Shown here in pieces: positions 1 through 64,000 of a stretch of DNA of 64,000 bases (positions within the stretch are counted from its first letter, which is position 1; every line of letters starts with the position of its first letter). The stretch comes from Haloprofundus salinisoli (GTDB taxonomy: Archaea; Halobacteriota; Halobacteria; Halobacteriales; Haloferacaceae). The stretch is taken from NCBI RefSeq assembly GCF_020097815.1, contig NZ_CP083663.1, positions 1,922,001 to 1,986,000 of the forward strand, given 5' to 3'. The notes below the pieces were generated by a model. That model was given only the letters and a program-made list of their open reading frames with translations, was not told where the DNA came from and searched no databases. The translations under genes were made by a program, and so were the position numbers.

Positions 1-247
1 CGGCCACGCCAGCCGAGGATAGGAAAGTCGCGCCGAGAGGGTCGGACGGTGATTCCGGCGTCGCCCGATGAGCGCCCGCGAGAACGGGAGCCGAAGCGTC
101 TACGGGAACGAGACCGAGACGAGCAGGGCGTACTCGCCTCGGGATGTCAGGCCGCACCTCTCTGGTAGGGAGGCCGAAGAAAGAACGCTGTGGCTCGATA
201 GTCGAAAAGCAGGAGAGCGTCTCTCTCCCTCGATAGCGGGACCGAGG
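1..247. other. left edge, no supported gene
   Basis: No complete gene is supported here. One plus-strand frame is open from base 3 to a TGA at 69-71 and could be the last 22 codons of a gene outside the window, but it is too short to judge. The rest lies downstream of the minus-strand amidohydrolase that ends at 248 and probably serves as its 3' flank. Confidence 0.4.
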
Positions 248-1819
248 TTATCGACCGTCGAACACCACGTCGCCGTCGACGACGGTCATCGCCACGCCGA
301 GCTCTCGAATCGCCTCCGACCGCTCCCACGGCGACCCGTCGAGCACGGTCAGGTCGGCGCGTTTGCCGACCTCGACGCTTCCCAGCCGTTCTTCGTCGAA
401 TCCGGCGTACGCTGCGCCGAGCGTGTACGCCCGAAGCGCCTCGGTGACACTCAGACGCTGGCTCTCGGCGGGCGCGTTGACCGCCCAGTGAACGCCCAAT
501 AGCGGGTCCAGCGGCATGCAGTCGGAGCCGAACGCAAGCGGCGCGCCCGCGTCGAGCAGCGCCGGGTAGCGGTTCGTCTCCGTCCGCCGGTCGCCCAGCC
601 GAGCGTCGTACAGCCCGCCTTCGCCGGCCCACTTCAGGAAGTTCGGCTGGACGGAGGCGACGACACCCATCTCGCCGAACCGCTCGATGGCCTCGTCGGA
701 GGCGAGTTCGACGTGCTCGACGCGGTGGCGCATCGCCCCCGGGTTCTCGGTCGCCGCGTAGGCGTCCAGCACGGCGTCGATAGCCTCGTCGCCGATGGCG
801 TGGGCGGTCACCTGGAACCCGGCGTCGTCGGCGCGGGCGACGATGTCGCCCAGTTCCTCGGGGTCGACGACCCACTGACCGGTCGCACTCTCGTCGTCGC
901 TGTACGGTTCGGAGAGTTTCGCGGTTCGACCGCCGAAACTCCCGTCGGTGTAGCTCTTTATCGCGCCCGTCCGGACCATTTCGCTGCCGTGGTTCGTCCG
1001 TAGACCCGTCTCGCAGAGCGCGTCGAGGTGGTCGGCCCAGTAGTTGATTCTGACGCGCAGCGAGAGCTCGGCGGCGAGGTCCATCTCCCGGTACATCTGC
1101 GGCGCGTGCGAGCGCCGGACCATGTCGTGGACGCCCGTGACGCCGAGTTCGTTGGCCCGGCGCTGTGCGGCGTCGAGCAGTTCGCGCATCTCCGCGGCGT
1201 CGGGTTCGACCGCCTCGAACACCGGGTCGACGGCCTCCTCGACGACGACGCCGGTCGGGTCGCCGCCCTCGGTGTGGACGTCACCGTCGGGCATCCGGCC
1301 GCGACAGCGGTCGAGCGCGACGGAGTTCAGCGACGCGACGTGCATGTCCTCGCGGAAGGCGACCACCGGCCGGGAGTCGGAGACGGCGTCGAGGTCCTCG
1401 CGGGTGAGATAGCGCGACTCCGACCACGTGCTCTCGTCGTAGCCGTAGCCTTGAATCCAGTCGTCGCCGCCTCCCTCGGACCCGGCCTCGGCGGCCCGCT
1501 CGCGGAGGCGGTCGACGGCCTCCGCCGGTCCCGACGCCCCCGAGAGGTTCGCGTGGACGAGGTAGCGGCCGGTCATCGAGAGGTGGACGTGCGCGTCGAC
1601 GAAGCCGGGGAGGACGACCCGACCGTCGAGGTCGACGACTTCGGTCTCGGCTCCGGCGAGGAACTCCACGTCGTACGTGGAGCCGAGTCGGACGAGCTCG
1701 CCGTCTCGGACGGCGAGCGCTTCGTACACCTCGTCGGCGTCGCCGGCGGCGGCTCCGTCGGCACCGACGAGGCTGTGGACCTCCGCGTTCACGAGGAGGA
1801 GGTCTGCTGCTTCGGTCAT
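248..1819 (-). CDS. amidohydrolase family protein (YtcJ-like)
   Basis: Predicted 523-residue metal-dependent hydrolase of the amidohydrolase superfamily, closest in layout to the YtcJ/exoenzyme-regulatory group (COG1574). The metal-binding DAHVHL motif lies near residues 75-80 after a small beta domain. Family-typical blocks further on are IKSYTDGSFGGRT, the metal-site His of HAIGDEAIDAVL and the RVEHVEL segment, and an FGSDCMPLDP block holds the last metal-site Asp. The start at 1819 (MTEAADLLL) is preferred over an ATG nine codons upstream because the family begins with this strand. The substrate cannot be told from sequence. The gene stands alone, 116 bases ahead of the epimerase gene on the same strand. 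Confidence 0.85.
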   Translation of the reverse strand: MTEAADLLLVNAEVHSLVGADGAAAGDADEVYEALAVRDGELVRLGSTYDVEFLAGAETEVVDLDGRVVLPGFVDAHVHLSMTGRYLVHANLSGASGPAEAVDRLRERAAEAGSEGGGDDWIQGYGYDESTWSESRYLTREDLDAVSDSRPVVAFREDMHVASLNSVALDRCRGRMPDGDVHTEGGDPTGVVVEEAVDPVFEAVEPDAAEMRELLDAAQRRANELGVTGVHDMVRRSHAPQMYREMDLAAELSLRVRINYWADHLDALCETGLRTNHGSEMVRTGAIKSYTDGSFGGRTAKLSEPYSDDESATGQWVVDPEELGDIVARADDAGFQVTAHAIGDEAIDAVLDAYAATENPGAMRHRVEHVELASDEAIERFGEMGVVASVQPNFLKWAGEGGLYDARLGDRRTETNRYPALLDAGAPLAFGSDCMPLDPLLGVHWAVNAPAESQRLSVTEALRAYTLGAAYAGFDEERLGSVEVGKRADLTVLDGSPWERSEAIRELGVAMTVVDGDVVFDGR

Positions 1820-1935
1820 GGTGGTCGTGGGGCGGGCGAACGGCAAAATCGTTCGGGAAGCGGGCGTTGGGTCGAGCGACGGCGCTCCGTTCTACTGTGC
1901 CGACGCTGATGGACGGCCAGCGATAGACGAGACCG

Positions 1936-2946
1936 TCACACGCCGCTCGGTGTACGCGCTCCGGCGTCGCCCACCCACTCGTATCCCTCGGAACGCTCCC
2001 GGATTGTTCCGTCCGTCTTCCACGAGTCGATTATCTGCCGCAGCCCGTCTCGGTACGTCGGGTACGCCGGACTCCATCCGACGTCGCGACGGAACCGTTC
2101 GCCGTCCGTCGGCATAGACGTCGTCAGCGTCGTCGTCGTCGCGGATCCGACGAAGAACTTGGCGAGCCATCCGGGAATCCGCCGCGGTGTCGACGCCCCG
2201 AGACGCGCGGCAAACGCTTCGAGGAAGTCGGCCACCGAAACTCGTTCGTCGTCCACGACGTGATACAGACCGGTCGCGTCGCTATCGAGCGCGTCGGCGA
2301 ACGCTCGCGCCGCGTCGTCCGCGTGCAAAAACGAGAGTTCGGCGTCGCGACGACCGAGCGTCCCGCCACCGATAATCGGAAGCGTCCCTTCGAGGAGGCG
2401 TCTCCCGAACTGCTGGGTGTGCGTCGCGTCCGGCGCGTAGAAGTACCCGCAGCGGAGCACGGTGAGGTCGAACCCGAACGCGACCGCCGCCTCGTCGAGA
2501 TACGCCTCGGTGTCGATAGCCGACTGCGTCGCGCGGGTCGGGTGCGGGTCGGCGTCTTCGTCGAAACGCGACCCGTCCGGCTGTCGGGCGACCCAGACGA
2601 CGCTCGGAAAGAGAAACCGATCGAACTCCCCGTCGGCGACTTTGACGAGGTTTCTCGCGCCGTCCAGTCGGACTTCGTCGTTTCGCCGCCAGTCGTCGTC
2701 GGTCGGCTTCGTCGCGCTCGGTATCGACGTCGCCGCGTGGACGACGGCGTCGGCGTCGGATACCGGAGCCTCCAGCGAATCAGGGTCGAGAACGTCGCCG
2801 AGCGACGGTGTCGCTCCCGCGGCGTCGACTAGCTCTGCTCCGTCGGCATCGCGGGCGAGACCGACGACGTAGTGGCCGCGGTCGACGAGTTCGCCGACGA
2901 GGCGGCGGCCCAGCACTCCGGTCGCACCGGTGACGAATACGTTCAT
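1936..2946 (-). CDS. NAD(P)-dependent epimerase/dehydratase family protein
   Basis: 336-residue extended short-chain dehydrogenase fold. It opens directly with the dinucleotide-binding motif GATGVLG (residues 7-13) followed by an acidic and arginine-rich second strand. A DAVVHAA segment typical of the atypical SDR/NmrA-like epimerases follows, and YHVVDDE-type sequence occurs in the substrate half. The canonical YxxxK pair is not obvious, so the reaction is uncertain; sugar-nucleotide epimerase or an atypical SDR are both possible. A longer reading exists upstream but would cover the promoter of the divergent regulator, so the start at 2946 (MNVFVTGATG) is used. Confidence 0.8.
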   Translation of the reverse strand: MNVFVTGATGVLGRRLVGELVDRGHYVVGLARDADGAELVDAAGATPSLGDVLDPDSLEAPVSDADAVVHAATSIPSATKPTDDDWRRNDEVRLDGARNLVKVADGEFDRFLFPSVVWVARQPDGSRFDEDADPHPTRATQSAIDTEAYLDEAAVAFGFDLTVLRCGYFYAPDATHTQQFGRRLLEGTLPIIGGGTLGRRDAELSFLHADDAARAFADALDSDATGLYHVVDDERVSVADFLEAFAARLGASTPRRIPGWLAKFFVGSATTTTLTTSMPTDGERFRRDVGWSPAYPTYRDGLRQIIDSWKTDGTIRERSEGYEWVGDAGARTPSGV

Positions 2947-3006
2947 CTCTGTAGCTCGACGTTGGGCGGCGGTGAGCGAGTCTTCACTGCCGCAGTTACC
3001 CGGGTC

Positions 3007-3013
3007 ATTTAAG
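3007..3013 (+). promoter_or_regulatory. TATA-like box for the HTH_10 regulator
   Basis: ATTTAAG is centred about 25 bases before the ATG at 3035, the spacing expected for a leaderless haloarchaeal transcript. It supports the start at 3035 over the longer reading that begins near 2930. Confidence 0.5.
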
Positions 3014-3034
3014 CCAGCCGTCGAACGTCGGGGT

Positions 3035-3691
3035 ATGAAACACGTGCGACTGACGCTCGATGCGGGCGGCCGTGAGGCAGAGGTCCATCCCATGTACGAC
3101 CTGCTCGTCAACGCGCCGTTCGTCGAACGCGCGACCGCGATGCACTGGAACTACACCGAGGACGAACTCGGTATCATGCACTACGTCGAAGGCGACGCGA
3201 CGGCGTTTCGGGCGTCCATCGAAACGATTCCGGAGGTCGTCGCGTTCGAGCTGACGCGGGTGGGGTCCGACGAGTTCTACGTCTACATCAGGGACGCGAC
3301 GACCGAGCCGCTGCGACAGTTGTTCGGCGTAATCTCGAACGCTCCTGTGGTGGTCATCCCGCCCGTGGAGTACGAAGAGGACGGGACCGTCTCGTACTCG
3401 GTGTACGGTCCGGCAGACGAGATTCAGACGGCTATCGACGCCGTTCCGGAGCCGATAACCGTCGAGGTGACCCAGATCGGCGGACTGAACGCGGTGCCGG
3501 GGTTGTTGGAGGCGTTGCTGAGCGACCGCCAGCGCGAGGCCGTCGATACCGCGCTGGATCTCGGATACTACGAGATACCTCGGAGAGCGAATCAGGAGGA
3601 CGTTGCGGCGGTTCTCGGCTGCGCACCGAGTACGGCCGCCGAGCACCTGCAGAAGGCCGAGACGAAGGTCATGCAGGCGTTCGACGGCTAA
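3035..3691 (+). CDS. helix-turn-helix transcription regulator, bacterio-opsin activator type (HTH_10)
   Basis: 218 residues. The C-terminal 55 residues match the HTH_10 domain of haloarchaeal Bat-like regulators: a LSDRQREAVDTALDLGYYEIPR block is followed by the recognition part with APSTAAEHLQKAE. The N-terminal 150 residues (MKHVRLTLD start) look like the sensor-type beta domain usually joined to HTH_10 without a known ligand. It is divergent from the epimerase gene with only 88 bases between starts, so it may control that gene; this is inference. The start at 3035 is supported by a well-placed TATA-like box. Confidence 0.88.
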   Translation: MKHVRLTLDAGGREAEVHPMYDLLVNAPFVERATAMHWNYTEDELGIMHYVEGDATAFRASIETIPEVVAFELTRVGSDEFYVYIRDATTEPLRQLFGVISNAPVVVIPPVEYEEDGTVSYSVYGPADEIQTAIDAVPEPITVEVTQIGGLNAVPGLLEALLSDRQREAVDTALDLGYYEIPRRANQEDVAAVLGCAPSTAAEHLQKAETKVMQAFDG

Positions 3692-3722
3692 GATCCGGCC
3701 ACGTCGTCGACCCGCCTCGAAC

Positions 3723-4517
3723 TCAGCGCTCCTCCGAGCGCCCGGTGCGCTCCAACCGGTCTCCGAGCAGTTCGCGCATCCACGTGGCGAACCCGTGGTC
3801 GCGCCCCGTGGTCCAGACCGCCGTCTCCTTCGTCACGTCGGGGAGACCGTGCTGTTCGACGCCGCTGGCGAGCACGGCGTGTCGGTCGACCATCAGCGCC
3901 TGTCCCGGCCACTTGTCCACCACCTTCTCGGACTCCCGAAGCCCGCCGAAAATCGGCACGTCAGCCTCCGGGACGGCTCGCCGGACGCGCTCTTGCACCG
4001 ACTCCGACGGAACCTCTATCACGACCGAGACGCCGCGGTCGGTCGCCGCCGCCAGCCGGTCGAGCACCGTCTCGCTCAGCACCCGCTCGTCGGCGACGAT
4101 GTGGTGGACGCGCTCCTCGGCGTCGTCGAGCAAGGTGGTAATTCGGTCGTTCACGTGCTCCGCGCTCGCGATGGCCCACACGCCCTTCTCCTCCGGCGAT
4201 TTTTTCGTCTCCAGTCGACCCAGCGCCCGGCCAGCCGCTTCGAGCGTCGCGCTGTGCTCCCGCCGGAGTTTCTCCAGCGCCTCGTCGGTCGATACCGCCC
4301 TGAATCGCCGCGGCTCCGACTCCTGTGTGTCCACCAGTCCCCGATCGTTCAGTCGGTCGACGGAATCGTACACCCGAGACCGGGGGACGCCCGAGATGTC
4401 GCTGATCTCCGCTGCGGTCGCCTTCGGGACCCGCACGAGCGCGACGAAGCACTCCGCCTCGTACTGCGTCAGACCCAACGCCTCCAACGCATCGCTAGCG
4501 GTCCGTTCGCTCGACAT
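3723..4517 (-). CDS. TrmB family transcription regulator
   Basis: 264 residues. The N-terminal winged helix (about residues 10-80; ALGLTQYEAECFVAL, then ISGVPRSRVYDSVDRL) is the TrmB DNA-binding domain. It is followed by a helical linker rich in Glu and Arg and a C-terminal TrmB_C/phospholipase-D-like regulatory domain (about 110-250). Family members control sugar metabolism or redox genes by binding small effectors. It lies 23 bases behind the DUF7344 gene on the same strand, so read-through is likely. However, TTATAC at 4541-4546 sits about 26 bases before its ATG, so it may also have its own leaderless promoter. Confidence 0.88.
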   Translation of the reverse strand: MSSERTASDALEALGLTQYEAECFVALVRVPKATAAEISDISGVPRSRVYDSVDRLNDRGLVDTQESEPRRFRAVSTDEALEKLRREHSATLEAAGRALGRLETKKSPEEKGVWAIASAEHVNDRITTLLDDAEERVHHIVADERVLSETVLDRLAAATDRGVSVVIEVPSESVQERVRRAVPEADVPIFGGLRESEKVVDKWPGQALMVDRHAVLASGVEQHGLPDVTKETAVWTTGRDHGFATWMRELLGDRLERTGRSEER

Positions 4518-4540
4518 ACCGCCTTCAACGAGGCGGACAC

Positions 4541-4903
4541 TTATACAACGTCGGGGAAATTCGCTTCGAGGGCCGCGATGAGCCGTTTCGCTCGCGTCCC
4601 ACGTTTCGACAGGGCGACCGACTCTCGCTCCGCGTCGTAGTCGAGCAGGTTCGCGTCCTCGAGCGCCGGAACGTGAGCGTGATACAGCGTCAGATGGACC
4701 CGCTTGACCGCCTCCGGCGAGGGCTCTCCGCTCGCCGCGTCGAACTCCCGTGCCGCGATCTCCGTCGACAGGTCCGCGAGCGAGGTCGGCGTCCGAGATT
4801 CGCTCAGACAGCGGATGACGTGCCGACGGCGCTCGCTCGTCAGTGCGGTCAACGCGACGTCGAGCGTCTGGCCGCTACCGAGTTCAGAAATGGAGTCGTT
4901 CAT
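4541..4903 (-). CDS. DUF7344 winged-helix protein, probable transcription regulator
   Basis: 120-residue protein of the haloarchaeal DUF7344 type: a compact winged helix with LTSERRRHVIRCLSES near residues 18-33, then VKRVHLTLYHAHVPALEDANLLDYD, the typical end of the helix-wing. The start at 4903 (MNDSISELG) is chosen because an AT-rich palindrome at 4922-4942 carries a TATA-like core about 27-30 bases upstream; the longer reading to 5017 would translate that palindrome. The promoter is an almost perfect inverted repeat, which suggests autoregulation. Confidence 0.8.
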   Translation of the reverse strand: MNDSISELGSGQTLDVALTALTSERRRHVIRCLSESRTPTSLADLSTEIAAREFDAASGEPSPEAVKRVHLTLYHAHVPALEDANLLDYDAERESVALSKRGTRAKRLIAALEANFPDVV

Positions 4904-4921
4904 CGTTCGGTAGAGAGGGCG

Positions 4922-4942
4922 ACAAACATATAATATATTTGT
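4922..4942 (-). promoter_or_regulatory. 21-bp near-perfect palindrome containing the TATA box
   Basis: ACAAA and TTTGT flank an AT-only core; the two halves match except at two symmetric positions and the centre. On the minus strand it gives a TATA-like element about 27-30 bases before the ATG at 4903. The form suits an operator for a dimeric winged-helix protein overlapping the core promoter. Binding by the DUF7344 product itself is inference. Confidence 0.55.
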
Positions 4943-5175
4943 TGTTTCTGCGGGTGCAACCGCTCTGTTGTCACTCCCGTAACAACCCAGGCCAGCGCTG
5001 TGTCGGACGGTTTTCATCGCACCTCCGTCGCCCTACGCGACCCCTTCACAACTCTCGGTTTGCTGGTTACTTTGTGTTTTCGGCGCAGTCAAAAGAGCGA
5101 CCCGGTCGGTGCCGTCGGGGCGGTCGGAGGAGTCGAACCGACAACCCTTAGCGACCGCCGAAACCACTGCTTCGC

Positions 5176-6468
5176 ATGACCGACTCTGCCGCGCCGAGTC
5201 CGGACCCTGAGGCGGCCGAAGCCCTCGCCGACCGCGTCCGCGACGGCGACCTCAGATTCCACGAACTCGAAGACCACGCCGACGCCGACACCGCGACGGC
5301 GGCACGCCGACTCCTCGTCGGGGAGCAGTCCGGCGCATCGCTCGACGCCGTCGGCGACTACGCGTTTCCCGCCGAGCAGGCCGACCCGAACATCGAAAAC
5401 ATGATCGGCGCGGCCCAGATTCCGATGGGCGTCGTCGGTCCCGTCACCATCAACGTCGAGGAAACCTCGACGAGCAACCAGGGTGCTGCGCATTCCGGTG
5501 ACGACGGCGGCGCGCTCTCGGGCGAGCACTACCTCCCGCTGGCGACGACCGAGGGGGCGCTTTTGGCCTCCGTGAACCGCGGCCTCTCGGTCGTCGACGC
5601 CGCGGGCGGCGCTCGGGCGCGAGTGACGAAGTCCGGAATGACCCGCGCGCCGGTGTTCAGCGTCGCAGACGTGGTCGAAGCCGAGGCGCTCGTCTCGTGG
5701 GTCCGCGACAACGAACCGGCGCTGAAGGAGGCGGCCGAGGAGACGACCAGTCACGGCGAACTGCTCGACGTGACGCCGTACGTCGTCGGCAACTCCGTCT
5801 TCCTCCGCTTCCGCTACGACACGAAGGACGCGATGGGGATGAACATGGCCACCATCGCGACGCAAGCCGCCTGCGACGTAGTCGAGGGGGAGACGACAGC
5901 CTCGCTCGTCGCGCTCTCGGGCAACCTCTGCACCGACAAGAAGCCCGCCGCCATCAACGCCGTCGAGGGGCGGGGTCGGAGCGTCACGGCGGACGTGACG
6001 ATACCCCGAAAAGTCGTCGAGGACCGACTCCACACCACGCCCGAGGCGATCGCCGAAATCAACACCCGGAAGAATCTCGTCGGCAGCGCCAAGGCCGGCA
6101 GTCTCGGCTTCAACGCCCACGTCGCCAACGTCGTCGCCGCGATGTTCCTCGCCACGGGCCAGGACGCCGCGCAGGTCGTCGAAGGCTCGAACGCCATCAC
6201 GACCGCCGAAGTCCAGAGCGGAGACCTCTACGTCTCCGTCTCTTTGGCGAGCCTCGAAGTCGGCACCGTCGGCGGCGGGACCAAACTCCCGACGCAGGCC
6301 GAGGGCCTCGACATCATCGGCGTCCGCGGCAGCGGCGACCCCGCCGGAGCGAACGCGGACGCGCTCGCCGAAGCCATCGCCGTCGGGTCGCTCGCGGGCG
6401 AGCTCTCGCTTCTGGCGGCGCTCGGGTCGCGGCATCTGTCGAGCGCACACGAGGAACTGGGTCGGTAG
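5176..6468 (+). CDS. hmgA: hydroxymethylglutaryl-CoA reductase (NADPH)
   Basis: 430-residue class I HMG-CoA reductase, which makes mevalonate for archaeal isoprenoid lipids and carotenoids. Visible marks are ENMIG (residues 74-78) of the substrate site, the catalytic Glu in TTEGALLASVNRG, the catalytic Lys in TDKKPAAIN, the catalytic Asp and NADPH site in DAMGMNM, the GTVGGGT loop, and a late His near the C terminus (HLSSAHEEL). It has no membrane anchor, as in other haloarchaea. This enzyme is the target of mevinolin, the basis of a selection marker in haloarchaeal genetics. The gene is monocistronic, with no neighbour in the pathway except crtB at the far end of the window. Confidence 0.96.
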   Translation: MTDSAAPSPDPEAAEALADRVRDGDLRFHELEDHADADTATAARRLLVGEQSGASLDAVGDYAFPAEQADPNIENMIGAAQIPMGVVGPVTINVEETSTSNQGAAHSGDDGGALSGEHYLPLATTEGALLASVNRGLSVVDAAGGARARVTKSGMTRAPVFSVADVVEAEALVSWVRDNEPALKEAAEETTSHGELLDVTPYVVGNSVFLRFRYDTKDAMGMNMATIATQAACDVVEGETTASLVALSGNLCTDKKPAAINAVEGRGRSVTADVTIPRKVVEDRLHTTPEAIAEINTRKNLVGSAKAGSLGFNAHVANVVAAMFLATGQDAAQVVEGSNAITTAEVQSGDLYVSVSLASLEVGTVGGGTKLPTQAEGLDIIGVRGSGDPAGANADALAEAIAVGSLAGELSLLAALGSRHLSSAHEELGR

Positions 6469-6538
6469 GTCCACACCGCCGCGGATTTTGGATTTCGGAT
6501 TAAGGTGGAATTAAGCTCCGGACGTTCGAAATCGGGGC

Positions 6539-6718
6539 ATGGCTTCACAACGGACTGCTGTTCTCGGTGCGCTTGACGACATTCGCACCGTACTTCTCGG
6601 ACTGTATTTCGCGGCCGTCGGACTGTTCTGTGTGCTTGCGTTCGGCGACTTCGGTGTCGGGGCGGGTATCATCTTCTTCGTCGTCGGCGGCGTGCTTGCG
6701 CTGGGCACCGAACTCTGA
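6539..6718 (+). CDS. small two-helix membrane protein, unknown function
   Basis: 59 residues starting MASQRTAVLG. Two hydrophobic stretches (about residues 17-35 and 40-55) are joined by a short FGDFGVG turn, so it is predicted to be a small integral membrane protein. GAATTAAG at 6508-6514 lies about 28 bases before the ATG, supporting a leaderless transcript and a real gene. It does not match a family I can name. Its only neighbours are hmgA 70 bases upstream on the same strand and a convergent zinc-ribbon gene. Confidence 0.6.
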   Translation: MASQRTAVLGALDDIRTVLLGLYFAAVGLFCVLAFGDFGVGAGIIFFVVGGVLALGTEL

Positions 6719-6744
6719 ACGTTCTCGGACGGTTCTCGGACGAC

Positions 6745-7269
6745 TCAGAGCGACCGGTACCGGCCGCCGCTCTCGGAGACGTCGCCGCCCAGCGTGAGTT
6801 TCTCTAGGATGTCTCGCGCCTTCTCCGCGGGCACGCCGCGTTCGGCGGCGTAGCCGACCACTTCGTCTTCGGTCGGTCGCTCCTGTTCGCTTACGGCTTC
6901 CTCGACGAGTTCGCGCCGCGATTTGCTCGAAGACGCGGACGAACTGTCGCCCGCGGCGGCGACTTCGTCGGCGTCGAGCCCCGACCGTTCGAGATACTCG
7001 CGGTCGGAGATGTGCGCGTCGTCGAGTCGTCCCTCCATCTCGGCGACCGAGTCGAGATTCGAGAACGCCTCCGACGCGCCCTGCTTCTCGGCGAGTATCG
7101 CCGAGCGAACCTGCCGGGCGGCGTCGTGGTCCTCGGCGGTGTACATCTTCCGCAGTTTCTTCGTTTGGTGGCGCTTGCCGCAGCGAGAGCACTGCGCCGA
7201 CGCCTGCTCGCGCGGGTTCTCCAGAATCCAGATGTTCGAACAGCCGTTACAGCCGACGACGGCGTACAT
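6745..7269 (-). CDS. DUF5817 zinc-ribbon/winged-helix protein
   Basis: 174 residues. The N terminus (MYAVVGCNGC) carries a four-cysteine ribbon, CNGC near residues 7-10 and CSRC near 28-31, of the DUF5817 type. A charged helical stretch, a Ser-rich linker and a short C-terminal winged-helix-like domain (ERPTEDEVVGYAAERGVP) follow. Older annotations call such proteins replication protein H, without direct proof known to me. It may bind nucleic acid. A longer reading upstream into 8067 is an antisense artefact over the YihY gene. Confidence 0.8.
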   Translation of the reverse strand: MYAVVGCNGCSNIWILENPREQASAQCSRCGKRHQTKKLRKMYTAEDHDAARQVRSAILAEKQGASEAFSNLDSVAEMEGRLDDAHISDREYLERSGLDADEVAAAGDSSSASSSKSRRELVEEAVSEQERPTEDEVVGYAAERGVPAEKARDILEKLTLGGDVSESGGRYRSL

Positions 7270-7404
7270 ATCTCGCTGTGGTCGGGCGACGGGTTTGAAT
7301 CTACTGCTCGCCCGAGAGCTATCGGTATCGACGACTGTCGCACACAGCGTGAAGAAACGATTTACTCCGAACCGTTGCAGTTTGTCCGTGAGTAGTGACT
7401 CTGT

Positions 7405-8205
7405 GTGGGACTGACCAGTACGCTCCGAACCGTCGTCCGCGTCGCCCGGGACCGAGATATCACGTTTCTCGCGGCGGCGTTCGCCCACTACGCGCTCCAA
7501 TCGTTCATCCCGCTCGCGATTCTCGTTTTCGTCATCGCCGCGTCCGTCGGCGAGGGGCGGGTGGTGATGCAGTCGCTCGGCCAGGTGAGCGCGTACATCT
7601 CCGAGAGCGGTCGGCAGGTGCTCGAACAGGCACTGACCAGTTCCACGGGGCGCGGGGGAGCGAGTCTCGTCAGTCTCGCGTTTCTCCTCTGGGCCGCGCT
7701 GAAGATGTTTCGCGGGCTCTCGAAGGCGTTCGGCGAAGTGTACGGCAGTTTCCACTCCGTCGGGTTCTTCCGACGGTTGCTCGACGGACTGCTCGTCCTC
7801 GGCATCGTCCTCGTCGCCATCGGGCTCATGGTCGGTGCGGGCCTGCTCCTCACGTTCGTCGACCTCTCGATTCCGTACCCGGTGTTCGTGACGACGCTCG
7901 CGCTGTTCGTCCTGCTCGTTCTCGTCCTGCTGCCGATCTACTACATCCTCCCACCGGTTTCGGTGACGTTCAAACACGTCATCCCCGGTACCGCGGTCAC
8001 CGCTGGGGGATGGCTGCTGCTCCAGTTGGGGTTTCTGTACTACGCGCAGAACGCCTCCCAGTACCAAGCCTACGGTGTCCTCGGGGCGGTGCTGCTGTTC
8101 GTGACGTGGCTCTACCTCGGCGGCGTCCTCGTCCTTCTCGGTGCGGTAGTCAACGTCGTTCTCGAACGTCCGACGCCGTACGCGGAACTCCGTGCACCGC
8201 GCTGA
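7405..8205 (+). CDS. YihY/BrkB family membrane protein
   Basis: 266 residues with a GTG start. Six hydrophobic segments and the family blocks FLAAAFAHYALQSFIPL near the N terminus, SLAFLLWAALKMFRGL in the middle and LLPIYYILPP later define the YihY (BrkB, formerly RNase BN) family of inner membrane proteins of unknown transport role. A paralogue lies at 46103-47146. The C terminus ends soon after the last helix, unlike that paralogue, which has an extra cytoplasmic tail. The gene is followed at 40 bases by the cupin gene, which has its own TATA box inside this gene's 3' end. Confidence 0.88.
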   Translation: MGLTSTLRTVVRVARDRDITFLAAAFAHYALQSFIPLAILVFVIAASVGEGRVVMQSLGQVSAYISESGRQVLEQALTSSTGRGGASLVSLAFLLWAALKMFRGLSKAFGEVYGSFHSVGFFRRLLDGLLVLGIVLVAIGLMVGAGLLLTFVDLSIPYPVFVTTLALFVLLVLVLLPIYYILPPVSVTFKHVIPGTAVTAGGWLLLQLGFLYYAQNASQYQAYGVLGAVLLFVTWLYLGGVLVLLGAVVNVVLERPTPYAELRAPR

Positions 8206-8216
8206 CTCGCGCTATC

Positions 8217-8222
8217 TTTATC
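8217..8222 (+). promoter_or_regulatory. TATA-like box for the cupin gene
   Basis: TTTATC is centred about 27 bases before the ATG at 8246. This is the leaderless spacing and decides the start over an upstream ATG at 8192. Confidence 0.5.
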
Positions 8223-8245
8223 GGGCCGGCGTGCGCGCAGTTCGC

Positions 8246-8584
8246 ATGGACCGACTGTCGCTGTCAGACGTGGAGACGACCGAAGCCGTACCCGACGTGC
8301 ACCTCGCCCAACTCGCCGCGGGCGAGAAGATGAGCGTCCAGCACTTCCACATCGCCGCGGGCGCGTCGGTGCCCGAACACGACCACCCGCACGAACAGAC
8401 GGGCTACATCACGCAGGGGACGCTCACGTTCGTGGTCGGCGGTGAGGAGATTCGCGTCACCGAGGGCGACTCCTACGTCATCCCCGGCGACGAACCCCAC
8501 AGCGCCGAGAACCGCGGCGACGAACCCGTCCGCGGCGTCGACGTCTTCAGTCCGCCTCGAACGAACCCCGACTGGCAGGAGTAG
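8246..8584 (+). CDS. cupin domain protein
   Basis: 112-residue single-domain cupin. Motif 1 has the metal-binding pattern H-x-H-x-H-x4-E (EHDHPHEQTGYITQG, about residues 50-65) and motif 2 has the conserved PGDEPHS block near residue 90. A bound divalent metal is therefore expected. Small stand-alone cupins of this type act as dioxygenases, isomerases or sensors; the substrate cannot be assigned. The start at 8246 (MDRLSLSDVE) fits a TATA-like box 27 bases upstream. Confidence 0.85.
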   Translation: MDRLSLSDVETTEAVPDVHLAQLAAGEKMSVQHFHIAAGASVPEHDHPHEQTGYITQGTLTFVVGGEEIRVTEGDSYVIPGDEPHSAENRGDEPVRGVDVFSPPRTNPDWQE

Positions 8585-8731
8585 CGCCGGTCGAATCACG
8601 AGCCGTTTCGCCGAGACGATGCTCTGGACGACACCGGAGACGAAAGAGAGTGAGATCGTCGTCCGAGACGGTACTGTTTTCTGAATCGTTCTCGAAAAAT
8701 CGCGGATTACCGCGCGAGCTGGGGAGACCCT

Positions 8732-9991
<1,260 letters not shown>

Positions 9992-10416
9992 GAACAACAG
10001 TGAGTTTCCGAGGCAGCGTAAAAGGCCTGCCGTTCTGTAGTTCCGACGGCAATATTTGGACGAACCACTGGCGAGACAGCGACCCCGAAACTCGTCGTCG
10101 CCGGGCCGAACCTCGTCCGCGCCCACGGCGTGCGGTGACGGTCGAAACGGAGTGTCCGTCCGCATGGCATGTCAAGTCTGATATTTCGCGTGAACGGTAC
10201 TGCAGCGCAGATACTCCGAGATTCCGGACGGCCGGAACACGGCGAGCTAAGCGCTGAATAACTATTCTACCGCTTTCGGTAGCTCACTCGCCCGGAACAC
10301 TCAGTTCGGCTCGGGCGATGTGACAGCACCGGGGTTCGGATAGCCACCACTGTGGTGTTATTTTCTTCTCTTAGTCGACGAATTCAAGTCTCTCGGGGCT
10401 CTTCCGTAACGTGGCT
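9992..10416. other. 425-base divergent intergenic region with promoters and two palindromes
   Basis: No gene is supported. On the minus strand CTTTTAC (10018-10024) is the likely TATA box of icd. A CTACCG-CTTT-CGGTAG hairpin lies at 10267-10282. A perfect 13-bp palindrome with a central T, CACCAC-T-GTGGTG, lies at 10345-10357, directly followed by the AT-rich TATTTTCTTCTCTT stretch that may be the plus-strand core promoter of the gene at 10417. An 85-codon open frame here has unusual composition and is rejected. Confidence 0.55.
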
Positions 10417-11220
10417 ATGTCCACGATAGACACCGATGCACGTACCGACTCAGAACACACGACGAACGCCGCGTTCGTACCGTTCGTCCCGTTATTCATC
10501 GCCCTGCAGCTCGGTATCCCGGAGTTCCTCCAGGATACCGTCTCGTCGATCGTCGCGTTCGTCCCGCGGTTGATCGGCGCGTTGGCCATCCTCCTCATCG
10601 GGTGGGTCGTCGGACGCGTCGTCGCGCGTGTCGTCCGCGAGGTCGTCGATAGGGCCGAGATCGATCGGATGGCGCTCAGAACGCCCGTCGGAGGGGCGTT
10701 GGGTGGAACCGAACAGGCGGTCTCCGGTACGCTCGGGAAACTCGCAGCGTACTACGTCTACCTGCTCGCCGTCCTCGCCGCGGCGAACGCGCTCGCCATC
10801 ACGCTGCTCTCGCAGTGGATATCGACCGCCGTCTCGTACCTGCCGGCGTTCCTCGCGGGACTGCTCGTCATCGTCCTCGGCTTCATCGTCGCGGACTTCA
10901 TCGCCCGCGTCGTCCAGCAGAGTTCGACGGCGACCGAGACGCGCTACAGCGGGGTCCTGGCCGACGGCGTCCGGCTGTTCCTCTACTTCAGCGTGCTCGT
11001 CATCGGCCTCGACACGATGGGATTCAGCGTCCGCGTCCTCTACATCGTCGCGCAGGCCGTCGCCTACGGGCTGGGCGCGGCCATCGCCATCGGCGTCGGC
11101 CTCGCGCTCGGGTTCGGCGCTCGCGGGTGGGTCGCCGACAACATCGACAACTGGGCCGGACGCGCCAGTCGCGGCTCGCCGGAGTTCAGCGACAGTACGG
11201 TGAGTTCCGACGACGACTGA
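10417..11220 (+). CDS. membrane protein with conserved TM-helix repeats (CmpX/MscS-associated type)
   Basis: 267 residues. After a polar N terminus there are about five hydrophobic segments, with the PRLIGALAILLIGWVVGRVVARVVREVVDR element (about residues 50-80) and a second LPAFLAGLLVIVLGFIVADFIARVV copy. These are the 'conserved TM helix' repeat that is often linked to mechanosensitive channels. The MscS beta domain itself is absent, so channel activity is uncertain. The C terminus has a glycine-rich helix (VGLALGFGARGWVADNID). ATG 10417 is used; a GTG lies two codons earlier. Confidence 0.78.
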   Translation: MSTIDTDARTDSEHTTNAAFVPFVPLFIALQLGIPEFLQDTVSSIVAFVPRLIGALAILLIGWVVGRVVARVVREVVDRAEIDRMALRTPVGGALGGTEQAVSGTLGKLAAYYVYLLAVLAAANALAITLLSQWISTAVSYLPAFLAGLLVIVLGFIVADFIARVVQQSSTATETRYSGVLADGVRLFLYFSVLVIGLDTMGFSVRVLYIVAQAVAYGLGAAIAIGVGLALGFGARGWVADNIDNWAGRASRGSPEFSDSTVSSDDD

Positions 11221-11326
11221 ACGACCAACCGCTGTTTGCTGTTTTTTGCGTCACGCGCCGAGTCGGTCGACCGTCTCGCTGGCCGGATTGGGCGTCCTTT
11301 TTGTCACCCGGTACGCATCCGCCGCC

Positions 11327-12175
11327 ATGCACGTCATCGTACACGGCGGCGCGGGCGGGAGTCCGGACGAACCCGAACCCCGACAGGCGACGCTCGGCGA
11401 AGCGGCCGAAACTGGCGCAGCGCAGTCGACGCCGTTAGACGCCGTCGAGGAGGCGGTGAAGGTTCTCGAATCGAACGAGCGGTTCAACGCGGGTGTCGGC
11501 GGCGCGGTCCAGTCCGACGGCGTCGTCCGGACCGACGCGGGCGTGATGACGAGCGACCGCGAGACGGGGGCCGCGGCGAGCATGCCGGGCGTCGAACACG
11601 CCGTCTCGGTCGCGCGGGTGGTCATGGAGGAGACGCCGCACGTGCTCGTCGCCGGCGACCACGCCGTCGACCTCGCCGCCGACTACGGCGTCGAGACGGG
11701 CGTCGACCTGTTCACCGAGAAGAGTCGCGAGCGCTGGGCCGACAGCGACGCGCCGGAGGGGAGTCCCACGGAACATCTACAGTGGCTCCGCGAGCGGTTC
11801 GGCGGTCACGACACCGTGGGAGCCGTCGCCGGCGACGGCGAGACGTTCGCCGCCGCGACGTCGACGGGGGGACGCTGGTTCGCGCTCGCCGGCCGTGTCG
11901 GCGACGTTCCGCAGATCGGCTCCGGGTTCTACTGCGCGCCCGCCGGCGGCGCGAGCGCGACCGGCGCGGGCGAAGACATCGCCAAAGCGACGCTCTCGCG
12001 GCGGGCGGTGCGTCACCTCGAAGAGGGGTTGGACGCGCAGGCGGCCGCCGACCGCGCGATGGCGGAGTTCGGTGAACTCACCGGTTCCGACGCGGGCATC
12101 ATCGTCCTCGACGGCGACGGGGCCGGAAGCGCGTTCAACACCGACGGGATGCAGACGAGCGCCGCGACGCGATAG
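11327..12175 (+). CDS. isoaspartyl peptidase/L-asparaginase (Ntn hydrolase)
   Basis: 282-residue member of the plant-type asparaginase/Taspase family, which is made as one chain and cleaves itself. The N terminus (MHVIVHGGAG) carries the family GGAG motif. NERFNAGVGGA follows, and the self-cleavage site is HDTVGAV, with Thr163 becoming the nucleophile of the beta subunit. The loop GDVPQIGSGFYC is the usual substrate-binding GDTP/G-S-G-Y region. Likely roles are isoaspartyl-dipeptide repair or turnover and Asn hydrolysis. The start at 11327 is preferred to an ATG-like reading 27 codons earlier because the family begins with this beta strand. Confidence 0.92.
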   Translation: MHVIVHGGAGGSPDEPEPRQATLGEAAETGAAQSTPLDAVEEAVKVLESNERFNAGVGGAVQSDGVVRTDAGVMTSDRETGAAASMPGVEHAVSVARVVMEETPHVLVAGDHAVDLAADYGVETGVDLFTEKSRERWADSDAPEGSPTEHLQWLRERFGGHDTVGAVAGDGETFAAATSTGGRWFALAGRVGDVPQIGSGFYCAPAGGASATGAGEDIAKATLSRRAVRHLEEGLDAQAAADRAMAEFGELTGSDAGIIVLDGDGAGSAFNTDGMQTSAATR

Positions 12176-12240
12176 GGTAGTTTCGGAGACTGTATGCGGA
12201 CGCGTCGCTGTCGGTTCGAGTCGACGTCAAAAAGGGAATC

Positions 12241-12257
12241 CCGTCTCGAAGAGACGG
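12241..12257. terminator. 7-bp hairpin between convergent genes
   Basis: CCGTCTC-GAA-GAGACGG forms a perfect 7-bp stem with a three-base loop in the 93-base gap between the convergent asparaginase and exoprotein genes. An A5 run just before it (T run on the minus strand) fits termination of the minus-strand gene at 12269. The effect on transcription is inference. Confidence 0.45.
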
Positions 12258-12268
12258 AAGGGCGTCAG

Positions 12269-13738
12269 TTAGTTGTCGCTGCTGTTTCCGCTGTTGTTCC
12301 CGTTGCCGTTACCGTTCCCGTTGCCAGCGTCACCGGAGTTACCGGGTGCGGTGTCGTTGGCGGAGACCGGAACGGTGTAGGTAGTCTTCGACGTGGTGAC
12401 GATGTGCTGCGGCGAGTTCGTCCGTTCGAGTGCGGTCTGACTCGGGCCGCGGACTTCGAGTTCTACCTGCTGGGTCTCGCCGGGTTCGAGCACGACCAGT
12501 TCGCTGGTCGGCGCACCGAGGCCGGCGCGGTAGGTGATCGTGTCTGCGGTCGTCTCGTCGGTCGGGTTGACAACCGTCACGGTGACGTTGTACGTCTCAC
12601 CGGGGGAGATCTCGGACGGTCCTTCGACACCGGTGACAGCGAGACTGTTCCAGTCGGAAGCGACGCGAACCGACGTGGTGCCGGTCGTCATCTCCTCGAC
12701 TTCGGCGGTGCCGACGTCGACCGCGTCGATGACGATCATGTCACCGGCACCGGAGCCGACCTGTCGAGCGTCGTCGGGCAGTCTATCGACTGCGCCCTGA
12801 ACCTGCTCGTCGGAGACGTCGGACTCGTTGAGCGTCGAACGGATGTTCTCGGTGGACTCGGAGAGCTGCTGGGATTCCTCTTCGGTCACCTCACCGTCTT
12901 CGACCGCCGCGCGAACATTGGCGAGTTCCGTCTTCAGCTGGACGTACTGCTCGTCAGTGAACTGCTCGCGGTTGGCGTCGATAGCCATCTCGGCCTGGTC
13001 GAGCGCCTGAAGCGTCTGGTTCGTGTTCTCATTGAGCGAAACGTTCTGGGTACCCTCCGTGTCGTCGAACGCCGACGGCATCGGCGTCGACTGCTGGAGC
13101 GTCTGGATGGTCAGCGAGTCGACTTCCATCTCGTCGACGTTGACCTCGCGCACGAGGACCATCGTTCCGTTGGAGTCGCCCGTCTGACTCGATTCGCCGG
13201 CCATCGAGTCGCTCTCGTTGGAGTCACCCATCGAATCGCTCTCGTTGGACGTCGAGTCGTTCGACATCGAGTCGCCGGAGAGCAGACCCGTCTGGTCCTC
13301 CTCGACGTTCACTTCGTCGACGGAGAGCGTGTTGACGCGGAGCTCTCCGATGACGACCTGGCTGACGTTCTCGTTAGAGTCGAGGTAGCCACGCGCCTGG
13401 GCCTCGTTCACGTCGTCGTCCTGGACTTCGATGTCCTCCATGGAGACGCCGCTGGCCTCGATACTATCGAACGAGACGTCCTCGAAGACGCCCTGGTCGA
13501 CGGTACCTTGGTCGCCGATCTGCACCTCTTGGACAACCAACCGCTCGACCGTGACGTTCTCGACGGTTCCGCCCTCTACTTGTAGCTCACTCACCGATAC
13601 GTCGGTGAACGTTACGTTCTCGTTTGCCGTCGTCGCCGAACCACCCATCGCGGGCTGAACGCCTGCCGTTACGAGCAGAAGCGCAGTCACTAACGCGACG
13701 GCCGTCCGTATGGTTGTGGAACTCACGCTTTCAATCAC
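12269..13738 (-). CDS. secreted Asn-rich repeat protein, unknown function
   Basis: 489 residues with a Sec-type signal peptide (hydrophobic AVALVTALLLVTAG near residues 13-26, cleavage near GGS). Four parts follow: short VxVxEL/VxxVxVERL-type beta repeats (about 40-210) broken by a Ser-Asn-Asp stretch; a helical part with NQTLQALDQAEMAI (about 220-320); an immunoglobulin-like or CARDB-like beta domain (about 350-455) with the marks NVTVTVVNPTDE and LEPGETQQVELEV; and a Gly-Asn tail. About 14 N-x-S/T sequons suggest heavy N-glycosylation. There is no transmembrane or PGF anchor, so it is probably released or loosely surface-bound. No enzymatic motif is seen. Confidence 0.75.
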   Translation of the reverse strand: MIESVSSTTIRTAVALVTALLLVTAGVQPAMGGSATTANENVTFTDVSVSELQVEGGTVENVTVERLVVQEVQIGDQGTVDQGVFEDVSFDSIEASGVSMEDIEVQDDDVNEAQARGYLDSNENVSQVVIGELRVNTLSVDEVNVEEDQTGLLSGDSMSNDSTSNESDSMGDSNESDSMAGESSQTGDSNGTMVLVREVNVDEMEVDSLTIQTLQQSTPMPSAFDDTEGTQNVSLNENTNQTLQALDQAEMAIDANREQFTDEQYVQLKTELANVRAAVEDGEVTEEESQQLSESTENIRSTLNESDVSDEQVQGAVDRLPDDARQVGSGAGDMIVIDAVDVGTAEVEEMTTGTTSVRVASDWNSLAVTGVEGPSEISPGETYNVTVTVVNPTDETTADTITYRAGLGAPTSELVVLEPGETQQVELEVRGPSQTALERTNSPQHIVTTSKTTYTVPVSANDTAPGNSGDAGNGNGNGNGNNSGNSSDN

Positions 13739-14156
13739 CGCAGATTCGATAATAAACCGGAACGGCTGTTTTCATCCCACATGCGGAGCTTATCTCTACC
13801 ATCTGTCACTGCGCCGTCTCGGGGTTTTCTGCGAAAAGCTCTAATTACTGAACGTTAGTTGACTGATTCGGCCGCTCGAATGCGGTTCGTGCTCGGTCTC
13901 CGTTCGTCTCTCGAATCGGGGGCGTTCGGCGGTCGGCCGCTCCGGTCGTCCGGCGACTCGCTTCCCGATGACACCCGTCGACGGCCGACGAACGGGTCTG
14001 GGGCTCACCGCGAGGAGAGACGTCTTCGAGAGCAACGGGCACGTTGTTCGCGGGGACCACGAGTTCGACTCTTCGACGCTCGCGGAGCGCCGACCCAATC
14101 GATATCGCGTTGCCGTCCCGCAACCTCTTTGCGTCGGTCGGTCAAAGCCTGCGGGT
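13739..14156. other. 418-base intergenic region
   Basis: This separates the start of the minus-strand exoprotein from the map gene. The first 120 bases are AT-rich (GATAATAAACC near 13747 and a TTATCTCT stretch near 13789) and probably carry the exoprotein promoter. A minus-strand frame of 92 codons (13845-14123) has arginine-rich composition and no recognisable motif, so I do not call it. No hairpin of note was seen. Confidence 0.45.
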
Positions 14157-15047
14157 ATGAGCATCGGACATCTCGACGACGAGACGGTCGAAAAGTACCG
14201 CGAGGCGGGCGACATCCTCCGAACCGTACTGGACGAGTCCGCGGAGCTGATCGAACCCGGCGTCACGCACCTCGAAGTCGCCGAGTACGCCGAGTCGCGC
14301 ATCGCCGAACACGACGCTGGCTGCGCATTCCCCGTCAACATCAGCGTCAACGAGGAGGCGTCGCACGCGACGCCCGCCCGCGACGACGACACCGAGTTCG
14401 GCGAGGATATGGTCTGTCTGGACGTCGGCGTCCACGTCGACGGCTACATCGCCGACGCCGCCGTCACCGTCGACCTCACGGGCAACGACGAACTCGTCGA
14501 AGCGTCCGAGGAGGCGCTCGCCGCCGCACTCGACGCCATCGAACCCGGGGCGGAGACGGGCGCTGTCGGCGCGGAGATAGAGGACGTCATCCGCGGCTAC
14601 GGCTACACGCCGATTCTCAACCTCTCGGGACACGGCGTCCAGCAGTGGGACGCCCACACGGGGCCGAACATCCCGAATCGCGGGGCGGAACGCGGCGTCG
14701 AACTGCAGGTCGGCGACGTGGTCGCCGTCGAACCGTTCGCCACCGACGGTAGCGGGAAGGTGACCGAGGGCGCGAAAGAGGAGATCTACAGCCTCGAAAA
14801 CGACCGGTCGGTCCGCAACCGACAGGCTCGGCAGGTGCTCGACCGCGTCAAAGAGCACTACCGGACACTCCCCTTCGCGGCCCGATGGCTCGACGTGCCC
14901 CGCGCGGAGATGGCGATTCGCCGCCTCGAACAGAACCACATCCTCCACGGCTATCCGGTGCTGAAGGAAGACGACGGCTGTCTCGTCAGTCAGGCCGAAC
15001 ACACGGTCATCGTCACCGAAGACGGCTGCGAGATCACGACGAACTGA
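14157..15047 (+). CDS. map: methionine aminopeptidase, type II
   Basis: 296 residues. Removes the initiator Met from nascent proteins. The metal ligands of the pita-bread fold are visible: the first Asp in VCLDVGVHVDGYIADAAVTVDL (about residues 85-106), the His in NLSGHGVQQWDAH (about 160), the Glu in VVAVEPFATDG (about 195), and a late Glu in VSQAEHTVIV. The type II insert is the helical section after the YSLEND segment. The N terminus MSIGHLDDETVEKYREAG starts at 14157; upstream codons lie in the intergenic region. The gene is monocistronic. Confidence 0.95.
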   Translation: MSIGHLDDETVEKYREAGDILRTVLDESAELIEPGVTHLEVAEYAESRIAEHDAGCAFPVNISVNEEASHATPARDDDTEFGEDMVCLDVGVHVDGYIADAAVTVDLTGNDELVEASEEALAAALDAIEPGAETGAVGAEIEDVIRGYGYTPILNLSGHGVQQWDAHTGPNIPNRGAERGVELQVGDVVAVEPFATDGSGKVTEGAKEEIYSLENDRSVRNRQARQVLDRVKEHYRTLPFAARWLDVPRAEMAIRRLEQNHILHGYPVLKEDDGCLVSQAEHTVIVTEDGCEITTN

Positions 15048-15132
15048 GCCGTCGCTGCCGGAAATCGCGCATTACTCGCGGGTTCAACCGAGAAAAGAGT
15101 CGTCTGCGGCCGCTTGCACCGTGCGACCGCCG

Positions 15133-15306
15133 CTACGCTTCGACGGCGGCCAGCAGCTCGTCGTAGTCGGGTTCGTTCTCGGGATTTCCGGCTTCCCACG
15201 CGTAGGTCACTCTACACGGCGTCAGCCTCGCCGCGAGCGCGACACCGTTATCGACGACCGCCTGCCGGGCCGGACGTCTCCGCGGTGCGTTCGAATATCG
15301 AGTCAC
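15133..15306 (-). CDS. possible small or decayed protein, 57 residues
   Basis: A minus-strand frame with a GTG at 15304-15306 encodes 57 residues ending in VTYAWEAGNPENEPDYDELL and a short Ala-Val tail. That final part has the acidic composition of true haloarchaeal proteins, whereas the first half (Arg-rich) does not. The frame is open further upstream without a better start, which may mean a truncated or frameshifted gene. I do not recognise the family. It lies 63 bases downstream of the DUF7835 gene on the same strand. Confidence 0.3.
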   Translation of the reverse strand: MTRYSNAPRRRPARQAVVDNGVALAARLTPCRVTYAWEAGNPENEPDYDELLAAVEA

Positions 15307-15369
15307 CGCTTCGCCGACCTCCGTTCGAGCACGTTGCAGATGTGAGAAGGATTCGGGGAACCGCCGTGG

Positions 15370-15567
15370 TCACGCGTTGTTCATCCGCTGTGTCGTCTCC
15401 GCGCCGCAGATGCCGCAGACCGAGATACGGTACGGCTCGCGCGAGAACTCCGCGTTCTCGGGTTTCTTGCTCTCGGTCCGAATTTCGACACGGACGTCGT
15501 GTGTCGTTTCCCTCCCGCAGTGGCCACACGCCTCTGTCACCCCATCGGGTCTGGGTTTCGTCGCCAT
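15370..15567 (-). CDS. small zinc beta-ribbon protein (DUF7835-like)
   Basis: 65 residues starting MATKPRPDGV. Two CxxC knuckles, ACGHCGRET near residues 11-19 and SVCGICGAET near 49-58, frame a beta-strand region (THDVRVEIRTE). This is the layout of haloarchaeal single-domain zinc ribbons of the DUF7835 kind. A nucleic-acid or protein-binding role is assumed only from the fold. The upstream extension to 15636 has no ribbon character and is not used. Confidence 0.75.
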   Translation of the reverse strand: MATKPRPDGVTEACGHCGRETTHDVRVEIRTESKKPENAEFSREPYRISVCGICGAETTQRMNNA

Positions 15568-15863
15568 TTCAGGCAACAGTATGAGCGATTTGCGAATAAA
15601 GACACACCTCCGTTCCGCAGCATTTCGACCGTTCATCGGGAGACGGCGGCGACTTTAACCGCCCGTAACGGGGGGACCGTTCAAACCGTTCAGACCGATA
15701 AGCAACGAAGTAAAACACTTTCGGCCGGTAGGTCGACGCGTACGGAAAACGCAATCCAGGTGTCGAGGCCGTGACCACGCACGTCCGTGCCGTCACCGCG
15801 TCGAGGCGGTCGTCGACAGTCGCAGTGAGATACGCCTAAGCGACTGGCGACTCTGACTGTGCC
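15568..15863. other. 296-base intergenic region
   Basis: This region lies between the divergent DUF7835 and HIT genes. CCTAAG at 15835-15840 lies about 27 bases before the HIT start and is its likely TATA element. Near 15585-15600 a GCGAATAAAGAC stretch could serve the minus-strand gene. No other gene is seen. Confidence 0.45.
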
Positions 15864-16400
15864 ATGGACCGACTGTTCGCGCCGTGGCGCATCGAGTGGG
15901 TCGAACGCGAGAGTGGCGGCGATGGCTGCCCGTTCTGCACGCTCCCGGCCGACGACGCAGACAGAGAGAACCGTATCGTCGCCCGGAGCGACCGCTGCTT
16001 CGTCCTCCTGAACAACTACCCGTACAACCCGGGTCACGTGATGGTCATCCCCTACCGTCACACCGGGGAGTACACCGACCTCACTGACGCGGACCTGTTC
16101 GACCACGCGCGACTCAAACAGCGGACGTTCGAGGCGTTGCGCACTGCGCTCGGCCCGGACGCCTTCAACGCCGGCCTCAACCTCGGCGGCCCCGCCGGCG
16201 GCTCCATCGAGGACCACGTCCACACCCACGTCGTTCCCCGGTGGTCCGGCGACACGAACTTCATGCCCGTCATCGGCGACACCAAGGTGCTCGTCGAGGC
16301 CCTCGAAGACACCTACGACCGCCTCCACGACGCTTTTGCCGGGCAAGAGGGGGCGACCGTCGAGGGTGACGACGCCGCGGTTCGGATTCGGTTCGACTGA
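15864..16400 (+). CDS. HIT family hydrolase
   Basis: 178 residues of the histidine-triad superfamily. The triad HVHTHVVPRW (about residues 115-124) carries the active-site His. An N-terminal CPFC pair near residues 25-28, typical of Hit-like AP4A hydrolase or phosphorylase relatives, may bind zinc with later residues. YPYNPGHVMVIPYRH is the conserved strand before the helix. Such proteins act on dinucleoside polyphosphates or nucleotidyl conjugates; the exact substrate is unknown. The gene is separated by 108 bases from the following transporter. Confidence 0.92.
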   Translation: MDRLFAPWRIEWVERESGGDGCPFCTLPADDADRENRIVARSDRCFVLLNNYPYNPGHVMVIPYRHTGEYTDLTDADLFDHARLKQRTFEALRTALGPDAFNAGLNLGGPAGGSIEDHVHTHVVPRWSGDTNFMPVIGDTKVLVEALEDTYDRLHDAFAGQEGATVEGDDAAVRIRFD

Positions 16401-16508
16401 GTTCTTCTCGGGCTCCCGGCACCCGTCGACACACCCGATGCCGAGTGAATCAGCGGCACAGACCGTCACTCCAAAGCACCTTTCAGCGGCGGTGGCGTAC
16501 CTCGACCG

Positions 16509-17441
16509 ATGGACCGGCAGGCGGTCGTCAGGCGCGTCGGCATGGTCGTCCTCGCGGCGAACCTCGCGCTCGCCACGGCGAAAGCGGCGGTGTGGTACAC
16601 CACCGGGAGCCTCGCCGTCGGGTCCGAGGCGGTCAACAGCCTCTCCGACGCCGTCTACAGTTTCGTCGTCCTCGCGGGCCTCTACATCACGACGCAACCG
16701 CCGGATCTCGACCACCCGCACGGCCACGAGCGAATCGAGCCCTTCGTCTCGTTGTTCGTCGCCGTCGGCATCTTCGCGGCCGGTGCGGCGGTGTTGTGGC
16801 AAGCCGTCCGGTCCGTGCTCACCGGCAGTTACGGCGAGACGGTCGGTCTCGCTGCCGTCGGCGTGCTCGCCGCCAGCGCCGTCGCGAAGTACGCGCTCTA
16901 CCGATACTGCCGCCGAGTCGGCGAGCGAGAGAACTCGCCCGCGCTCGTCGCCGCCGCCCTCGACAACCGAAACGACATTCTCACCGCCGGTGCGGCGCTC
17001 GTAGGCGTGCTCGGTACTCGACTCGGCGCACCGATCCTCGACCCCGTCGCCGCCGCCGTCGTCTCCCTCGGCATCGGCTACACCGGGTACGAAATCGTCC
17101 GCGACAACGTGAACTACCTCGTCGGCCGCGCGCCGCCGGAAGACCTCCGAAGCGAGATTATCCGCCGCGCGCTCTCGCATCCGGACGTCCGCGGCGCTCA
17201 CGACGTAGTTGCACACTACGTCGGCCCCGAGATCGACGTGAGCCTCCATATCGAAGTCGAAGGCGACATGACCGTCCGAGAGGCCCACGACATCGAGACG
17301 GACATCGTCGTGTCGATACGGGAGATCTCGGAAGTCGACGACGTGTTCGTCCACGTCGACCCGAAGGAACTCGGCGAGTGGAAAGACGACGACGAGACCG
17401 ACCGACTGGCCGGAGAGGCCGGCGTCGACGGACGGCGCTGA
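16509..17441 (+). CDS. cation diffusion facilitator family transporter
   Basis: 310 residues. Six hydrophobic segments in the first 200 residues and a cytoplasmic ferredoxin-like C-terminal domain make this a CDF (ZnT/FieF-like) exporter that uses the proton gradient. Family marks are SEAVNSLSDAVYS in helix 2, the DHPHGHERIEP loop and LDNRNDILTAGAAL in helix 5. The first metal-site position is Asn rather than Asp in the helix 2 pair, so metal choice (Zn, Mn, Fe or Co) cannot be stated. The C-terminal part (HPDVRGAHDVVAHYVG) is the regulatory metal-binding domain. Confidence 0.9.
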   Translation: MDRQAVVRRVGMVVLAANLALATAKAAVWYTTGSLAVGSEAVNSLSDAVYSFVVLAGLYITTQPPDLDHPHGHERIEPFVSLFVAVGIFAAGAAVLWQAVRSVLTGSYGETVGLAAVGVLAASAVAKYALYRYCRRVGERENSPALVAAALDNRNDILTAGAALVGVLGTRLGAPILDPVAAAVVSLGIGYTGYEIVRDNVNYLVGRAPPEDLRSEIIRRALSHPDVRGAHDVVAHYVGPEIDVSLHIEVEGDMTVREAHDIETDIVVSIREISEVDDVFVHVDPKELGEWKDDDETDRLAGEAGVDGRR

Positions 17442-17513
17442 ACGGCGCACGACACCCGCGTGAAGCGTGCGCCGAACTCGGCACCGACTCCGGCGGCGAC
17501 GCAAACTCGACGA

Positions 17514-18104
17514 TTACAGCACGCCGGTCACGAGGAGACGAAGCCACCCGAGCATCGGGACGCCGACGTCTGCTTTCGCGCGAATCCGGCCGGGTCGAAC
17601 CGGTTCGGCGTAGCCGGTCGCTTGGTCGTAGTACTGGTTGCCGTCGCCCTTCGTGACGAACCCGGCGTGCGGGGCCGGGCAGTTCGCCAGTTCCTCACAG
17701 CTATCCGCCTCGGCCGGAATCGCCGCGGGGTCGGCGCGGTCGTACCAGTTCTCGCCGGCTTCGACCCACAGATGCGCCCGGTGCAGCGTCGGCGCGCCGT
17801 ACCGGTCGGGTTCCTCGAAGACGACCACGTCACCGGGTCGGCCGAAGCGCTCGTGGGCGGTCGATTCCGCCTCCTCGACGGTCGTGATGCCGTCCCCGTC
17901 GATGCCGTCGCCGCCGAAGCGACCCACGTCGGTGACGAAGACGAGGTCACCTCTGTCGAGGTTCGGCTGCATGCTCGCACTCTCGACGGCGACGACCGGC
18001 GGCCAGACGCCGGCGACGGCGAAGAGCACCGCGCTGACGACGAAAATCGCGGCGAGAATGCCGAAGAACTCCCGCACGACGGACCCGCCTTCCGTTCCTG
18101 ACAC
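17514..18104 (-). CDS. archaeal signal peptidase I (S26B), copy 1
   Basis: 196 residues. An N-terminal membrane anchor (residues 12-32) is followed by VAVESASMQPNLDRGD, in which the Ser of SMxP is the catalytic nucleophile. The His block LHRAHLW (about residue 110) and the Asp block TKGDGNQYYD (about 155) complete the archaeal Ser-His-Asp arrangement. A loop with CEELANC may form a disulfide outside the membrane. It would cut Sec-type leader peptides. It lies 56 bases behind a related gene on the same strand (18161-18754), and the two share the ENWYxRA and WLRLL/WLRLV ends. Confidence 0.88.
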   Translation of the reverse strand: MSGTEGGSVVREFFGILAAIFVVSAVLFAVAGVWPPVVAVESASMQPNLDRGDLVFVTDVGRFGGDGIDGDGITTVEEAESTAHERFGRPGDVVVFEEPDRYGAPTLHRAHLWVEAGENWYDRADPAAIPAEADSCEELANCPAPHAGFVTKGDGNQYYDQATGYAEPVRPGRIRAKADVGVPMLGWLRLLVTGVL

Positions 18105-18160
18105 GCCGTCACGTACGCGGAGTGGCTAAGAGTAGATTGTGGTGGCCTCGCTCGGAGTTC

Positions 18161-18754
18161 TCACCCGCAGGAGACGCCACCGAGCGGTTCCGAGCCCTCG
18201 GCGACGAGGCGAAGCCACCCGAGACAGGGGATTCGGAGGCCGGCCTTCGCGCGGACCCACTCCTCTTTCACGACGGGCGCGATGCCTTTCGCCTGGTCGT
18301 AGACGCCGTTGGCGTCACCCATCGTCACGTAGCCGCCGTGCGGCGCGGGGCAGTTTCGGAGCTCGTCGCAGCTCTCGACACCGGCGGGGAGATACGACTG
18401 GTTCGCCCGCTCGTACCAGTTTTCGCCCGCTTCGACGCGGAAGCGTGCCCGATGGATTATCGGCGTCCCGCGGTTCGGCGCGTTGTAGATTATCACGTCG
18501 CCGTCGCCGACGAAGCGTCGGTACTCGCCGTCGTCGTCGGTGGTCACGACCCCGGCGGCGTCCGCGCTTCCCCCCGAAAACCGGTCGGTGGCGGTGATGA
18601 CGACCATATCGCCTTTCTGCATGTGCGGGTCCATGCTCCCGCTCTCGATGGCGACCATCGGCGGCCACACGCCGCTCACCAGCACGAGGAGGAGAAACAC
18701 CGCCGTGACGACGGCGACAGGTTGGAGGACGTCGGAGAGGAGGCGAGAAGCCAT
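18161..18754 (-). CDS. archaeal signal peptidase I (S26B), copy 2
   Basis: 197 residues, starting MASRLLSDVL with an anchor helix at about residues 12-32. The catalytic Ser lies in AIESGSMDPHMQKGD, the His in IIHRARF and the Asp in TMGDANGVYD; a DELRNC pair parallels the neighbouring copy. It is co-directional with copy 1 and upstream of it, so they probably share a transcript. An upstream frame to 18964 would overlap the lipoprotein gene and is rejected. Two adjacent but clearly diverged copies suggest an old duplication with split substrate sets. Confidence 0.88.
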   Translation of the reverse strand: MASRLLSDVLQPVAVVTAVFLLLVLVSGVWPPMVAIESGSMDPHMQKGDMVVITATDRFSGGSADAAGVVTTDDDGEYRRFVGDGDVIIYNAPNRGTPIIHRARFRVEAGENWYERANQSYLPAGVESCDELRNCPAPHGGYVTMGDANGVYDQAKGIAPVVKEEWVRAKAGLRIPCLGWLRLVAEGSEPLGGVSCG

Positions 18755-18807
18755 CTGTTCAGGGGTACGTAGCAGGAAGCAAGAGCGTTGCGGGACGGGG
18801 AGTCGGG

Positions 18808-19821
18808 TCAGTCGGCCGAGTCGGTGATCGTCGTGGTCTCTGTCGGCGTCGTCGACTCGGTATCGAGGTCGACCGTCTCCGACGCCGAGACCATCCCGTC
18901 GACGCTCGCCGTCGCTTGTCCGTTCGCGTCGCCCGAGTACTCGGTACTGAACCGCTGCGTCCACTCGACTCGTCCGGTTGGGTCGACGTTTTCCCGTACG
19001 ATAGTCGATTCGTCGTCGTCAGCGATACCCGTCGTCGGCCAGTACACTGCCGCGAGGAACTCACCGTCGACGTCGCTCGTGTTTTCGACAACGAGCGAGA
19101 GTTCGACGTTTAGCCCCGCGCTTCCGACTTCGGCCTCGAACGACCGTAACTCGAAGGTCGGCGCACGGCGGCCGAGTTCGGTGACTGCGTCCCCCGGAAG
19201 CGACCACTCGGCGGCGTCACCGTCGTGGCGACAGCGAATCGTTGCTTCGTCGGCATCGAGCGGCGACGGTGGCTCGAAGGCGACCCAGCCGACCGTTCGT
19301 GGTTTCGGTATCGGCGGCCCGTCGTAGCGGAACCGCCCCCGGTCAGCGAACGACGTGGTGTACGCGCCCGTCGTTCGCTCCTCGATTTCGACCGCTGGGT
19401 GCGTCTCGCCGTCGACGACGAGTTCGAAGGCGTCGTACGGCGGTTCCGTCGGCACGTCCGGATTCACCCTTTCGCGGTGCTGGACCGCTGCGACGACGAA
19501 CTGTCGGTCGGTCGGCGCGAGCACGCCGCCGGAACCCATGATGGACTCGTAGACCGCCGCCTTTCTGACGGCGGGATTCGCAACGGCGATTCGCACGTCA
19601 CCCACGGTCCGCACCGACGACTCGGGCAGGACGAATGGCTCGTTCTCCGGAGCGTCGGTCGCCGACTCCGACGGCGTGGACGTCCGGGTCTCGGTCGGCG
19701 TCTCGTTCTCTGGACTGTCCGCGTCGTCGCTCCCGTCGGTCGCCGGAGCAGTGCATCCGGCGATGAGGCTGGTCGTGACGAGAACCGTCGAACGCAGAAA
19801 CGTCCGTCTGGAGGGCGCCAT
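18808..19821 (-). CDS. Tat-exported lipoprotein, unknown function
   Basis: 337 residues. The N terminus MAPSRRTFLRS carries the twin-arginine motif, and the hydrophobic part ends in the lipobox LIAGC, so a lipid-anchored extracellular protein is expected. A Thr-, Ser- and Glu-rich spacer follows. The folded part (about 70-320) is beta-rich with no motif I can name; ESSVRTVGDVRIAVANPAVRKAAVYESI starts it and a VENTSDVDGEFLAAVYW strand suggests an Ig-like end domain. It is followed by the two signal peptidases on the same strand, 53 bases away. It ends in a low-complexity Thr/Glu tail. Confidence 0.75.
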   Translation of the reverse strand: MAPSRRTFLRSTVLVTTSLIAGCTAPATDGSDDADSPENETPTETRTSTPSESATDAPENEPFVLPESSVRTVGDVRIAVANPAVRKAAVYESIMGSGGVLAPTDRQFVVAAVQHRERVNPDVPTEPPYDAFELVVDGETHPAVEIEERTTGAYTTSFADRGRFRYDGPPIPKPRTVGWVAFEPPSPLDADEATIRCRHDGDAAEWSLPGDAVTELGRRAPTFELRSFEAEVGSAGLNVELSLVVENTSDVDGEFLAAVYWPTTGIADDDESTIVRENVDPTGRVEWTQRFSTEYSGDANGQATASVDGMVSASETVDLDTESTTPTETTTITDSAD

Positions 19822-19870
19822 CACTCCAGACTGTCAGGTGAGTGAATAAATGCTTTCTCCCGATATTGAC

Positions 19871-21121
19871 TCAGACCGGCTCTGCGAACGCGTACACCGT
19901 CTGGTGACCCGTCACCTCGACCTCCAAGAAGTCGCCGGGTTCGACGCCGTGTTCAGAAGCATTTTGGACGATAATCTGACGGTACGCGCCGTCGCGGCAC
20001 TTGACGGAGTCACCGACGCCCTCCTCGACGACGAGTATCTCCTGCGTAGTGCCGACCATCGCCTCGTACGCCTCGCCGACGATGTCCATCTTCAACTCGG
20101 ACATCGCCTTCGAGCGCTCCTTCTTGAGAGTGCCGCCGAGGCCCTTCATCTCCGCGGCGTCGGTGCCGGGGCGCTTCGAGAAGCGCGTGATGTTCACCTT
20201 CTCGGGGCGAATCTCTTTGAACAGCGCCATGCTCTGGGCGTGGTCGTGGTCCGTCTCGGTGGGAAAGCCGACGATGAAGTCCGTCGAGAGCGTCCAGTAG
20301 TCGAGTCTCTCGTCGAACGTTTCGACGATGTCGAGGAACTTGTCGACGCGGTGCTGTCGACGCATGTCCTCCAGTACGTCGTCGCTGCCCGACTGGACCG
20401 GCAGGTGGATGAAGTTGTACAGCTTCTCGTTCTCGGCGAACACCTCGGCGAGTTCCTCGCGGATGCCGTGGACGCCGCCGGGGTTGGCCATCCCGACGCG
20501 AACTCTGAAGTCGCCCTCGATATCGCAGATTCTGTCCAAGAGCTCGGCGAGCTTTCGGTCGCCCTTGTCCCAGCCGTAGACGCCGGTGTCCTGGCCGGTG
20601 ACACGGAGCTCCGTCGCCCCGGCGTGGACGAGCGCGCGGGCCTTCTCGACGTTCTCCTCGACGGGCGGCGAGTCGATGCGCCCGGTGGCGAACTTCGTGA
20701 TGCAGTACGAGCAGTTCGACATACAGCCGCGGGCGATGGGGAGGATGCCGACCTGTCCGTCGAGGACGGGTTGGGTGTCGGGCGTGACAGTGGGACACTC
20801 GCCGTTCATCGCCGCGTTCGGCACGTCGTCCCAGTGGAGCACTTCGGCGTCGATGCCGGCTTCGCGGAACTCGTCGCCCTGCGCGAGCGCCATACAGCCG
20901 GTGACGATGAGGTCCGCCGTCTCCTTCTCTAACTCCTGGGCCCGGCGAATCATGTTGCGTTCGGTCTTCTCGACGACCGTGCAGGTGTTGAGGATGGCCA
21001 CGTCGGCCTCCTCGGGTCCGTCGGCGGGGTAGTGACCGCCGTCGCGCAGCGCCTGTTCGATGTGGCGGCTCTCACCCCGATTCGACGTGCAACCGTAGGT
21101 TTCGATGTGGTACCGGGCCAT
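19871..21121 (-). CDS. tRNA methylthiotransferase, MtaB/CDKAL1 type (radical SAM)
   Basis: 416 residues. Predicted to convert t6A37 of tRNA to ms2t6A. The N-terminal UPF0004 domain has its three cluster cysteines in YGCTSNR (residue 11), NTCTVVEKTERN (about 46) and TGCMA (about 81). The radical SAM site is ARGCMSNCSYCI with the CxxxCxxC pattern (about residue 145), and a C-terminal TRAM-like domain (about 350-412; GTTQEILVVEEG) binds tRNA. Two Fe-S clusters are expected. The start at 21121 matches MARYHIETYG. Confidence 0.92.
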   Translation of the reverse strand: MARYHIETYGCTSNRGESRHIEQALRDGGHYPADGPEEADVAILNTCTVVEKTERNMIRRAQELEKETADLIVTGCMALAQGDEFREAGIDAEVLHWDDVPNAAMNGECPTVTPDTQPVLDGQVGILPIARGCMSNCSYCITKFATGRIDSPPVEENVEKARALVHAGATELRVTGQDTGVYGWDKGDRKLAELLDRICDIEGDFRVRVGMANPGGVHGIREELAEVFAENEKLYNFIHLPVQSGSDDVLEDMRRQHRVDKFLDIVETFDERLDYWTLSTDFIVGFPTETDHDHAQSMALFKEIRPEKVNITRFSKRPGTDAAEMKGLGGTLKKERSKAMSELKMDIVGEAYEAMVGTTQEILVVEEGVGDSVKCRDGAYRQIIVQNASEHGVEPGDFLEVEVTGHQTVYAFAEPV

Positions 21122-21216
21122 TCGCTTGTGGGTGGTATCGGCCCTGCGGGCAAAAGCGCGACGATTGGGGCCGGTTCGAGACCGGCTGCGACGACAGAAA
21201 CCGAAGTGTGGCCACC

Positions 21217-23481
21217 TCAGTCGTCCGACCGTGACCCCAACCCGAACAACCGCTCCCGCAGCGACCGTTCGCTCGGGCGCTCGGCGAGCAACACCGAACA
21301 CTCCACCTCGTCGACGATGTCGTAAACGAGCGACCCCGTCAGCAACCGCGAGAGCAGACCGCGTTCCGTCGCGCCGATGATAACCATCGACATCTCCGCG
21401 GAGTGGCGGCCGATTGCGCCCTCGACGTCGCCGGAGGCGTCGACGCGAATCTCGGCGTCGTCGAGGTCGCGCTCTGCGGCCCACTCGCGGAGGAACGCCT
21501 CGCCCGCTTCACGCTCGTCCTCGCCGTTGACGACGTAGAGCAGCGACACCTCCGACCCCCGGTCGAGGAGGACGCGCGCGACCTCCGCGCTGAGGTCGGA
21601 GTCCGCTCCGCCCGCCGTCGGCACGAGCACCTTCGAGGGGTCGAACCCCTCGTCTTTCAGGACGAGGAAGTCACAGGGGAGATTTCCGGTGAGTTCGTCG
21701 AGCGTCCCCTCGACGCGGCCGGCCGACCAGAACGGCGAGCCGCCCCAACCCATCACGACGAGGTCCGCGCGGTGGTCGCGGGCGGCGTCGAACACCTCTT
21801 CGACGGAGCGGTGCGAGACGATGGTCCGCGTCTCGACCGGTGCGCCGAACGTCTCGGCGCTCTCACGGGCGGCCGCCAGCAGCTTCGAGGACTCGGCGTC
21901 TATCTGCCGGATGCGTTCGGCACCGGCCGACAGCGGCACTTGGTCGGGCACGGTGACGACGTGGACCGCCTCGACCGTTCCACCGCGCGCCGTCGCCATC
22001 AGACTCGCCAACTCGATGAGATGCTTCTCGGTGCGGGGGTTGGCGAGCGGGACCATGACGCGGTACTGGCCACCGTCGGGTTGGACGGTACTGGCGGCGG
22101 AGACGGCGGCGTCAGGCATCGTCTCGGAGCGAGAGAGAACGTACTGGCTGAGGAGCCCCCCCGTCTCGACTTTCTCGCGCGCGTAGACGAAGTACCAGAC
22201 GACCGCGCCGACGACGAACACCGCCGACAGCGCGATTTCGATGTCGTCCATGAACGCGACGAGACCGAGCGACAACAGCGCCCCGGCAATCGGCGTCACC
22301 GGGTAGAACGGCACGCGGAACTCGGGTTCGTAGTCGATCGCTTCGGATTCGCGGAAGACGATGAGTGCGACGTTCATCAGCGTGTAGACGATGAGGTGCA
22401 GCACGCTCGCCGCCTTCGCCAGCACCGCGAGGTCCTGACCCAAAGCCGAGATGAAGACGATGATGATGAGTCCCGTCACCAGAATCGAGCGGTACGGCGT
22501 CGCGAACCGCGGGTGAATCTCGTTGAGCCAGTTCGTGACGATTTTCTCGCGACCCATCGCGAAGTTGATGCGTGCCGACGCGAGAATGGAGGCGTTCGCC
22601 GACGACGCCGTCGCCAACAGCGCCCCGAGCGTCATCACCGTCGCCGCCACACCGGCGATACCGCCGGGGAACGCGACTTCCGCCGCCTGTGCGACCGGCG
22701 CGTCTTGGCTCAGCTCCGGCCACGGGACGACGCCCAGCATCACCGTCACGAGAATAGCGTAGACGACGGTGACGAGCGCGACGCTCCCGATGATGGCGAT
22801 AGGGAGGTTTCGTCCGGGATTCTTCAGTTCCTCGGCGACGGTTGCGATCTTTGCGTACCCGAGGAACGAGACGAACACCAACGCGGTTCCCGGAAGGATC
22901 GCCCCGAAGCCGAACGGGGCGAGACCGTCCTCACCGGCGAGCGTCGCGTAGTCGAACGAACTCCACCCCGCGACGGCGAACACGCCGAGAATCGCCAACA
23001 GGATGAGCACGATGACCGTCTGGACCCCGCCGGTCTCCTTGGCGCCGATGTAGTTGACGCCGACGAAGACGAATCCGGCGAGTAGCGCGCCAACCTGTAT
23101 CGGCGAGAGAAACAGCACGCCGGGAAGGCCGACGAGCTCGGCGAGATACTGCCCGAAGCCGATACAGTAGAACGCCGACGCGAACGCGAGGCCGACCCAG
23201 TCGCCGAGACCGGCGATGGAGCCGAACAGCGGACCAAGCGCGCGGTTGACGTAGTAGTAGCCGCCACCGGCTTTCGGCATCGCCGTGCCGAGTTCCGACA
23301 CCGACAGCGCGTTCACCATGGCGATGAGGCCGCCGACGACGAAGGAGACGACGACGATGGGGCCGGCCTCCTGGGCGGCGACGCCCGGCAGTACGAAGAT
23401 ACCCGCACCGATCATCGTCCCGATGCCGATGGTCATCGCCGACAGCAATCCCAGGTCCTTCGCTAACTCCTCCTCAGCCAT
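21217..23481 (-). CDS. APC-family amino acid permease with C-terminal universal stress domains
   Basis: 754 residues. The first 440 hold 12 hydrophobic segments of the APC superfamily, with GIGTMIGAGIFVLPG in helix 1 (substrate site) and SFLGYAKIATVAEELKNPGRNLP in the middle. The last 290 form two universal-stress-protein domains; the first starts near YRVMVPLANPRTEKH and the second ends near EVECSVLLAERPS. USP domains in transporters are thought to bind nucleotide or regulate the transporter. It lies in the same direction as the deoC-regulator pair upstream but 277 bases away, with its own TATA-like elements, and downstream of an Lrp/TrkA_C protein that could regulate it. Confidence 0.92.
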   Translation of the reverse strand: MAEEELAKDLGLLSAMTIGIGTMIGAGIFVLPGVAAQEAGPIVVVSFVVGGLIAMVNALSVSELGTAMPKAGGGYYYVNRALGPLFGSIAGLGDWVGLAFASAFYCIGFGQYLAELVGLPGVLFLSPIQVGALLAGFVFVGVNYIGAKETGGVQTVIVLILLAILGVFAVAGWSSFDYATLAGEDGLAPFGFGAILPGTALVFVSFLGYAKIATVAEELKNPGRNLPIAIIGSVALVTVVYAILVTVMLGVVPWPELSQDAPVAQAAEVAFPGGIAGVAATVMTLGALLATASSANASILASARINFAMGREKIVTNWLNEIHPRFATPYRSILVTGLIIIVFISALGQDLAVLAKAASVLHLIVYTLMNVALIVFRESEAIDYEPEFRVPFYPVTPIAGALLSLGLVAFMDDIEIALSAVFVVGAVVWYFVYAREKVETGGLLSQYVLSRSETMPDAAVSAASTVQPDGGQYRVMVPLANPRTEKHLIELASLMATARGGTVEAVHVVTVPDQVPLSAGAERIRQIDAESSKLLAAARESAETFGAPVETRTIVSHRSVEEVFDAARDHRADLVVMGWGGSPFWSAGRVEGTLDELTGNLPCDFLVLKDEGFDPSKVLVPTAGGADSDLSAEVARVLLDRGSEVSLLYVVNGEDEREAGEAFLREWAAERDLDDAEIRVDASGDVEGAIGRHSAEMSMVIIGATERGLLSRLLTGSLVYDIVDEVECSVLLAERPSERSLRERLFGLGSRSDD

Positions 23482-23618
23482 TGCGTCTCCCCTCAGAGTG
23501 ACGACTCGGCGACCCTGCGTTAGCTCTTCCTGTCCTCTCGGTTCGAATTCTCATACTCCGGTGTAACGAGTGCGGAATCATAACTTGACCGACTCAAATC
23601 TGTTCGGCGTGAAATTCA

Positions 23619-23670
23619 ATATTTAAATCGCCTACTCTTTCGCCAGCCTCGGAAGCTGAGTTTATAAAAG
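23619..23670 (-). promoter_or_regulatory. two TATA-like elements upstream of the permease
   Basis: Within the 277-base gap on the minus strand, CTTTTATAAA (23661-23670) and CGATTTAAATAT (23619-23630) are both TATA-like; ATTTAAAT at 23621-23628 is self-complementary. Both lie well over 100 bases before the permease start, so a leader would be present. Which one is used cannot be told. Confidence 0.35.
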
Positions 23671-23758
23671 AAATCGTCAACTGGCGTTGTCACTCACGGC
23701 GATTACGTTTCGAGCAGCGAACGTCCCGGTGCGGCCGGTATCGACTCGTCGTCCCGAA

Positions 23759-24511
23759 CTACTCCGTATTTCGAAGCGCAGCGAGTGTCTCGTCGGGGAC
23801 GTCACCGCGCGAAAACAGCGTCACCTCGTCACCGGCGCGGAGGACAGTATCGCCTCGCGGCGTCACGACGGTGTCGCCGCGGTCGACGGAGATGACGAGC
23901 GTGTTTCCGCTCAGGAGGCCGCGTTCGCCCGCCTCCGAGAGCGTCAACCCGTCGATTGGTGCGCCCTCGCCGATAGTCGCCTCGACGATTTCGGAGCCAC
24001 CGGTGAGGCTGACGAAGTCCGAGAGCGTTCCCCGGCGCTCGTCGCCTTCGGGTTCGTACGCAGCGTACGGGAGGTACGTATCCGCCTGCACGAGGTCCTC
24101 GTCTTCGATCTCGATGCCGAGACTGGAGAGCGCTCGCGCGACGCGCCGCAGGTCGGCGATGTCCTCGCCGACCGCGAGCACGTGGAGGTTCCGGCGACCG
24201 GTCATCAGTTCCCGGACGTGGACGACGCCCGGGACGGTTCGGACCCTCGCGGCGATGGACTCCCGTTCGGCGACGGGCGCGTTACAGAGATAGAGGTTCG
24301 TCAGTCGTCCGTCGGCCCGCTCGAAGTCGACGTGCGCGTGGTATCCTTTGATGATGCCCGCGTCCTCCAACCGGGCGATTCGATTACGTATCGTCCCGGC
24401 TGAGACGCCCAGCCCCTCGGCGATGGCGGGCGCGGAGGTGTTCCGCGCGTCCGCCATCAGCGCGTGGATGACGCGACGGTCGACCTCGTCGAGTTGGAAC
24501 GCTCCCTCCAT
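23759..24511 (-). CDS. Lrp/AsnC regulator fused to a TrkA_C-like domain (Trh type)
   Basis: 250 residues. The N-terminal winged helix (about residues 1-55, LDEVDRRVIHALMADARNTSAPAIAEGLGVSAGTIRNRI) is AsnC type and is followed by an Lrp-like ligand-binding region. The last 80 residues (VEATIGEGAPIDGLTL to EVTLFSRGD) are a TrkA_C/RCK_C domain. Haloarchaeal proteins of this fusion are known as the Trh family of transcription regulators. The gene follows deoC by two bases and is probably co-transcribed with it. Confidence 0.9.
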   Translation of the reverse strand: MEGAFQLDEVDRRVIHALMADARNTSAPAIAEGLGVSAGTIRNRIARLEDAGIIKGYHAHVDFERADGRLTNLYLCNAPVAERESIAARVRTVPGVVHVRELMTGRRNLHVLAVGEDIADLRRVARALSSLGIEIEDEDLVQADTYLPYAAYEPEGDERRGTLSDFVSLTGGSEIVEATIGEGAPIDGLTLSEAGERGLLSGNTLVISVDRGDTVVTPRGDTVLRAGDEVTLFSRGDVPDETLAALRNTE

Positions 24512-24513
24512 TC

Positions 24514-25149
24514 TCACTCCGGTGCGCCGTCGAGAATCGCCACCCCGCTGGACGCGCCGATGCGCTCTGCGCCCGCGTCTATCATCGCCATCGCCTCCTC
24601 GTAACTGCCGACGCCGCCGCTGGCCTTCACGGGGAGATACTCGGACATCAGTTCGACGTCCTCGACCGTCGCGCCTCCGTCGGCGAAGCCGGTCGAGGTC
24701 TTCACGAACGCGGCGTCGGCCTCTTTGGCCGCCTCGCAGGCGCGGTGTTTCTCCCCGTCGGTCAGAAGCGCCGTCTCGATGATGACCTTCACCGGAATCG
24801 GCACCGCGGCGACCACTTCGGCGATATCGGCTTCGACTACCTCGTCCTCGCCGGCCTTCAGACGGCCGACGTTGATGACCATGTCCAACTCGTCGGCACC
24901 CTGTTCCCACGCGTCGACGGCCTCGGCGCGTTTCGCCTCCGTCGAGTGCTGGCCGTGCGGAAAGCCGACGACCGTCGCGAGCGTCACGTCCGGCGCGTAC
25001 TCGGCCGCTTCGGCGACGTAACACGGCGGGATGCAGACGTTCATCCCGTACTCGACGGCGTCGTCGAGTACCGATTTCGCGTCGGCGACTGTCGTCTCCG
25101 GGCCGAGGACGGTGTGGTCGATGCGGGCGGCGAGTTCGCTTCGCTCCAT
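24514..25149 (-). CDS. deoC: deoxyribose-phosphate aldolase
   Basis: 211-residue class I aldolase that splits 2-deoxyribose 5-phosphate into glyceraldehyde 3-phosphate and acetaldehyde. The Schiff-base Lys lies in FVKTSTGF (about residue 149). The second Lys of the active site is in [10 protein letters not shown] (about 120), and the phosphate-binding GGVGSYEEA loop follows near 180. It is nearly fused to the Trh gene. A PfkB kinase and a nucleoside phosphorylase lie 1-4 kb away, which suggests nucleoside breakdown as a shared theme of the area. Confidence 0.95.
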
Positions 25150-25362
25150 GGCGGCCCCACGGCGGCAGGTGTTAAAATCCCGCCGGAGGTGGGGTGCTGC
25201 GCGTTCGCCGAGTGGGCCGGCCGCCGCGCGGTCCGACCGCCACCCGGAGCGTCGATAACCACCGGAGACGACAGCGATCCGAAGACGACAGCTACCCGGA
25301 GACAGTGACGTCGCCGTCTGCGTTCGGTAAGGCTTTCACGGCGGCCCGACACTCCTCGCCCC

Positions 25363-26169
25363 ATGCAGGTGTTGCCCGAGGGGTTCGCGCTGCCGCCGTT
25401 GCCGTACCTCCTCGCGCTCGTCGTCGGTCTCGCCGCTGTCGGCTACGCGCTGTACCGTCGTCGGCCCACGCTCGCTGAGCGCCACGTGCTCGCGCTCGCA
25501 CCGTGGATGGTGACCGGGTCGGCGCTCCACGTCGCTTACGCGTTGGGGACGCTCCCCGCCGCAATCGAACCGCTGATGGGGACGCCCTCGGTGTACCTCT
25601 CCGTCGCCGTCGTCGCCGGCGGCGTCTGGGTTGTCGCCGACGCGGCCGACAAACCGGTTCCCGTAACGCTGGCCGCGGCGGGTGTCGCCGCCGCGATTCC
25701 CGCCGTCTGGTTTCCCGTCGCGGCGGCGCTCTCGGTCGGGTCCTTTCAGCCGTTCTGGTCGACCGTCGCGCTCGTCGTCTCGCTCGCTCTCGGCGCGGCG
25801 GCGTGGGTCGCATTGAAAACCGTCCGCCCGGAGACGGCCCTCACCGGCTGGGCCGGCGCGCTCGCGGTGTTCGGCCACACGCTCGACGGCGTCTCGACGG
25901 CCGTCGGTCTCGATGTGCTCTCGTTCGGCGAACGGACGCCGCTGTCTCGGCTCATTTTCGAGTTCGCCGCCGAACTTCCGACGGCCGACCTCGTGGGGAC
26001 GGGATGGCTGTTCGTCCTCGTGAAACTACTGTTGGCTGGGGTCGTCGTCTCGCTCATGGCCGCCTACGTCCGCGACGAACCTGGCGAGGGGTTTCTGCTC
26101 TTGACGCTCATCGCGGCGGTCGGCCTCGGCCCGGGCGTCCACAACCTCATTCTCTTCGCCGTCGCCTGA
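25363..26169 (+). CDS. DUF63 family membrane protein
   Basis: 268 residues with seven or eight hydrophobic segments starting MQVLPEGFALPPLPYLLAL. The order WMVTGSALHVAYALG, PVLSV-like helices, FGHTLDGVSTAVGLDVLSFGE and a final VGLGPGVHNLILFAVA helix is that of DUF63, an archaeal family of conserved integral membrane proteins with no experimentally known function. His and Asp residues in the FGHTLDG helix are conserved in the family and suggest more than a structural role; a rhomboid-like or enzymatic activity has been guessed but not shown to my knowledge. Confidence 0.85.
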   Translation: MQVLPEGFALPPLPYLLALVVGLAAVGYALYRRRPTLAERHVLALAPWMVTGSALHVAYALGTLPAAIEPLMGTPSVYLSVAVVAGGVWVVADAADKPVPVTLAAAGVAAAIPAVWFPVAAALSVGSFQPFWSTVALVVSLALGAAAWVALKTVRPETALTGWAGALAVFGHTLDGVSTAVGLDVLSFGERTPLSRLIFEFAAELPTADLVGTGWLFVLVKLLLAGVVVSLMAAYVRDEPGEGFLLLTLIAAVGLGPGVHNLILFAVA

Positions 26170-26242
26170 CCCGGCGGCCTTCCGTTGCCGGCGCACGACC
26201 GCGTCGGGTGGCTTTTTCCCACCGGCGACCGAGAGTCGTCTC

Positions 26243-27109
26243 ATGCCCCGCGTCATCTGCGCCGGTCACGTCAATTGGGACGTGACGCTCCGCGTCGACG
26301 ACCTCCCCGAACCGGACGGCGAAGCGGCCATCGAAGCGCAGTCCGGCGCGGGCGGCGGTAGCGCCGCGAACGTCGCCGGCGGCCTCGCCGGGTTGGGTCT
26401 GGCCACCGACATCTTCGGGAGCGTCGGCGACGACGACCACGGCGCGGACGTCGAAGCGGAACTCGTCGACGCGGGCGTCGACTGCGCGATGCTGGTGCGG
26501 GCCGAGGGCTCGACCGCGGTGAAGTATCTCGTCGTCGCCGCCGACGGGCGGGTGATGGTCCTCGGGCGCGACGGCGTCAACGAAGCCTTTGCGGCTTCAG
26601 ACCTCGTCCCGGAACGACTCGCCGCGGCCGACCACCTCCACCTGACGAGCCACGACCCCGAGACGGCCGCAACGCTGGTCGAACGCGCCCACGCGGTGGG
26701 AGTGCCGGTCAGTTTCGACCCGGGTCGGCGCGTCGGCGACCGGGGGTTCGAAGGCGCGCTCGACGGGGCCGACGTCGTGTTTCTCAACGACCGCGAGGCG
26801 GCGGCGGCGCTCGACACCGACCTCTCGCCGCGCGGCCGGACGCTCGTGCTGAAACACGGCCCGTGCGGCGCGGAGGTCCGTACCTCGACGGAGACGTACA
26901 CGCATCCCGGCTTCACCGTCGACACCGTCGACACGACGGGTGCGGGCGACGCGTTCGCCGCCGGCTTTCTGGCGAGTCGACTTGACGGCGACGGCTACGA
27001 CCGAGCGCTCGCCGTCGCTAACGCCTGTGGCGCGGTCGCCGCCTCGTCGGTGGGCGCGCGAACGGCGCTCGACTGGGAGACGGTCGGCCGACTGCTCGAC
27101 GGGGACTGA
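26243..27109 (+). CDS. PfkB family carbohydrate/nucleoside kinase
   Basis: 288 residues of the ribokinase fold. The N-terminal AGHVNWDVTLRVDDLP and GGSAANVAGGLAGLG motifs bind the sugar moiety, and VDTTGAGDAFAAGFLASRL (about 230-248) holds the ATP site and catalytic Asp. It phosphorylates a sugar, nucleoside or sugar phosphate. The nearby deoC and phosphorylase genes make ribose, deoxyribose or a nucleoside attractive substrates, but substrate prediction from sequence is unsafe. Alone in its own transcript, with an A-rich GGCTTTTTCCC stretch about 27 bases upstream. Confidence 0.9.
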   Translation: MPRVICAGHVNWDVTLRVDDLPEPDGEAAIEAQSGAGGGSAANVAGGLAGLGLATDIFGSVGDDDHGADVEAELVDAGVDCAMLVRAEGSTAVKYLVVAADGRVMVLGRDGVNEAFAASDLVPERLAAADHLHLTSHDPETAATLVERAHAVGVPVSFDPGRRVGDRGFEGALDGADVVFLNDREAAAALDTDLSPRGRTLVLKHGPCGAEVRTSTETYTHPGFTVDTVDTTGAGDAFAAGFLASRLDGDGYDRALAVANACGAVAASSVGARTALDWETVGRLLDGD

Positions 27110-27154
27110 GATGCTCCGGAACTCCTATCAGACGTTTCGATAGTCTCCCGCACG

Positions 27155-27160
27155 TTTATA
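27155..27160 (+). promoter_or_regulatory. TATA-like box for the membrane protein at 27185
   Basis: TTTATA is centred 27 bases before the ATG at 27185, indicating a leaderless transcript and confirming this start. Confidence 0.55.
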
Positions 27161-27184
27161 CGACTGCACGGACTTTTCCGGGTA

Positions 27185-27700
27185 ATGCTCGTCGACATCG
27201 CCCTCGACACGGCGGCGGCGCAGAGCATCGCGTCGCTGATCCGCCTCGCGCTGGGTGCGCTGGCGGGTCTCGTCGCGGCCGTCGTCATGGGTGTGCCGAT
27301 GGGTCGACAGGAGGGCGGCTTTACGCCCGCCTACGTCACCGCCTCGGTGTTACGCCGAACGACGCCCGACGAGGTGAGTTTCCGTGACGCCACCGTCGTC
27401 CACCACGGCGCGGGGACGCTCGCGGGCGTACTCTACGCGCTCGTGCTGACGCTCGGCGAGGCAGTCGCCCCCAGTGTAGGGACGCTCGGCGGTGTCGACC
27501 TCTTGTTGCATCTGGTCGCCGTGGGTCTCGTCGTCGGGTTCATCTACGGGTTCTTCGCCTACGTCGTCCTCCCGCGCGCCGGGGGTAGCGGCATCTACGA
27601 AGAGCAGTCGACGGCGGTTCGCGGGCAGTGGCTCCGTTCCTCGCTCGTCTTCGGGGCGGCGTTAGCCGTGGTCGCGCCGTTTCTTTTCGCCTTCGCGTGA
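27185..27700 (+). CDS. four-helix membrane protein, unknown function
   Basis: 171 residues with four hydrophobic segments (about 13-40, 72-95, 101-130 and 148-170). A polar loop (GRQEGGFTPAYVTASVLRRTTPDEVSFRD) sits between helices 1 and 2, and ATVVHHGAGTLAGVLYAL marks helix 2 with a His pair that could bind metal or haem; that is speculation. No named family is recognised. A TATA box 27 bases upstream supports the start. The gene is convergent with the DUF7509 gene, from which it is separated by only three bases. Confidence 0.65.
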   Translation: MLVDIALDTAAAQSIASLIRLALGALAGLVAAVVMGVPMGRQEGGFTPAYVTASVLRRTTPDEVSFRDATVVHHGAGTLAGVLYALVLTLGEAVAPSVGTLGGVDLLLHLVAVGLVVGFIYGFFAYVVLPRAGGSGIYEEQSTAVRGQWLRSSLVFGAALAVVAPFLFAFA

Positions 27701-27703
27701 CGC

Positions 27704-28225
27704 TCACTCCTCGGGCGGGAACGGCAGAGTTCCGTCGCCCTCGCGGCGCATCACGTCGCGGACGAACAGCCGAACCCCGTCGACGAGGTTCGCCTCGTCG
27801 TCGTACGCCCGGACCGTCGCATCCCACCGGTCGGCGACGGCGCGAATCATCGCACTCCGCACGCCCGCTTCGTGGACGAACAGCACCCGCTCGCGCTCGT
27901 GGTCGGACATATCCTCCAGCACCGCCCCGACTTCGATGCCGACGCCGAGATTCCGGCCGTCGCCGGGGACGACGAAGACGACGGCGTTGCTGGCGCGGGC
28001 GAAGCGAAGCGACTGCGTCCCGGCGTCCATCTCCTCTAAGTCGATGTCGACGTCGGTGGCGAGAAAAGCGTTGAATCCCACGCCCCGAAGGTCGTCGCGG
28101 AGGCGTTCGAGGAAGGCGAACATCTCGGTGTTCTCCCCGCGGTGGGTCTTGTACGGCCCCATGAGATAGACGAGAAAGCGCCGATACTTCGTCGGTGGGA
28201 GGGTGTCGAGGAGGTGGTCACGCAT
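27704..28225 (-). CDS. DUF7509-like protein, probable nucleotide-2-deoxyribosyltransferase-type fold
   Basis: 173 residues starting MRDHLLDTLP. A YLMGPYKT motif with a GxY signature opens the strand. A helix-rich alpha/beta layout with FLATDVDIDLEEM, VVFVVPGDGRNLGVGIEVGAVL and a Glu in GIEVGAVLED follows. The spacing resembles small proteins with a TIR/deoxyribosyltransferase-like fold, which often contain a catalytic Glu at this spot, and haloarchaeal annotation names such proteins DUF7509. The function is unknown. The start at 28225 is supported by a TATA box about 30 bases upstream. Confidence 0.65.
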   Translation of the reverse strand: MRDHLLDTLPPTKYRRFLVYLMGPYKTHRGENTEMFAFLERLRDDLRGVGFNAFLATDVDIDLEEMDAGTQSLRFARASNAVVFVVPGDGRNLGVGIEVGAVLEDMSDHERERVLFVHEAGVRSAMIRAVADRWDATVRAYDDEANLVDGVRLFVRDVMRREGDGTLPFPPEE

Positions 28226-28252
28226 CTTTGGCAGTGGTTCTCGGAGCGAGGG

Positions 28253-28260
28253 TATAAAAA
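28253..28260 (-). promoter_or_regulatory. TATA-like box for the DUF7509 gene
   Basis: On the minus strand TTTTTATA reads towards the start at 28225, about 30 bases away. It decides this start over an ATG far upstream that would overlap the divergent ArsR-type gene. Confidence 0.5.
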
Positions 28261-28339
28261 TGACGGATGTTTCAATGAACGCTGACTCAAGAAGTGTTAT
28301 GTACCGTGAAGCGCTACTTAGGAACAGTAAGTGGTCGCC

Positions 28340-28711
28340 ATGTCCAAAGCCGAACATCCCGACATCCCCGAACTCCCCGAGGACGGCGTCCTCGCGCTGA
28401 GCGAGTACCTCGCCATGCAGCGCGCAATCGGCGAAGAGACGCGCTACCGCGTGCTCGCCGAACTGCTCCGTGAAGGCGAACTGAGCGCGAGCGAGTTAGC
28501 AGAGCGCCTCGACAGCCCCTCGAACCGCCTGCACTACCACCTCGACAGACTCGTCGACGTCGGGTTGGTGGCGAATCGAAAGCGCCGCGAGCGCGGAAAA
28601 GACGGCCTCTACTCGTACTACGCGGCGACGGCGCTCGGCGAGGCCATCATGACCCACGGCGTGAGCGAACTCATCGCCGAAGAGCGCGACCTGCTGCAGC
28701 GGTACGGGTAG
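28340..28711 (+). CDS. ArsR-like winged-helix transcription regulator
   Basis: 123 residues starting MSKAEHPDIPELPED. The winged helix covers about residues 25-95, with IGEETRYRVLAELLREGELSASELAERLDSPSNRLHYHLDRL giving the ArsR/HTH_20-type core and VANRKRRERGKDGLYSYY the wing. The C-terminal helix may mediate dimers. ATG 28340 is preferred over a GTG three codons earlier. It is divergent from the DUF7509 gene, with 114 bases between starts, so mutual control is possible. Confidence 0.85.
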   Translation: MSKAEHPDIPELPEDGVLALSEYLAMQRAIGEETRYRVLAELLREGELSASELAERLDSPSNRLHYHLDRLVDVGLVANRKRRERGKDGLYSYYAATALGEAIMTHGVSELIAEERDLLQRYG

Positions 28712-28775
28712 AGCGAGCGCCCGAGGCGACACGGGAGACCAATCAGTTTTTCCCGACTACCCGTGACCCTCGGAT

Positions 28776-29504
28776 ATGGCAAAACAGCCGCACCTGCTCG
28801 TCGAGGAGGGAGACGTACACGACATCGCGCTCATCCCCGGCGACCCGGGCCGAGTCGACCGAATCGCAAAGCAGTGCGAGAACGTCGAGGAAGTCTCGCA
28901 GAACCGCGAGTACAAAATCGTCAACGCCGAGTACGACGGCGTTTCGCTCACCATCTGCTCGACCGGTATCGGCTGTCCGTCCGCCGCCATCGCCGTCGAG
29001 GAACTCTCGCGCGTCGGCGTCGACACGGTGATTCGCGTCGGCACCATCGGCGCGCTGCAGGAGCACGTCGAAATCGGCGACATGATCGTTGCGACCGGTG
29101 CGGCCAAAGAAGAGGGTACCTCGAAGCGCTACGAGTCCGAAGTGTACCCGGCGGTACCGGACTACGGGATTCTGACGGCGCTCGTCGATTCCGCGGAAGC
29201 CAACGACGAAGACGTTCATGTCGGCCCCATCGTCTCCGACGACGCGTTCTACAACGAGTCCGACGAGTACGTCGAAGAGTGGAACGCGGCGAACCTACTC
29301 GCCATCGAGATGGAGGCGGCGACCGTCTTCGCGCTCGCGCGCCGCAAGGGGATGCGCGCGGGAGCCATCTGCACCGTCGACGGCAACCTCGTGAAGGGGA
29401 CCCAGAAGGGCGCGGACTCCGACGAGGAACTGCCAGAGAAGGCGAAGAACAACGTCGAACGAGCCATCGCCATCACGCTGGATGCGGTCACGACAGTCGC
29501 CTGA
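28776..29504 (+). CDS. nucleoside phosphorylase (uridine/purine phosphorylase family)
   Basis: 242 residues of the NP-I family, trimeric or hexameric phosphorylases that split nucleosides with phosphate to give a base and ribose 1-phosphate. Family marks are IPGDPGRVDRIA near the N terminus (phosphate loop), STGIGCPSAAIAVEEL, VRVGTIGALQEHVEIGD and the Glu-containing IEMEAATVFALA block that binds ribose (about residue 175). The gene lies close to a PfkB kinase and deoC and fits a nucleoside salvage or breakdown theme. Uridine is the best guess for the substrate, but purines are not excluded. Confidence 0.9.
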   Translation: MAKQPHLLVEEGDVHDIALIPGDPGRVDRIAKQCENVEEVSQNREYKIVNAEYDGVSLTICSTGIGCPSAAIAVEELSRVGVDTVIRVGTIGALQEHVEIGDMIVATGAAKEEGTSKRYESEVYPAVPDYGILTALVDSAEANDEDVHVGPIVSDDAFYNESDEYVEEWNAANLLAIEMEAATVFALARRKGMRAGAICTVDGNLVKGTQKGADSDEELPEKAKNNVERAIAITLDAVTTVA

Positions 29505-29587
29505 GAGCGCCGACTGCTCGACCGGGTGGTGACGCGCGTCGGTAACCTCTTTCGCCGCATCCGTCGGATCGAGCGCCGCGAACTCGC

Positions 29588-29770
29588 GTCGCCCGCCCGG
29601 AGGTCGAATCGCTTATCAGCGCCAACGCCCGGGCGTACGACCCCGTTATCATCGGCTCCAGCGGCGACCGAAGCGCCGCCTCGCGCTTTCTCTCCCCGCC
29701 GACGTTCGAGCGACTCGAATCGCCGGACTGTGACCTCGCAGTCGTCGACCGCGGACCTCACCTGACCGGG
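29588..29770 (+). pseudogene. truncated universal stress protein domain (C-terminal fragment)
   Basis: A plus-strand frame starting in mid-domain reads VESLISANARAYDPVIIGSS, then RSAASRFLSPPTFERLESP, then CDLAVVDRGPHLTG, the typical C-terminal half of a universal stress protein domain (I.xN..xYDxVIIGSS, RFLSPPTFERL, CDxAVVDRG). No start codon is present in this frame, which has a stop at 29543 upstream, so the N-terminal half is missing. A different-frame ORF over the same bases has no USP character. It lies between a nucleoside phosphorylase and a potassium channel gene, neither of which is fused to it. Confidence 0.7.
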
Positions 29771-29795
29771 CTCAGGAGAGGGCTGCCCCGCCGTC

Positions 29796-30971
29796 TCAGC
29801 GCTCCAACGAGCGGTCGCGGAGCAGTCGTTCCGCGACGTCTTCGATGCCTTGTCCACCGAGGGCCGACGCCGCCAGCAGGTGACCGCCGAGCGCCGCGGG
29901 GCTGATGACTGTGTTCGCACCCGCTCGTTTCAGTTTCTGGACGTTGCCCCGGAGCGTCGCGGCGGCGATGATGGGGACCTCGGGGTTCAACTGCCGCGCA
30001 GTGAGAATCGAGAGCGCGTCCTGCGCGTCGTCGTTGGTGGCGACGACGACGGCGCGGGCATCCTCGACGCGGGCACGCCTCTGCGGGTCGTCGTCGCTCG
30101 GGTCGGCAGTGAGCACGTGAATGCCGCGGTCGGTCAGTTCCTGGGCGCGATCGCTGTCGCGGGTGACGACGAGGTACTCTGCCTCGTCGCGCAGTTCTTC
30201 GAGAATCGGTTCGGTCAGGTCCCCGTAGCCGAGGACGAGGATGTGGTCTTCCAAGAGCGAGAGCTGTGTGTCTGTCATGCGTCCGAGTGTTTTGGCGAGT
30301 CGAGCCTCGATGGCCGGCGTCAGGAGCGTCCCGAGGGCGACGGCGAAACTCGCCGTCCCGGTGAGAAGCACCGACATAGCGAACAGTTTCCCCGCTTGGC
30401 TGGCCGGCGTCACGTCGCCGTAACCGACGGTGCTGGCGGTGACGAGCGTGAAGTAGAACGCGTCGACGACGGTGTCGACGGTTCCGAACTCGTCGCGCAG
30501 CACGTACGTACCGACCGTGCCGTACACTTGCGCGAGGCCGATGGCTGCCAGCGCCGCCTGCTGAGTCGCGGTGAGTTCGGCGTGCTCTCTGAAGTGCCGG
30601 TGGTTCAACGAGACGACGAACAACGCCAGAATAGAGAGCACTACCAGCGGATACGCGAGCGGACTCGACTGAAGCAGTCCCTGTGCGGCCGACAACGGCA
30701 GTAGTAGCATCGCCGCGTACCAGCCGAGCCGAAAGCCGCGGCGGAGCGCGTAGACGCTCGCCAACAGCAGAAAGCCGGTAAACGCCCCGGTGAACCCGGC
30801 GGTTTGCTGGACGAACGGCGGAACGTACGCGGCGAGCGGACCGGTGACGCTCGGGACGTCGAGGCCGGGAATGCCGAATCCGGCGACGCCGGTGATAATC
30901 GACAGCATCGCCGCCGCGGACGCCAGTCCGACGGCGAGCCGCGGCCCGACCAGTTTCCGGTTCACCTCCAT
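29796..30971 (-). CDS. potassium channel with cytoplasmic RCK (TrkA_N) domain
   Basis: 391 residues. The first 125 contain about four hydrophobic segments, then a pore region with selectivity filter TVGYGDV (residues 181-187) between two further helices. The cytoplasmic part begins HILVLGYGDLTEPILEEL, an RCK/TrkA_N Rossmann domain with the GYGDLT loop of the nucleotide-binding GxGxxG type, and extends to the end (SALGGQGIEDVAERLL). It is expected to form a tetrameric K+ channel gated by ligand or nucleotide. The two divergent genes beyond it encode membrane proteins with TrkA_C-like ends and probably act with it. Confidence 0.9.
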   Translation of the reverse strand: MEVNRKLVGPRLAVGLASAAAMLSIITGVAGFGIPGLDVPSVTGPLAAYVPPFVQQTAGFTGAFTGFLLLASVYALRRGFRLGWYAAMLLLPLSAAQGLLQSSPLAYPLVVLSILALFVVSLNHRHFREHAELTATQQAALAAIGLAQVYGTVGTYVLRDEFGTVDTVVDAFYFTLVTASTVGYGDVTPASQAGKLFAMSVLLTGTASFAVALGTLLTPAIEARLAKTLGRMTDTQLSLLEDHILVLGYGDLTEPILEELRDEAEYLVVTRDSDRAQELTDRGIHVLTADPSDDDPQRRARVEDARAVVVATNDDAQDALSILTARQLNPEVPIIAAATLRGNVQKLKRAGANTVISPAALGGHLLAASALGGQGIEDVAERLLRDRSLER

Positions 30972-30996
30972 ACCTCCGGGTTCGGCGACAGCGACA

Positions 30997-31003
30997 CATA
31001 AAT
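30997..31003 (-). promoter_or_regulatory. TATA-like box for the K+ channel gene
   Basis: On the minus strand ATTTATG is centred about 29 bases before the ATG at 30971. It lies 105 bases from the divergent promoter at 31108. Confidence 0.5.
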
Positions 31004-31107
31004 TCGTCCGAAGTCCGCCCGCGGCCCTCGTCGGACCTCCGGGTGACCGTCCGAATCGGCGGGTCGTCCGGGTCGCCCGAGACGACGTCCTCCGGGTTCG
31101 GTAGACG

Positions 31108-31113
31108 TTTATT
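31108..31113 (+). promoter_or_regulatory. TATA-like box for the twin TrkA_C operon
   Basis: TTTATT is centred about 25 bases before the ATG at 31135, compatible with a leaderless two-gene transcript. Confidence 0.5.
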
Positions 31114-31134
31114 CGGTCCGCCTGTGGCGACGCT

Positions 31135-32376
31135 ATGGTGCAGTCGATACCGGTCGAGATTCTGCGAGGCCTCTACCTCGGCGTCCTCACGGGTATCATC
31201 CCCGCGCTCGTCTCCGCTGGGCTCGGCTTCGTCTTCAAGTACTTCACCGGCGTCTCCATCCCCGGGTTCGGTGTCGTCGTGTTCGCGCTGGCCATCGCGG
31301 GAGCCAACGGCGGCCTGTTGGCGCTCGGCGACGCCAGTCTCACCGACGGACAACACGGCGTCGCGCTCACCGTCGCCATCCTCGTCGTGCTGATGCTGTC
31401 GCTGTACGCGCACGCACAGGGCGACAAACTCGGCGGCACGCTCCCGAAGCGAATCACCTTCAAGTCGCTCCGCGAGCGGACGCTCTCGGGTGAGGTGGTC
31501 GAACTCGTCGGCGGCCGGCGTCGGGTGACGGTGACCGTCGCCGGCGAGGTCGACGACATCGAAGGGTATCCACCGCTTCCTCCGGCGCTCCGCACGGAGC
31601 TGCGAGAGGGCGAGTGGGAGTTCCCGGCAGACGTCCCGCTTTCGGAACTGGAAACTCGACTCGCCGAACGACTTCGGACCGACTACGGCCTCGCGGAGGC
31701 CACAGTGTCGCTCGACGAACGGGCCCGCGCGACGCTCGCGGCTGCCCCGCCGGTCGGCAGCCTCTCGAAGCGCCTCTCGCCGGGCCAGCGCGCCGTCTCC
31801 GTCGAGACGCTCGTCCCGACGGGCGTCGCCCGCGGGGAGTCGGTGACGCTCCGGACGGCCGACCGGAGCGTCGACGGAACGGTCGTCGCGGTGAGAGCCG
31901 CTGAACCGACGGCGTCGAGTTCGCCGACGCCCGACACCGACGACGACGCCGAATCCGACGAGAGCGAGGACGAGGAGAAACCGACGGTCGCCCCCGCGGC
32001 CCCCGTCGCCGCCGGCGGCGAGGGTCGCCTGACGGTCGCCGTCGACCGGCCCGGCGCGGAGGCGTTGCTGTCGGCTGACGCGCCGCAGGTGGTCGTTCGC
32101 TCGCGCGGGACCCGCCGCGAGTTCGAGTTGACGAGGCTGCTGCGCCAGGCGGGTCGGCGCGTCCAGCGACTGTCGATTCGCGCCGACAGCGCGCTCGACG
32201 GAACGACGCTCGGCGACGCGAGCGTCCGCGACGCCTACGACGTGGCCGTCCTCGCGGTTCGCCGCGACCGCTGGCGGTTCGCCCCGCGCGGCGACACTCG
32301 ACTGGCGGCGGGCGACGAGCTGTTCGTCGTCGGCTCGCCCGCCGCGCTGGCGTCGCTCGAGGAGGTGGTCGCGTGA
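31135..32376 (+). CDS. membrane protein with C-terminal TrkA_C-like domain, first of a pair
   Basis: 413 residues. Three hydrophobic segments lie within the first 95 residues (VEILRGLYLGVLTGIIPALVS, FGVVVFALAIAGANG, GVALTVAILVVLMLSLY). A cytoplasmic region (100-250) follows with a beta-rich GEVVELVGGRRRVTVTVAGE module, then a highly acidic Asp-Glu-Ser linker (about 255-290). The end (about 325-413) is a TrkA_C/RCK_C-like domain: LRQAGRRVQRLSIRADSALDGTTL, then LAAGDELFVVGSP. It has no pore signature, so it is not itself a channel by sequence. A regulatory partner of the divergent K+ channel is plausible. Confidence 0.8.
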   Translation: MVQSIPVEILRGLYLGVLTGIIPALVSAGLGFVFKYFTGVSIPGFGVVVFALAIAGANGGLLALGDASLTDGQHGVALTVAILVVLMLSLYAHAQGDKLGGTLPKRITFKSLRERTLSGEVVELVGGRRRVTVTVAGEVDDIEGYPPLPPALRTELREGEWEFPADVPLSELETRLAERLRTDYGLAEATVSLDERARATLAAAPPVGSLSKRLSPGQRAVSVETLVPTGVARGESVTLRTADRSVDGTVVAVRAAEPTASSSPTPDTDDDAESDESEDEEKPTVAPAAPVAAGGEGRLTVAVDRPGAEALLSADAPQVVVRSRGTRREFELTRLLRQAGRRVQRLSIRADSALDGTTLGDASVRDAYDVAVLAVRRDRWRFAPRGDTRLAAGDELFVVGSPAALASLEEVVA

Positions 32377-33596
32377 GAGGAGATCTCTCGGCGGTCGACG
32401 CGTTCGTCTGGCTGCAGACGGGGACGCCGAACGAACCGCTCGGTACCGAAACCGGCTTGCTCGGCGACGCGTTCTACATTCTCGGCCTCGCGTTCGCCGC
32501 CGCCGCCGTCGCCGCCGTCGGGGTGTTCGGCTACCGCTGGTACTTCCGAGAGCGCCCGCCTCGGGGCCTCACCGTCCTGCTCGGCCTCTCGGCGGTCGTC
32601 CTCTACCTCAACACGGCCAAACTGAGCGACTTCGCCGCCGGCGGCAACGGCAGTGACGACCTGTTTCTGGTCGGTAACGTGCTGTTCAACCTCGGCGCGC
32701 TCGCGGCCGCTACGGTGGCGGCACCCGTCGGCGCGCAACTCGGCGATGCGCTCGCGGCGAACACGGCCGCGTTTTCGGGCGTCCGCGAACTCGAAGGCGA
32801 GGTCGGCCGGGTCGTCCGCTCCGTCGGCCGCGTCATCTCCGTGACGCTGCCCGAAGACATCGAGGATATGGACGAGTACGACCCGGTCGCCGACGCGACG
32901 AAGGAGTCGCTCGCCGGCAAGACGCTGTTGTTCCCCCGGCGACTCACCGTCGCGGAACTCCGCGAGCGGCTCGTCGCCCGCCTCCGCGAGGATTACGGCG
33001 TCGGCCACGTCGACGTCGACCTCACGCAGGACGGCGAGGTCGAGTATCTCGCCGTCGGCAGTCGCCTCGCCGGCATCGGACCGACGCTCGCGCCCGGCGG
33101 CGTCGCCGTCGCGGTCCGCGGCGACCCCTCGTTCGAGGCAAGTCCCGGCGACACGGTGCAGGTGTGGCACGCCGCCGCCGACGGCCCGACGCGGGTGCTC
33201 ACCGGCGAACTCCGCGCGACGACCGACGAGGTGGCGACGCTCGCCGTCGACGAGGCGGACGTCGGCCGCCTCGACGTGGCACAGTCGTACCGCCTCGTCA
33301 CCCTCCCGGTCGACCCCGGCGTCGAACGGCAGTTCGCGGCGCTGCTTCGGACCGCCGAGGAGACGATGGGCGTCGTCTCCGTTGCCGAGACCGACTCCGG
33401 CACGCACGCGACGGTCGGCGACCTCGCCACGACGGTCGTCGCCGTCCGACCGCAGAGCGGCCCGGTAGAGGCGATACCGTCGCGTTCGCGGCGGTTGTCC
33501 GCGGGCGACACGCTGTACGTCATCGCGCGCCCGGACGAGCTCCGCCGCCTCGAACGGACCGTCGGAACGGCCGCGGGCACCGCGAGCGACGACTGA
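32373..33596 (+). CDS. membrane protein with C-terminal TrkA_C-like domain, second of a pair
   Basis: 407 residues with a GTG start that overlaps the TGA of the previous gene by four bases. It has an N-terminal hydrophobic segment, then one or two further membrane spans (about 25-50, 70-115), an acidic hinge (EDIEDMDEYDPVADATKES), a beta-rich cytoplasmic half and a final TrkA_C-like domain ending in LSAGDTLYVIARPDELRRLE. Its layout matches its neighbour, although similarity between the two is low, so they are likely ancient paralogues forming a complex. No known family name applies with certainty. Confidence 0.8.
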   Translation: MRGDLSAVDAFVWLQTGTPNEPLGTETGLLGDAFYILGLAFAAAAVAAVGVFGYRWYFRERPPRGLTVLLGLSAVVLYLNTAKLSDFAAGGNGSDDLFLVGNVLFNLGALAAATVAAPVGAQLGDALAANTAAFSGVRELEGEVGRVVRSVGRVISVTLPEDIEDMDEYDPVADATKESLAGKTLLFPRRLTVAELRERLVARLREDYGVGHVDVDLTQDGEVEYLAVGSRLAGIGPTLAPGGVAVAVRGDPSFEASPGDTVQVWHAAADGPTRVLTGELRATTDEVATLAVDEADVGRLDVAQSYRLVTLPVDPGVERQFAALLRTAEETMGVVSVAETDSGTHATVGDLATTVVAVRPQSGPVEAIPSRSRRLSAGDTLYVIARPDELRRLERTVGTAAGTASDD

Positions 33597-33654
33597 CCGT
33601 CGCCGGCCTCGGAAGCCCGCAACCCTCATGTCGACTGCGCGGCGAGTAGCGAGC

Positions 33655-33927
33655 ATGCAGTGGAAGCTTTTCGCAGACCTCGCGGAGACGGCTGGAACGC
33701 GGACCGTTTCGCTCGACGCCGACTGCGACACCGTCGGCGACGCGCTCGACGTGCTCCTCTCGTCGCGCCCGGCGCTCGAATCGCGCGTCCTCGACGACGA
33801 CGGCGAGGTACAAGACCACATCAACGTGCTCCGAAACGGCGAGAGCGTCTTCACCGGCGAGGGGCTCGACACGCCCGTCGCCAACGGCGACGAACTCGCG
33901 CTGTTCCCGCCGGTCAGCGGCGGCTGA
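33655..33927 (+). CDS. samp1: ubiquitin-like small modifier protein (SAMP1/MoaD type)
   Basis: 90 residues of the beta-grasp fold. It starts MQWKLFADLAETAG and ends in LFPPVSGG; the C-terminal Gly-Gly is the site that is adenylated and then conjugated to protein lysines or used as a sulfur carrier for molybdopterin. The NGESVFTGEGLDTPVANGDELALFPPVSGG stretch is typical for MoaD/SAMP1. The start at 33655 is used since upstream codons show no homology. It is separated by 58 bases from the potassium pair and is likely an independent gene. Confidence 0.9.
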   Translation: MQWKLFADLAETAGTRTVSLDADCDTVGDALDVLLSSRPALESRVLDDDGEVQDHINVLRNGESVFTGEGLDTPVANGDELALFPPVSGG

Positions 33928-33943
33928 GCGAGAGCGGCGGCGG

Positions 33944-34102
33944 CTAAAGTTTGTCAGCGAACGCGCGGTCCACCGCTCGGCGTGCCCGAACGATGACCGC
34001 GAGGGGGTCGAGGCGGGTGCGCGGCGCGCTCTCAGGCGGGTGCGAACGCTGCGCCGCCTGCTCGCCTTTCGAAACCTCGTCTACGCTCGGTTCAGAGAAC
34101 AC
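33944..34102 (-). CDS. possible 52-residue small protein downstream of the Rieske gene
   Basis: A minus-strand frame from a GTG at 34102 to a stop at 33944 encodes 52 residues with the acidic and hydrophobic balance of a real haloarchaeal peptide (SEPSVDEVSKGEQAAQ, then LDPLAVIVRARRAV and a short AFADKL end). It lies 41 bases behind the Rieske gene and may be read through. No motif is recognised. The frame is open far upstream inside the Rieske gene as an antisense artefact, so the start is uncertain. Confidence 0.3.
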   Translation of the reverse strand: MFSEPSVDEVSKGEQAAQRSHPPESAPRTRLDPLAVIVRARRAVDRAFADKL

Positions 34103-34143
34103 GGAGAGAAGAGGGGGCCGACGAGCCTCGGTGAGCGTCGGCG

Positions 34144-34980
34144 TTACTCGGGCCGCGGTCGGGCGACGAACAGCGTCTGAACGATGCTGAACGGGTCGTA
34201 CACCGACTGGTGGCACTGACAGTACACGGCGTCGGCACCGCCGAACGTCGCGGACGACCCCGTCGTCTTGTACCCGGGGACGCAGCAGAAGTGGGTACAC
34301 TTGTTGAGCCACGCGATGACGCCCTGGGAGGTACTCGCCTGCAGCCACTGGTTGTTCTGTGCGGCCTCTTCGATGCGCTTGCTTCGGATCATCTGAACCG
34401 GGATGATGTCTTCGGTGTCCTCGGAGCGCCACGTCCCGGAGGCTGGCTTCCCGATACCGGCCTGTCCGATGCCGTTCCCCCACGTCTCGTAATCCTCGAA
34501 GTCGCTGATGTTGAACCGGTCGCCCTCCGATTTCTCCTCCTGCTGCCAGGAGTACGGCGGCGCGGAGCCCGAGAGGAAGTAGTTGTCGCTCTCGTAAGTG
34601 GGGCTGAGACCTTCGTACGACTCGACGCCGCAGTACTGGAACCACTCGGAGGAGTAGGTGGTGCCGCCGAGTTGCATCCGCGCGAGCTGGACCTCGACCC
34701 CGTTCTGTTCGACGGTCTGGACCTCGGGCCAGACGCCTTTGATGTAGCCCTCGTCGTCGATCTCGATGGGAATCTGTGGCATCCCGCGCGGTGCCGGTCC
34801 CGCGATGTTCTCGATGGAGTACGCCTGCGTCGAACCGCCACCCGCACCCGAGGCGTTCGTCGCCGCGTTGATGGTGGTCGTCCCGAGGGCCCCCACGCCC
34901 GCGAGAGTAGCGCCCCCGACGACGCCTTTCACGAACCGACGCCGCCCGGATTCGGCGGGGTACTTGTCGCTATCGCTCAT
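34144..34980 (-). CDS. Tat-exported Rieske [2Fe-2S] protein
   Basis: 278 residues. The N terminus has a twin-arginine motif (SGRRRFVKG, residues 11-19) and a hydrophobic helix that probably stays as an anchor. The [2Fe-2S] ligands are Cys228 and His230 in CTHFCC and Cys254 and His257 in YCQCHQS; Cys233 and Cys256 would form the disulfide of respiratory Rieske proteins. There is no cytochrome b or c gene beside it, so it is either an orphan subunit or has its partners elsewhere. A TATA box (35001-35009) sits 25 bases upstream. Confidence 0.88.
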   Translation of the reverse strand: MSDSDKYPAESGRRRFVKGVVGGATLAGVGALGTTTINAATNASGAGGGSTQAYSIENIAGPAPRGMPQIPIEIDDEGYIKGVWPEVQTVEQNGVEVQLARMQLGGTTYSSEWFQYCGVESYEGLSPTYESDNYFLSGSAPPYSWQQEEKSEGDRFNISDFEDYETWGNGIGQAGIGKPASGTWRSEDTEDIIPVQMIRSKRIEEAAQNNQWLQASTSQGVIAWLNKCTHFCCVPGYKTTGSSATFGGADAVYCQCHQSVYDPFSIVQTLFVARPRPE

Positions 34981-35408
34981 ACCTAGCCGTTAGAGTGACC
35001 GATAAAAAGACTGACGAAGTGGGTGGGGAGCAGTCACCACCGCCGAACTATACCGCCCGCAACACCGTTCGACTCCGGTCTGCTATATACTGCTCTTAGC
35101 GAGCTTTTTACGTATCACGCTCCCCGATTCAGGCGACGCCGCCACGATTGCAACGGAATGTGAGTACAGCCAGCCACGTGGCGCGTCACCGACCCCTCGC
35201 GGGGTCCGCATCCACAGCGGCGTCGGACCGCATCGAGACCAAACAGGTCGACGCCCTGGTCGTCAGACATCACTCGTTGCGCTTCTCTCCTCTTCTCTCT
35301 TCATTTCGACCACGAAGACAAAACGTAATGGACGATAGTACTCGATTCTAAGGCAATTTTTCGACGGTTGTCGCGGACTTTTACCCTATGCCACTCGTAC
35401 ACGTACGC
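34981..35408. other. 428-base divergent intergenic region with two promoters
   Basis: No gene is supported. On the minus strand CTTTTTATC at 35001-35009 is the likely TATA box of the Rieske gene; on the plus strand CTTTTAC at 35378-35384 serves ppc. A second AT-rich part at 35081-35113 (CTATATACTG and CTTTTTACG) might be another promoter. The 67-codon open frame at 35148 has mixed composition and is rejected. Confidence 0.5.
35378..35384 (+). promoter_or_regulatory. TATA-like box for ppc
   Basis: CTTTTAC is 28 bases before the ATG at 35409 but only a few bases before the alternative ATG at 35388. This rules out translation from the earlier ATG on a transcript from this promoter and supports the start at 35409. 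Confidence 0.5.
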
Positions 35409-38105
35409 ATGGACCTGCACAACCGGACGGTTCGCCAGGACGTCCGTGAACTCGGTGCGTTGCTCGGTGACGTACTGGAGGCTCAGACGTCCACCGAGGC
35501 GTTCGAGACGGTCGAAGAGCTTCGGACGAACGCGATCGGCTACCGGAAGGGCGACATCGAGTCGAGACAGCAACTGTACGACGTGCTCGGCAGACTCCGC
35601 TCGGGCGACGAGAGCGTCGTCGCTCGGGCGTTCACGACGTACTTCGAGCTCATCAACCTCGCCGAGGAGCGCGAACGCGTCCGCGCGGTCAGACGCGGGT
35701 CGCAGGACGGGACGCTCGACGACAGCCTCGTCGAAACCGTCGCCGCCCTCGTCGACGACGGAGCCGACCCCGACACCGTCCAGCAGGTTCTCGACGACGT
35801 CCTCGTCGAACCGACGTTCACCGCCCACCCGACCGAAGCCCGCCGCAAGACGGTCAAATCGAAGCTTCGCTCCATCGCGGGCGAACTGGAGACGCTGGAC
35901 GAACGCCGCCTCACCGATCTCGAACACGACCAGACGTGGCACGAGGTAGACGCCGAGGTGACGAGCCTCTGGCAGACGGCGCAGGTTCGAAACCGCCGCC
36001 CCGAACCGACAGACGAGGCCCGAAACGTCCAGTGGTACCTCGAGAACACGCTGTTCGATGTGACCGGCGAGGTGTACAGCGAACTCGAAGATATCGTCTC
36101 GGAGGCGTACGGCGACGAGGTGCAGGTGCCGAAGCTGTTCGAGTTCCGTTCGTGGGCGGGCAGCGACCGCGACGGCAACCCGTACGTCACCGTCGACGTG
36201 ACCGAGGAGACGCTCGAACGCCAGCGCTCGGTCGTCCTCGACCGCTACCGAAGCGCGCTCAAGCGCCTCTCCGGCGTGCTCAGTCAGGACGGGAGCCGTA
36301 TCGACGCGGGGCTGGCGTTCGAGCAGTCGCTGGAGGCCGACCGCGAGCGACTGCCGGCGACGGCCGAGGAGGCGACGACGCGCTACCCCGACGAACCGTA
36401 CCGGCAGAAACTGAAACTGATGCGCGAGCGCCTCGAACGCGTCGAGGACGTCCGCCCCGACGGCTACGACGACGCGGCCGAACTCGCAGCCGACCTCGAC
36501 GTCATCGCGCAGAGCCTGAAACTGAACGGGGCCGAGCGCGTCGTCTCCGCGTACGTCGAACCGCTGATGCGACAGGTCGACACGTTCGGATTCAGCCTGG
36601 CGAGTCTCGACCTGCGCGACCACCGCGAGAAACACACGAGCGCCATCGCGGAGGCGCTGGCGGTCGAGGGCATCGAGTACCGCTCGATGGACGAAGACGA
36701 GCGCGTCGACCTGCTCACCGAGGCCGTCCTGCAGGACCAGCCGGTGCTCGACCTCGACGACTTCGAACAGTTCTCCGACGAGACGACGCGGGTGCTCCGT
36801 CGCTTCCGCAAACTCGGCGACTGGCAGCGCGAGTACGGCGTCAGCGCCATCGACACCTACGCCATCTCGATGACCGACGAGCCGAGTCACGTCCTCGAAG
36901 TGCTGTTTCTGGCCGACCAGGCGGGCGTCGTCTCGCTACCCGACCACTGCGGTATCGACATCGTTCCCCTCCTCGAAACCGAGTACGCGCTCAACGGCGC
37001 GCACCGCATCATGGGCACGCTGTTCGAGAACGAGGCGTACTCGCAGGCGCTCGCCGCCCGCAACGGCCTCCAGGAGATCATGCTCGGCTACTCCGACTCG
37101 AACAAGGAGAACGGCTTCCTCGCGGCGAACTGGGACCTCTACAAGAACCAGCGCCGCCTCGCCGACATCACCGACGAGTACGACGTCGAGATGCGCCTGT
37201 TCCACGGCCGCGGCGGCTCCATCTCCCGCGGCGGCGGTCCGATGAACCAGGCGATGCTCGCGCTGCCGAACGAGACGGTGTCGGGACAGATCAAGTTCAC
37301 CGAGCAGGGCGAGGCCATCGCCGAGAAGTACGCGAACCCGCGCATCGCCGAGCGCAACCTCGAACAGATGCTCGACGCCCAGATTCGCGCCCGCTACGAG
37401 GCGATTCAGGAGCCGAAAGAACACGTCCCGGACGAGTGGGCCGAGGCGATGGACACGATGTCCACCGCCGCCAGACAGGAGTACCGCGACCTGCTGGAGA
37501 CGGAGGGGTTCGTCTCCTACTTCGAGCAGGCGACGCCCATCACGGTCATCGAGAACCTCAACCTCGGCTCTCGCCCCGCCTCCCGGTCGGGTGAGCGCAC
37601 CGTCGAGGACCTCCGCGCCATCCCGTGGGTGTTCTCGTGGACGCAGTCGCGGTGCATCCTGCCGGGGTGGTACGCGCTCGCCGCCGGTGTCGACGCGTAC
37701 CTCGAAGACGACGGCGACCAGGAGACGCTTCGAGAGATGTACGACGAGTGGCCGTTCTTCCGGACGACGCTCGACAACGCGGCGCTGTCGCTGGCGCGGA
37801 CGGACCTCGAAATCGCCGCCGAGTACGCCAACCTCGCGGACGCGTCGCTGCGCGCCACGTTCTTCGGTCGCATCGAGAACGAGTACGACCGCGCGACCGA
37901 ACTGGTCGGCACCATCTCGGGGCGCGACTCGCTGCTGACACGCGAGTGGCTCGGCGAGAGCCTCCGCCGACGCAACCCGTACGTCGACCCGCTAAACCTG
38001 CTGCAGACGCACCTAATGGCGCAGACTCACCGGACCACCGAAGAGGAACGGACGCTCCGCCTGACGGTGAAAGGCATCGCCGCCGGGATGAAGAACACGG
38101 GGTAG
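35409..38105 (+). CDS. ppc: phosphoenolpyruvate carboxylase
   Basis: 898 residues, the bacterial-type PEP carboxylase found in haloarchaea, which adds bicarbonate to PEP to give oxaloacetate and refill the TCA cycle. Marks are FTAHPTEARR (catalytic His near residue 141), GSDRDGNPYV (about 251), YSDSNKENGF, FHGRGGSISRGGGP (about 598, mobile loop and active site) and a C-terminal HRTTEEERTLRLTVKGIAAGMKNTG that binds the allosteric inhibitor. Each is intact. The start at 35409 (MDLHNRTVRQ) is preferred on the TATA evidence. A perfect hairpin follows the stop. Confidence 0.96.
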   Translation: MDLHNRTVRQDVRELGALLGDVLEAQTSTEAFETVEELRTNAIGYRKGDIESRQQLYDVLGRLRSGDESVVARAFTTYFELINLAEERERVRAVRRGSQDGTLDDSLVETVAALVDDGADPDTVQQVLDDVLVEPTFTAHPTEARRKTVKSKLRSIAGELETLDERRLTDLEHDQTWHEVDAEVTSLWQTAQVRNRRPEPTDEARNVQWYLENTLFDVTGEVYSELEDIVSEAYGDEVQVPKLFEFRSWAGSDRDGNPYVTVDVTEETLERQRSVVLDRYRSALKRLSGVLSQDGSRIDAGLAFEQSLEADRERLPATAEEATTRYPDEPYRQKLKLMRERLERVEDVRPDGYDDAAELAADLDVIAQSLKLNGAERVVSAYVEPLMRQVDTFGFSLASLDLRDHREKHTSAIAEALAVEGIEYRSMDEDERVDLLTEAVLQDQPVLDLDDFEQFSDETTRVLRRFRKLGDWQREYGVSAIDTYAISMTDEPSHVLEVLFLADQAGVVSLPDHCGIDIVPLLETEYALNGAHRIMGTLFENEAYSQALAARNGLQEIMLGYSDSNKENGFLAANWDLYKNQRRLADITDEYDVEMRLFHGRGGSISRGGGPMNQAMLALPNETVSGQIKFTEQGEAIAEKYANPRIAERNLEQMLDAQIRARYEAIQEPKEHVPDEWAEAMDTMSTAARQEYRDLLETEGFVSYFEQATPITVIENLNLGSRPASRSGERTVEDLRAIPWVFSWTQSRCILPGWYALAAGVDAYLEDDGDQETLREMYDEWPFFRTTLDNAALSLARTDLEIAAEYANLADASLRATFFGRIENEYDRATELVGTISGRDSLLTREWLGESLRRRNPYVDPLNLLQTHLMAQTHRTTEEERTLRLTVKGIAAGMKNTG

Positions 38106-38123
38106 CCGAGAGCGCCGACCCGA

Positions 38124-38146
38124 CGCCGGCGGGTCCGCCGCCGGCG
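38124..38146. terminator. 9-bp GC-rich hairpin after ppc
   Basis: CGCCGGCGG-GTCCG-CCGCCGGCG forms a perfect 9-bp stem with a five-base loop, 18 bases after the ppc stop codon. It lacks a following T run, so it may stabilise the 3' end rather than terminate by itself. Confidence 0.4.
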
Positions 38147-38229
38147 AGGCCCGCCCGGAGATCTCACCGACGGGCCCACCGTTCCGCCGAAGAGCAACAT
38201 TTAGCCTCCCCCCGTCCGACGGCCCGTCA

Positions 38230-39024
38230 ATGAACTTCTTCGACCGCCTGGCCGACCGCATCGCGACGGTCGACAGCGTCGTCTCCGTGGGCTTGGACAC
38301 CGACCCGTCGCGCATCCCCGAGCACCTGCAGGAGAAAGAGCTGCCGCAGTGGGCGTTCAACCGCCGCATCATCGACGCGACGCACGAACACGCCGCCGTC
38401 TACAAGCCGAACGCCGCGTTCTACGAGTCCGAGGAGGGGTGGCGCTCGCTCCGCGAGACCATCGCCTACGCCGAGGGGAAAGGCGTGCCCATCCTGCTCG
38501 ACGCCAAGCGCGCCGACATCGGCAACACGACGCGGCAGTACGCCAAACTGCTCGACGATGTCGACGCCATCACGGTCAACCCGTACATGGGCCGCGACTC
38601 GCTCGAACCGTTTCTCTCGCGGGAGGACAAGGGCGTGTTCGTGCTCTGTCGGACCTCGAACCCCGGCGCGTCGGACCTCCAGGAGCTCGAACTCGACACG
38701 GGCGAGCCGATCTACGAGCGCGTCGCGGCGCTTTCGGACCTCTGGAACCGAAACGGGAACGTCGGGTTGGTCGTCGGCGCGACCGCGCCCGAGGAACTGG
38801 AGTCGCTGCGCGAGCAGGTGCCGGACTTGCCGTTTCTGGTCCCGGGCGTCGGCGCGCAGGGCGGCGACGCGGAGGCAGCCGTCGAGTTCGGGCTGCGAGC
38901 CGACGGCGTCGGCCTCGTCAACTCCTCGCGCGGCATCATCTTCGCCGGCGAGGGCGAGGGCTTCGACAAAGCCGCCGGACGCTCCGCTCGACGGATGAAG
39001 CAGCGACTCAACGAGTTCCGCTAG
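38230..39024 (+). CDS. pyrF: orotidine-5'-phosphate decarboxylase
   Basis: 264 residues. Last step of de novo UMP synthesis. The catalytic DAKRADIGNT motif (residues 91-100, Lys93 and Asp96) is intact, the N-terminal strand holds GLDTDPSRIP, and the phosphate-binding end has VPGVGAQGGD and NSSRGIIFAGEGEG. The size and the DAKRADIGNT form are those of the longer 'type 2' enzyme common in haloarchaea. CATTTAG at 38198-38204 sits about 29 bases before the start. The gene is followed by convergent small zinc-finger genes. Confidence 0.95.
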   Translation: MNFFDRLADRIATVDSVVSVGLDTDPSRIPEHLQEKELPQWAFNRRIIDATHEHAAVYKPNAAFYESEEGWRSLRETIAYAEGKGVPILLDAKRADIGNTTRQYAKLLDDVDAITVNPYMGRDSLEPFLSREDKGVFVLCRTSNPGASDLQELELDTGEPIYERVAALSDLWNRNGNVGLVVGATAPEELESLREQVPDLPFLVPGVGAQGGDAEAAVEFGLRADGVGLVNSSRGIIFAGEGEGFDKAAGRSARRMKQRLNEFR

Positions 39025-39064
39025 CCGCGAACGCGGCGTTCGGCCGCTCCGCGGGGACGAGTCG

Positions 39065-39199
39065 TCAGTCGACCAGTCCGGCGTCTCGGACGTGTGCGTC
39101 GAGCGCGGCCCGGTTCTCGAACTCCTCGCCGCACGTCTCGCAGACGTACGACCCCGACTCGACTTCGTTCGCCGAGTCCGCGTCGTCCGACTCGGTCAT
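39065..39199 (-). CDS. small C2H2-type zinc finger protein, 44 residues
   Basis: Starts MTESDDADSANEVES. The CETCGEEFENRAALDAHV core is a classic C2H2-like zinc finger with CxxC near residues 20-23 and a final His near residue 36. The usual second His is replaced, since the chain ends AHVRDAGLVD. Its ATG overlaps the TGA of the next gene upstream by four bases (ATGA), so the two are translationally coupled. Small single-finger proteins are common in haloarchaea and often regulate motility or biofilm traits, but this one has no known role. Confidence 0.65.
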   Translation of the reverse strand: MTESDDADSANEVESGSYVCETCGEEFENRAALDAHVRDAGLVD

Positions 39200-39378
39200 C
39201 GCATCACGTCCGACTGATCGATTTTATCCGCCCTACCTTGCTGCGTCGTGGACGCACACTGAACACAGATGCTCAGTTCGCGGTCGTAGTGCTCGTCACA
39301 GACCATCGCACCGCAGTTCGGACACGTGTGAGTCGCTTCCGCCGACTCGCACACCTGGCAGACGCCACTGACACTCAT
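39196..39378 (-). CDS. small zinc-binding protein with three CxxC-type knuckles, 60 residues
   Basis: Starts MSVSGVCQVCES. CQVC near residues 7-10, CPNC near 18-21, CDEHY near 26-30 and CVQC near 37-40 give up to eight possible metal ligands and suggest two cross-braced zinc sites like a B-box or HIT-type zinc finger. Its stop overlaps the start of the single-finger gene (39065-39199). An upstream ATG eight codons earlier is not used. A role in protein-protein contact is more likely than DNA binding, judged by the fold type only. Confidence 0.65.
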   Translation of the reverse strand: MSVSGVCQVCESAEATHTCPNCGAMVCDEHYDRELSICVQCASTTQQGRADKIDQSDVMR

Positions 39379-39487
39379 ACGCGTGGTACGACGCCGAGTC
39401 ACTTGAGCGCTGGGCAGGTCGAGTTCGCTCTTGCGGACCGCCGACGCCGGGCGGGAGCCTTAGGTCCGTGCGGTCCGTAGCGCTCCT

Positions 39488-39988
39488 GTGGAGCGCGACC
39501 GGCTCATCATGGGGCTCGCCGCCGTCTTCGCGGGGATCACCGTCCTCCTCGCGGTTCTCGGGTTGAGCTATTCGCTCTTTCTGCTCGTCTTGGCCATCCC
39601 CTTCGGCGCGACGACGTACTTCATGTGGTACCAGGCGAGCGGCCGGCTCGCCGAACAGGCGCGCTCTCGTCGCGTCCGTCGGGAACCGGCCGGGTTCGGC
39701 GCGGGCGCGCGCCGCGAGAACGTCCGGGAGAATCGTCGGCGGGCGCGACACAACGGGCGTGCCGGCGGGCGGACCAACGGACGGTCGAGAACCGGCGCGC
39801 CGCGGACGGCGCGGGGACCGACGCGCGTCGAAGCGTACCGCGCGCTCGATTTGGAACCCGGCGCGAGCACCGCCGAGGTGAAACGCGCCTACCGCTCGAA
39901 GGTCAAGGAAGTCCACCCCGATACGGAAGACGGCGACGAGGAGTCGTTCAAACGGGTGAACCGCGCGTACGAGTCGTTGAACGAGTAA
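39488..39988 (+). CDS. membrane-anchored J-domain protein
   Basis: 166 residues with a GTG start. Two hydrophobic segments (residues 7-28 and 30-46) form a hairpin anchor and are followed by an Arg/Gly-rich linker (about 55-105). The C-terminal J domain (about 107-166) has YRALDLEPGASTAEVKRAYRSKVKEVHPD; the HPD motif needed to stimulate Hsp70 is intact. It could recruit DnaK to the membrane. It is not next to dnaK or dnaJ and stands alone. Confidence 0.85.
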   Translation: MERDRLIMGLAAVFAGITVLLAVLGLSYSLFLLVLAIPFGATTYFMWYQASGRLAEQARSRRVRREPAGFGAGARRENVRENRRRARHNGRAGGRTNGRSRTGAPRTARGPTRVEAYRALDLEPGASTAEVKRAYRSKVKEVHPDTEDGDEESFKRVNRAYESLNE

Positions 39989-40027
39989 CGGACTCGGGTG
40001 TCGACGCGAGATACCGACTCCTCGCGG

Positions 40028-40675
40028 CTACCCGCTGGGAGTGTCCGCCGCGGACTCGCCTTCCATCAGCACTTGCCCGCGCATCTGACTCGAGTGATTT
40101 CTGCAGTAGTAGGTGCTCATTGCCTCCCGCGCCTCGAACGTGATACGCTGTTGGCTCCCTTGGTCGCTCGCGCGGTCGGTTGTGTAGAGCACCGTCTGGC
40201 TCTGGTCCTCGATGAGCAGCTGGTGTTCGTTTCCGTCGAGGTTCTCCCAGATCAACTCGTACGTCTCGCCCTCCACGAGCGAGAGGTTCGGGTTCTGCTG
40301 GTCGGCGATGCTGTCGGGCGCTCTCCCGACCCAGCCGTCCGTTCGAGCGCCGAGTCGAATCCGATTCTCGCCGCCCTCGGCGGTTCCGGTTCCCGTCTCG
40401 TTCGTCGACCCGTCGGTCGTCCCCGTCTCCGCCTCCTCGGTCACCGTGTCGTCGGCGGTCGGAGACTGTTCGTCCTCCGTCGTGGCCGCGCCCGGCGTCT
40501 CTTCACCGCGCGGCGCGGGTTGGTCGCCGCCGTCTCCGCCACCGCCGCTGTCTCCGCCACCGCCATCGTCTCCGCCTCCGGCCGGACCGGTACACCCCGC
40601 GAGGACGGCCGCTCCGAGCGCTCCGGCGGACAGTTTCAGCACGCGCCGTCGCGTCCGTCGCGGTGCGTCGGTCAT
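40028..40675 (-). CDS. Tat-exported lipoprotein with cupredoxin domain
   Basis: 215 residues. The N terminus has RRTRRRVLKLSAG and the lipobox AVLAGC near residue 28; a long low-complexity Gly-Asp-Thr-Glu linker (about 30-105) follows. The C-terminal domain (about 115-205) is a plastocyanin/azurin-like cupredoxin: a His in NLDGNEHQLLI, then the cluster YYCRNHSSQMRG with Cys, His and Met, so a type 1 copper site is complete. It resembles halocyanin-type electron carriers. It overlaps the small Tat peptide gene by four bases. Confidence 0.85.
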   Translation of the reverse strand: MTDAPRRTRRRVLKLSAGALGAAVLAGCTGPAGGGDDGGGGDSGGGGDGGDQPAPRGEETPGAATTEDEQSPTADDTVTEEAETGTTDGSTNETGTGTAEGGENRIRLGARTDGWVGRAPDSIADQQNPNLSLVEGETYELIWENLDGNEHQLLIEDQSQTVLYTTDRASDQGSQQRITFEAREAMSTYYCRNHSSQMRGQVLMEGESAADTPSG

Positions 40676-40860
40676 CCGTCACCACCCGGTCCGCCGTCGG
40701 CGTCGTCACCTCCGCCCGGTCTGCCGTCGCCGTAGGTGTTGCCGGAGTCGTTCCCGCCCTGCCCGTCGGTCTGGGCCGCCGCGGTTCCCGTCGCGGCCAC
40801 CCCTGCCCCGGCAACCGCAGTCCCTGCGAGTCGAAGCGTCGTCCGTCGGTCGAGTTCCAT
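40672..40860 (-). CDS. small Tat-exported Gly-Asp-rich peptide, 62 residues
   Basis: Starts MELDRRTTLRLAGTAVAG, a twin-arginine signal with a short hydrophobic run ending near AAAQ, where signal peptidase would cut. The mature part is only about 30 residues, dominated by Gly, Asp and Asn (NTYGDGRPGGGDDADGG). The gene's TGA overlaps the ATG of the cupredoxin gene (ATGA), so translation of the two is coupled. No homologue is known to me. An ATG four codons earlier (40872) is also possible. Confidence 0.6.
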   Translation of the reverse strand: MELDRRTTLRLAGTAVAGAGVAATGTAAAQTDGQGGNDSGNTYGDGRPGGGDDADGGPGGDG

Positions 40861-41013
40861 CCGTCGCGTCATGGTGCGACAGTGAGTTCCAGAGAACTGT
40901 CCCTAAACGTGCGCCCTGAGTGGACAGCGTTCGGTGCCGTCGGGGAGCGACCGGAGCAGTCCGTAGCGTTCGGGACTCGACCCGTGACATGGGTACCCAC
41001 AACACGAAAAAGG

Positions 41014-41019
41014 TTTTAG
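41014..41019 (+). promoter_or_regulatory. TATA-like box for the GTPBP1-type gene
   Basis: TTTTAG is centred 27 bases before the ATG at 41043. It supports a start at MSADRAALEE and argues against the longer reading from 40920. Confidence 0.5.
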
Positions 41020-41042
41020 CAAACCGACGCTTATCGCCGCCC

Positions 41043-42653
41043 ATGAGCGCCGACCGGGCCGCTCTCGAAGAGGCCCTACAGCGCGGAGAAGAGGAAGGCG
41101 GGTACATCGAATTCAAAGAACGGCTCTCCAAGGAAGTCCACCTCTCCGGTGGCCGGATGGAGAGCCTCGCCGCCCAGCTTCGACACCGGGTGCTCTCCGG
41201 CGAGGGCGAGGCGACGTACGTCGTCGGCGTCACCGACGACGGCGGCATCGCCGGAATCTCGGCGGACGCCTTCTCGGAGTCGATGGACGTCCTCTCGCTG
41301 CTCGCCGAGGAGGCGGGCGCGCACATCGAAGACGTGGATACCTGGGGCGTCGGCGACGGAGCCAACGCAGGGCTCGTCGGCGTCGCCACCATCCGCGAGG
41401 GTGCGATGCTCGAAACCGACGAGCAACACATCGTCGTTGGCACCGCGGGCCACGTCGACCACGGCAAGAGCACCCTCGTCGGGTCGCTCGTCACCGGCCA
41501 GGCCGACGACGGCGACGGCGGGACTCGCGGCTTCCTCGACGTCCAGCCGCACGAGGTCGAACGCGGCCTCTCGGCGGACCTCTCGTACGCCGTCTACGGC
41601 TTCGACGACGACGGCCCGGTCCACATGCGCAACCCGCACCGCAAGAGCGACCGCGCGCACGTCGTCGAGACGGCCGACCGCCTCGTCTCCTTCGTCGACA
41701 CCGTCGGCCACGAACCGTGGCTCCGCACCACCATCCGCGGACTGGTCGGCCAGAAACTCGACTACGGCCTGCTCGTCGTCGCCGCCGACGACGGCCCGAC
41801 GAAGACGACGCGCGAACATCTCGGCATCCTGCTCGCGACCGAACTGCCGACGATAGTCGCCATCACGAAGGTCGACGCCGTCAGCGATGAGCGCGCCGCC
41901 AAAGTCGAACACGAAGTCGAGAAGTTGCTCCGCGACGTGGGTAAGACGCCGCTGGCGGTCGAACGCTACGGCGTCGAGACCGCCCGAGAGGAGATCAGCG
42001 ACTCCGTCGTCCCCATCCTCCGGACCAGTGCGGTCTCCACGGCGGGTCTGGACGACCTCGACTACCTGTTCGAGACGCTCCCGAAGACGAGCAACGGCGA
42101 AGGGCAGTTCCGGATGTACATCGACCGAAGCTACAGCGTCACCGGCGTCGGCGCGGTCGCCTCCGGCACCGTGAACTCCGGCACCGTCGAGGCGGGCGAC
42201 GAACTGCTGCTCGGGCCGATGCCCGACGGGAGTTTCCGCGACGTGGAGGTGCGCTCCATCGAGATGCACTACCACCGCGTCGACGAGGCGAAGGCGGGTC
42301 GCATCGTCGGCATCGCGCTCAAAGGCGTCAAGGAGGCCGAAATCGAGCGCGGGATGGTGCTCGTCCCGCGGTCGTCGAACCCGCGTCCGGTGCGGTCGTT
42401 CGAGGCGGACGTGATGGTGCTCAACCACCCGACCCGCATCGGGACGGGCTACGAACCGGTCATCCACCTCGAAACCATCAGCGAGGCGGCGGTGTTTCAC
42501 CCCGAGAGAGGGCGTCTGCTCCCCGGCGACACGGGCCACTCGCGCGTCGAGTTCAAGTTTCGGCCGTATCTCGTCGAGGAGGGCCAGCGGTTCGTCTTCC
42601 GCGAGGGCCAGAGCAAGGGCGTCGGCACCGTGACCGACGTTCACTACGAGTGA
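41043..42653 (+). CDS. GTPBP1-family translational GTPase
   Basis: 536 residues. A family-specific N-terminal domain (1-125, EEGGYIEFKERLSKEVHL) precedes the EF-Tu-like G domain. P-loop GHVDHGKSTLVGSL starts near residue 136, G3 is DTVGHEPW and G4 is ITKVDA. Domains 2 and 3 (about 355-536; YSVTGVGAVASGTVNSGTVEAGDELLLGPMP, then FRPYLVEEGQRFVFREGQSKG) are EF-Tu like. Human GTPBP1 and its archaeal relatives are elongation-factor-like GTPases linked to mRNA turnover or rescue. No operon partners are visible. Confidence 0.93.
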   Translation: MSADRAALEEALQRGEEEGGYIEFKERLSKEVHLSGGRMESLAAQLRHRVLSGEGEATYVVGVTDDGGIAGISADAFSESMDVLSLLAEEAGAHIEDVDTWGVGDGANAGLVGVATIREGAMLETDEQHIVVGTAGHVDHGKSTLVGSLVTGQADDGDGGTRGFLDVQPHEVERGLSADLSYAVYGFDDDGPVHMRNPHRKSDRAHVVETADRLVSFVDTVGHEPWLRTTIRGLVGQKLDYGLLVVAADDGPTKTTREHLGILLATELPTIVAITKVDAVSDERAAKVEHEVEKLLRDVGKTPLAVERYGVETAREEISDSVVPILRTSAVSTAGLDDLDYLFETLPKTSNGEGQFRMYIDRSYSVTGVGAVASGTVNSGTVEAGDELLLGPMPDGSFRDVEVRSIEMHYHRVDEAKAGRIVGIALKGVKEAEIERGMVLVPRSSNPRPVRSFEADVMVLNHPTRIGTGYEPVIHLETISEAAVFHPERGRLLPGDTGHSRVEFKFRPYLVEEGQRFVFREGQSKGVGTVTDVHYE

Positions 42654-42720
42654 GGAGTCCGACGGGTTCGGCGCTCTCGTCCCCCGGAACTTCCTTCTTT
42701 CAGAAGAGACTCTCTGATTT

Positions 42721-43068
42721 ATGGAACAGCGACAGGTCGTACTGACAGTTACCGGAGCGCTGCTGGCCGGCGTTACGACGGCGGTGCTCGGGTCGACGGG
42801 ACTCGACGGACCGCTCGCCATCGTTGCCGGCGTCGCGGTGGCGATACCGCTGCTCAGAGCGGAGGCGTTCGGCGGGTTCGACAGCCCAGAGTCGTTCGAC
42901 AGCGGTGGGGCGTTTCTCGCCTCGCTCGGCGCGTTAGTCGTCGGCACCGTCACCGTCTACGCGGCGAGCGCGCTCGGGGTGGGCCAGACGGTGACGATCG
43001 GTCTCGGCGGGGGCGGCGCGTTCGCGGGGAGCTATCTGGGGGACGTGTTCGCCCGGCGGCGGTCGTGA
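42721..43068 (+). CDS. small membrane protein, unknown function
   Basis: 115 residues with three or four short hydrophobic segments (about 5-25, 28-45, 65-85, 88-108) and Gly/Ala-rich stretches (GLGGGGAFAGSYLGD). The N terminus MEQRQVVLTVTGALLAG and the C-terminal FARRRS suggest an N-out, C-in arrangement. No family is recognised. It lies just behind the GTPBP1-type gene on the same strand (67-base gap) and is convergent with the operon that starts at mch. Confidence 0.6.
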   Translation: MEQRQVVLTVTGALLAGVTTAVLGSTGLDGPLAIVAGVAVAIPLLRAEAFGGFDSPESFDSGGAFLASLGALVVGTVTVYAASALGVGQTVTIGLGGGGAFAGSYLGDVFARRRS

Positions 43069-43084
43069 GGCGACACGCCGGCGG

Positions 43085-43573
43085 TCAGTTCCGGACGTAG
43101 CCGCCGTCTCGACGTTCGGCCAAATCGAGCAGCACGAACCACTCCAGCACGTCGCCGACGCGTTCGCGCCAGATCTCCTCCCACCGCTGCGGATTCTTGA
43201 GATGCTCCCACTTCGGCACCCGGTCGCGGACGCGGTCGTACGCCTCGTCGGCGTTCACCGGACTCTCCGCGTCGTCGAGGACCGCGAGCAGCTCCTCGGC
43301 GGCGAAGACCCGGCGAACGAACGCGTCGCGCAGGTGGTCGGGCGTCGGGTCGGTTCGGAGTCGCTTGAACCCGGTCGGCGTCTCCGTGGCGAGTTCGAGC
43401 GCCCGAAGAAACGTCAACCACGTCCGGGCCGCATCACGACTCGGGAAACCGACCCGGCGCATCAGGCGTTCGCAGCAGTCGTCCTCCGAGTCGGGCACGA
43501 GCGGTACCGCCTTCTGGGCGTCCGCGACGACGTCGAGGCCCTCGGGCGCGGGGGGGACGAGTTTGAACTGCAC
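43085..43573 (-). CDS. conserved haloarchaeal protein next to mch, unknown function
   Basis: 162 residues starting MQFKLVPPAPEGL. A DDCCERLMRR pair of adjacent Cys near residues 32-35 is followed by helical segments (DAARTWLTFLRALELATETPTGF, EWFVLLDLAERRDGGYVRN). Two helix-turn-wing-like pieces, in the middle and at the end, suggest a DNA- or RNA-binding fold, but no family can be named. The start follows the mch stop by only three bases on the same strand, so it belongs to the mch transcript. Confidence 0.7.
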   Translation of the reverse strand: MQFKLVPPAPEGLDVVADAQKAVPLVPDSEDDCCERLMRRVGFPSRDAARTWLTFLRALELATETPTGFKRLRTDPTPDHLRDAFVRRVFAAEELLAVLDDAESPVNADEAYDRVRDRVPKWEHLKNPQRWEEIWRERVGDVLEWFVLLDLAERRDGGYVRN

Positions 43574-43576
43574 GGC

Positions 43577-44518
43577 TCAGAGTTCGCGGAGACCGAACGA
43601 CTCCGCGAGCAGGTCCTCGTCCGCCTCGCCGAAGACGCGCGTGGAGCCGTCGACGACGTCGACGGTGACCTGCGCGGGCGCGAACGCCGACACCGGCACC
43701 TGCGAGAAGTCCCAGTCGTTCTCGGCGAAGATGTCCTCGAACGGCGTGCCGTACTCGTCGGCGGCGGTCGAGGGGACCTCGTCGAAGCGGTCGAACTCGT
43801 CGCGCACGGTCAGGTGGACCTTCCCGCCGTAGGCGAGCGCGTCGTTCGTCCGCCCCATGGCGACGCCCTCGTCGTAGCTGACGGGCGCGATGGGCGCGCT
43901 GCCGCTGACCGAGAGGATATCTCGGGGGTCGTAACCGAGTTCGAAGAGGCGGAAGACGGCGAGCTCGGCGGCGCGGGAGGCGATGTTGACGCTGCCGGCG
44001 ATAGAGCCGACGGCGAACGTCGGCAGGAAGACGGCGCTCGGTTCGACCCCCGCGAGGTCGGCGACGTGTTCGGCGACCTCGTCGCCCGGCAGGTCGATGC
44101 TCTCGACGGCGAGAACGGTGAGGTCGAACTCGTCGTAGTAGCCGACGGCCTCGAACTCGGACTCCTGGCCGACGAGCGCGCGGGCGGGACCGCTGCCGAG
44201 GCCGTCGAAGCGGTCGAAGTCGAGTTCCCAGCCGGCCTTCTGCGAGCAGAGCAGCGCGATAGCGGGGTGGTCCGTCGACAGTTCGACGTGCGGAATCGGC
44301 GCGCCGTCGACCTCGCCCATTCGGCTCTGCACCGTGGCGAGACCGGCGGTCTGTATCTCCGTCAGCAACAACCCGGCTTCGACCCCGCCCGCGGCGTCGA
44401 CGCCGAAGTCCAGCACCGTCGCGCCCGACTCCAACTCGTACGCCCCGACGTTCAACTCGTCGGCGAAGTCGAGCGCCTCGTCGACGAGCTCTATCGCCAT
44501 CCGATTGAGACTGTCCAT
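43577..44518 (-). CDS. mch: methenyltetrahydromethanopterin cyclohydrolase
   Basis: 313 residues. Converts N5,N10-methenyl-H4MPT (or the folate counterpart used by haloarchaea) to N5-formyl-H4MPT in C1 transfer. Family blocks are MDSLNRMAIELVDEALD, GVEAGLLLTEIQTAGLATV, the PAIALLCSQKAGWEL segment and IDLPGDEVAEHVADLAGVEPSAVFLPTFAVGSIAGSVN. Haloarchaea lack methanogenesis and use Mch for purine and other C1 needs. The start at 44518 fits homologues; an ATG six codons earlier is possible. It is the first gene of a two-gene operon. Confidence 0.93.
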   Translation of the reverse strand: MDSLNRMAIELVDEALDFADELNVGAYELESGATVLDFGVDAAGGVEAGLLLTEIQTAGLATVQSRMGEVDGAPIPHVELSTDHPAIALLCSQKAGWELDFDRFDGLGSGPARALVGQESEFEAVGYYDEFDLTVLAVESIDLPGDEVAEHVADLAGVEPSAVFLPTFAVGSIAGSVNIASRAAELAVFRLFELGYDPRDILSVSGSAPIAPVSYDEGVAMGRTNDALAYGGKVHLTVRDEFDRFDEVPSTAADEYGTPFEDIFAENDWDFSQVPVSAFAPAQVTVDVVDGSTRVFGEADEDLLAESFGLREL

Positions 44519-44629
44519 ACCCTCGGTTGCGCCCATTCGGATAAAGGGTTTGGCGGTCGGCGGTCGTGCGCGAGGCATCATCTCGCGTCGCACGACTTTT
44601 ACTTCCGTCGTGTGGTACCGTCGAACAGG

Positions 44630-44998
44630 ATGCTCGAACTGTATCAGGCAGAGGGCTGCCCGCACTGCGCGAAAGTCAGAGACAAACTCTCCGAACTCGG
44701 CGTCTCCTACGTCAGCCACACGCCTCGCCTTCCCGGCGGCGAGGGCGGTGACGTCGTGAACCGGCAGGCGTACGACGAGATGCTCGCACTCGGCGAGGCG
44801 GACCAGATACCGTTCCTCGTCGACCACGACCGAGGCGCGCGCCTGTACGAGAGCGACGCCATCGTCGCCTACCTCGACGACCACTACGGCGACTCGCGCG
44901 CGTCCCGGACCGAAATCGACGTGCGCGAACCCGATAGCGGCGGACTGCGCGGTACCGTCGCGGGCGTCGCCGGTCGACTACTGCAGGTCGTTCGGTGA
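44630..44998 (+). CDS. glutaredoxin-like protein with CPHC site, copy 1
   Basis: 122 residues, thioredoxin-like fold. The dithiol active site is CPHC in YQAEGCPHCAKVRDKLSELG (residues 10-13) and a cis-Pro lies in DQIPFLVDHDRGARLYESDAIVAYL, as in the N-terminal domain of glutathione S-transferases. A nine-residue insert (PRLPGGEGG) and a C-terminal extension of about 35 residues, ending in an amphipathic helix (VAGVAGRLLQVVR), set it apart from its neighbour. CTTTTAC at 44596-44602 is a possible TATA box. Confidence 0.85.
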   Translation: MLELYQAEGCPHCAKVRDKLSELGVSYVSHTPRLPGGEGGDVVNRQAYDEMLALGEADQIPFLVDHDRGARLYESDAIVAYLDDHYGDSRASRTEIDVREPDSGGLRGTVAGVAGRLLQVVR

Positions 44999-45067
44999 GC
45001 GGGTCGCCGACGCTCTCGCACGCGCGAACCAACGTATTACTGACTGGCCGTCGACCCACATCCTGCG

Positions 45068-45322
45068 ATGCTCGAACTGTACCAGGCCGAAGGCTGTCCG
45101 TACTCCGAGAAGGCGCGTCAGAAACTGACGGAGCTCGGCGTCTCCTACGTTATCCACAACCCGCGAACGCACGACGGCGACGTGCTGAACGACCAGACCC
45201 ACGAGGAGCTCACGACGCTCGGCGGCGAGGACCAGATACCGTTCCTTGTCGACCACGCCCGCGGGGAGACGATGTACGAGAGCGACGACATCGTCAACTA
45301 CCTCGGCGAACACTACGGCTGA
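45068..45322 (+). CDS. glutaredoxin-like protein with CPYS site, copy 2
   Basis: 84 residues, very similar to copy 1 (both begin MLELYQAEGCP and share ELGVSYV, DQIPFLVDH and the YESD segment), 69 bases downstream on the same strand, so it is a tandem duplicate. The active site is CPYS, a monothiol form with only one Cys. Monothiol glutaredoxins often handle Fe-S clusters or glutathione-like adducts; haloarchaea use gamma-glutamylcysteine instead of glutathione. It lacks the insert and the C-terminal helix of copy 1. Confidence 0.85.
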   Translation: MLELYQAEGCPYSEKARQKLTELGVSYVIHNPRTHDGDVLNDQTHEELTTLGGEDQIPFLVDHARGETMYESDDIVNYLGEHYG

Positions 45323-45428
45323 GCGCCGCCGAGCACAGAGGCGGGCGGCGCTCAGGGCGTCGTCGCCGAACTCTTCGCCGACCGCGACACTCGCGTTATC
45401 CGCTCCCGCTGACCTCGTACCCTTCTTG

Positions 45429-45623
45429 TCAAACGGCCTCGTAGAGGTCGTGAGAGTCCGCTTCCTCGGCCTCGTGGAGCACGACGATCTTGTCGTCGCC
45501 GCGACGGACCTGCACTTCGTCGACGCCGTCGAGCTCCTGGAGACGCCTCTCGATGCGCTGGGCGGCGTTGTCCGACTCCATCCCGGTGACGGTCAGCGCG
45601 GTGCGGTGTCTCGCCACCGTCAC
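45429..45623 (-). CDS. HMA-like small protein without metal-binding cysteines
   Basis: 64 residues starting MTVARHRTALTVTGMESDNAAQRIERRLQELDGVDEV. The beta-alpha-beta pattern and VTGM plus the final GVDEVQVRRGDDKIVVLHE strand are those of heavy-metal-associated (HMA) domains, but the MxCxxC loop reads MESDNA, so copper binding by the usual site is not possible. Its ATG overlaps the stop of the MTH1187 gene (ATGA), so the two are translationally coupled. Confidence 0.7.
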   Translation of the reverse strand: MTVARHRTALTVTGMESDNAAQRIERRLQELDGVDEVQVRRGDDKIVVLHEAEEADSHDLYEAV

Positions 45624-45934
45624 TCGCCCCCGCTGCGGGCCTCGCGGCCGAGTTCGCGTTCGACGGCCTCGACTTTCTCCCGGGCGGTCTCGTCGCTCGC
45701 GCGCTTGTCGTCTATCTTCAGGAACGTGCTCACCCGGTCGGCGTCGACGGCGTTGTGCGCGGCGGCGACTGCGTCGAGGAGCGTCTCGACGTCCTCGGCT
45801 TCGATGACGGTTCCCATCGGGTTCGTCTCGTACTCGACATCGAACTCGTCGAGCGCGGCGACGGCCTCGGCCACGTCGGCGGCCATACTCTCCTCTGTCA
45901 CCGGTGCGACGCTCAGTAGTGCGATGACGGTCAT
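45620..45934 (-). CDS. MTH1187 family protein (thiamine-binding-like)
   Basis: 104 residues starting MTVIALLSVAPVTEESMAADVAEAV. This is the ferredoxin-like fold of the MTH1187/YkoF family: VAPVTEESMAADVA, then YETNPMGTVIEAEDVETLLDAV, and a C-terminal helical tail. Members are thought to bind thiamine or related compounds. It is first in a two-gene unit with the HMA-like protein that overlaps its 3' end. The upstream gap to 46102 is free of genes. Confidence 0.88.
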   Translation of the reverse strand: MTVIALLSVAPVTEESMAADVAEAVAALDEFDVEYETNPMGTVIEAEDVETLLDAVAAAHNAVDADRVSTFLKIDDKRASDETAREKVEAVERELGREARSGGE

Positions 45935-46102
45935 ACGGTGGGGTCTACAGCCAGCGACCTAACTTTGCGGGTCGATTTCGGCGGCGACGAGGCGACCGGT
46001 CTCGTTCCCGCCCCCGCATCGACGAGCGGAGCCGAACCGACGGTGACCGTATCGACGACGCTCCCGGCGGGCTTTTTGGCGGTCGTCGTCGTACGGAGTG
46101 TA

Positions 46103-47146
46103 ATGTCTCCCTCGCGTGAACGCGTTGTGACCGTCGGTCGCGCACTCCTTCACGAGATACGGGTGGAGAAGCTCACCTTTCTGGCCGGGAGCATCGCCTA
46201 CCACGCGTTCGTCTCGTTGCTCCCGTTCTTCGCGCTGGCGCTCGCGGCGTTCTCTGCGGTCGGCGACGGCTCGTTTCAGCGCGGGTTCGAGTCGCTCGTC
46301 GGCACGGTGCTGGCACCGGGCACGGGCGACCAACTGATTCGGGACCTGTCGAACGCCAGCGGGTCGACGAGTCTCTCCGTCGCGGGTGTCGTGTTCCTGC
46401 TGTGGGGTGCGATGCGCATCTTCCGCGGCCTCGATACGGCCTTCTCGGACATCTACGAGACGGAAGCCGAGAACACGTTTCAAGACCAGATACTCGACGC
46501 CATCGTCGTCCTCGGAACGGTCGCTATCGCCATCTTCGCGGCGGTACAGATCGAGCAGTTCGGCCTCGCGCAGTACGGCGTCGGCGGACGGCTCCTGCAG
46601 TTACTGCTCCTCGTCGGCGGTCTGACGCTCACGTTTCTACCGATGTACTACATCTTTCCCGACACCGACGTGAGCGTCGTCGAGATTCTGCCGGGGACGG
46701 TGTTCGCCGCCGTCGGCCTCACCGTCTTTCAGTTCGGCTTTCAGTACTACGCCGCCGCCAACAGCGACGGCCCCGGAAACCTCCTCGCGGTCGTTCTCCT
46801 GGTTCTGACGTGGCTCTACTTCAGCGGCCTCGTCGTTCTCGTCGGCGTCGCCATCAACGCCGTGCTCTCGAACCGCAGCGCCGACGTGAGCATCGAGCCG
46901 GTCGTCGGCGGCGTTCGACCCGAACACACCGCCGAACGAGCGAGCGAAGCGGAGCTCGCCGCGGCGCTGACCGAACTGGACCGCCTGCTCGACGCCGGCG
47001 ACGAGATAACCGTCGAAGTCGGCGACGGGTCGGTGACGCTTCCGAAACCGCAGCGCATCGCGACCGAAACTGACGGTTCGTTGCTCCGACTCAGCGACGG
47101 CGGCTACGGCCTCGAACTTCGCTGGTCCGTCCGCGACGAGGAGTGA
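46103..47146 (+). CDS. YihY/BrkB family membrane protein with cytoplasmic tail
   Basis: 347 residues. The six-helix YihY core (about residues 20-275) has AGSIAYHAFVSLLPFFALALA, SVAGVVFLLWGAMRIFRGL and FLPMYYIFPDT. The last 65 residues are a soluble beta-rich extension (AGDEITVEVGDGSVTLPKPQRI, then SDGGYGLELRW) absent from the paralogue at 7405-8205. The start at 46103 (MSPSRERVVTV) is chosen because the upstream codons run through a gene-free gap. Substrate and role are unknown. Confidence 0.85.
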   Translation: MSPSRERVVTVGRALLHEIRVEKLTFLAGSIAYHAFVSLLPFFALALAAFSAVGDGSFQRGFESLVGTVLAPGTGDQLIRDLSNASGSTSLSVAGVVFLLWGAMRIFRGLDTAFSDIYETEAENTFQDQILDAIVVLGTVAIAIFAAVQIEQFGLAQYGVGGRLLQLLLLVGGLTLTFLPMYYIFPDTDVSVVEILPGTVFAAVGLTVFQFGFQYYAAANSDGPGNLLAVVLLVLTWLYFSGLVVLVGVAINAVLSNRSADVSIEPVVGGVRPEHTAERASEAELAAALTELDRLLDAGDEITVEVGDGSVTLPKPQRIATETDGSLLRLSDGGYGLELRWSVRDEE

Positions 47147-47244
47147 CCGGTCGTTCTGGTCGCTCTCGCCGTTTCCGACACTCTCGGTTCCGACGGAGTC
47201 GCAGTTTTATCTCTCCATACTGTGAATAGGTACCGATAAACACG

Positions 47245-47469
47245 ATGAACTCACCTCGAACACTGACCAGTGACTCGACCGCCGCCGGCGCGATTCCCCG
47301 ACGCTCGGTCGTCAGAGACGAGCGCCTCAGCAGTTCTGCGCTCGCAGAAGCGTACCTCGTCTGGCGCTGTCACCGCTGCGGCGAAACCGGCGATTTGGAG
47401 GCGTTTCCCCTCACCTGCTCGAACGGCGACGCGCCGCGCGAGGAGCTGTACTACCGGACGGAGGACTGA
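47245..47469 (+). CDS. degenerate rubredoxin-like zinc-ribbon protein (DUF7130-like)
   Basis: 74 residues. The second half reads VWRCHRCGETGDLEAFPLTCSNGDAPREELYYRTED, which matches the DUF7130 rubredoxin-like end CxxCGExG..CPxCGAPRExLYYWTED, except that the fourth Cys and next Gly are replaced by Gly-Asp. With only three Cys the usual metal site is incomplete. The N-terminal part is shorter than in full-length relatives of about 100 residues. It could be a decaying paralogue or a protein whose metal site is built with a partner. Confidence 0.6.
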   Translation: MNSPRTLTSDSTAAGAIPRRSVVRDERLSSSALAEAYLVWRCHRCGETGDLEAFPLTCSNGDAPREELYYRTED

Positions 47470-47526
47470 CCGCTTCGCCCGACTGGAACCGGACTCGTTT
47501 TTGCCCGCGACCGAACTGCGTCCAGT

Positions 47527-47853
47527 ATGTACCTCTCACACCCCGTGCGCCGGATGCGCGACGACCCCATCGACGGTGAGGAGGTGACACTGGTCGTCGA
47601 ACTCGGCGACGGCGCGGACCGCGACGCGCTCGAATCGACCGTTCGAACGGGTGGTGGCGCTGTCGAGCGCGACCTGCAGTTTCGCGCCGTGTTAGTGCGG
47701 GTCCCCGAGTCGGCCGTCGCGTCGCTCTGCGAACTCGACGGCCTCGCGCGGATCGAAACCGGAGAGACGCTCTCGCTCGGCGTCGACGAGGACGCGACCC
47801 TCACGGACGACGAGAACGAAGAACTCAACTTCGAGGGCGACGAGCGACGGTAG
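47527..47853 (+). CDS. small alpha/beta protein resembling a peptidase propeptide domain
   Basis: 108 residues starting MYLSHPVRRMRDDPIDG. The central part, VVELGDGADRDALESTVRTGGGAVERDLQFRAVLVRVPESAVASLCELDGLARIE, has the beta-alpha-beta-beta-alpha-beta order and the final L..L..I/V.E element of subtilisin propeptides/I9 inhibitors, but no peptidase is attached. The last 25 residues are very acidic (DDENEELNFEGDERR). A stand-alone inhibitor or chaperone for a subtilase elsewhere is possible but unproven. Confidence 0.55.
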   Translation: MYLSHPVRRMRDDPIDGEEVTLVVELGDGADRDALESTVRTGGGAVERDLQFRAVLVRVPESAVASLCELDGLARIETGETLSLGVDEDATLTDDENEELNFEGDERR

Positions 47854-47867
47854 CAGAGCGGCGCGCC

Positions 47868-48113
47868 TCACACCACTGCGTATCCCTGCAGAAGCCAGAG
47901 CAGACCGACGGCACCGACGACGCCGCCGCCGATTCTCGTGAGCAACACCGACCAGTTCGCGGGCGCTACGTCTTCGAGACGTCGCGTGCTTCCAACCGCA
48001 TCGACTACCTCCCTGAGGAGAGCGATCTTGTACGGAAACAGCACCGACACCGCTCCGACGAGAAGCAGTGCACCGCCGAGTGCCATCCGCGCGTATCCGA
48101 GTTCGGAGACCAT
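47868..48113 (-). CDS. small membrane protein, unknown function
   Basis: 81 residues with two hydrophobic segments (about residues 7-26 and 58-79) and a charged central loop (REVVDAVGSTRRLEDVAPANWS). N terminus MVSELGYARMALGGALLLVG. No family is recognised. It is convergent with the I9-like gene (14-base gap) and lies 52 bases from the stop of the MaoC gene on the same strand, so it may be in that transcript. Confidence 0.6.
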   Translation of the reverse strand: MVSELGYARMALGGALLLVGAVSVLFPYKIALLREVVDAVGSTRRLEDVAPANWSVLLTRIGGGVVGAVGLLWLLQGYAVV

Positions 48114-48165
48114 CAGTTAGCCGTCTGACTCGTTTAGGAATAGCCGTTTCTGTCGACGGTACGGA

Positions 48166-48642
48166 CTACTGCTCTCGTGGCCGCCGAGCGACGAGCGCGT
48201 GGGCAGTCCACGAGATGACGACTTCGTCGCGCTGGTTGACGCCGATTATCTCGACGTCGACGTAGCCGCGCCCGGGGTCGGAGTCGGAGACGCGCATCGC
48301 ACCGAGTTCGACCCACCCCGAGAGCGTGTCGCCGGGTCGAACCGGGCGGTGCCACCGGAACTCGCTGAGGCCGCGGCCGCAGAGAAACGCGACGTTCCGG
48401 AAGAACGCCTCCGTCGCCAGACGGTTGCAGACGCAGTAGGTGTGGAGACCGCTCGCGATGAGGCCGCCGAACATCGATTCGCGCGCGGCGTCCTCGTCGA
48501 CGTGGAACGGTTGCGGGTCGTACTGCTCGGCGAACGCCACGATGTCGTCTCTCGTCAACGTCGCCGTCGCCAACTCCCAGCGACCCTCAGGGTCGAGGTC
48601 CTCATAGTACTGGCGGGTGGAGGTGGCCGCGTCAGTTTGCAT
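48166..48642 (-). CDS. MaoC family dehydratase
   Basis: 158 residues of the hot-dog fold. The catalytic Asp/His pair is in FAEQYDPQPFHVDEDAA (Asp and His near residues 40-47, the R-hydratase motif), followed by FGGLIASGLHTYC and PVRPGDTLSGWVEL. It likely hydrates an enoyl-CoA in beta-oxidation or polyhydroxyalkanoate synthesis; substrate chain length is unknown. No CoA-pathway gene is nearby. The first helix is preceded by MQTDAATSTRQYYEDL. Confidence 0.88.
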   Translation of the reverse strand: MQTDAATSTRQYYEDLDPEGRWELATATLTRDDIVAFAEQYDPQPFHVDEDAARESMFGGLIASGLHTYCVCNRLATEAFFRNVAFLCGRGLSEFRWHRPVRPGDTLSGWVELGAMRVSDSDPGRGYVDVEIIGVNQRDEVVISWTAHALVARRPREQ

Positions 48643-49254
48643 ACCGAGTAACGACTCGCTGGTGGAATTACCGTTCCGGTAGCGACGAATGAGCGGCGTC
48701 GCGGCGGGTCACGCTGACCGCGCCACGACAGGCGTACGACCCCATCGACCGACCCGGCGGACCGCGACGGCCCGGTGTCTGCTCGTCGCTGGGCGGGTCG
48801 GTCGGTGGACTTCCCCCACGATGCGGTGTACGGCGTGTCGACGAAGCGTTCGCTCCCTGTTTCGCTACAGAACCCTCGATGCTACGGATGCGTGCCCAGT
48901 TTTCGGGTCGTCGACAGCGACTACCCCGTCAGGACGTGCCGTTATCAACTTGTGGGCCACGCGTACGTCCGGGAGAGTGTGAGTCGACCGAGAGTATGTG
49001 TGCCTCGTGACGAAACGCGCCAGTCGGAACTACTGAGCTCAGAGACGTGCGCTGGCCAGGACCGAGCAGACCAGAGGTCTGCGAGGGTCGACGAGACTCC
49101 ATCTCGCCGGGATTTGGACTGAGTCAGAGGTGCTCGCTCACGAGGACGCTGTTCGCTGCGCGCGACTGACCGGCTCACATCCGTCGCTTACCCACCGATT
49201 TGGAGCCTCACGATGGGATAAAACCCGTCGCTCGGTGTTTAGAGATCGGAGAAA
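48643..49254. other. 612-base gene-poor region with tRNA-end fragments
   Basis: No intact gene is supported; the open frames have Ser-, Arg- and Cys-rich compositions unlike their neighbours, and no start has a clear TATA box. Two pieces resemble tRNA parts: bases 49048-49061 repeat the last 14 bases of the tRNA-Gly copy at 49255, and 49107-49119 (CCGGGATTTGGAC) resembles a T-arm. The region adjoins tRNA-Gly genes and may be an old insertion zone of mobile elements. Confidence 0.5.
49048..49061 (-). repeat. 14-base fragment of a tRNA-Gly 3' end (att-like direct repeat)
   Basis: TGCGCTGGCCAGGA is identical to 49255-49268, the acceptor stem and part of the T-arm of the degraded tRNA-Gly. The two copies are 207 bases apart in the same orientation. 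Integrases of haloarchaeal elements often use tRNA 3' ends, so these may be left and right att-type repeats of a lost element; no integrase gene is present. Confidence 0.45.
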
Positions 49255-49328
49255 TGCGCTGGCCAGGATTTGAACACTGGGTTGCGGCCGTGGAAACGAC
49301 CGCGTGTTGACCGCTACACTACCAGCGC
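49255..49328 (-). pseudogene. degraded tRNA-Gly (anticodon UCC-like)
   Basis: The acceptor stem GCGCTGG/CCAGCGC is perfect and the body follows tRNA-Gly, but it is 74 bases long instead of 71. The anticodon stem CGGTC/GGCCG closes an eight-base loop with TCC at 49292-49294, and the T stem needs one T to be removed from CCAG(T)G to pair with CCTGG. The D loop is one base longer than in the intact copy. It shares the acceptor and most of the D-arm with the intact tRNA-Gly at 49647. A working tRNA with an odd loop is not fully excluded. Confidence 0.6.
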
Positions 49329-49646
49329 GGGGTGACCGCCTCTGCGTCTCTACCAACACCCCCCAGCAGTAAAGGCGTTTTCTCCCTTATCACTTCGCGA
49401 AACAACGGTCGGGACAGATGCGAGTGCTGCGGATGTGTCTCAGATTCGAGTCGTGGACCCAGCGATGTGACGGCGAGTGGCTCCGTATATTTCACCACGC
49501 TAGCTACTCTCTAGCAATGGTTTTCTCTCCCGACCTCCTCTCAGTTGGGGATCTTCGATGGGGAGGATTCAAATCCCGTACCGCATTTACCTCACGCGAG
49601 ATTGGAGCGACCTGGAGCTCACTCGCGGTGTTGTGTTCGGGAGAAG
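49329..49646. other. 318-base region between the two tRNA-Gly copies
   Basis: No gene is supported. A GGATTCAAATCC-type T-loop-like piece occurs on the plus strand at 49565-49578, with no tRNA around it. The remaining sequence has mixed composition and no recognisable protein. Together with the remnants on the left it looks like decayed sequence. Confidence 0.45.
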
Positions 49647-49717
49647 TGCGCTGGCTGGGATTTGAACCCAGGTTGTGACCATGGCAAGGTCACGTGATAC
49701 CACTACACTACCAGCGC
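49647..49717 (-). tRNA. tRNA-Gly (GCC)
   Basis: 71 bases with no encoded CCA. Acceptor GCGCTGG/CCAGCGC with discriminator A; D arm GTG-TAGTGGTAT-CAC; anticodon arm TGACC-TTGCCAT-GGTCA with anticodon GCC (complement of 49683-49685); variable loop CAAC; T arm CTGGG-TTCAAAT-CCCAG. All stems are paired. On the minus strand a CCTTATCAAC element about 40 bases upstream may be part of its promoter. It is the intact relative of the copy at 49255. Confidence 0.93.
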
Positions 49718-49878
49718 CTGACTGCTGCGTTTCCACAATTGCGGCATTTGTTGATAAGGCTTGCGAATCGGAGTCGAATCGACAGCGGGCGTGGGGGCGG
49801 TTCGCATTCTCAAAATCGGCTGAATGTGTCGTCAACCGTCATGCGAGGGCGTCTCACGCCGATTTCGATTCCGCTACC

Positions 49879-49886
49879 CTTTTTAG
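49879..49886 (+). promoter_or_regulatory. TATA-like box of the ribosomal operon
   Basis: CTTTTTAG is centred about 57 bases before the ATG at 49940. The predicted start of transcription is near 49910, leaving a leader of about 30 bases. A GTG at 49916 is in frame and would give a longer N terminus that does not fit the family. Confidence 0.45.
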
Positions 49887-49939
49887 TGCGTATCGGATAG
49901 CAACGTCACAGTCTAGTGGCGAGACACCCAAACGACGGC

Positions 49940-50791
49940 ATGACACTCACCGTATGCGTGCCGTCGTCGCTCGTCCGGGAGGCCGAGGACCAACGCGAGG
50001 CGACTCGCAAAATCGGCTACGTCGCCCGCGCGGCGACGGTGTTCCGGGCGGACCGGCTGGTCGTCTTCCCCGACAGGGAGGGCGAGCGCCGCTGGGGCGG
50101 CGAGTTCGTCGCGACCGTGCTCGAATACGCCGCGACGCCCCCCTACCTCCGACAGGAGGCGTGGGGCAAGCGCGACGAGTTACGGTACGCCGGCGTGCTA
50201 CCGCCGCTCCGTGTCTCGCCACGGACCGGCTCCGAATCCGACGATTCGGGGTCGTTAACACAGGGAATCGTGACCGAGGTCGGACCTGAAGGTCGCGTCC
50301 GGGTCAATTGCGGACTGCAACACCCGATCTCGCTCTACACGCCTCCGGGAACGGAGGTCGAGGAGCGAGAGCGCGTCACCGTCAGGATCTCTTCGAGAGA
50401 ACCGGTCCGTGCCCGCATCGTCGACGAGACCCCACCGGGGTTCGTCGTCGAGCGCACGGACCTGTCGGAAGCGCTCGGCCGTGAGGACGCCGGCGTGAAA
50501 ATCGGCACCTCCCGATTCGGACAAAAACTGTCCGTCGGGCGGCTGTCGACGCTGGCCGGACGAACCGCCGACGGAATGACCGTCGCCTTCGGTTCGCCCG
50601 AGAGAGGGCTTCCAGACATCTTCGGGTTTCCGCCCGAAGCCGTCGCCGACGAGGAGTCGGCAGACGACCGAGTCGAACCCGGTCCGGGGTTCGACCTCTG
50701 GCTCAATACGGTTCCGCGACAGGGCAGCGAGGTCGTGCGAACGGAGGAAGCGATGTTCGCCTCACTCGCCTGCCTAACACTCACGGAGTGA
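49940..50791 (+). CDS. putative RNA (uridine-N3) methyltransferase, SPOUT class (COG2106)
   Basis: 283 residues. This is the conserved SPOUT protein at the head of haloarchaeal S10 operons, related to yeast and human C9orf114. MTLTVCVPSSLVREAEDQREATRKIGYVARAATVFRADRLVVFPD forms the first half of the split knot and GSPERGLPDIFG is in the SAM-binding knot; an OB-like insert sits in between (about residues 95-185). It probably modifies rRNA uridines. The stop is four bases from rpl3, so it starts the ribosomal transcript. Confidence 0.85.
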   Translation: MTLTVCVPSSLVREAEDQREATRKIGYVARAATVFRADRLVVFPDREGERRWGGEFVATVLEYAATPPYLRQEAWGKRDELRYAGVLPPLRVSPRTGSESDDSGSLTQGIVTEVGPEGRVRVNCGLQHPISLYTPPGTEVEERERVTVRISSREPVRARIVDETPPGFVVERTDLSEALGREDAGVKIGTSRFGQKLSVGRLSTLAGRTADGMTVAFGSPERGLPDIFGFPPEAVADEESADDRVEPGPGFDLWLNTVPRQGSEVVRTEEAMFASLACLTLTE

Positions 50792-50795
50792 AACA

Positions 50796-51812
50796 ATGCC
50801 ACAACCAAGCAGACCACGAAAAGGTTCGATGGGCTTCGGCCCGCGTACGCGCGCAGCCAAAGAGGTTCCGCGCATCAAGTCGTGGCCCGACGACGAGGGA
50901 TCCCCTGCGCTGCAGGGCTTCGCCGGCTACAAGGCCGGGATGACTCACGTCGTCATGGTCAACGACACGGCGAACTCGGCCCGCGAGGGGATGGAGGAGT
51001 CCGTTCCCGTGACGGTCGTCGAGACCCCGCCGATGCGCGCCGTCGCGCTTCGAGCCTACCAGAACACGCCGTACGGACAGAAACCGACGACCGAGGTCTG
51101 GGCGACCGACCTCGACGAGGACCTCGACCGCGTCCTCGACCTGCCGTCGGAAGACACGTTCGAGGAGGACGCAGACGACCTCCGCTCGCTGCTCGACGAC
51201 GGCGAGGTTGACGACCTTCGGGTCATCACCCACACCGTCCCGAGCGGCCTCAAGAACGTCCCGAAGAAGAAACCCGACGTGATGGAGACTCGCGTCGGCG
51301 GCGGTTCGCTCGACGAACGCGCCGACTTCGCGCTCGACCTGCTCGAAGCGGGCGGCGAGCACGCGATGGCCGACGTCTTCCGCGCGGGCGAGTACCTCGA
51401 CGCGGCCGGCGTCACCAAAGGCAAAGGGACGCAGGGTCCCGTCAAGCGCTGGGGCGTCCAGAAACGCAAAGGCAAGCACGCCCGCCAGGGATGGCGGCGT
51501 CGCATCGGTAACCTCGGCCCGTGGAACCCGAGCCGCGTCCGCTCGACGGTTCCCCAGCAGGGGCAGACCGGTTACCACCAGCGCACCGAACTGAACAAAC
51601 GCCTCGTCTCGATGGGCAACGGCGACGACGCGTCCGTCGACGGCGGCTTCGTCAACTACGGCGAAGTCGACGGCGACTACGCGCTCGTCGAGGGCTCGCT
51701 CCCGGGCCCGAACAAGCGCCTCCTGCGCTTCCGCCCGGCCATCCGACCGAACGACCAGCCGCGCCTCGACCCCGAGGTGCGCTACGTCTCCACCGCGTCC
51801 AACCAGGGGTGA
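50796..51812 (+). CDS. rpl3: 50S ribosomal protein L3
   Basis: 338 residues, uL3 family. The N terminus PQPSRPRKGSMGFGPRTRA and the GYKAGMTHVV block, then RWGVQKRKGKHARQGWRRRIGNLGPWNPSR near residue 220 (the loop reaching the peptidyl transferase centre), are diagnostic. First ribosomal protein of the operon; four bases separate it from the SPOUT gene and seven from rpl4. Confidence 0.97.
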   Translation: MPQPSRPRKGSMGFGPRTRAAKEVPRIKSWPDDEGSPALQGFAGYKAGMTHVVMVNDTANSAREGMEESVPVTVVETPPMRAVALRAYQNTPYGQKPTTEVWATDLDEDLDRVLDLPSEDTFEEDADDLRSLLDDGEVDDLRVITHTVPSGLKNVPKKKPDVMETRVGGGSLDERADFALDLLEAGGEHAMADVFRAGEYLDAAGVTKGKGTQGPVKRWGVQKRKGKHARQGWRRRIGNLGPWNPSRVRSTVPQQGQTGYHQRTELNKRLVSMGNGDDASVDGGFVNYGEVDGDYALVEGSLPGPNKRLLRFRPAIRPNDQPRLDPEVRYVSTASNQG

Positions 51813-51819
51813 CTAACGA

Positions 51820-52563
51820 ATGGAAGCAACAATCAAGGACCTGAACGGCGACGACGCCGGCACGCTCGAGCTTCCGGAGGTCTTCGAGACGACGTACCGT
51901 CCGGACCTCATCAAGCGCGCCGTCCTCGCCGCACAGGCGAACCGAACGCAGGCCTACGGAGCCGACCCCCTCGCCGGGATGCGAACCCCGGCCGAGTCGC
52001 TCGGCAGCGGCCGCGGTATGGCGCACGTGCCCCGAGAGAACGGGCGAGCACGGCGCGTCCCGCAGGCCGTCAGCGGGCGCAAAGCGCACCCGCCGAAGGC
52101 CGAAAAGGAGCACGGTAAGAAGATCAACAAGAAGGAGCGCCAGTTGGCGGTCCGCTCGGCCATCGCGGCGACGACCGACACCGAGATCGTCGCGGAGCGC
52201 GGCCACCAGTTCGACGACGGCGTCGAACTCCCGCTCGTCGTCAGCGACGAGTTCGAGGAGCTCGTGAAGACGCAGGAAGTCCTCTCGCTGCTCGAAACGC
52301 TCGGCGTCGACGCCGACATCGAACGCGCAGAGGACCGCAAAGTCCGCGCCGGACAGGGGAAGGCCCGCGGTCGCAAGTACAAGCGACCCAAATCCATCCT
52401 CTTTGTCACCAGCGAGGAGCCGTCGAAGGCGGCTCGCAACCTCGCCGGTGCCGACGTGGTCACCGCCGCCGAGGTCAACACCGAGGACCTCGCGCCCGGC
52501 ACCCACGCCGGTCGCCTGACCGTCTGGACCGAGAGCGCCGTCGAGGAGGTAGCGAACCGATGA
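51820..52563 (+). CDS. rpl4: 50S ribosomal protein L4
   Basis: 247 residues of the archaeal-type uL4. AQANRTQAYGADPLAGMRTPAESLGSGRGMAHVPRENGRARRVPQAVSGRKAHPPKAEKEHGKK is the internal loop that lines the exit tunnel, rich in basic residues. The end (AAEVNTEDLAPGTHAGRLTVWTESAVEEV) is typical. It overlaps rpl23 by four bases. Confidence 0.97.
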   Translation: MEATIKDLNGDDAGTLELPEVFETTYRPDLIKRAVLAAQANRTQAYGADPLAGMRTPAESLGSGRGMAHVPRENGRARRVPQAVSGRKAHPPKAEKEHGKKINKKERQLAVRSAIAATTDTEIVAERGHQFDDGVELPLVVSDEFEELVKTQEVLSLLETLGVDADIERAEDRKVRAGQGKARGRKYKRPKSILFVTSEEPSKAARNLAGADVVTAAEVNTEDLAPGTHAGRLTVWTESAVEEVANR

Positions 52564-52811
52564 GCGTCATCCGCCACCCCCTCGTCACCGAGAAGGCGAT
52601 GAACGAGATGGACTTCGACAACAAGCTCCAGTTCGTCGTCGACCTCGACGCCTCGAAACCCGTGGTCAAAGAGGAGATCGAATCGCGCTACGACGTGACC
52701 GTCTCGAGTATCAACACGCAGGTCACGCCGAAAGGAACCAAGAAGGCGACCGTGCGTCTCTCCGAGGACGACGACGCACAGGAGATCGCCTCCCGAATTG
52801 GGGTGTTTTAG
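52560..52811 (+). CDS. rpl23: 50S ribosomal protein L23
   Basis: 83 residues, uL23. Starts MSVIRHPLVTEKAMNEMDFDNKLQFVVDL; the PLVTEKA motif and the loop near NTQVTPKGTKKATVRLSEDDD are family marks. It docks at the tunnel exit with SRP and chaperones. It touches rpl2 without gap. Confidence 0.97.
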   Translation: MSVIRHPLVTEKAMNEMDFDNKLQFVVDLDASKPVVKEEIESRYDVTVSSINTQVTPKGTKKATVRLSEDDDAQEIASRIGVF

Positions 52812-53537
52812 ATGGGACGTAGAATCCAAGGCCAACGTCGCGGACGCGGCACGTCCACGTTCCGTGCACCGTCGCACCGCTACAAGGCCGAACTCACGCA
52901 CAAGAAGGAAACGACCGACGGCGACACCATCTCCGGAACCGTCGTCGACATCGAACACGACCCCGCGCGCGCCGCGCCGCTGGCCGACGTCGAGTTCGAA
53001 GACGGCGACCGCCGCCTCGTGCTCGCGCCCGAGGGCGTCACCGTCGGCGAGACCATCCAGGTCGGCGTCTCCGCGGAGATCAAGCCCGGCAACACGCTGC
53101 CGCTGGCCGAGATCCCCGAGGGGATTCCGGTCTGTAACGTCGAGCGCCAGCCCGGCGACGGCGGCAAGTTCGCCCGCGCCTCCGGCGTCTCGGCGCAGCT
53201 TCTGACCCACGACAAGCGCGTCGCGGCCGTCAAGCTGCCCAGCGGCCAGGTCAAACGGCTCAATCCGCAGTGCCGCGCCACCATCGGCGTCGTCGCCGGT
53301 GGCGGTCGGACGGAGAAGCCGTTCGTGAAGGCGGGGAAGAAGCACCACAAGATGCGCGCCCGCGGTACCAAGTACCCGCGCGTCCGCGGTGTGGCGATGA
53401 ACGCCGTCGACCACCCGTTCGGTGGCGGCGGCCGCCAGCACCCCGGCAAGCCGAAATCCGTCTCGCGGAACGCGCCGCCGGGTCGGAAGGTCGGAGACAT
53501 CGCATCGAAACGTACCGGACGAGGTCGTAACAAATGA
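52812..53537 (+). CDS. rpl2: 50S ribosomal protein L2
   Basis: 241 residues, uL2. Begins [25 protein letters not shown]; the C-terminal [36 protein letters not shown] holds the conserved His needed for peptidyl transfer-centre assembly. It overlaps rps19 by four bases. Confidence 0.98.
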
Positions 53538-53956
53538 GCACAGATTACCGCACCGGCCGCGAGGGCGAGTTCACCTACCGCGGCCACACGCTCGACGAGC
53601 TGCAGTCGATGGAGCTCGACGAGGTCGCAGAACTGCTCCCCGCGCGTCAGCGGCGAACCGTCAACCGTGGCCTGGGCGTCGAGCACGAGAAACTGCTCGA
53701 GAAGGCCCGGGACAAGACCGAAGAGGAGACCGCGAACAACCCGATTCGGACGCACCTGCGCGACATGCCCGTCGTGCCCGCGTTCGTCGGTCTGACGTTC
53801 GCGGTGTACAACGGTCAGAGCTTCGAGCGCGTCCAGGTTCAGCCCGAGATGATCGGTCACTACCTGGGCGAGTTCCAGCTCACCCGCAACTCGGTCGAAC
53901 ACGGACAGGCCGGTATCGGTGCGACCCGGTCCTCGAAGTTCGTGCCACTCAAGTAA
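53534..53956 (+). CDS. rps19: 30S ribosomal protein S19
   Basis: 140 residues, uS19, with the archaeal N-terminal extension ([39 protein letters not shown]). The core [44 protein letters not shown] matches the family. It ends in the RSSKFVPLK tail. Three bases separate it from rpl22. Confidence 0.97.
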
Positions 53957-53959
53957 CCC

Positions 53960-54421
53960 ATGGGAATCAACTACAGCGTCGAGGCCGACCCCGACACGAC
54001 GGCGAAAGCCATGCTCCGGGAGCGGCCCATCAGCCTGAAGCACAGCAAGGCCATCGCGCGCGCCATCAAAGGCAAGCGCGTCGACGACGCCGAGTCGTAC
54101 CTGCAGGACGTCATCGACGAGAAGCAGTCGGTGCCGTTCAAGCAGCACAACTCCGGCGTCGGCCACAAAGGCGACATCGACGGGTGGGACGCGGGTCGCT
54201 ACCCGAACAAAGCGTCGAAGGACTTCCTGAAACTGCTCGAAAACGCGCGTAACAACGCGAACGAGCAGGGCTTCGACGGCGAATCGATGGTCATCAAACA
54301 CGTCGCCCCCCACAAGGTCGACGAGCAGATGGGGCGCAAGCCCCGCGCGTTCGGACGAGCGGACCCGTGGAACACGACGCTCGTCGACGTGGAGCTCATC
54401 ATCGAGGAGGTCGAAGAATAA
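53960..54421 (+). CDS. rpl22: 50S ribosomal protein L22
   Basis: 153 residues, uL22. The loop [28 protein letters not shown], reaching into the exit tunnel, and the [38 protein letters not shown] end are clear. It overlaps rps3 by one base (TAATG). Confidence 0.97.
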
Positions 54422-55395
54422 TGGCAGACGAACATCAGTTCATCGAAGACGGACTCCAGCGCTCGCAGATCGACGAGTTCTTCGCCGAAGAGCTCGGCCG
54501 CGCCGGCTACGGCGGCATGGACGTCGCCAAGACGCCGATGGGCACCCAGATCGTCCTGAAAGCCGAGAAGCCCGGCATGGTCATCGGCAAGGGCGGCAAG
54601 AACATCCGCAAGGTCACCCGCCAGCTCGAAGAGCGGTTCGACCTCGACGACCCCCAGATCGACGTTCAGGAGGTCGACGAGCCGGACCTGAACGCGCGCA
54701 TCGTCGCCGACCGCCTCGCCAACGCGCTCGAGCGCGGCTGGTACTTCCGTAAGGCCGGTCACACGACCATCGACCGCATCATGGACGCCGGCGCGCTCGG
54801 CGCGGAGATCAAGCTCAACGGCAAGGTCACCGGCGCACGCTCGCGCGACGAGAAGTTCAACCGCGGCTACATCAAGCACAACGGCGAACCCGCCGAGGAA
54901 GTCGTCGACACCGGTCAGGGCGTCGCCGTCATGAAGCTCGGCACCATCGGCGTGACGGTGAAGATCATCCCGCCGGGAGCGCAGCTTCCGGACGACTTCT
55001 CCGTCGCCGAGGACGTCGAGGTCGAAGCGGTCGAACAGATCGCAGAGACCGAGGGCGTCGAGGACCTCCTCGAAGAGCCCGACGACGAGAAAGTGCCGGA
55101 CGTCGGCGAAGATGCAGACGACGTGCCCGCCGAACACGCCGGCGAGGACGACGCCCAGGACGCCATCGACGAGGAAGTCGTCGAGGAGATCGTCCAGGAG
55201 ACCGGCGAGACCGCGAAACCGCAGGAGGAGCCGGTCGGCCCCGGCGACATCGACGACGAGGAGCACGCGCTCGACGCCGACGAGGAAGCCACCGACGACG
55301 TGGACGCGGAGCTCTCCGAGCTCGACGAGGAAGTCGAACAGGAGGCCGCCGACCTCGTCGCCGAGATGGAAGCCGACGAGGAGGAGGGTCAGTAG
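54421..55395 (+). CDS. rps3: 30S ribosomal protein S3 with long acidic tail
   Basis: 324 residues, uS3. Begins [25 protein letters not shown]; the KH domain with [22 protein letters not shown] (about residues 55-80) is intact. The last 130 residues, after [16 protein letters not shown], are almost entirely Asp/Glu-rich and end in EADEEEGQ. Haloarchaeal S3 proteins have acidic tails, but this one is long. It touches rpl29 with no gap. Confidence 0.96.
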
Positions 55396-55602
55396 ATGGC
55401 CATCCTCTACCCCGACGAGATCCGCGACATGACGCCCGCAGAGCGCGAGGCCGAGGTCGAGGAACTCGAGACGGAGCTCCTGAACGCCCGCGCGGTGCAA
55501 GCCGCGGGCGGCGCGCCGGAGAACCCCGGCCGAATCGGCGAGATTCGCCGGACGATCGCCCGAATCAAAACTATCCAGAACGAAGAGGGCGACGACGAGT
55601 AA
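55396..55602 (+). CDS. rpl29: 50S ribosomal protein L29
   Basis: 68 residues, uL29. Starts [60 protein letters not shown], a two-helix hairpin at the tunnel exit. One base separates it from rnp1. Confidence 0.96.
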
Positions 55603-55603
55603 G

Positions 55604-56161
55604 ATGGCCCTGACGCCCGAACGCCTCACGCGACACGAACTCAACGGCCTGCCCGTCCGGGTGGCCGCCGCCGACAACCCCGACCTCGTCGGGATAGTCG
55701 GCCGTGTCGTCGTCGAGACGATGCAGACGCTGCACGTCGACTGCGACGTGCCCGCTGCCGCTCGACTGTTCGGCGAGGAGATCGCCGAGCGAGGCGCTCG
55801 GGTCGTTCAGGTGCCGAAACGCGGAACGACGTTCGAGTTCGCACTCGAACGAGGAAACGGCGGTCCGACAACCGGACCGTCGCGCACAAATGAAGCCGCC
55901 GGGAACCGTCGAGACCACCTCGACGAGTCGTCGGACACGCGCCGACGACGCCGCAAGGCCCCGGGGTCTGCGTCCAAACGGGAGTCGGAAACTGCCGGTC
56001 ATTTAGCCGGTCAGTCTGGGTCGACCCGTCAGGGCTCGTCGGACGGCGACTCGCCGTCCGGCGACTGCGAGGGCGCAGTCTACGTTACGGTGGATGGTGC
56101 AAAGCTGCTCTCACGACCCGCATTGCGCACCGAAAACGTAGGTGAATCTACATGGCGATAG
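55604..56161 (+). CDS. rnp1: ribonuclease P protein component 1 (Rpp29/Pop4) with disordered insert
   Basis: 185 residues. RNase P protein that helps process the 5' ends of tRNA precursors. The Sm-like core starts [39 protein letters not shown] and returns as [12 protein letters not shown], with the last strand [19 protein letters not shown] at the very end. Between residues 88 and 155 lies a low-complexity Gly-, Ser-, Arg- and Asp-rich insert (about 65 residues) without structure. The end overlaps the start of rps17 by ten bases. Confidence 0.92.
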
Positions 56162-56541
56162 GACTGAACGTACCAGAACCGGAGGAGACCTGCTCCGACG
56201 CGAACTGTCCCTTCCACGGCTCGCTTGCCGTGCGAGGACAGACGCTCGAGGGCACCGTCGCCTCCACAGACATGGACAAAACCGTCATCGTGGAGCGCGA
56301 ATACGACGTTCGCGTTCCCAAGTACGACCGCTACATGAAGCGGCGTAGTCGCGTTCCCGCCCACGCACCCCCGTGCGTGGAGCTCGAGGAAGGCGATACG
56401 GTTCGCATCGCAGAGACACGACCGCTGTCGAAGACGAAATCGCACGTGGTCGTCGAGAAAATCGCGTCGCTGGACGTCACCGAGGGCCTCGCGGCCCCCG
56501 AGACGACCGGCGACGAGTCGGACGAAGAGGGTGAGGCGTGA
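56152..56541 (+). CDS. rps17: 30S ribosomal protein S17
   Basis: 129 residues, uS17. The N-terminal [25 protein letters not shown]-type zinc-like CxxxxC pair ([12 protein letters not shown]) is typical for archaeal forms. The OB core holds [57 protein letters not shown]. An acidic tail ends the chain. Its stop overlaps the next start. Confidence 0.96.
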
Positions 56542-56939
56542 TGGAGGCGCTGAAAGCCGACGTCACGCAGGGTCTCGAACGAGGCTCGCTCATCACCTGC
56601 GCCGACAACACCGGAGCCCGCGAGCTGAAAGTGATCAGCGTCGCCGGCTACTCCGGAACGAAGAACCGACACCCCAAAGCGGGCGTCGGCGACAAAGTGA
56701 CCGTCTCGGTCACGAAGGGCACCCCCGAGATGCGTCGACAGGTGCTCGAGGCCGTCATCGTTCGCCAGCGGAAAGCCATCCGCCGGCCCGACGGCACGCG
56801 CGTCAAGTACGAGGACAACGCCGCCGTCATCATCGACGAGAACGGCGAGCCTCGCGGGACCGAGATCAAAGGTCCCATCGCGCGGGAAGTCGCCGAGCGC
56901 TTCGGGAGCATCGCATCCACGGCTACGATGATCGTATAG
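56541..56939 (+). CDS. rpl14: 50S ribosomal protein L14
   Basis: 132 residues, uL14. Starts [86 protein letters not shown] and [25 protein letters not shown] are diagnostic. A GTG immediately before is the alternative start. It is followed by rpl24 after one base. Confidence 0.97.
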
Positions 56940-56940
56940 T

Positions 56941-57294
56941 ATGAGCAAGCAACCACGCAAACAGCGAATCCAGAACCGCGACGCGCCGCTGCACGAGCGA
57001 CACGAGCAGGTCCGCGCGACGCTGTCGGACGACCTCCGCGAGGAGTACGGCCGACGCAACGTTCGCGTGAACGCGGGCGACACCGTCGAGGTGCTCCGCG
57101 GCGACGACGCCGGAACGACCGGCGAAGTCGTCGACGTCGACCTCAAACGCGAGGTCATCACCGTCGAGGGCGTCGTCGTCGAGAAGGCCGACGGGGAAGA
57201 AGTCCCGCGGCCGGTCGACACCTCGAACGTCCGCGTGACCGAACTGGTCCTCGAAGACGAGCGCCGCCAAGCGCGTCTGGAGGGTGACGAATGA
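56941..57294 (+). CDS. rpl24: 50S ribosomal protein L24
   Basis: 117 residues, uL24. Starts [64 protein letters not shown]; the KOW motif is [25 protein letters not shown]. Stops with an acidic tail. It overlaps rps4e by four bases. Confidence 0.97.
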
Positions 57295-58022
57295 CGAAGC
57301 ATCAGAAGCGACTCTCGGTCCCGAACTCGTGGCCGGTCGAACGGAAAGAACAGGTCTGGACGGTCAAAGCCGGTGCCGGTCCGCACGGTGGGCAGGGCGT
57401 TCCGCTGCTCATCCTCCTGCGGGACGTGCTCGGCTACGTCAACACGAAGAAGGAAGCGCGCTACGCGCTCAACGAGGGAACCGTCCTCGTCAACGGCGAC
57501 AACGTCTCCGACGAGCGCCGTCCCATCGGGCTGTTCGACATCCTGGCGTTCACCGCCCGAGACGAGTACTACCGCGTCTTCCCCGACGAGGGTGGTCGCC
57601 TCGCGCTGACCGCCATCGACGAGGACGCCGCGTCGAGCCGCCTTGGCAAGATCGTCGGCAAGCGGCAGGTCGCCGGCGGCGCGTTCCAGCTGACGCTGCA
57701 CGACGGCACGAACGTCCACCTCGAGGACGCTGCCGAGTACAGCAGCGGCGACTCGGTCGTCGTCGACAACGAGACGAAGGAGATCGTCGCGCACTTCCCG
57801 TACGAGGAAGGCGCGCTCGTGACAGCCGTCGCCGGCGCGCACTCCGGCGAAATCGGTACCATCTCGGATATCACTGTCACGCTCGGTAGCGGCGACAACA
57901 CCGTCGCCGTCGAGCAGGAAGACGGCGAGAGCTTCGAGACGGTCGCCGACTACGTCGTCGTCATCGACGAGAACTTCACCGGCGGCGAACCGGAGATCAC
58001 CACCGGAGGTGACGACGAATGA
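57291..58022 (+). CDS. rps4e: 30S ribosomal protein S4e
   Basis: 243 residues, an archaeal/eukaryal-type protein. [84 protein letters not shown] is the S4 domain and its lead-in. A KOW-like [18 protein letters not shown] lies at the end. Overlaps rpl5 by four bases. Confidence 0.97.
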
Positions 58023-58534
58023 GCGAGTCCGTCCACGAGATGCGCCAGGCGCGCATCGAGAAGGTCGTCGTCCACATGGGCATCGGCCAGGGTGGCCGCG
58101 AACTCGCCAACGCCGAGGACATCATCGAGGCCGTCACCGGCCAAGAGAGCGTCCGCACCACGTCCAAGCGCGCCGGACAGGACTTCGGCGTCCGCATCGG
58201 CACGCCGGTCGGCGCGAAGGTGACCCTGCGCGGCGAGACGGCCCGCGAGTTCCTCGAGACGGCGCTGCCGCTGGCAGACCTCTCGGCGAGCAACTTCGAC
58301 GACACGGGCAACTTCAGCTTCGGCGTCGAGGAACACACGGAGTTCCCGAGCCAGGAGTACGACCCCGAAATCGGCATCTACGGGCTGGACGTGACGGTCA
58401 ACCTCGTCCGCCCCGGCTACCGTGTCGCAAAGCGAGACAAGGTGACGCGGAGCATCCCCGCTAATCACCGACTGACCCCCGAGGACGCCATTTCGTTCCT
58501 CGAGGAGTCGTTCGACGTTGAGGTTGAACAATGA
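58019..58534 (+). CDS. rpl5: 50S ribosomal protein L5
   Basis: 171 residues, uL5. Starts [73 protein letters not shown]; ends with [34 protein letters not shown]. It binds 5S rRNA. Overlaps rps14 by four bases. Confidence 0.97.
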
Positions 58535-58707
58535 GCGAAAGTGAAACAGACGTGACGGGCGAACACGCCACGCAGCGCACCGGCCAGCGCCACGAGTGCC
58601 GCCGATGCGGTCGCAAACAGGCGCTCGTCGGCAAGTACGACATCAACCTCTGCCGGCAGTGCTTCCGCGAGATCGCCCGCGAGATGGGATTCAAGAAGTA
58701 TCGATAA
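58531..58707 (+). CDS. rps14: 30S ribosomal protein S14
   Basis: 58 residues, uS14 with zinc: [22 protein letters not shown] (residues 23-44), then [14 protein letters not shown]. The N terminus ([22 protein letters not shown]) is acidic, as usual for haloarchaea. It is too short for many ORF filters but its place between rpl5 and rps8 is the standard one. Confidence 0.96.
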
Positions 58708-58709
58708 CA

Positions 58710-59102
58710 ATGGCTGACAACGACCCACTCAGCAGCGCGCTCTCCGGCGTGGACAACGCCGAGAGCGTCGGGCATCTGTCCCACGAGGTACAACCCGCCT
58801 CGAACATCATCGGCTCGGTCCTCGAGGTCTTCTACGACCGCGGGTACATCGACGGCTTCGATTTCGTCGACGACGGCAGAGCCGGTCGGTTCGAGGTCGA
58901 ACTGAAAGGCGCTATCAACCACTGTGGCGCAGTCAAGCCCCGCTACTCGGCGGGTGCCGGCGAATTCGAGAAATGGGAGAAGCGATTCCTCCCCGCCCGT
59001 GACTACGGGGCGCTCATCGTCACGACGAGCCACGGCGTCATGAGCCACTACGAGGCCCGCGAACAGGGCATCGGTGGACAAGTAATCGCATACGTCTACT
59101 AA
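58710..59102 (+). CDS. rps8: 30S ribosomal protein S8
   Basis: 130 residues, uS8. Starts [55 protein letters not shown]; the C-terminal part, [27 protein letters not shown], is diagnostic. Two bases separate it from rps14 and one from rpl6. Confidence 0.97.
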
Positions 59103-59103
59103 T

Positions 59104-59640
59104 ATGAGTCGAGTCGAAATCGAAATTCCAGACGACGCCTCCGCCGAGGTAGACCACCTCGACCTCACCGTCGAGGGACCGAACGGGTCCGTCACGCGAC
59201 GGCTCTGGTATCCGGACGTCTCCGTCAGTGTCGACGACGACCGCGTGGTCGTCGAAAGCGACACCGAGAACGCGAAGACCAACGCGACCATCGGAACGTT
59301 CGAGAGCCACATCCGAAACATGCTCTACGGCGTCACCGACGGTTGGGAGTACCGGATGGAGGTCTACTACGCTCACTTCCCGATGCAGGTCAGCGTCGAG
59401 GGTGACGAAGTGGTCATCGAGAACTTCCTCGGTGAGAAGGCACCGCGCCGCGCGCAGATTCGCGGCGACACAGAGGTACAGATCGACGGCGAGGAGGTCA
59501 TCCTGACCGGCTCCGACAAGGAAGCCGTCGGGCAGACCGCCGCGTCCATCGAACAGCTGACGCGCGTCACCGACAAGGACACTCGCGTGTTCCAAGACGG
59601 CGTCTACATCACCGAGAAGCCGCAGGCAGGTGGTGCATAA
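59104..59640 (+). CDS. rpl6: 50S ribosomal protein L6
   Basis: 178 residues, uL6. Two similar domains: ESHIRNMLYGVTDGWEYRMEVYYAHFPMQVSVEGDEVVIENFLGEKAPR in the centre and GSDKEAVGQTAASIEQLTRVTDKDTRVFQDGVYITEKP at the end. It touches rpl32e. Confidence 0.97.
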   Translation: MSRVEIEIPDDASAEVDHLDLTVEGPNGSVTRRLWYPDVSVSVDDDRVVVESDTENAKTNATIGTFESHIRNMLYGVTDGWEYRMEVYYAHFPMQVSVEGDEVVIENFLGEKAPRRAQIRGDTEVQIDGEEVILTGSDKEAVGQTAASIEQLTRVTDKDTRVFQDGVYITEKPQAGGA

Positions 59641-60348
59641 ATGGCCGACGACGAACCAGAGACGCTCGAAGAGATCAGCGGCGTCGGACCGAGCAAGGCA
59701 GACGCGCTGCAGGAAGCCGGCTACGAGTCCGTCGAGGACGTGAAGGCGGCGAGCCAGTCGGAACTCGCCGACGTCGAAGGCATCGGCAACGCGCTGGCGG
59801 CCCGCATCAAAGCGGACGTCGGCGGACTCGAAGTCTCCGAGGAGACCGAGGCCGAAGTCGAAGACGAGCGCGAGCCCGAAGCCGAGGAAGCAGACGAGGA
59901 CGTCGAGACGGAGCTCCGTCCCCGCGGCCACGTCGACAAGACGCCCAACCTCGACGACGAGACGGCGCGCGCACTCGGGCAGAAGCACCGCGAGGGCATG
60001 CCCGCGTTCCGCCGCCAGAAGTACCACGCGAAGAAACGAGTCCCCGAGTCGTGGCGCAAGCCGCGCGGCGGACTCTCCAAGCAGCGACGCGGCATCAAGG
60101 GCAAGGGCCCGATGGTCGAATCGGGTTACCGCACGCCGAAGGCCGCCCGCGGTCTGCACCCGAGCGGCTTCGAGGAAGTGCACGTTCACAACGTAGACGA
60201 CCTCGAAGGCGTCGACGGCGACACGCAGGCCGTCCGCATCGCCAGCAAAGTCGGCGCTCGCAAGCGCGAGCGCATCGAGGACGTCTGTGAGGACCGCGAG
60301 ATTCGCGTCCTCAACCCGACCTACGTCGAAGTGGAGGTCGACCAATGA
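59641..60348 (+). CDS. rpl32e: 50S ribosomal protein L32e with N-terminal helix-hairpin-helix extension
   Basis: 235 residues. The C-terminal half (about 120-235) is the L32e core: [52 protein letters not shown]. The first 60 residues ([48 protein letters not shown]) form a helix-hairpin-helix repeat, and an acidic linker follows. Such extensions occur in haloarchaeal L32e. Overlaps rpl19e by four bases. Confidence 0.96.
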
Positions 60349-60806
60349 CGAACCTGAGCGCACAACGACGCATGGCCGCCGACGTCCTCGACGTCGGAAA
60401 GAGCCGCGTCTGGTTCGACCCTGACGAACAGAGCGAGATCGCCGAAGCCATCACGCGCGAGGACATCCGTGACCTCGTCGACAGTGGCACCATCCGCGCG
60501 AAGGACGCCAAGTCCAACTCGCGCGGCCGCGCCCGCGAGCGGCAGGCTAAACGCGACTACGGCCACCGCAGCGGCCCCGGCACCCGCAAAGGGAAAGCCG
60601 GCGCGCGACGCGACTCGAAAGACGAGTGGATGAGCCGGATTCGCGCCCAGCGAGCCCGACTCAAGGAACTGCGCGACGACGGTCCGCTGAACCGAACCCA
60701 GTACCGCGAGCTGTACAACAAGGCAAGCGGTGGCGAGTTCGTCAGCGTCGACCGCCTCGAAGCGTACGCACGGAACAACTACGATATCGAACTGGAGGAC
60801 CAATAG
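60345..60806 (+). CDS. rpl19e: 50S ribosomal protein L19e
   Basis: 153 residues, archaeal/eukaryal-type eL19. [50 protein letters not shown] and the basic [29 protein letters not shown] part are diagnostic. It touches rpl18. Confidence 0.97.
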
Positions 60807-61361
60807 ATGGCGACAGGACCACGATACAAGGTACCGATGCGACGCCGTCGAGAGGTCCGGACAGACTACCATCAGCGGTTGCGCCTGTTGAAATCCGGCA
60901 AGCCGCGGCTCGTAGCCCGCGTCAGCAACAAGCACGTCAGGGCGCAGCTGGTAACCCCCGGACCCGACGGTGACAACACACACGCCGCCGCTTCCTCCGA
61001 GGATCTCGCCGAGTACGGCTGGGAAGCCCCCACGGGCAACCTCCCGAGCGCGTACTTGACGGGCTACCTCGCGGGCAAGCGAGCGGTCGAGGCGGGCCTC
61101 GAAGAGGCCGTCCTCGACATCGGCCTGAACACGGCGACGCCCGGCAACAAGGTGTTCGCCGTTCAGGAAGGAGCGATAGACGCTGGCCTCGACATCCCGC
61201 ACAACGAGAGCGTGCTGGCCGACTGGTCGCGTAACCGCGGCGAGCACATCGCCGAGTACGCGGAACAGCTCGACGAGCCGCTGTACGGCGGGGAGTTCGA
61301 CGCCACGAAACTACCCGAGCACTTCGACGACGTGCTCGAACAACTACAGGACGACGAATGA
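60807..61361 (+). CDS. rpl18: 50S ribosomal protein L18
   Basis: 184 residues, uL18. [48 protein letters not shown] at the N terminus and [55 protein letters not shown] are the family marks. It binds 5S rRNA together with L5. Overlaps rps5 by four bases. Confidence 0.97.
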
Positions 61362-62002
61362 GCAGAAACAACAACGGCTGGGAGCCGCGAACGCGCCTCG
61401 GCCGCATGGTCCAGAACGACGACGTCACGTCGATGGAGCAGGCGCTCGACACGGGCCTGCCGCTGAAAGAGCCCGAGATCGTCGACCAGCTCCTCCCCGG
61501 ACTGGACGACGACGTGCTCGACATCAACATGGTCCAGCGGATGACCGACTCCGGCCGCCGGGTGAAGTTCCGGTGTGTCGTCGCCGTCGGCAACCGCGAC
61601 GGGTTCCTCGGCTACGCCGAGGCCCGCGACGACCAGGTCGGCTCGGCGATTCAGAAGGCCATCGACGTCGCAAAGCTGAACATCATCAAAGTCGACCGAG
61701 GCTCCGGTTCGTGGGAGGACCGCGCGGGCGGGACCCACTCTCTGACCCGGAAAGCCGAAGGGAAGGCCGGGTCGGTGACCGTCGAGGTCATCCCCGCGCC
61801 GATGGGTCTCGGCCTCGCGGCCGCACCCACCGTCCGCAGCATCCTCGAACTCGCCGGTATCCAGGACGCGTGGACGAAGTCCGACGGCAACACCCGGACG
61901 ACGGTCAACCTCGCGAAAGCGACGTACAACGCGCTGAAGAACGCCTCGCAGTCGCGGACGCCGCGACACGCTCGTGAAGTCCAGCAAGAGGTGAGCGAGT
62001 GA
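61358..62002 (+). CDS. rps5: 30S ribosomal protein S5
   Basis: 214 residues, uS5. [47 protein letters not shown] is the double-stranded-RNA-binding domain, followed by [30 protein letters not shown]. Important for decoding accuracy. Overlaps the rpl30 start. Confidence 0.97.
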
Positions 62003-62466
62003 TGCGCGCGGTCGTTCAACTCCGCGGTGACGTCAACATGAGCGGTGCGGTGCACGACACGCTGAAGATGCTCAACATCCACGGCGTCAACCACTGCGCG
62101 TTCGTCCCCGAGACGGACACCTACCGCGGCATGGTGACGAAAGTCAACGAGTACGTCGCTCACGGCGAACCGAGCGCGGAGGTCGTCGAGACGCTCCTGC
62201 GCAAGCGCGCGGAGCCGCTCGAAGGCGACGCCGACGTCGACGACGACTACCTCGCCGAGAACACCGACTACGACGACGTCGGCGCGCTCGCGGAGGCGCT
62301 CGTGAACGAGGAGACGACGCTGCGCGAGCAGGGTCTCTCCCCGTCACTGCGACTCCACCCGCCGCGCGGCGGGCACAGGGGGCTCAAGCACCCGACCAGC
62401 GAGGGCGGTCAGCTCGGCAAGCACGAGTCCGAGAACATCGACGAACTGCTGGAGGCGATGCGATAA
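62002..62466 (+). CDS. rpl30: 50S ribosomal protein L30
   Basis: 154 residues, uL30. Starts [58 protein letters not shown] and ends with an archaeal extension LRLHPPRGGHRGLKHPTSEGGQLGKHESENIDELLEAM. A GTG one codon earlier is the alternative start. Confidence 0.97.
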   Translation: MRAVVQLRGDVNMSGAVHDTLKMLNIHGVNHCAFVPETDTYRGMVTKVNEYVAHGEPSAEVVETLLRKRAEPLEGDADVDDDYLAENTDYDDVGALAEALVNEETTLREQGLSPSLRLHPPRGGHRGLKHPTSEGGQLGKHESENIDELLEAMR

Positions 62467-62969
62467 TGACATCCAAGAAACGTCGACAGCGCGGGTCCCG
62501 AACCCACGGCGGCGGCACGCACAAGAACCGGCGCGGTGCCGGTCACCGCGGCGGCCGCGGCCGCGCGGGACGCGCGAAACACGAGTTCCACAACTACGAA
62601 CCGCTCGGCAAACACGGCTTCACCCGCCCGGAAGACGCGCAACTCGACGTCGTCGAGGTGCGTCTGCAGAAACTCGACGAGGACGCCGCGCTCTACGCCG
62701 CGGACGGCCTCGCCGAGGAGGAGGGTGACGGCTACCGCCTCGACGCCCGCGAGGTCGTCGACGCGCGAAGCGACACCGACGTCGTGAAAGTGCTCGGCGG
62801 CGGGCAGGTCCGCAACGAACTGCACGTCGTCGCCGACGCGTTCACGTCGACGGCCGTCGAGGACCTCGAAGAGAACGGCGGCAGCGCCGAACTCTCCGAG
62901 TACGGCGAACACCTCCTCGAAGAGGCCGAAGCGGCCGAAGAAGACGAAGACGCCGAAGACGACGAGTAA
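62466..62969 (+). CDS. rpl15: 50S ribosomal protein L15
   Basis: 167 residues, uL15. Starts MTSKKRRQRGSRTHGGGTHKNRRGAGHRGGRGRAGRAKHEFHNYEPLGKHGFTRP; ends in an acidic tail (EAAEEDEDAEDDE). It is the last gene of the ribosomal operon here. In many archaea secY follows directly; in this window it does not. Confidence 0.97.
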   Translation: MTSKKRRQRGSRTHGGGTHKNRRGAGHRGGRGRAGRAKHEFHNYEPLGKHGFTRPEDAQLDVVEVRLQKLDEDAALYAADGLAEEEGDGYRLDAREVVDARSDTDVVKVLGGGQVRNELHVVADAFTSTAVEDLEENGGSAELSEYGEHLLEEAEAAEEDEDAEDDE

Positions 62970-62990
62970 AGTCGTCTCGGACGCGCGGTA

Positions 62991-63005
62991 TCTCTCTTTG
63001 TTTTA
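62991..63005 (+). terminator. T-rich stretch after rpl15
   Basis: TCTCTCTTTGTTTTA lies 21 bases after the rpl15 stop. U-rich 3' ends are the usual archaeal terminators, so this probably ends the ribosomal transcript. No stem-loop is needed. Confidence 0.5.
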
Positions 63006-63080
63006 CGTCGCGAGCGGACGCGCCGCTTCGGCTCACCGCCGAGAGCAACAGTCAAACGGCTGGCACCCCGACGTATCCAC

Positions 63081-63230
63081 GTGACCGAGACGACGGAGCA
63101 GTCGGAGGCGGAGGAGACACCGCGCGGACGACCGTGTCCGTTCTGCGGCGCGTCGATGCAGCACCGCCACTGCAAGTACGTCTGTCCGACCCACGGCGTC
63201 GTCTACGACTGCAGCGACACGTTCTGGTAA
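63081..63230 (+). CDS. small zinc-finger protein (HVO_2523-like), 49 residues
   Basis: GTG start; residues begin MTETTEQSEAEETPRGR. The rest reads CPFCGASMQHRHCKYVCPTHGVVYDCSDTFW, with four Cys in two knuckles (CPFC and HCKYVC/CPTH), one zinc site and a DCSDTFW end. It sits just upstream of the phytoene synthase gene, as HVO_2523 does next to crtB (HVO_2524) in Haloferax volcanii. Function unknown. Confidence 0.75.
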   Translation: MTETTEQSEAEETPRGRPCPFCGASMQHRHCKYVCPTHGVVYDCSDTFW

Positions 63231-63393
63231 CGTCGGGGCCGGCGGTCCTCACCCGCGAGTGACGGACCGTCGTCCGTTCTGTAACGTGTATTGTTACTAA
63301 CGATTATGGGCCTGCTCTCCCTAAGAATGCGTAGCTCATGCGCTGTTGTGACCCGAGTAGACGATGGAGAGGGCGACCGCAGGGTGCGTCCTC

Positions 63394-64000
63394 ATGGTGA
63401 GAGACGAGCAAGTCGCTCGGAGCAAGGAGATACAACAGCGGACCGGGAAGACGTTTCACTTCGCGACGCGGCTCCTCCCCCGGCGGGTCCGTCACCCGAC
63501 GTACGTCCTCTACGCCTTCTTTCGACTGGCCGACGAGGTCGTCGACGACGCCGGCGACGCGACGCCGGAAGAACAGCGGGTCGAACTCGAACGGCTACGC
63601 GCCGCGGCACTCGGCGAGACCGAGACCGGCAACCCCGTGCTGTCGGCGTTCTCGAAGATGCGCGAACGGCACGGCATCGAAGAGGCGGACGTGGACGCGT
63701 TCGTAGACGCCATGCTGACCGACATCACGAAGAGTCGCTACGAGACGTACGCCGAACTGGCGGCGTACATAGACGGATCGGCGGCGGCCGTCGGCCGAAT
63801 GATGACCGCCGTGATGAACCCCGAAGAGCGGGAACGAGCGCTCCCGCACGCGACCAAACTCGGTGAAGCGTTCCAGATGTCGAACTTCCTGCGCGACGTG
63901 CGCGAGGATATCGACGAGCGGGACCGCATCTACCTCCCGCAGACGACGCTGCGCGAACACGACGTCACGGAGGGGCAGATTCGCCGTCACGAACTCTCGG
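63394..64000 (+). CDS. crtB: phytoene/squalene synthase family protein (5' part, runs off the window)
   Basis: At least 202 residues are visible. It catalyses head-to-head condensation of geranylgeranyl diphosphate to phytoene, the first step towards bacterioruberin. The first Asp-rich motif DEVVDD (about residues 46-51) and the second, NFLRDVREDIDERDR (about 165-179), are intact, as is PTYVLYAFFRLADE. The start at 63394 (MVRDEQVARS) matches homologues; an ATG ten codons earlier is in frame and possible. The stop lies beyond 64000. Confidence 0.93.
   Translation, partial: MVRDEQVARSKEIQQRTGKTFHFATRLLPRRVRHPTYVLYAFFRLADEVVDDAGDATPEEQRVELERLRAAALGETETGNPVLSAFSKMRERHGIEEADVDAFVDAMLTDITKSRYETYAELAAYIDGSAAAVGRMMTAVMNPEERERALPHATKLGEAFQMSNFLRDVREDIDERDRIYLPQTTLREHDVTEGQIRRHELS

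Follow-up and report, generated by a model that had tools for sequence, protein, structure and literature searches.

A class-restricted pair of membrane RCK_C proteins beside a Kch-like potassium channel in haloarchaea, with a possible role in K+ control

The window analyzed here is a 64,000-nt stretch of the Haloprofundus salinisoli genome (contig NZ_CP083663.1, positions 1,922,001 to 1,986,000). Within it, a channel gene on the minus strand faces a two-gene unit on the plus strand, whose products are called A and B below. The channel and the elements between the genes are as follows.

29796..30971, minus strand: Kch-like K+ channel, 391 aa (Pfam, NCBIfam, PDB sequence match to MthK, C-tail comparison)
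29898..30242, minus strand: RCK_N / TrkA_N of the channel, residues 244-358 (Pfam PF02254, E 8e-28)
30411..30431, minus strand: selectivity filter TVGYGDV, channel residues 181-187 (translation)
30997..31002, minus strand: TATA-like box of the channel, ~26 nt from its start codon (sequence; present in 5 genomes of the genus, and at a preferred position in relatives)
31108..31113, plus strand: TATA-like box TTTATT of A-B, ~21 nt from the ATG of A (sequence; kept in the genus)

A channel with the filter TVGYGDV and an RCK domain had been predicted at this place, and the ORF, the Pfam matches (Ion_trans_2, 1.8e-15; TrkA_N, PF02254, 8e-28) and the translation all agree with it. The protein consists of N-terminal hydrophobic helices, a pore and RCK_N. 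We did not find TrkA_C in the window channel, and the C-tail comparison revealed only a short variable tail after RCK_N in the orthologs examined. The original prediction had overlooked this absence of RCK_C. With a K+ filter and an RCK_N but no RCK_C, the protein is a Kch-like K+ channel. It was not filed as an equivalog of the PRK10537 voltage-gated K+ channel (NF007828) because its score, 175 bits, is far under the NCBIfam cut-off of 425 bits.

The two TATA-like boxes lie ~105 bases apart, which is the spacing expected from the divergent promoters proposed earlier, and both were retained in the other four genomes of the genus. In relatives, both A and the channel have a peak of TATA-like elements at 20-39 nt upstream, and none was found within 160 nt of B. 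The ORFs also confirm the proposed 4-base overlap of the A and B genes, which recurs in 54 of 71 loci. As far as can be read from these sequence signals, A-B is co-transcribed and B has no promoter of its own. The features of the two proteins, all on the plus strand, are listed below.

31135..32376, plus strand: protein A, 413 aa, membrane RCK_C protein, family of Haloferax HVO_2617 (ORF, Pfam, AlphaFold2, PMC5992828)
31147..31440, plus strand: membrane helices of A, residues 5-102, within which the conservation of A peaks (AlphaFold2; conservation profile)
31486..32097, plus strand: alpha/beta region and beta-barrel of A, residues ~118-321 (AlphaFold2, Foldseek; no solved relative found)
31900..32016, plus strand: acidic disordered linker of A, residues ~256-294, variable (pLDDT; low conservation and occupancy)
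32158..32370, plus strand: RCK_C of A, residues 342-412, canonical (Pfam 1.5e-16; PDB profile match to KtrA/KtrC/KhtT/MthK; Foldseek)
32373..33596, plus strand: protein B, 407 aa, GTG start, overlapping A by 4 bases, paralog of A (ORF, profile comparison, AlphaFold2)
32457..32777, plus strand: membrane helices of B, residues 29-135, weakly conserved (AlphaFold2; conservation)
32823..33305, plus strand: alpha/beta region and beta-barrel of B, residues 151-311, the most conserved part of B (AlphaFold2; conservation)
33363..33563, plus strand: RCK_C of B, residues 331-397, helix alpha1 shortened by 6 residues (Foldseek, profile search, ortholog comparison)

We found that A and B are full-length paralogs (profile comparison 99.9% over 348 columns), a relationship that the original prediction had overlooked. 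They share one architecture: three membrane helices are followed by an alpha/beta region and a beta-barrel, with an RCK_C fold, a domain type that senses ligands in K+ transporters, at the C-terminus. The AlphaFold2 models have a mean pLDDT of 83.5 for A and 85.0 for B, and both show three long N-terminal helices. Pfam and AlphaFold2 thus agree with the earlier description of two products with membrane helices, a beta-rich part and an RCK_C-like end, and Pfam searches on the window proteins and their orthologs revealed neither RCK_N/TrkA_N nor a pore in A or B. Neither chain is a full RCK ring subunit of the TrkA/KtrA/MthK kind, as the RCK_N Rossmann domain is missing from both. They are not KhtT proteins either: KhtT is a soluble two-domain protein with KhtU as its partner, and A and B have three membrane helices. 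A reading of the middle region as RCK_N or as the N-terminal domain of KhtT found no support from Pfam, PDB sequences or folds. Good Foldseek superpositions of both models span RCK_C only; weak matches to RcpC/CpaB (25 of 72 A proteins) and to the SMUBP-2 1B barrel (20 of 72 B proteins) were read as generic beta-barrel similarity.

The RCK_C fold itself is supported in both proteins, in A by Pfam, PDB profiles and Foldseek and in B, where helix alpha1 is shortened, by Foldseek and weaker Pfam matches. In A, TrkA_C (PF02080) was matched with an E value of 1.5e-16 and 60.5 bits, against a cut-off of 27, and 71 of 72 A orthologs match it. The domain aligns best with KtrA, PH0236, KtrC and KhtT, and its hydrophobic pocket positions are kept. 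In the window's B, the match (8e-4, 19.7 bits) is under the curated cut-off; 68 of 72 B orthologs match at E up to 0.5, a permissive limit, with a best value of 2e-10, and Foldseek on the B model returns RCK_C. Helix alpha1 of this domain is shortened by six residues in all 72 orthologs of B, a degeneration that had also been overlooked. In A, conservation is highest at membrane residues 11-60 (~3.5 bits vs 2.6 for RCK_C), as expected for a part that touches a membrane partner. No part of A is less conserved or more variable than the acidic linker, once suggested to be a salt-responsive tether. The pLDDT of the linker falls below 50 at residues 259-286. A conserved tether was rejected on the disorder, low conservation and low occupancy, and a salt-responsive role is not supported.

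A and B were adjacent in all 82 primary loci, one of which has a duplicated A. Judged by this linkage and by the predicted structures, A-B is an obligate pair of paralogous three-helix membrane proteins. The proposal of a heteromeric membrane-bound pair therefore gains genetic support from the adjacency, the single promoter and the paralogy; that the two chains form a heteromer is what we infer from these. Of the best 80 loci in a search of genome_contigs, those with full-length A were all from Halobacteria, and within 296 genomes of the phylum full-length A was not found outside the same order. The pair thus seems restricted, as far as found, to Halobacteria.

The family of A was noted in 2018. 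That account (Genome Biol 2018, PMC5992828) describes conserved composite family 1329 (HVO_2617), widespread in haloarchaea, as a three-pass N-terminus of unknown function joined to a C-terminal TrkA domain. Protein A shares this make-up and was assigned to the family by architecture and length, without aligning the HVO_2617 sequence. Its passage on the family is silent on B as a paralogous partner, on the strict pairing, on the channel and KhtTU neighbourhoods and on the degenerate RCK_C of B. For HVO_2614-2616 and HVO_2618, no paper was found in the collection searched. Pairing and the degeneracy of B appear to be undescribed in the literature searched.

The channel adjoins the pair in 61 of the 82 loci, so the pair does not stand without it in most genomes. 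However, SAMP1, which is functionally unrelated, adjoins the pair in 58 of 82. Gene order alone is therefore no proof of coupling, and we dropped it as such after this count. The conserved block runs UDP phosphorylase - HPP - channel - A - B - SAMP1, and SAMP1, HPP and UDP phosphorylase are neighbours of similar persistence. Channel and pair separate, or have been lost independently of each other. Where they parted in two sets of genomes (G018/G041 and G014/G039/G057), SAMP1 remained beside the pair and uridine phosphorylase beside the channel; in several lineages the pair is located far from the channel, and many genomes keep the channel without the pair. Two genomes of family f15 (G073 and G087), 76-78% complete, have the pair and no detectable channel. 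Several genomes carry a second, divergent pair without a channel, in a cluster of MinD/ParA ATPases, a HerA-like ATPase and haloarchaeal DUFs. With the channel nearly universal across Halobacteria, a phylogenetic profile of its presence carried no information. In the channel tree, relocated channels sit within the haloarchaeal channel family and are not obvious replacements.

Other loci reconnect the pair with K+ genes. In two genomes of one genus, channel, A and B are co-directional with 46 bp between channel and A, so that their link came through an inversion intact. Family f14 has a KhtT gene immediately before A, with KhtU immediately before either the channel or a second antiporter gene. 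In G080 (family f6), KhtU-KhtT and a TrkA_N/TrkA_C protein converge on the pair at a distance of 11 bp. Among the loci searched, KhtTU adjoins the pair only in f14 and G080. In G068, B is followed by a gene of PF03458, a family that includes trimeric cation channels.

As the channel orthologs examined all lack RCK_C, the channel (RCK_N) and the pair (RCK_C) are complementary. Together with the co-directional arrangement and the KhtTU neighbours in two families, this complementarity supports a K+ theme. The pair probably helps to control K+ without being tied to this one channel. We tentatively put forward, as the most plausible reading, that an obligate co-transcribed membrane RCK_C pair senses a cytoplasmic signal and tunes K+ flux, usually via the adjacent Kch-like channel. 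A-B would form a membrane-anchored RCK_C module in which the canonical RCK_C of A is the likely ligand-sensing end; the shortened RCK_C of B, probably without the helix lining the usual ligand cleft, would serve as the partner half. The complex would most likely answer an ion or a nucleotide, the candidate signals, and in some lineages might tune K+ together with the K+/H+ antiporter KhtTU. Ligand sensing and control of K+ flux are suggested by the domain content and the neighbourhoods. Regulation of the adjacent channel, as originally predicted, is plausible, though the adjacency does not prove it, given the similar linkage of SAMP1 and the loci where pair and channel part ways.

It is also possible, though somewhat doubtful, that A-B works as a membrane sensor or scaffold of general use, with no tie to K+, and that its position by the channel reflects inherited gene order in a conserved block. 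The persistence of the SAMP1, HPP and UDP phosphorylase neighbours, the separation of channel and pair in both directions and the embedding of the second pair among ATPases and DUFs all fit this; the re-association with K+ genes does not, and most RCK_C domains whose function is known act in K+ or osmolyte control (PMC8517857). A split RCK, in which the channel gives RCK_N and A-B gives RCK_C in trans, so that a heteromeric module of one canonical and one degenerate half gates a channel without a ligand-sensing domain of its own, seems unlikely. Still less probable is that A-B is itself a transporter or channel, with the Gly/Pro-rich membrane segment of A for permeation and RCK_C as the gate. 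That segment is more conserved than the rest of A and has several invariant Gly/Pro, unlike that of B, but each chain has only three helices, Pfam matched no pore or transporter family convincingly to A, B or their orthologs, and Foldseek found no fold match for the membrane part of either.

Cyclic nucleotides had been named among the possible signals, and A as a haloarchaeal c-di-AMP receptor, coupling this essential messenger to K+ export, is at the improbable end of the readings weighed here. The genome carries a diadenylate cyclase domain, Haloferax volcanii depends on c-di-AMP for survival, the messenger being linked to osmoregulation through targets not yet known (PMC6741144), and the best alignments of the A RCK_C domain and its retained hydrophobic pocket positions count in favour. 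However, the published c-di-AMP RCK_C signature, (I/L)(I/L)X2DX1RX5N(I/L)(I/L) (PMC10117811), occurs in none of the 72 A proteins, of which 11 have the Asp and one the Asn, and the polar rim seen in BusR (PMC8517857) is not kept. The absence of the signature is not decisive, because in our alignment KhtT of PDB 7AGV, solved with c-di-AMP, departs from it too. Cyclic nucleotide sensing is thus at best possible.

Haloarchaea hold molar K+ and must control it, yet little is known of their K+ sensors or of the targets of c-di-AMP. The membrane RCK_C pair, near-universal, confined to the class and represented by HVO_2617 in the model organism Haloferax volcanii, is a concrete and genetically tractable candidate. 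If the preferred reading of A-B as a K+-tuning pair holds, a membrane-anchored RCK_C pair with one degenerate half, beside a channel without RCK_C, would amount to a new design of RCK regulator. Among known systems, the window channel resembles the Kch-type channel PRK10537 in its pore and single RCK_N without RCK_C, and differs in its low score. The RCK rings of MthK, KtrA and TrkA share the C-terminal RCK_C fold with A and B, but carry RCK_N and RCK_C in one chain, whereas here the two domains are divided between the channel (RCK_N) and A/B (RCK_C). KhtT / CpeA, the cytosolic RCK_C regulator of KhtU-type K+/H+ antiporters, has an RCK_C resembling that of A and is an occasional gene neighbour; it is soluble with a small, different N-terminal domain, whereas A/B have their membrane helices and a long alpha/beta and barrel region. 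In Trh2 (Lrp/AsnC + TrkA_C) and BusR (GntR + RCK_C), RCK_C is likewise added as a sensor to another type of effector, but these are DNA-binding regulators and A/B are membrane proteins.

The three open reading frames of the original prediction were borne out on this haloarchaeal chromosome, namely:

29796-30971, minus strand, Kch-like K+ channel with a pore and an RCK_N domain
31135-32376, plus strand, protein A (413 aa), a membrane RCK_C protein of the Haloferax HVO_2617 family
32373-33596, plus strand, protein B (407 aa), which forms the pair with A

The channel has the Pfam domains Ion_trans_2 and TrkA_N. By sequence its nearest solved structure is MthK, and its nearest NCBIfam model is Kch, with a score under the cut-off. 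It ends soon after RCK_N; RCK_C is absent, and all orthologs examined have a short variable C-terminal tail instead. In some families, a stand-alone RCK_N-like gene directly adjoins the same channel (L070 5241-6848, L071 6051-7669, L248 3687-5411, L245 and L246), and in these genomes A-B are elsewhere or absent. TATA-like elements peak 20-39 nt 5′ of A and of the channel, which is very probably transcribed divergently from its own promoter. We looked for such an element 5′ of B and found none. A and B overlap by four bases in 54 of 71 loci, a count that leans slightly towards this overlap as starts nearest to the window's own were picked. Given the overlap and the lack of a TATA-like element, B is very probably translated from A's message.

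TrkA_C is strong at the C-terminus of A and weak in that of B. Judged from their sequences, A and B are paralogs, because they share 28% pairwise identity and align profile to profile with 99.9% probability over 348 columns. In AlphaFold2 models built on 72-row alignments, both proteins have three long helices in their N-terminal part, followed by an alpha/beta region, a beta-barrel and RCK_C. Mean pLDDT was high (A 83.5, B 85.0) but pTM was low (0.39 and 0.38); thus, the individual domains can be trusted, but not the way in which they are arranged. Only RCK_C was matched by Foldseek in the PDB (MthK, KhtT, PH0236). The spacing between a conserved Thr and the Ala in the following strand is 10 residues in all 72 B proteins but 16 in 69 of the 72 A proteins, so most of helix alpha1 is predicted to be missing from B. 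This helix lines the c-di-AMP cleft in BusR (PMC8517857). The H. salinisoli genome encodes a diadenylate cyclase domain. Haloferax volcanii requires c-di-AMP for viability, and the nucleotide has been linked to osmoregulation there (PMC6741144). Of the 72 A proteins, 0 carry the sequence signature published for c-di-AMP (PMC10117811); at the pocket positions hydrophobic residues are kept and polar ones are not. The membrane segment of A is unlikely to be a mere anchor, because its residues 11-60 average about 3.5 bits, against 3.0 in the middle, 2.6 in RCK_C and 2.3 in the membrane part of B (B's middle, 2.9; RCK_C, 2.4). The acidic linker of A is disordered and variable.

A and B were adjacent in 82/82 primary pair loci. 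The channel lay within 800 bp of the pair in 61 of these (59 divergent, two co-directional) and the neighbour gene SAMP1 in 58. The pair is thus about as closely tied to SAMP1 as to the channel, and gene order by itself proves no coupling. Uridine phosphorylase and an HPP-family membrane protein round off the block in many genomes; in relatives the HPP-family gene usually separates the channel from uridine phosphorylase, but H. salinisoli lacks it (29505-29795). Where the block was split (G018/G041 and G014/G039/G057), the channel stayed with uridine phosphorylase and the pair with SAMP1, and in G070/G095 pair and channel were together without SAMP1. The channel was kept with the pair lost or broken in G013, G034, G036, G048, G053, G055, G056, G063, G066, G088, G090, G092 and G096. 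In G048 (L052 6706-7070), the first ~47-63 residues of A are apparently fused to B's C-terminus via an internal deletion, with the channel intact. In G066 (L054), the locus as a whole is in decay, with A lost, B fragmentary and a stop interrupting the channel. No channel ortholog was detected in two f15 genomes with the pair, which are 76-78% complete.

Other contexts point in two directions. In family f14 (G072, G086), KhtT is directly 5′ of A and KhtU 5′ of the channel, and in G080 KhtU, KhtT and the gene of a TrkA_N/TrkA_C protein run convergently towards the pair; these contexts favour a potassium role. KhtT, KhtU and the channel are present in G096 (f14) with the pair absent. Seven loci (L120-L125, L049) have second, divergent A-B pairs, mostly beside MinD/ParA-like ATPases (one with DUF7125) and a HerA-like ATPase, in a cluster with DUF7857, DUF7310, DUF7311 and a pilin-like DUF7382 protein, which speaks against a dedicated channel regulator. 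The window also has:

23759-24466, minus strand, Trh2-like regulator with Lrp/AsnC-type HTH and TrkA_C (cf. PMC4236453), ~5 kb from the channel
21217-23481, APC permease with a UspA-like C-terminus, adjoining this regulator

Of the original prediction, the observation was confirmed and the interpretation held in part: the pair probably acts in K+ control and may be coupled to the adjacent channel. A was matched in 88 of 99 relatives (E <= 0.001), some matches being RCK_C only, and B in 77. Across 296 sampled genomes of the phylum, full-length matches to A were confined to the same order, and the matches listed outside it span the RCK_C end only; the best 80 loci for A in genome_contigs are all haloarchaeal by title. 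Our search of the open-licence literature turned up no publication about B, its pairing with A or the link to the channel. PMC5992828 describes HVO_2617 as a composite protein of haloarchaea, in which a three-pass domain of unknown function is joined to TrkA, and suggests that it takes part in K+ uptake. The A-B pair is apparently an undescribed variant of RCK regulators.

Follow-up and report, generated by a model that had tools for sequence, protein, structure and literature searches.

A short zone of the Haloprofundus salinisoli genome is best described, on balance, as a normal tRNA-Gly(GCC), a maintained, non-canonical paralogue of it (hereafter the odd tRNA), and tails behind both genes that would have been inserted or removed at tRNA 3′ ends by a recombinase. 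The zone lies in a window of 64,000 nucleotides, the whole stretch of DNA that was analysed (contig NZ_CP083663.1, positions 1,922,001 to 1,986,000), and coordinates below are those of the window. ARAGORN calls two tRNA genes in it, a tRNA-Gly(GCC) and a "tRNA-???" with a two-letter anticodon. The features of the zone are:

49647..49717, minus strand: canonical tRNA-Gly(GCC) (ARAGORN; Rfam tRNA, 66.7 bits)
49565..49646 (boundary approximate), minus strand: what is left of a type B tail downstream of tRNA-Gly(GCC); its left part, with the inverted T-arm GGGATTTGAATCC, is all that can be recognised (other Haloprofundus have more complete copies)
49369..49391, minus strand: promoter-like block, conserved ahead of the odd tRNA, with the sequence GATAA..GAGA.AACGCCTTTAC (five-genome alignment; promoter function predicted)
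49255..49328, minus strand: the odd tRNA, read as a non-canonical, conserved tRNA-Gly of UCC type with the loop GUUUCCAC and a bulged U in the T stem (ARAGORN; Rfam; five of five Haloprofundus genomes; relatives in Halohasta and Halobonum)
49098..49254 (boundaries approximate, by eye), minus strand: tail module type B behind the odd tRNA, with left hairpin, T-arm hairpin and decayed 3′-end copy (aligned to other Haloprofundus and to the tRNA-Gly(GCC) unit)
49110..49183, minus strand: worn copy of the tail element's T-arm hairpin, downstream of the odd tRNA (covariance model R3, 51.7 bits, E 4e-12)
49048..49097 (left boundary approximate, by eye), minus strand: tail module type A, with the hairpin CTCGCAGACC..GGTCTGC and, at its end (49048-49061), 14 nt identical to the 3′ end of the odd tRNA (repeat and alignments)

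A first-pass annotation, made from the letters of the window, had described the intact tRNA-Gly(GCC), a degraded second copy and short tRNA-end fragments, and had suggested that the sequence between the repeats may mark the excision of a past element. The observations behind this description hold. The intact gene at 49647-49717 is supported by both programs as listed; read directly, the copy at 49255-49328 has an 8-nt anticodon loop, an extra U in the T stem and an 8-nt D loop; the 14-base repeat TGCGCTGGCCAGGA is identical at 49048-49061 and 49255-49268 and forms part of a 27-nt direct repeat (85%); the T-arm-like pieces at 49107-49119 and 49565-49578 are real; and no integrase occurs among the nine neighbouring ORFs (43580-51809; Pfam scan). 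The stretch between the 14-base repeats (49062-49254) measures 193 bp and is without an integrase gene or element. We consider the pieces and repeats to be beyond chance because they recur in other Haloprofundus genomes and are scored by the model of the element: 3′-end-like copies stand behind the odd tRNA in three of the four other genomes (none in G004, where R3 gave no hit behind this tRNA either), and a T-arm-like piece stands behind tRNA-Gly(GCC) in all four. R3, which gives the hit at 49110-49183, contains copies from three other Haloprofundus and none from the window.

Judged from the sequence, the T-arm-like pieces and 3′-end repeats are the worn tails of the two tRNAs. Behind the odd tRNA a worn T-arm hairpin module comes first and is followed by a plain hairpin module that ends at the 14-base copy 49048-49061, and behind tRNA-Gly(GCC) only the left part of a module can be recognised, with the inverted T-arm at 49565-49578. 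At the odd-tRNA locus of the window no 3′-end copy directly follows the hairpin, allowing up to 4 mismatches, and this hairpin folds as DNA no better than shuffled sequences (z 0.40), against z -3.4 and -6.0 for two well-kept copies. In another Haloprofundus genome (G002) the two units, that of tRNA-Gly(GCC) and that of the odd tRNA, can be aligned across 338 columns (69.8%, 6e-32), a match that extends to both the T-arm piece and the acceptor-end piece downstream; in the window itself the match between the two units takes in the tRNA and little more. The likeness in G002 could reflect a joint duplication of tRNA and tail, or the acquisition by both genes of tails from the same family.

The downstream part of the zone, used alone as a query, had matches in 127 of the 167 family genomes, often covering some 75 bases of the query, and in 20 such places that were fetched ARAGORN found a tRNA in 13 and Rfam in one more (L149). 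The tRNAs that precede these tails are those for Ala, Arg, Leu, Val, Ser and Gly, and the layout downstream of them is mostly alike. A left stretch, in many cases with a hairpin, leads to GGATTTGAACC or a variant of it; a core of some 47 bases separates this from GGTTCAAATCC (or again a variant), after which the last bases of the same tRNA are repeated. The tails of Gly-CCC bear GGAATTGAACC..GGTTCAATTCC, which resembles the T-arm of the Gly-CCC tRNA. The hairpin is short and non-coding, about 69 nt with inverted ends that form 11-bp arms. In 21 aligned copies, 93.8% of the cells pair under a structure that we specified, and 29 cells show changes on both sides against 8.4 in shuffled alignments (0/500), a signal that is destroyed by sliding the partners. 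RNAalifold's own consensus contains only 13 inner pairs of the hairpin, five of them changed on both sides, and leaves the T-arm arms open. When copies were folded one at a time, five of six had energies well under those of shuffled sequences (z -3.7 to -5.2); the sixth did not (z -1.29). In nine loci, Rfam gave no family for the hairpin at gathering level. A possible resemblance of the core to a kink-turn was also considered, by eye. An inverted acceptor end upstream of the inverted T-arm, likewise suspected by eye, scored 8.8 against 8.04 ± 0.23 in permutations, with a permuted maximum of 8.86.

Tails of this kind are found throughout the host's order, where R3 matches 272 of 293 genomes and 81 of 87 genera (E 1e-5). 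In a sample of the phylum (E 1e-6) it matches 41 of 246 genomes, all 41 within the host's order, the 205 unmatched genomes including an unstated number from other orders. For three genomes every listed R3 hit at E 1e-4 was placed relative to the tRNAs. Of these 56 hits, 52 follow a tRNA at a distance of up to 700 bases, where about 1% would be expected by chance, and 51 of those are on the strand of that tRNA. Tailed tRNAs number 6 of 51 in the window's genome (Gly-CCC, the odd tRNA, Arg-CCT, Ser-GGA, Lys-CTT and His-GTG), and 17 of 44 and 12 of 45 in the other two. Four haloarchaeal plasmid records also match the tail element; no carrier was found among phage records and in IMG/VR with an exact pattern.

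The ends of the element are fitted to the tRNA behind which it stands. Among 59 top loci (the best R3 hits, which include copies used in building the model and tandem copies), 53 have a tRNA upstream on their own strand (no more than 300 nt away in 50 cases), and after the hairpin the last 14 nt of that very tRNA recur with at most three mismatches in 50 of the 53 loci, exactly in 37. The odd-tRNA locus of the window belongs to the three that lack such a copy. The other six comprise four for which no tRNA was found, in agreement with Rfam, and two with an ARAGORN tRNA on the opposite strand, which Rfam confirms for L222 and not for L191. When tRNAs were permuted among 50 of the 59 loci (omitting the six without a same-strand tRNA and three further tandem copies), 40 loci had at most one mismatch to their own tRNA, compared to a mean of 3.5 and a maximum of 10 in 2000 shuffles. 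The inverted arm behaves similarly: it differs from the T-arm of its own tRNA by 0.68 mismatches on average versus 1.28 when permuted (minimum 1.04), and is exact in 25 of the 50 loci versus 12.1.

This fit does not extend to the core. Between copies from different genera, arms are more alike behind the same tRNA (0.965) than behind different ones (0.916, P 0.001), whereas cores are not (0.866 versus 0.863, P 0.41). Cores do show slightly greater likeness inside a genus (0.895 versus 0.863, P 0.0095). These values come from the 34 of 48 copies with the full length of 69 nt and a high score, and the pairs are not independent. In these 34 copies, then, the ends are tied to the tRNA and the core is not. 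With all 48 copies, the divergent ones among them, hairpins behind different tRNAs of the same genome have a likeness of 0.759 (n=25), those from different families and tRNAs 0.829 (n=596) and those within a genus 0.913 (n=40); the likeness inside a genome thus does not exceed that between families, which speaks against homogenisation within genomes.

Behind one and the same tRNA, some loci have tails and others do not. Behind an identical tRNA-Ala(GGC) in Halorubrum, a further 3′-end copy is found in 19 of 30 loci and none in 11 (30 fetched loci were classed, out of 46 Halorubrum genomes matched, with one more match omitted that runs into N). Three of these 11 loci carry decayed module sequence by eye. 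Two module types are distinguished by eye in this genus, one with the T-arm hairpin and one with a plain hairpin, and they occur alone, in either order, or repeated; tandem tail units are also found behind Val-CAC and Gly-UCC tRNAs. In one pair of filled and empty Halorubrum loci the native flank resumes directly after the last base of the tRNA (160 bases aligned, 119 identical). As in the remnants of attachment sites, a direct repeat of the tRNA 3′ end bounds the inserted segment, and the pattern of presence and absence looks like insertion or loss between such repeats. The suggestion of a past element between the repeats of the window is thus borne out to the extent that segments bounded by tRNA 3′-end copies look inserted, being present or absent at one Halorubrum tRNA. 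What they consist of is a widespread short hairpin element with a conserved core, and not the gap of one excised integrase-bearing element.

The 3′ ends of tRNA genes are classic landing sites of mobile DNA, and in our best reading the tails would be small gene-less cassettes inserted there. A tail is a short non-coding unit bounded by copies of a tRNA 3′ end, and in the main type it carries a hairpin whose outer arms correspond to the T-arm of the tRNA and to the reverse complement of that T-arm. Insertion and removal of the units at tRNA 3′ ends might be the work of a recombinase acting in trans, probably with the T-loop as the crossover site, and homologous recombination between the repeats would multiply or delete them. 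In its layout, the 7-base stretch TTCAAAT that separates the T-stem arms resembles the core of a tyrosine-recombinase site. Homologous recombination alone could also produce the presence and absence of tails. It is tempting to go further, and we do so tentatively, in picturing order-wide recombination cassettes without genes that attach at the 3′ end of their tRNA, with the hairpin and its tRNA-matched arms as the recombination signal and with gain and loss in arrays as in integrons, one locus having yielded a dedicated, non-decoding glycyl-tRNA.

Alternatively, the tails might act as RNA, namely as structured trailers of the pre-tRNA whose anti-T-arm, together with a decoy T-arm and acceptor end, competes against folding of the tRNA, thereby tuning 3′ processing or quality control. 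We hold this to be possible, if on the unlikely side. The position of 51 of 56 hits downstream on the sense strand would fit it too, as would the constancy of that position; the hairpin covaries, and the inverted arm fits the T-arm variant of its own tRNA (the 0.68 versus 1.28 mismatches given above). Moreover, the predicted fold of the window's odd tRNA together with its tail pairs the 5′ acceptor strand with the distal 3′-end copy in place of the tRNA's own 3′ end (z -2.93, ensemble frequency 0.004). A trailer with such a role is, however, harder to reconcile with tails at a minority of tRNAs in the three genomes counted, with their presence or absence behind identical tRNAs within one genus, with their tandem multiplication, and with a core that is independent of tRNA identity. 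In either case, a short, structured unit without genes, its ends fitted to the tRNA, stands at tRNA 3′ ends in most of the genomes sampled from an archaeal order, and fragments dismissed as tRNA remnants would need re-annotation. If the tails move, they offer a simple system for studying how one recombinase uses many different tRNAs; if they act as RNA, they would represent a new kind of tRNA trailer.

Tyrosine integrases have attachment sites in tRNA 3′ ends, and in one class of these the crossover falls in the T-loop. Like such sites, the tails duplicate a tRNA segment up to the last mature base and would be inserted precisely there; unlike them, they are units of roughly 75-150 bp without a gene, with an inverted T-arm and a conserved hairpin core. 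With integron attC sites the likeness is one of layout only (an inverted repeat that folds, with outer and inner arms that are asymmetrically spaced, and arrays of units with a common end), and in contrast to integron cassettes the tails attach at a tRNA 3′ end and their units were seen without a gene. In haloarchaea, Haloferax gibbonsii LR2-5 has partial tRNA copies beside full tRNAs (PMC7921747), which the available part of that paper treats as remnants, with mention neither of a conserved hairpin nor of an order-wide family. Haloquadratum carries small mobile repeats (SMR-A/B), MITEs and partial tRNA duplications (PMC3119063), and the tails resemble its SMRs and MITEs in being short and non-coding with inverted ends. 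According to the accessible text of the same paper, the MITEs are mobilised in trans and the SMRs by means not known, and SMRs target other mobile elements without target duplication, whereas the ends of a tail match the local tRNA and duplicate its 3′ end (PMC3119063). A partial tRNA has been described as a viral attachment site (PMC7230728, in the portion available), and a review of archaeal tyrosine recombinases is without T-arm or T-loop in the main text as far as it was accessible (PMC8371274). A literature search over open-licence papers, as far as their text was covered, returned no description of the tail element or the odd tRNA. Non-canonical tRNAs and small non-autonomous elements at tRNA 3′ ends are both known kinds, and there is a chance that the tails are categorically new.

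The odd tRNA itself is strongly conserved. A search with the zone as query recovered it in five of five Haloprofundus genomes, its 74 bases being identical in four and changed in the fifth by a single A-to-G in the T loop. One of its 74 columns is variable against 180 of 282 in the aligned flanks (Fisher P 1e-25). A tRNA pseudogene is rejected, as the gene does not evolve at the rate of its flanks, and the description as a degraded copy is not upheld: conservation across species, which the first-pass annotation had itself named as evidence against degradation, is what was found, together with relatives in two further genera whose stems are compensated. The promoter-like block upstream shares GCCTT and its rough position with a block before tRNA-Gly(GCC), from which we infer that the odd tRNA gene probably has its own promoter.

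A first covariance model, built from two Haloprofundus sequences and one from Halohasta, exceeds 75 bits in 167 family genomes only in Haloprofundus (5), Halohasta (three of four genomes) and Halobonum (one of one), and tRNA-Gly(GCC) genes reach about 70 bits with it. Two of the Halohasta copies and the Halobonum copy were absent from its training set, and the fourth Halohasta genome, without a match, is only 83% complete. A pattern scan of named genomes gave Haloprofundus marisrubri, two Halohasta and Halobonum. The Halobonum copy lies downstream of tRNA-Gly(GCC), as in Haloprofundus, and has a loop of normal size (GUUCCAC) and an intact T stem. In Halohasta the relatives sit elsewhere, with a tRNA-Ile adjoining in two of three; ARAGORN calls none of the three a tRNA, nor does the Rfam tRNA model at E 0.1, and their anticodon loops comprise one of 8 nt identical to GUUUCCAC and two of 7 nt (GUUCCAC, GAUCCAC). 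Across six distinct sequences of the family, 97% of the stem cells are paired and four stem pairs have changed on both sides (two in the acceptor, one in the anticodon and one in the T stem). Cells changed on both sides number 11 versus 4.8 in shuffles (0/500); the count of such pairs, 4 versus 2.8, is matched by 93 of 500 shuffles and is less telling. The pair G32-C39, which closes the anticodon loop, is invariant in all six. All relatives have G1-C72, C2-G71, G3-C70, A73 and the anticodon CC in common, which are glycine identity elements.

We therefore read the odd tRNA as a maintained, non-canonical tRNA-Gly of UCC type and a paralogue of tRNA-Gly(GCC). It keeps a glycine-type acceptor stem, the discriminator base and the anticodon CC, while its anticodon loop is enlarged or closed by the invariant G-C pair and its T stem is interrupted except in Halobonum; such a molecule would be charged with glycine, perform poorly in ordinary elongation and serve another purpose. 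Whereas tRNA-Gly elongators have a 7-nt anticodon loop and an uninterrupted 5-bp T stem, here the loop has 8 nt and the T stem a bulged U. The predicted fold extends the anticodon stem to 8 bp with a UUCC tetraloop, both in the window's copy and in the Halohasta copy with the 8-nt loop. By energy alone the window's copy folds as a cloverleaf and the Halohasta and Halobonum relatives do not.

An ordinary elongator for GGA and GGG codons, whose loop quirks are tolerated, seems rather unlikely. The Rfam tRNA score (RF00005, 40.1 bits, the lowest of 51 tRNA matches in the genome) is above the gathering level of 29 and would speak for it; the UCC triplet lies within the loop, and the Halobonum relative has both a 7-nt loop and an uninterrupted T stem. 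However, the window's genome has canonical tRNA-Gly with GCC, UCC and CCC anticodons, so that the odd tRNA seems unneeded for reading glycine codons. The G-C pair closing the loop and the bulged T stem, the lack of U33 in one Halohasta copy (GAUCCAC) and the failure of the Rfam tRNA model to match the three Halohasta copies at E 0.1 point the same way.

The earlier proposal of a decayed second tRNA-Gly copy next to the scars of an excised integrase-bearing element has become quite improbable. It can draw on repeats and T-arm pieces that are real, and on partial tRNA duplications beside integrated elements, which the available text of two papers documents for haloarchaea (PMC3119063, PMC7921747), but it is at odds with an odd tRNA that stays near-invariant although its flanks diverge, and with scraps that bear a conserved core found order-wide behind many different tRNAs. 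Least probable of all is that the odd tRNA naturally decodes four bases (GGAA type) or causes +1 frameshifts: known +1 suppressor tRNAs do have 8-nt anticodon loops, and such a loop with UUCC is found in Haloprofundus and one Halohasta, but the loop has only 7 nt in two Halohasta copies and in Halobonum, and the predicted fold allows the extra bases to pair, giving the 8-bp stem with the tetraloop.

Staphylococci possess a non-proteinogenic tRNA-Gly(UCC) that serves cell-wall bridges, and the odd tRNA is similarly an extra UCC-type tRNA-Gly with an altered T stem or elbow. A natural tRNA with an 8-nt anticodon loop is the yeast mitochondrial tRNA-Thr (PMC7609411), and, by the accessible part of that source, the enlarged loop is common to both, while the odd tRNA differs in being archaeal, glycine-type and redundant with canonical isoacceptors and in its T-stem bulge. 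With the odd tRNA, the archaea gain an example of strict conservation in a tRNA whose anticodon loop has 8 nt and which seems redundant in decoding.

A search of the order with model R2 gave matches in 11 of 392 genomes, eight of them in genera from which R2 was built. Of the other three, one, from an incomplete genome (G321), combines a UCC anticodon with a tRNA body of GCC type, and two are ordinary GCC genes. Phage records had no match to the odd tRNA. A viral origin of it was discarded after pattern scans of IMG/VR that gave none and then a single match in a phage-like coding sequence, taken as chance, and a plasmid origin after one Natronorubrum record in which the same place matches the region of the GCC gene (98.7%) and the UCC gene of G321 (80.3%). 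From their common features, the Halohasta and Haloprofundus odd genes are likely orthologous. The Halohasta relatives, lying elsewhere, may also be a separate lineage.

Two further candidate loci for tails, the short gene-less elements that lie downstream of tRNA genes, were found on contig C1 of the window's own genome:
804950-805500 (locus L161): tRNA-Ser(CGA), followed by two units with copies of its 3' end
near 373.1 kb (locus L162, 87-143), minus strand: shorter T-arm hairpin, 57 nt
The left-hairpin sequence in the units behind tRNA-Ser(CGA) resembles that behind tRNA-Gly. No tRNA was called near the 57-nt hairpin in the 401 bases fetched, and this element is perhaps an orphan tail.

A tRNA-Gly with a UCC anticodon was also found in G321, an incomplete genome (62%) from a different family within the order:
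L113, 1501-1571, plus strand: tRNA-Gly, anticodon loop GUUCCAC, GCC-type body
It possibly represents an independent conversion from GCC to UCC. At three Halohasta loci (L104, L105 and L106) the relative of the odd tRNA appears to be preceded by a gene encoding a small, cysteine-rich product, which was taken from the ORF list at the equivalent locus L051 and recognized by eye at the remaining Halohasta loci.

Two other features were recorded in the window:
50286-50385, plus strand: match to the Rfam ribosomal protein leader L4-Archaeoglobi (74.2 bits, gathering threshold 34.5)
about 44700-45322, plus strand: two adjacent reading frames with a similar glutaredoxin/GST-like start (MLELYQAEGCP...)
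The leader match, found in another Haloprofundus genome (G002) as well, falls within a frame that encodes a putative PF02598 RNA methyltransferase and immediately precedes the gene for ribosomal protein L3. The glutaredoxin/GST-like pair, whose second frame was scanned against Pfam, may have arisen by tandem duplication.
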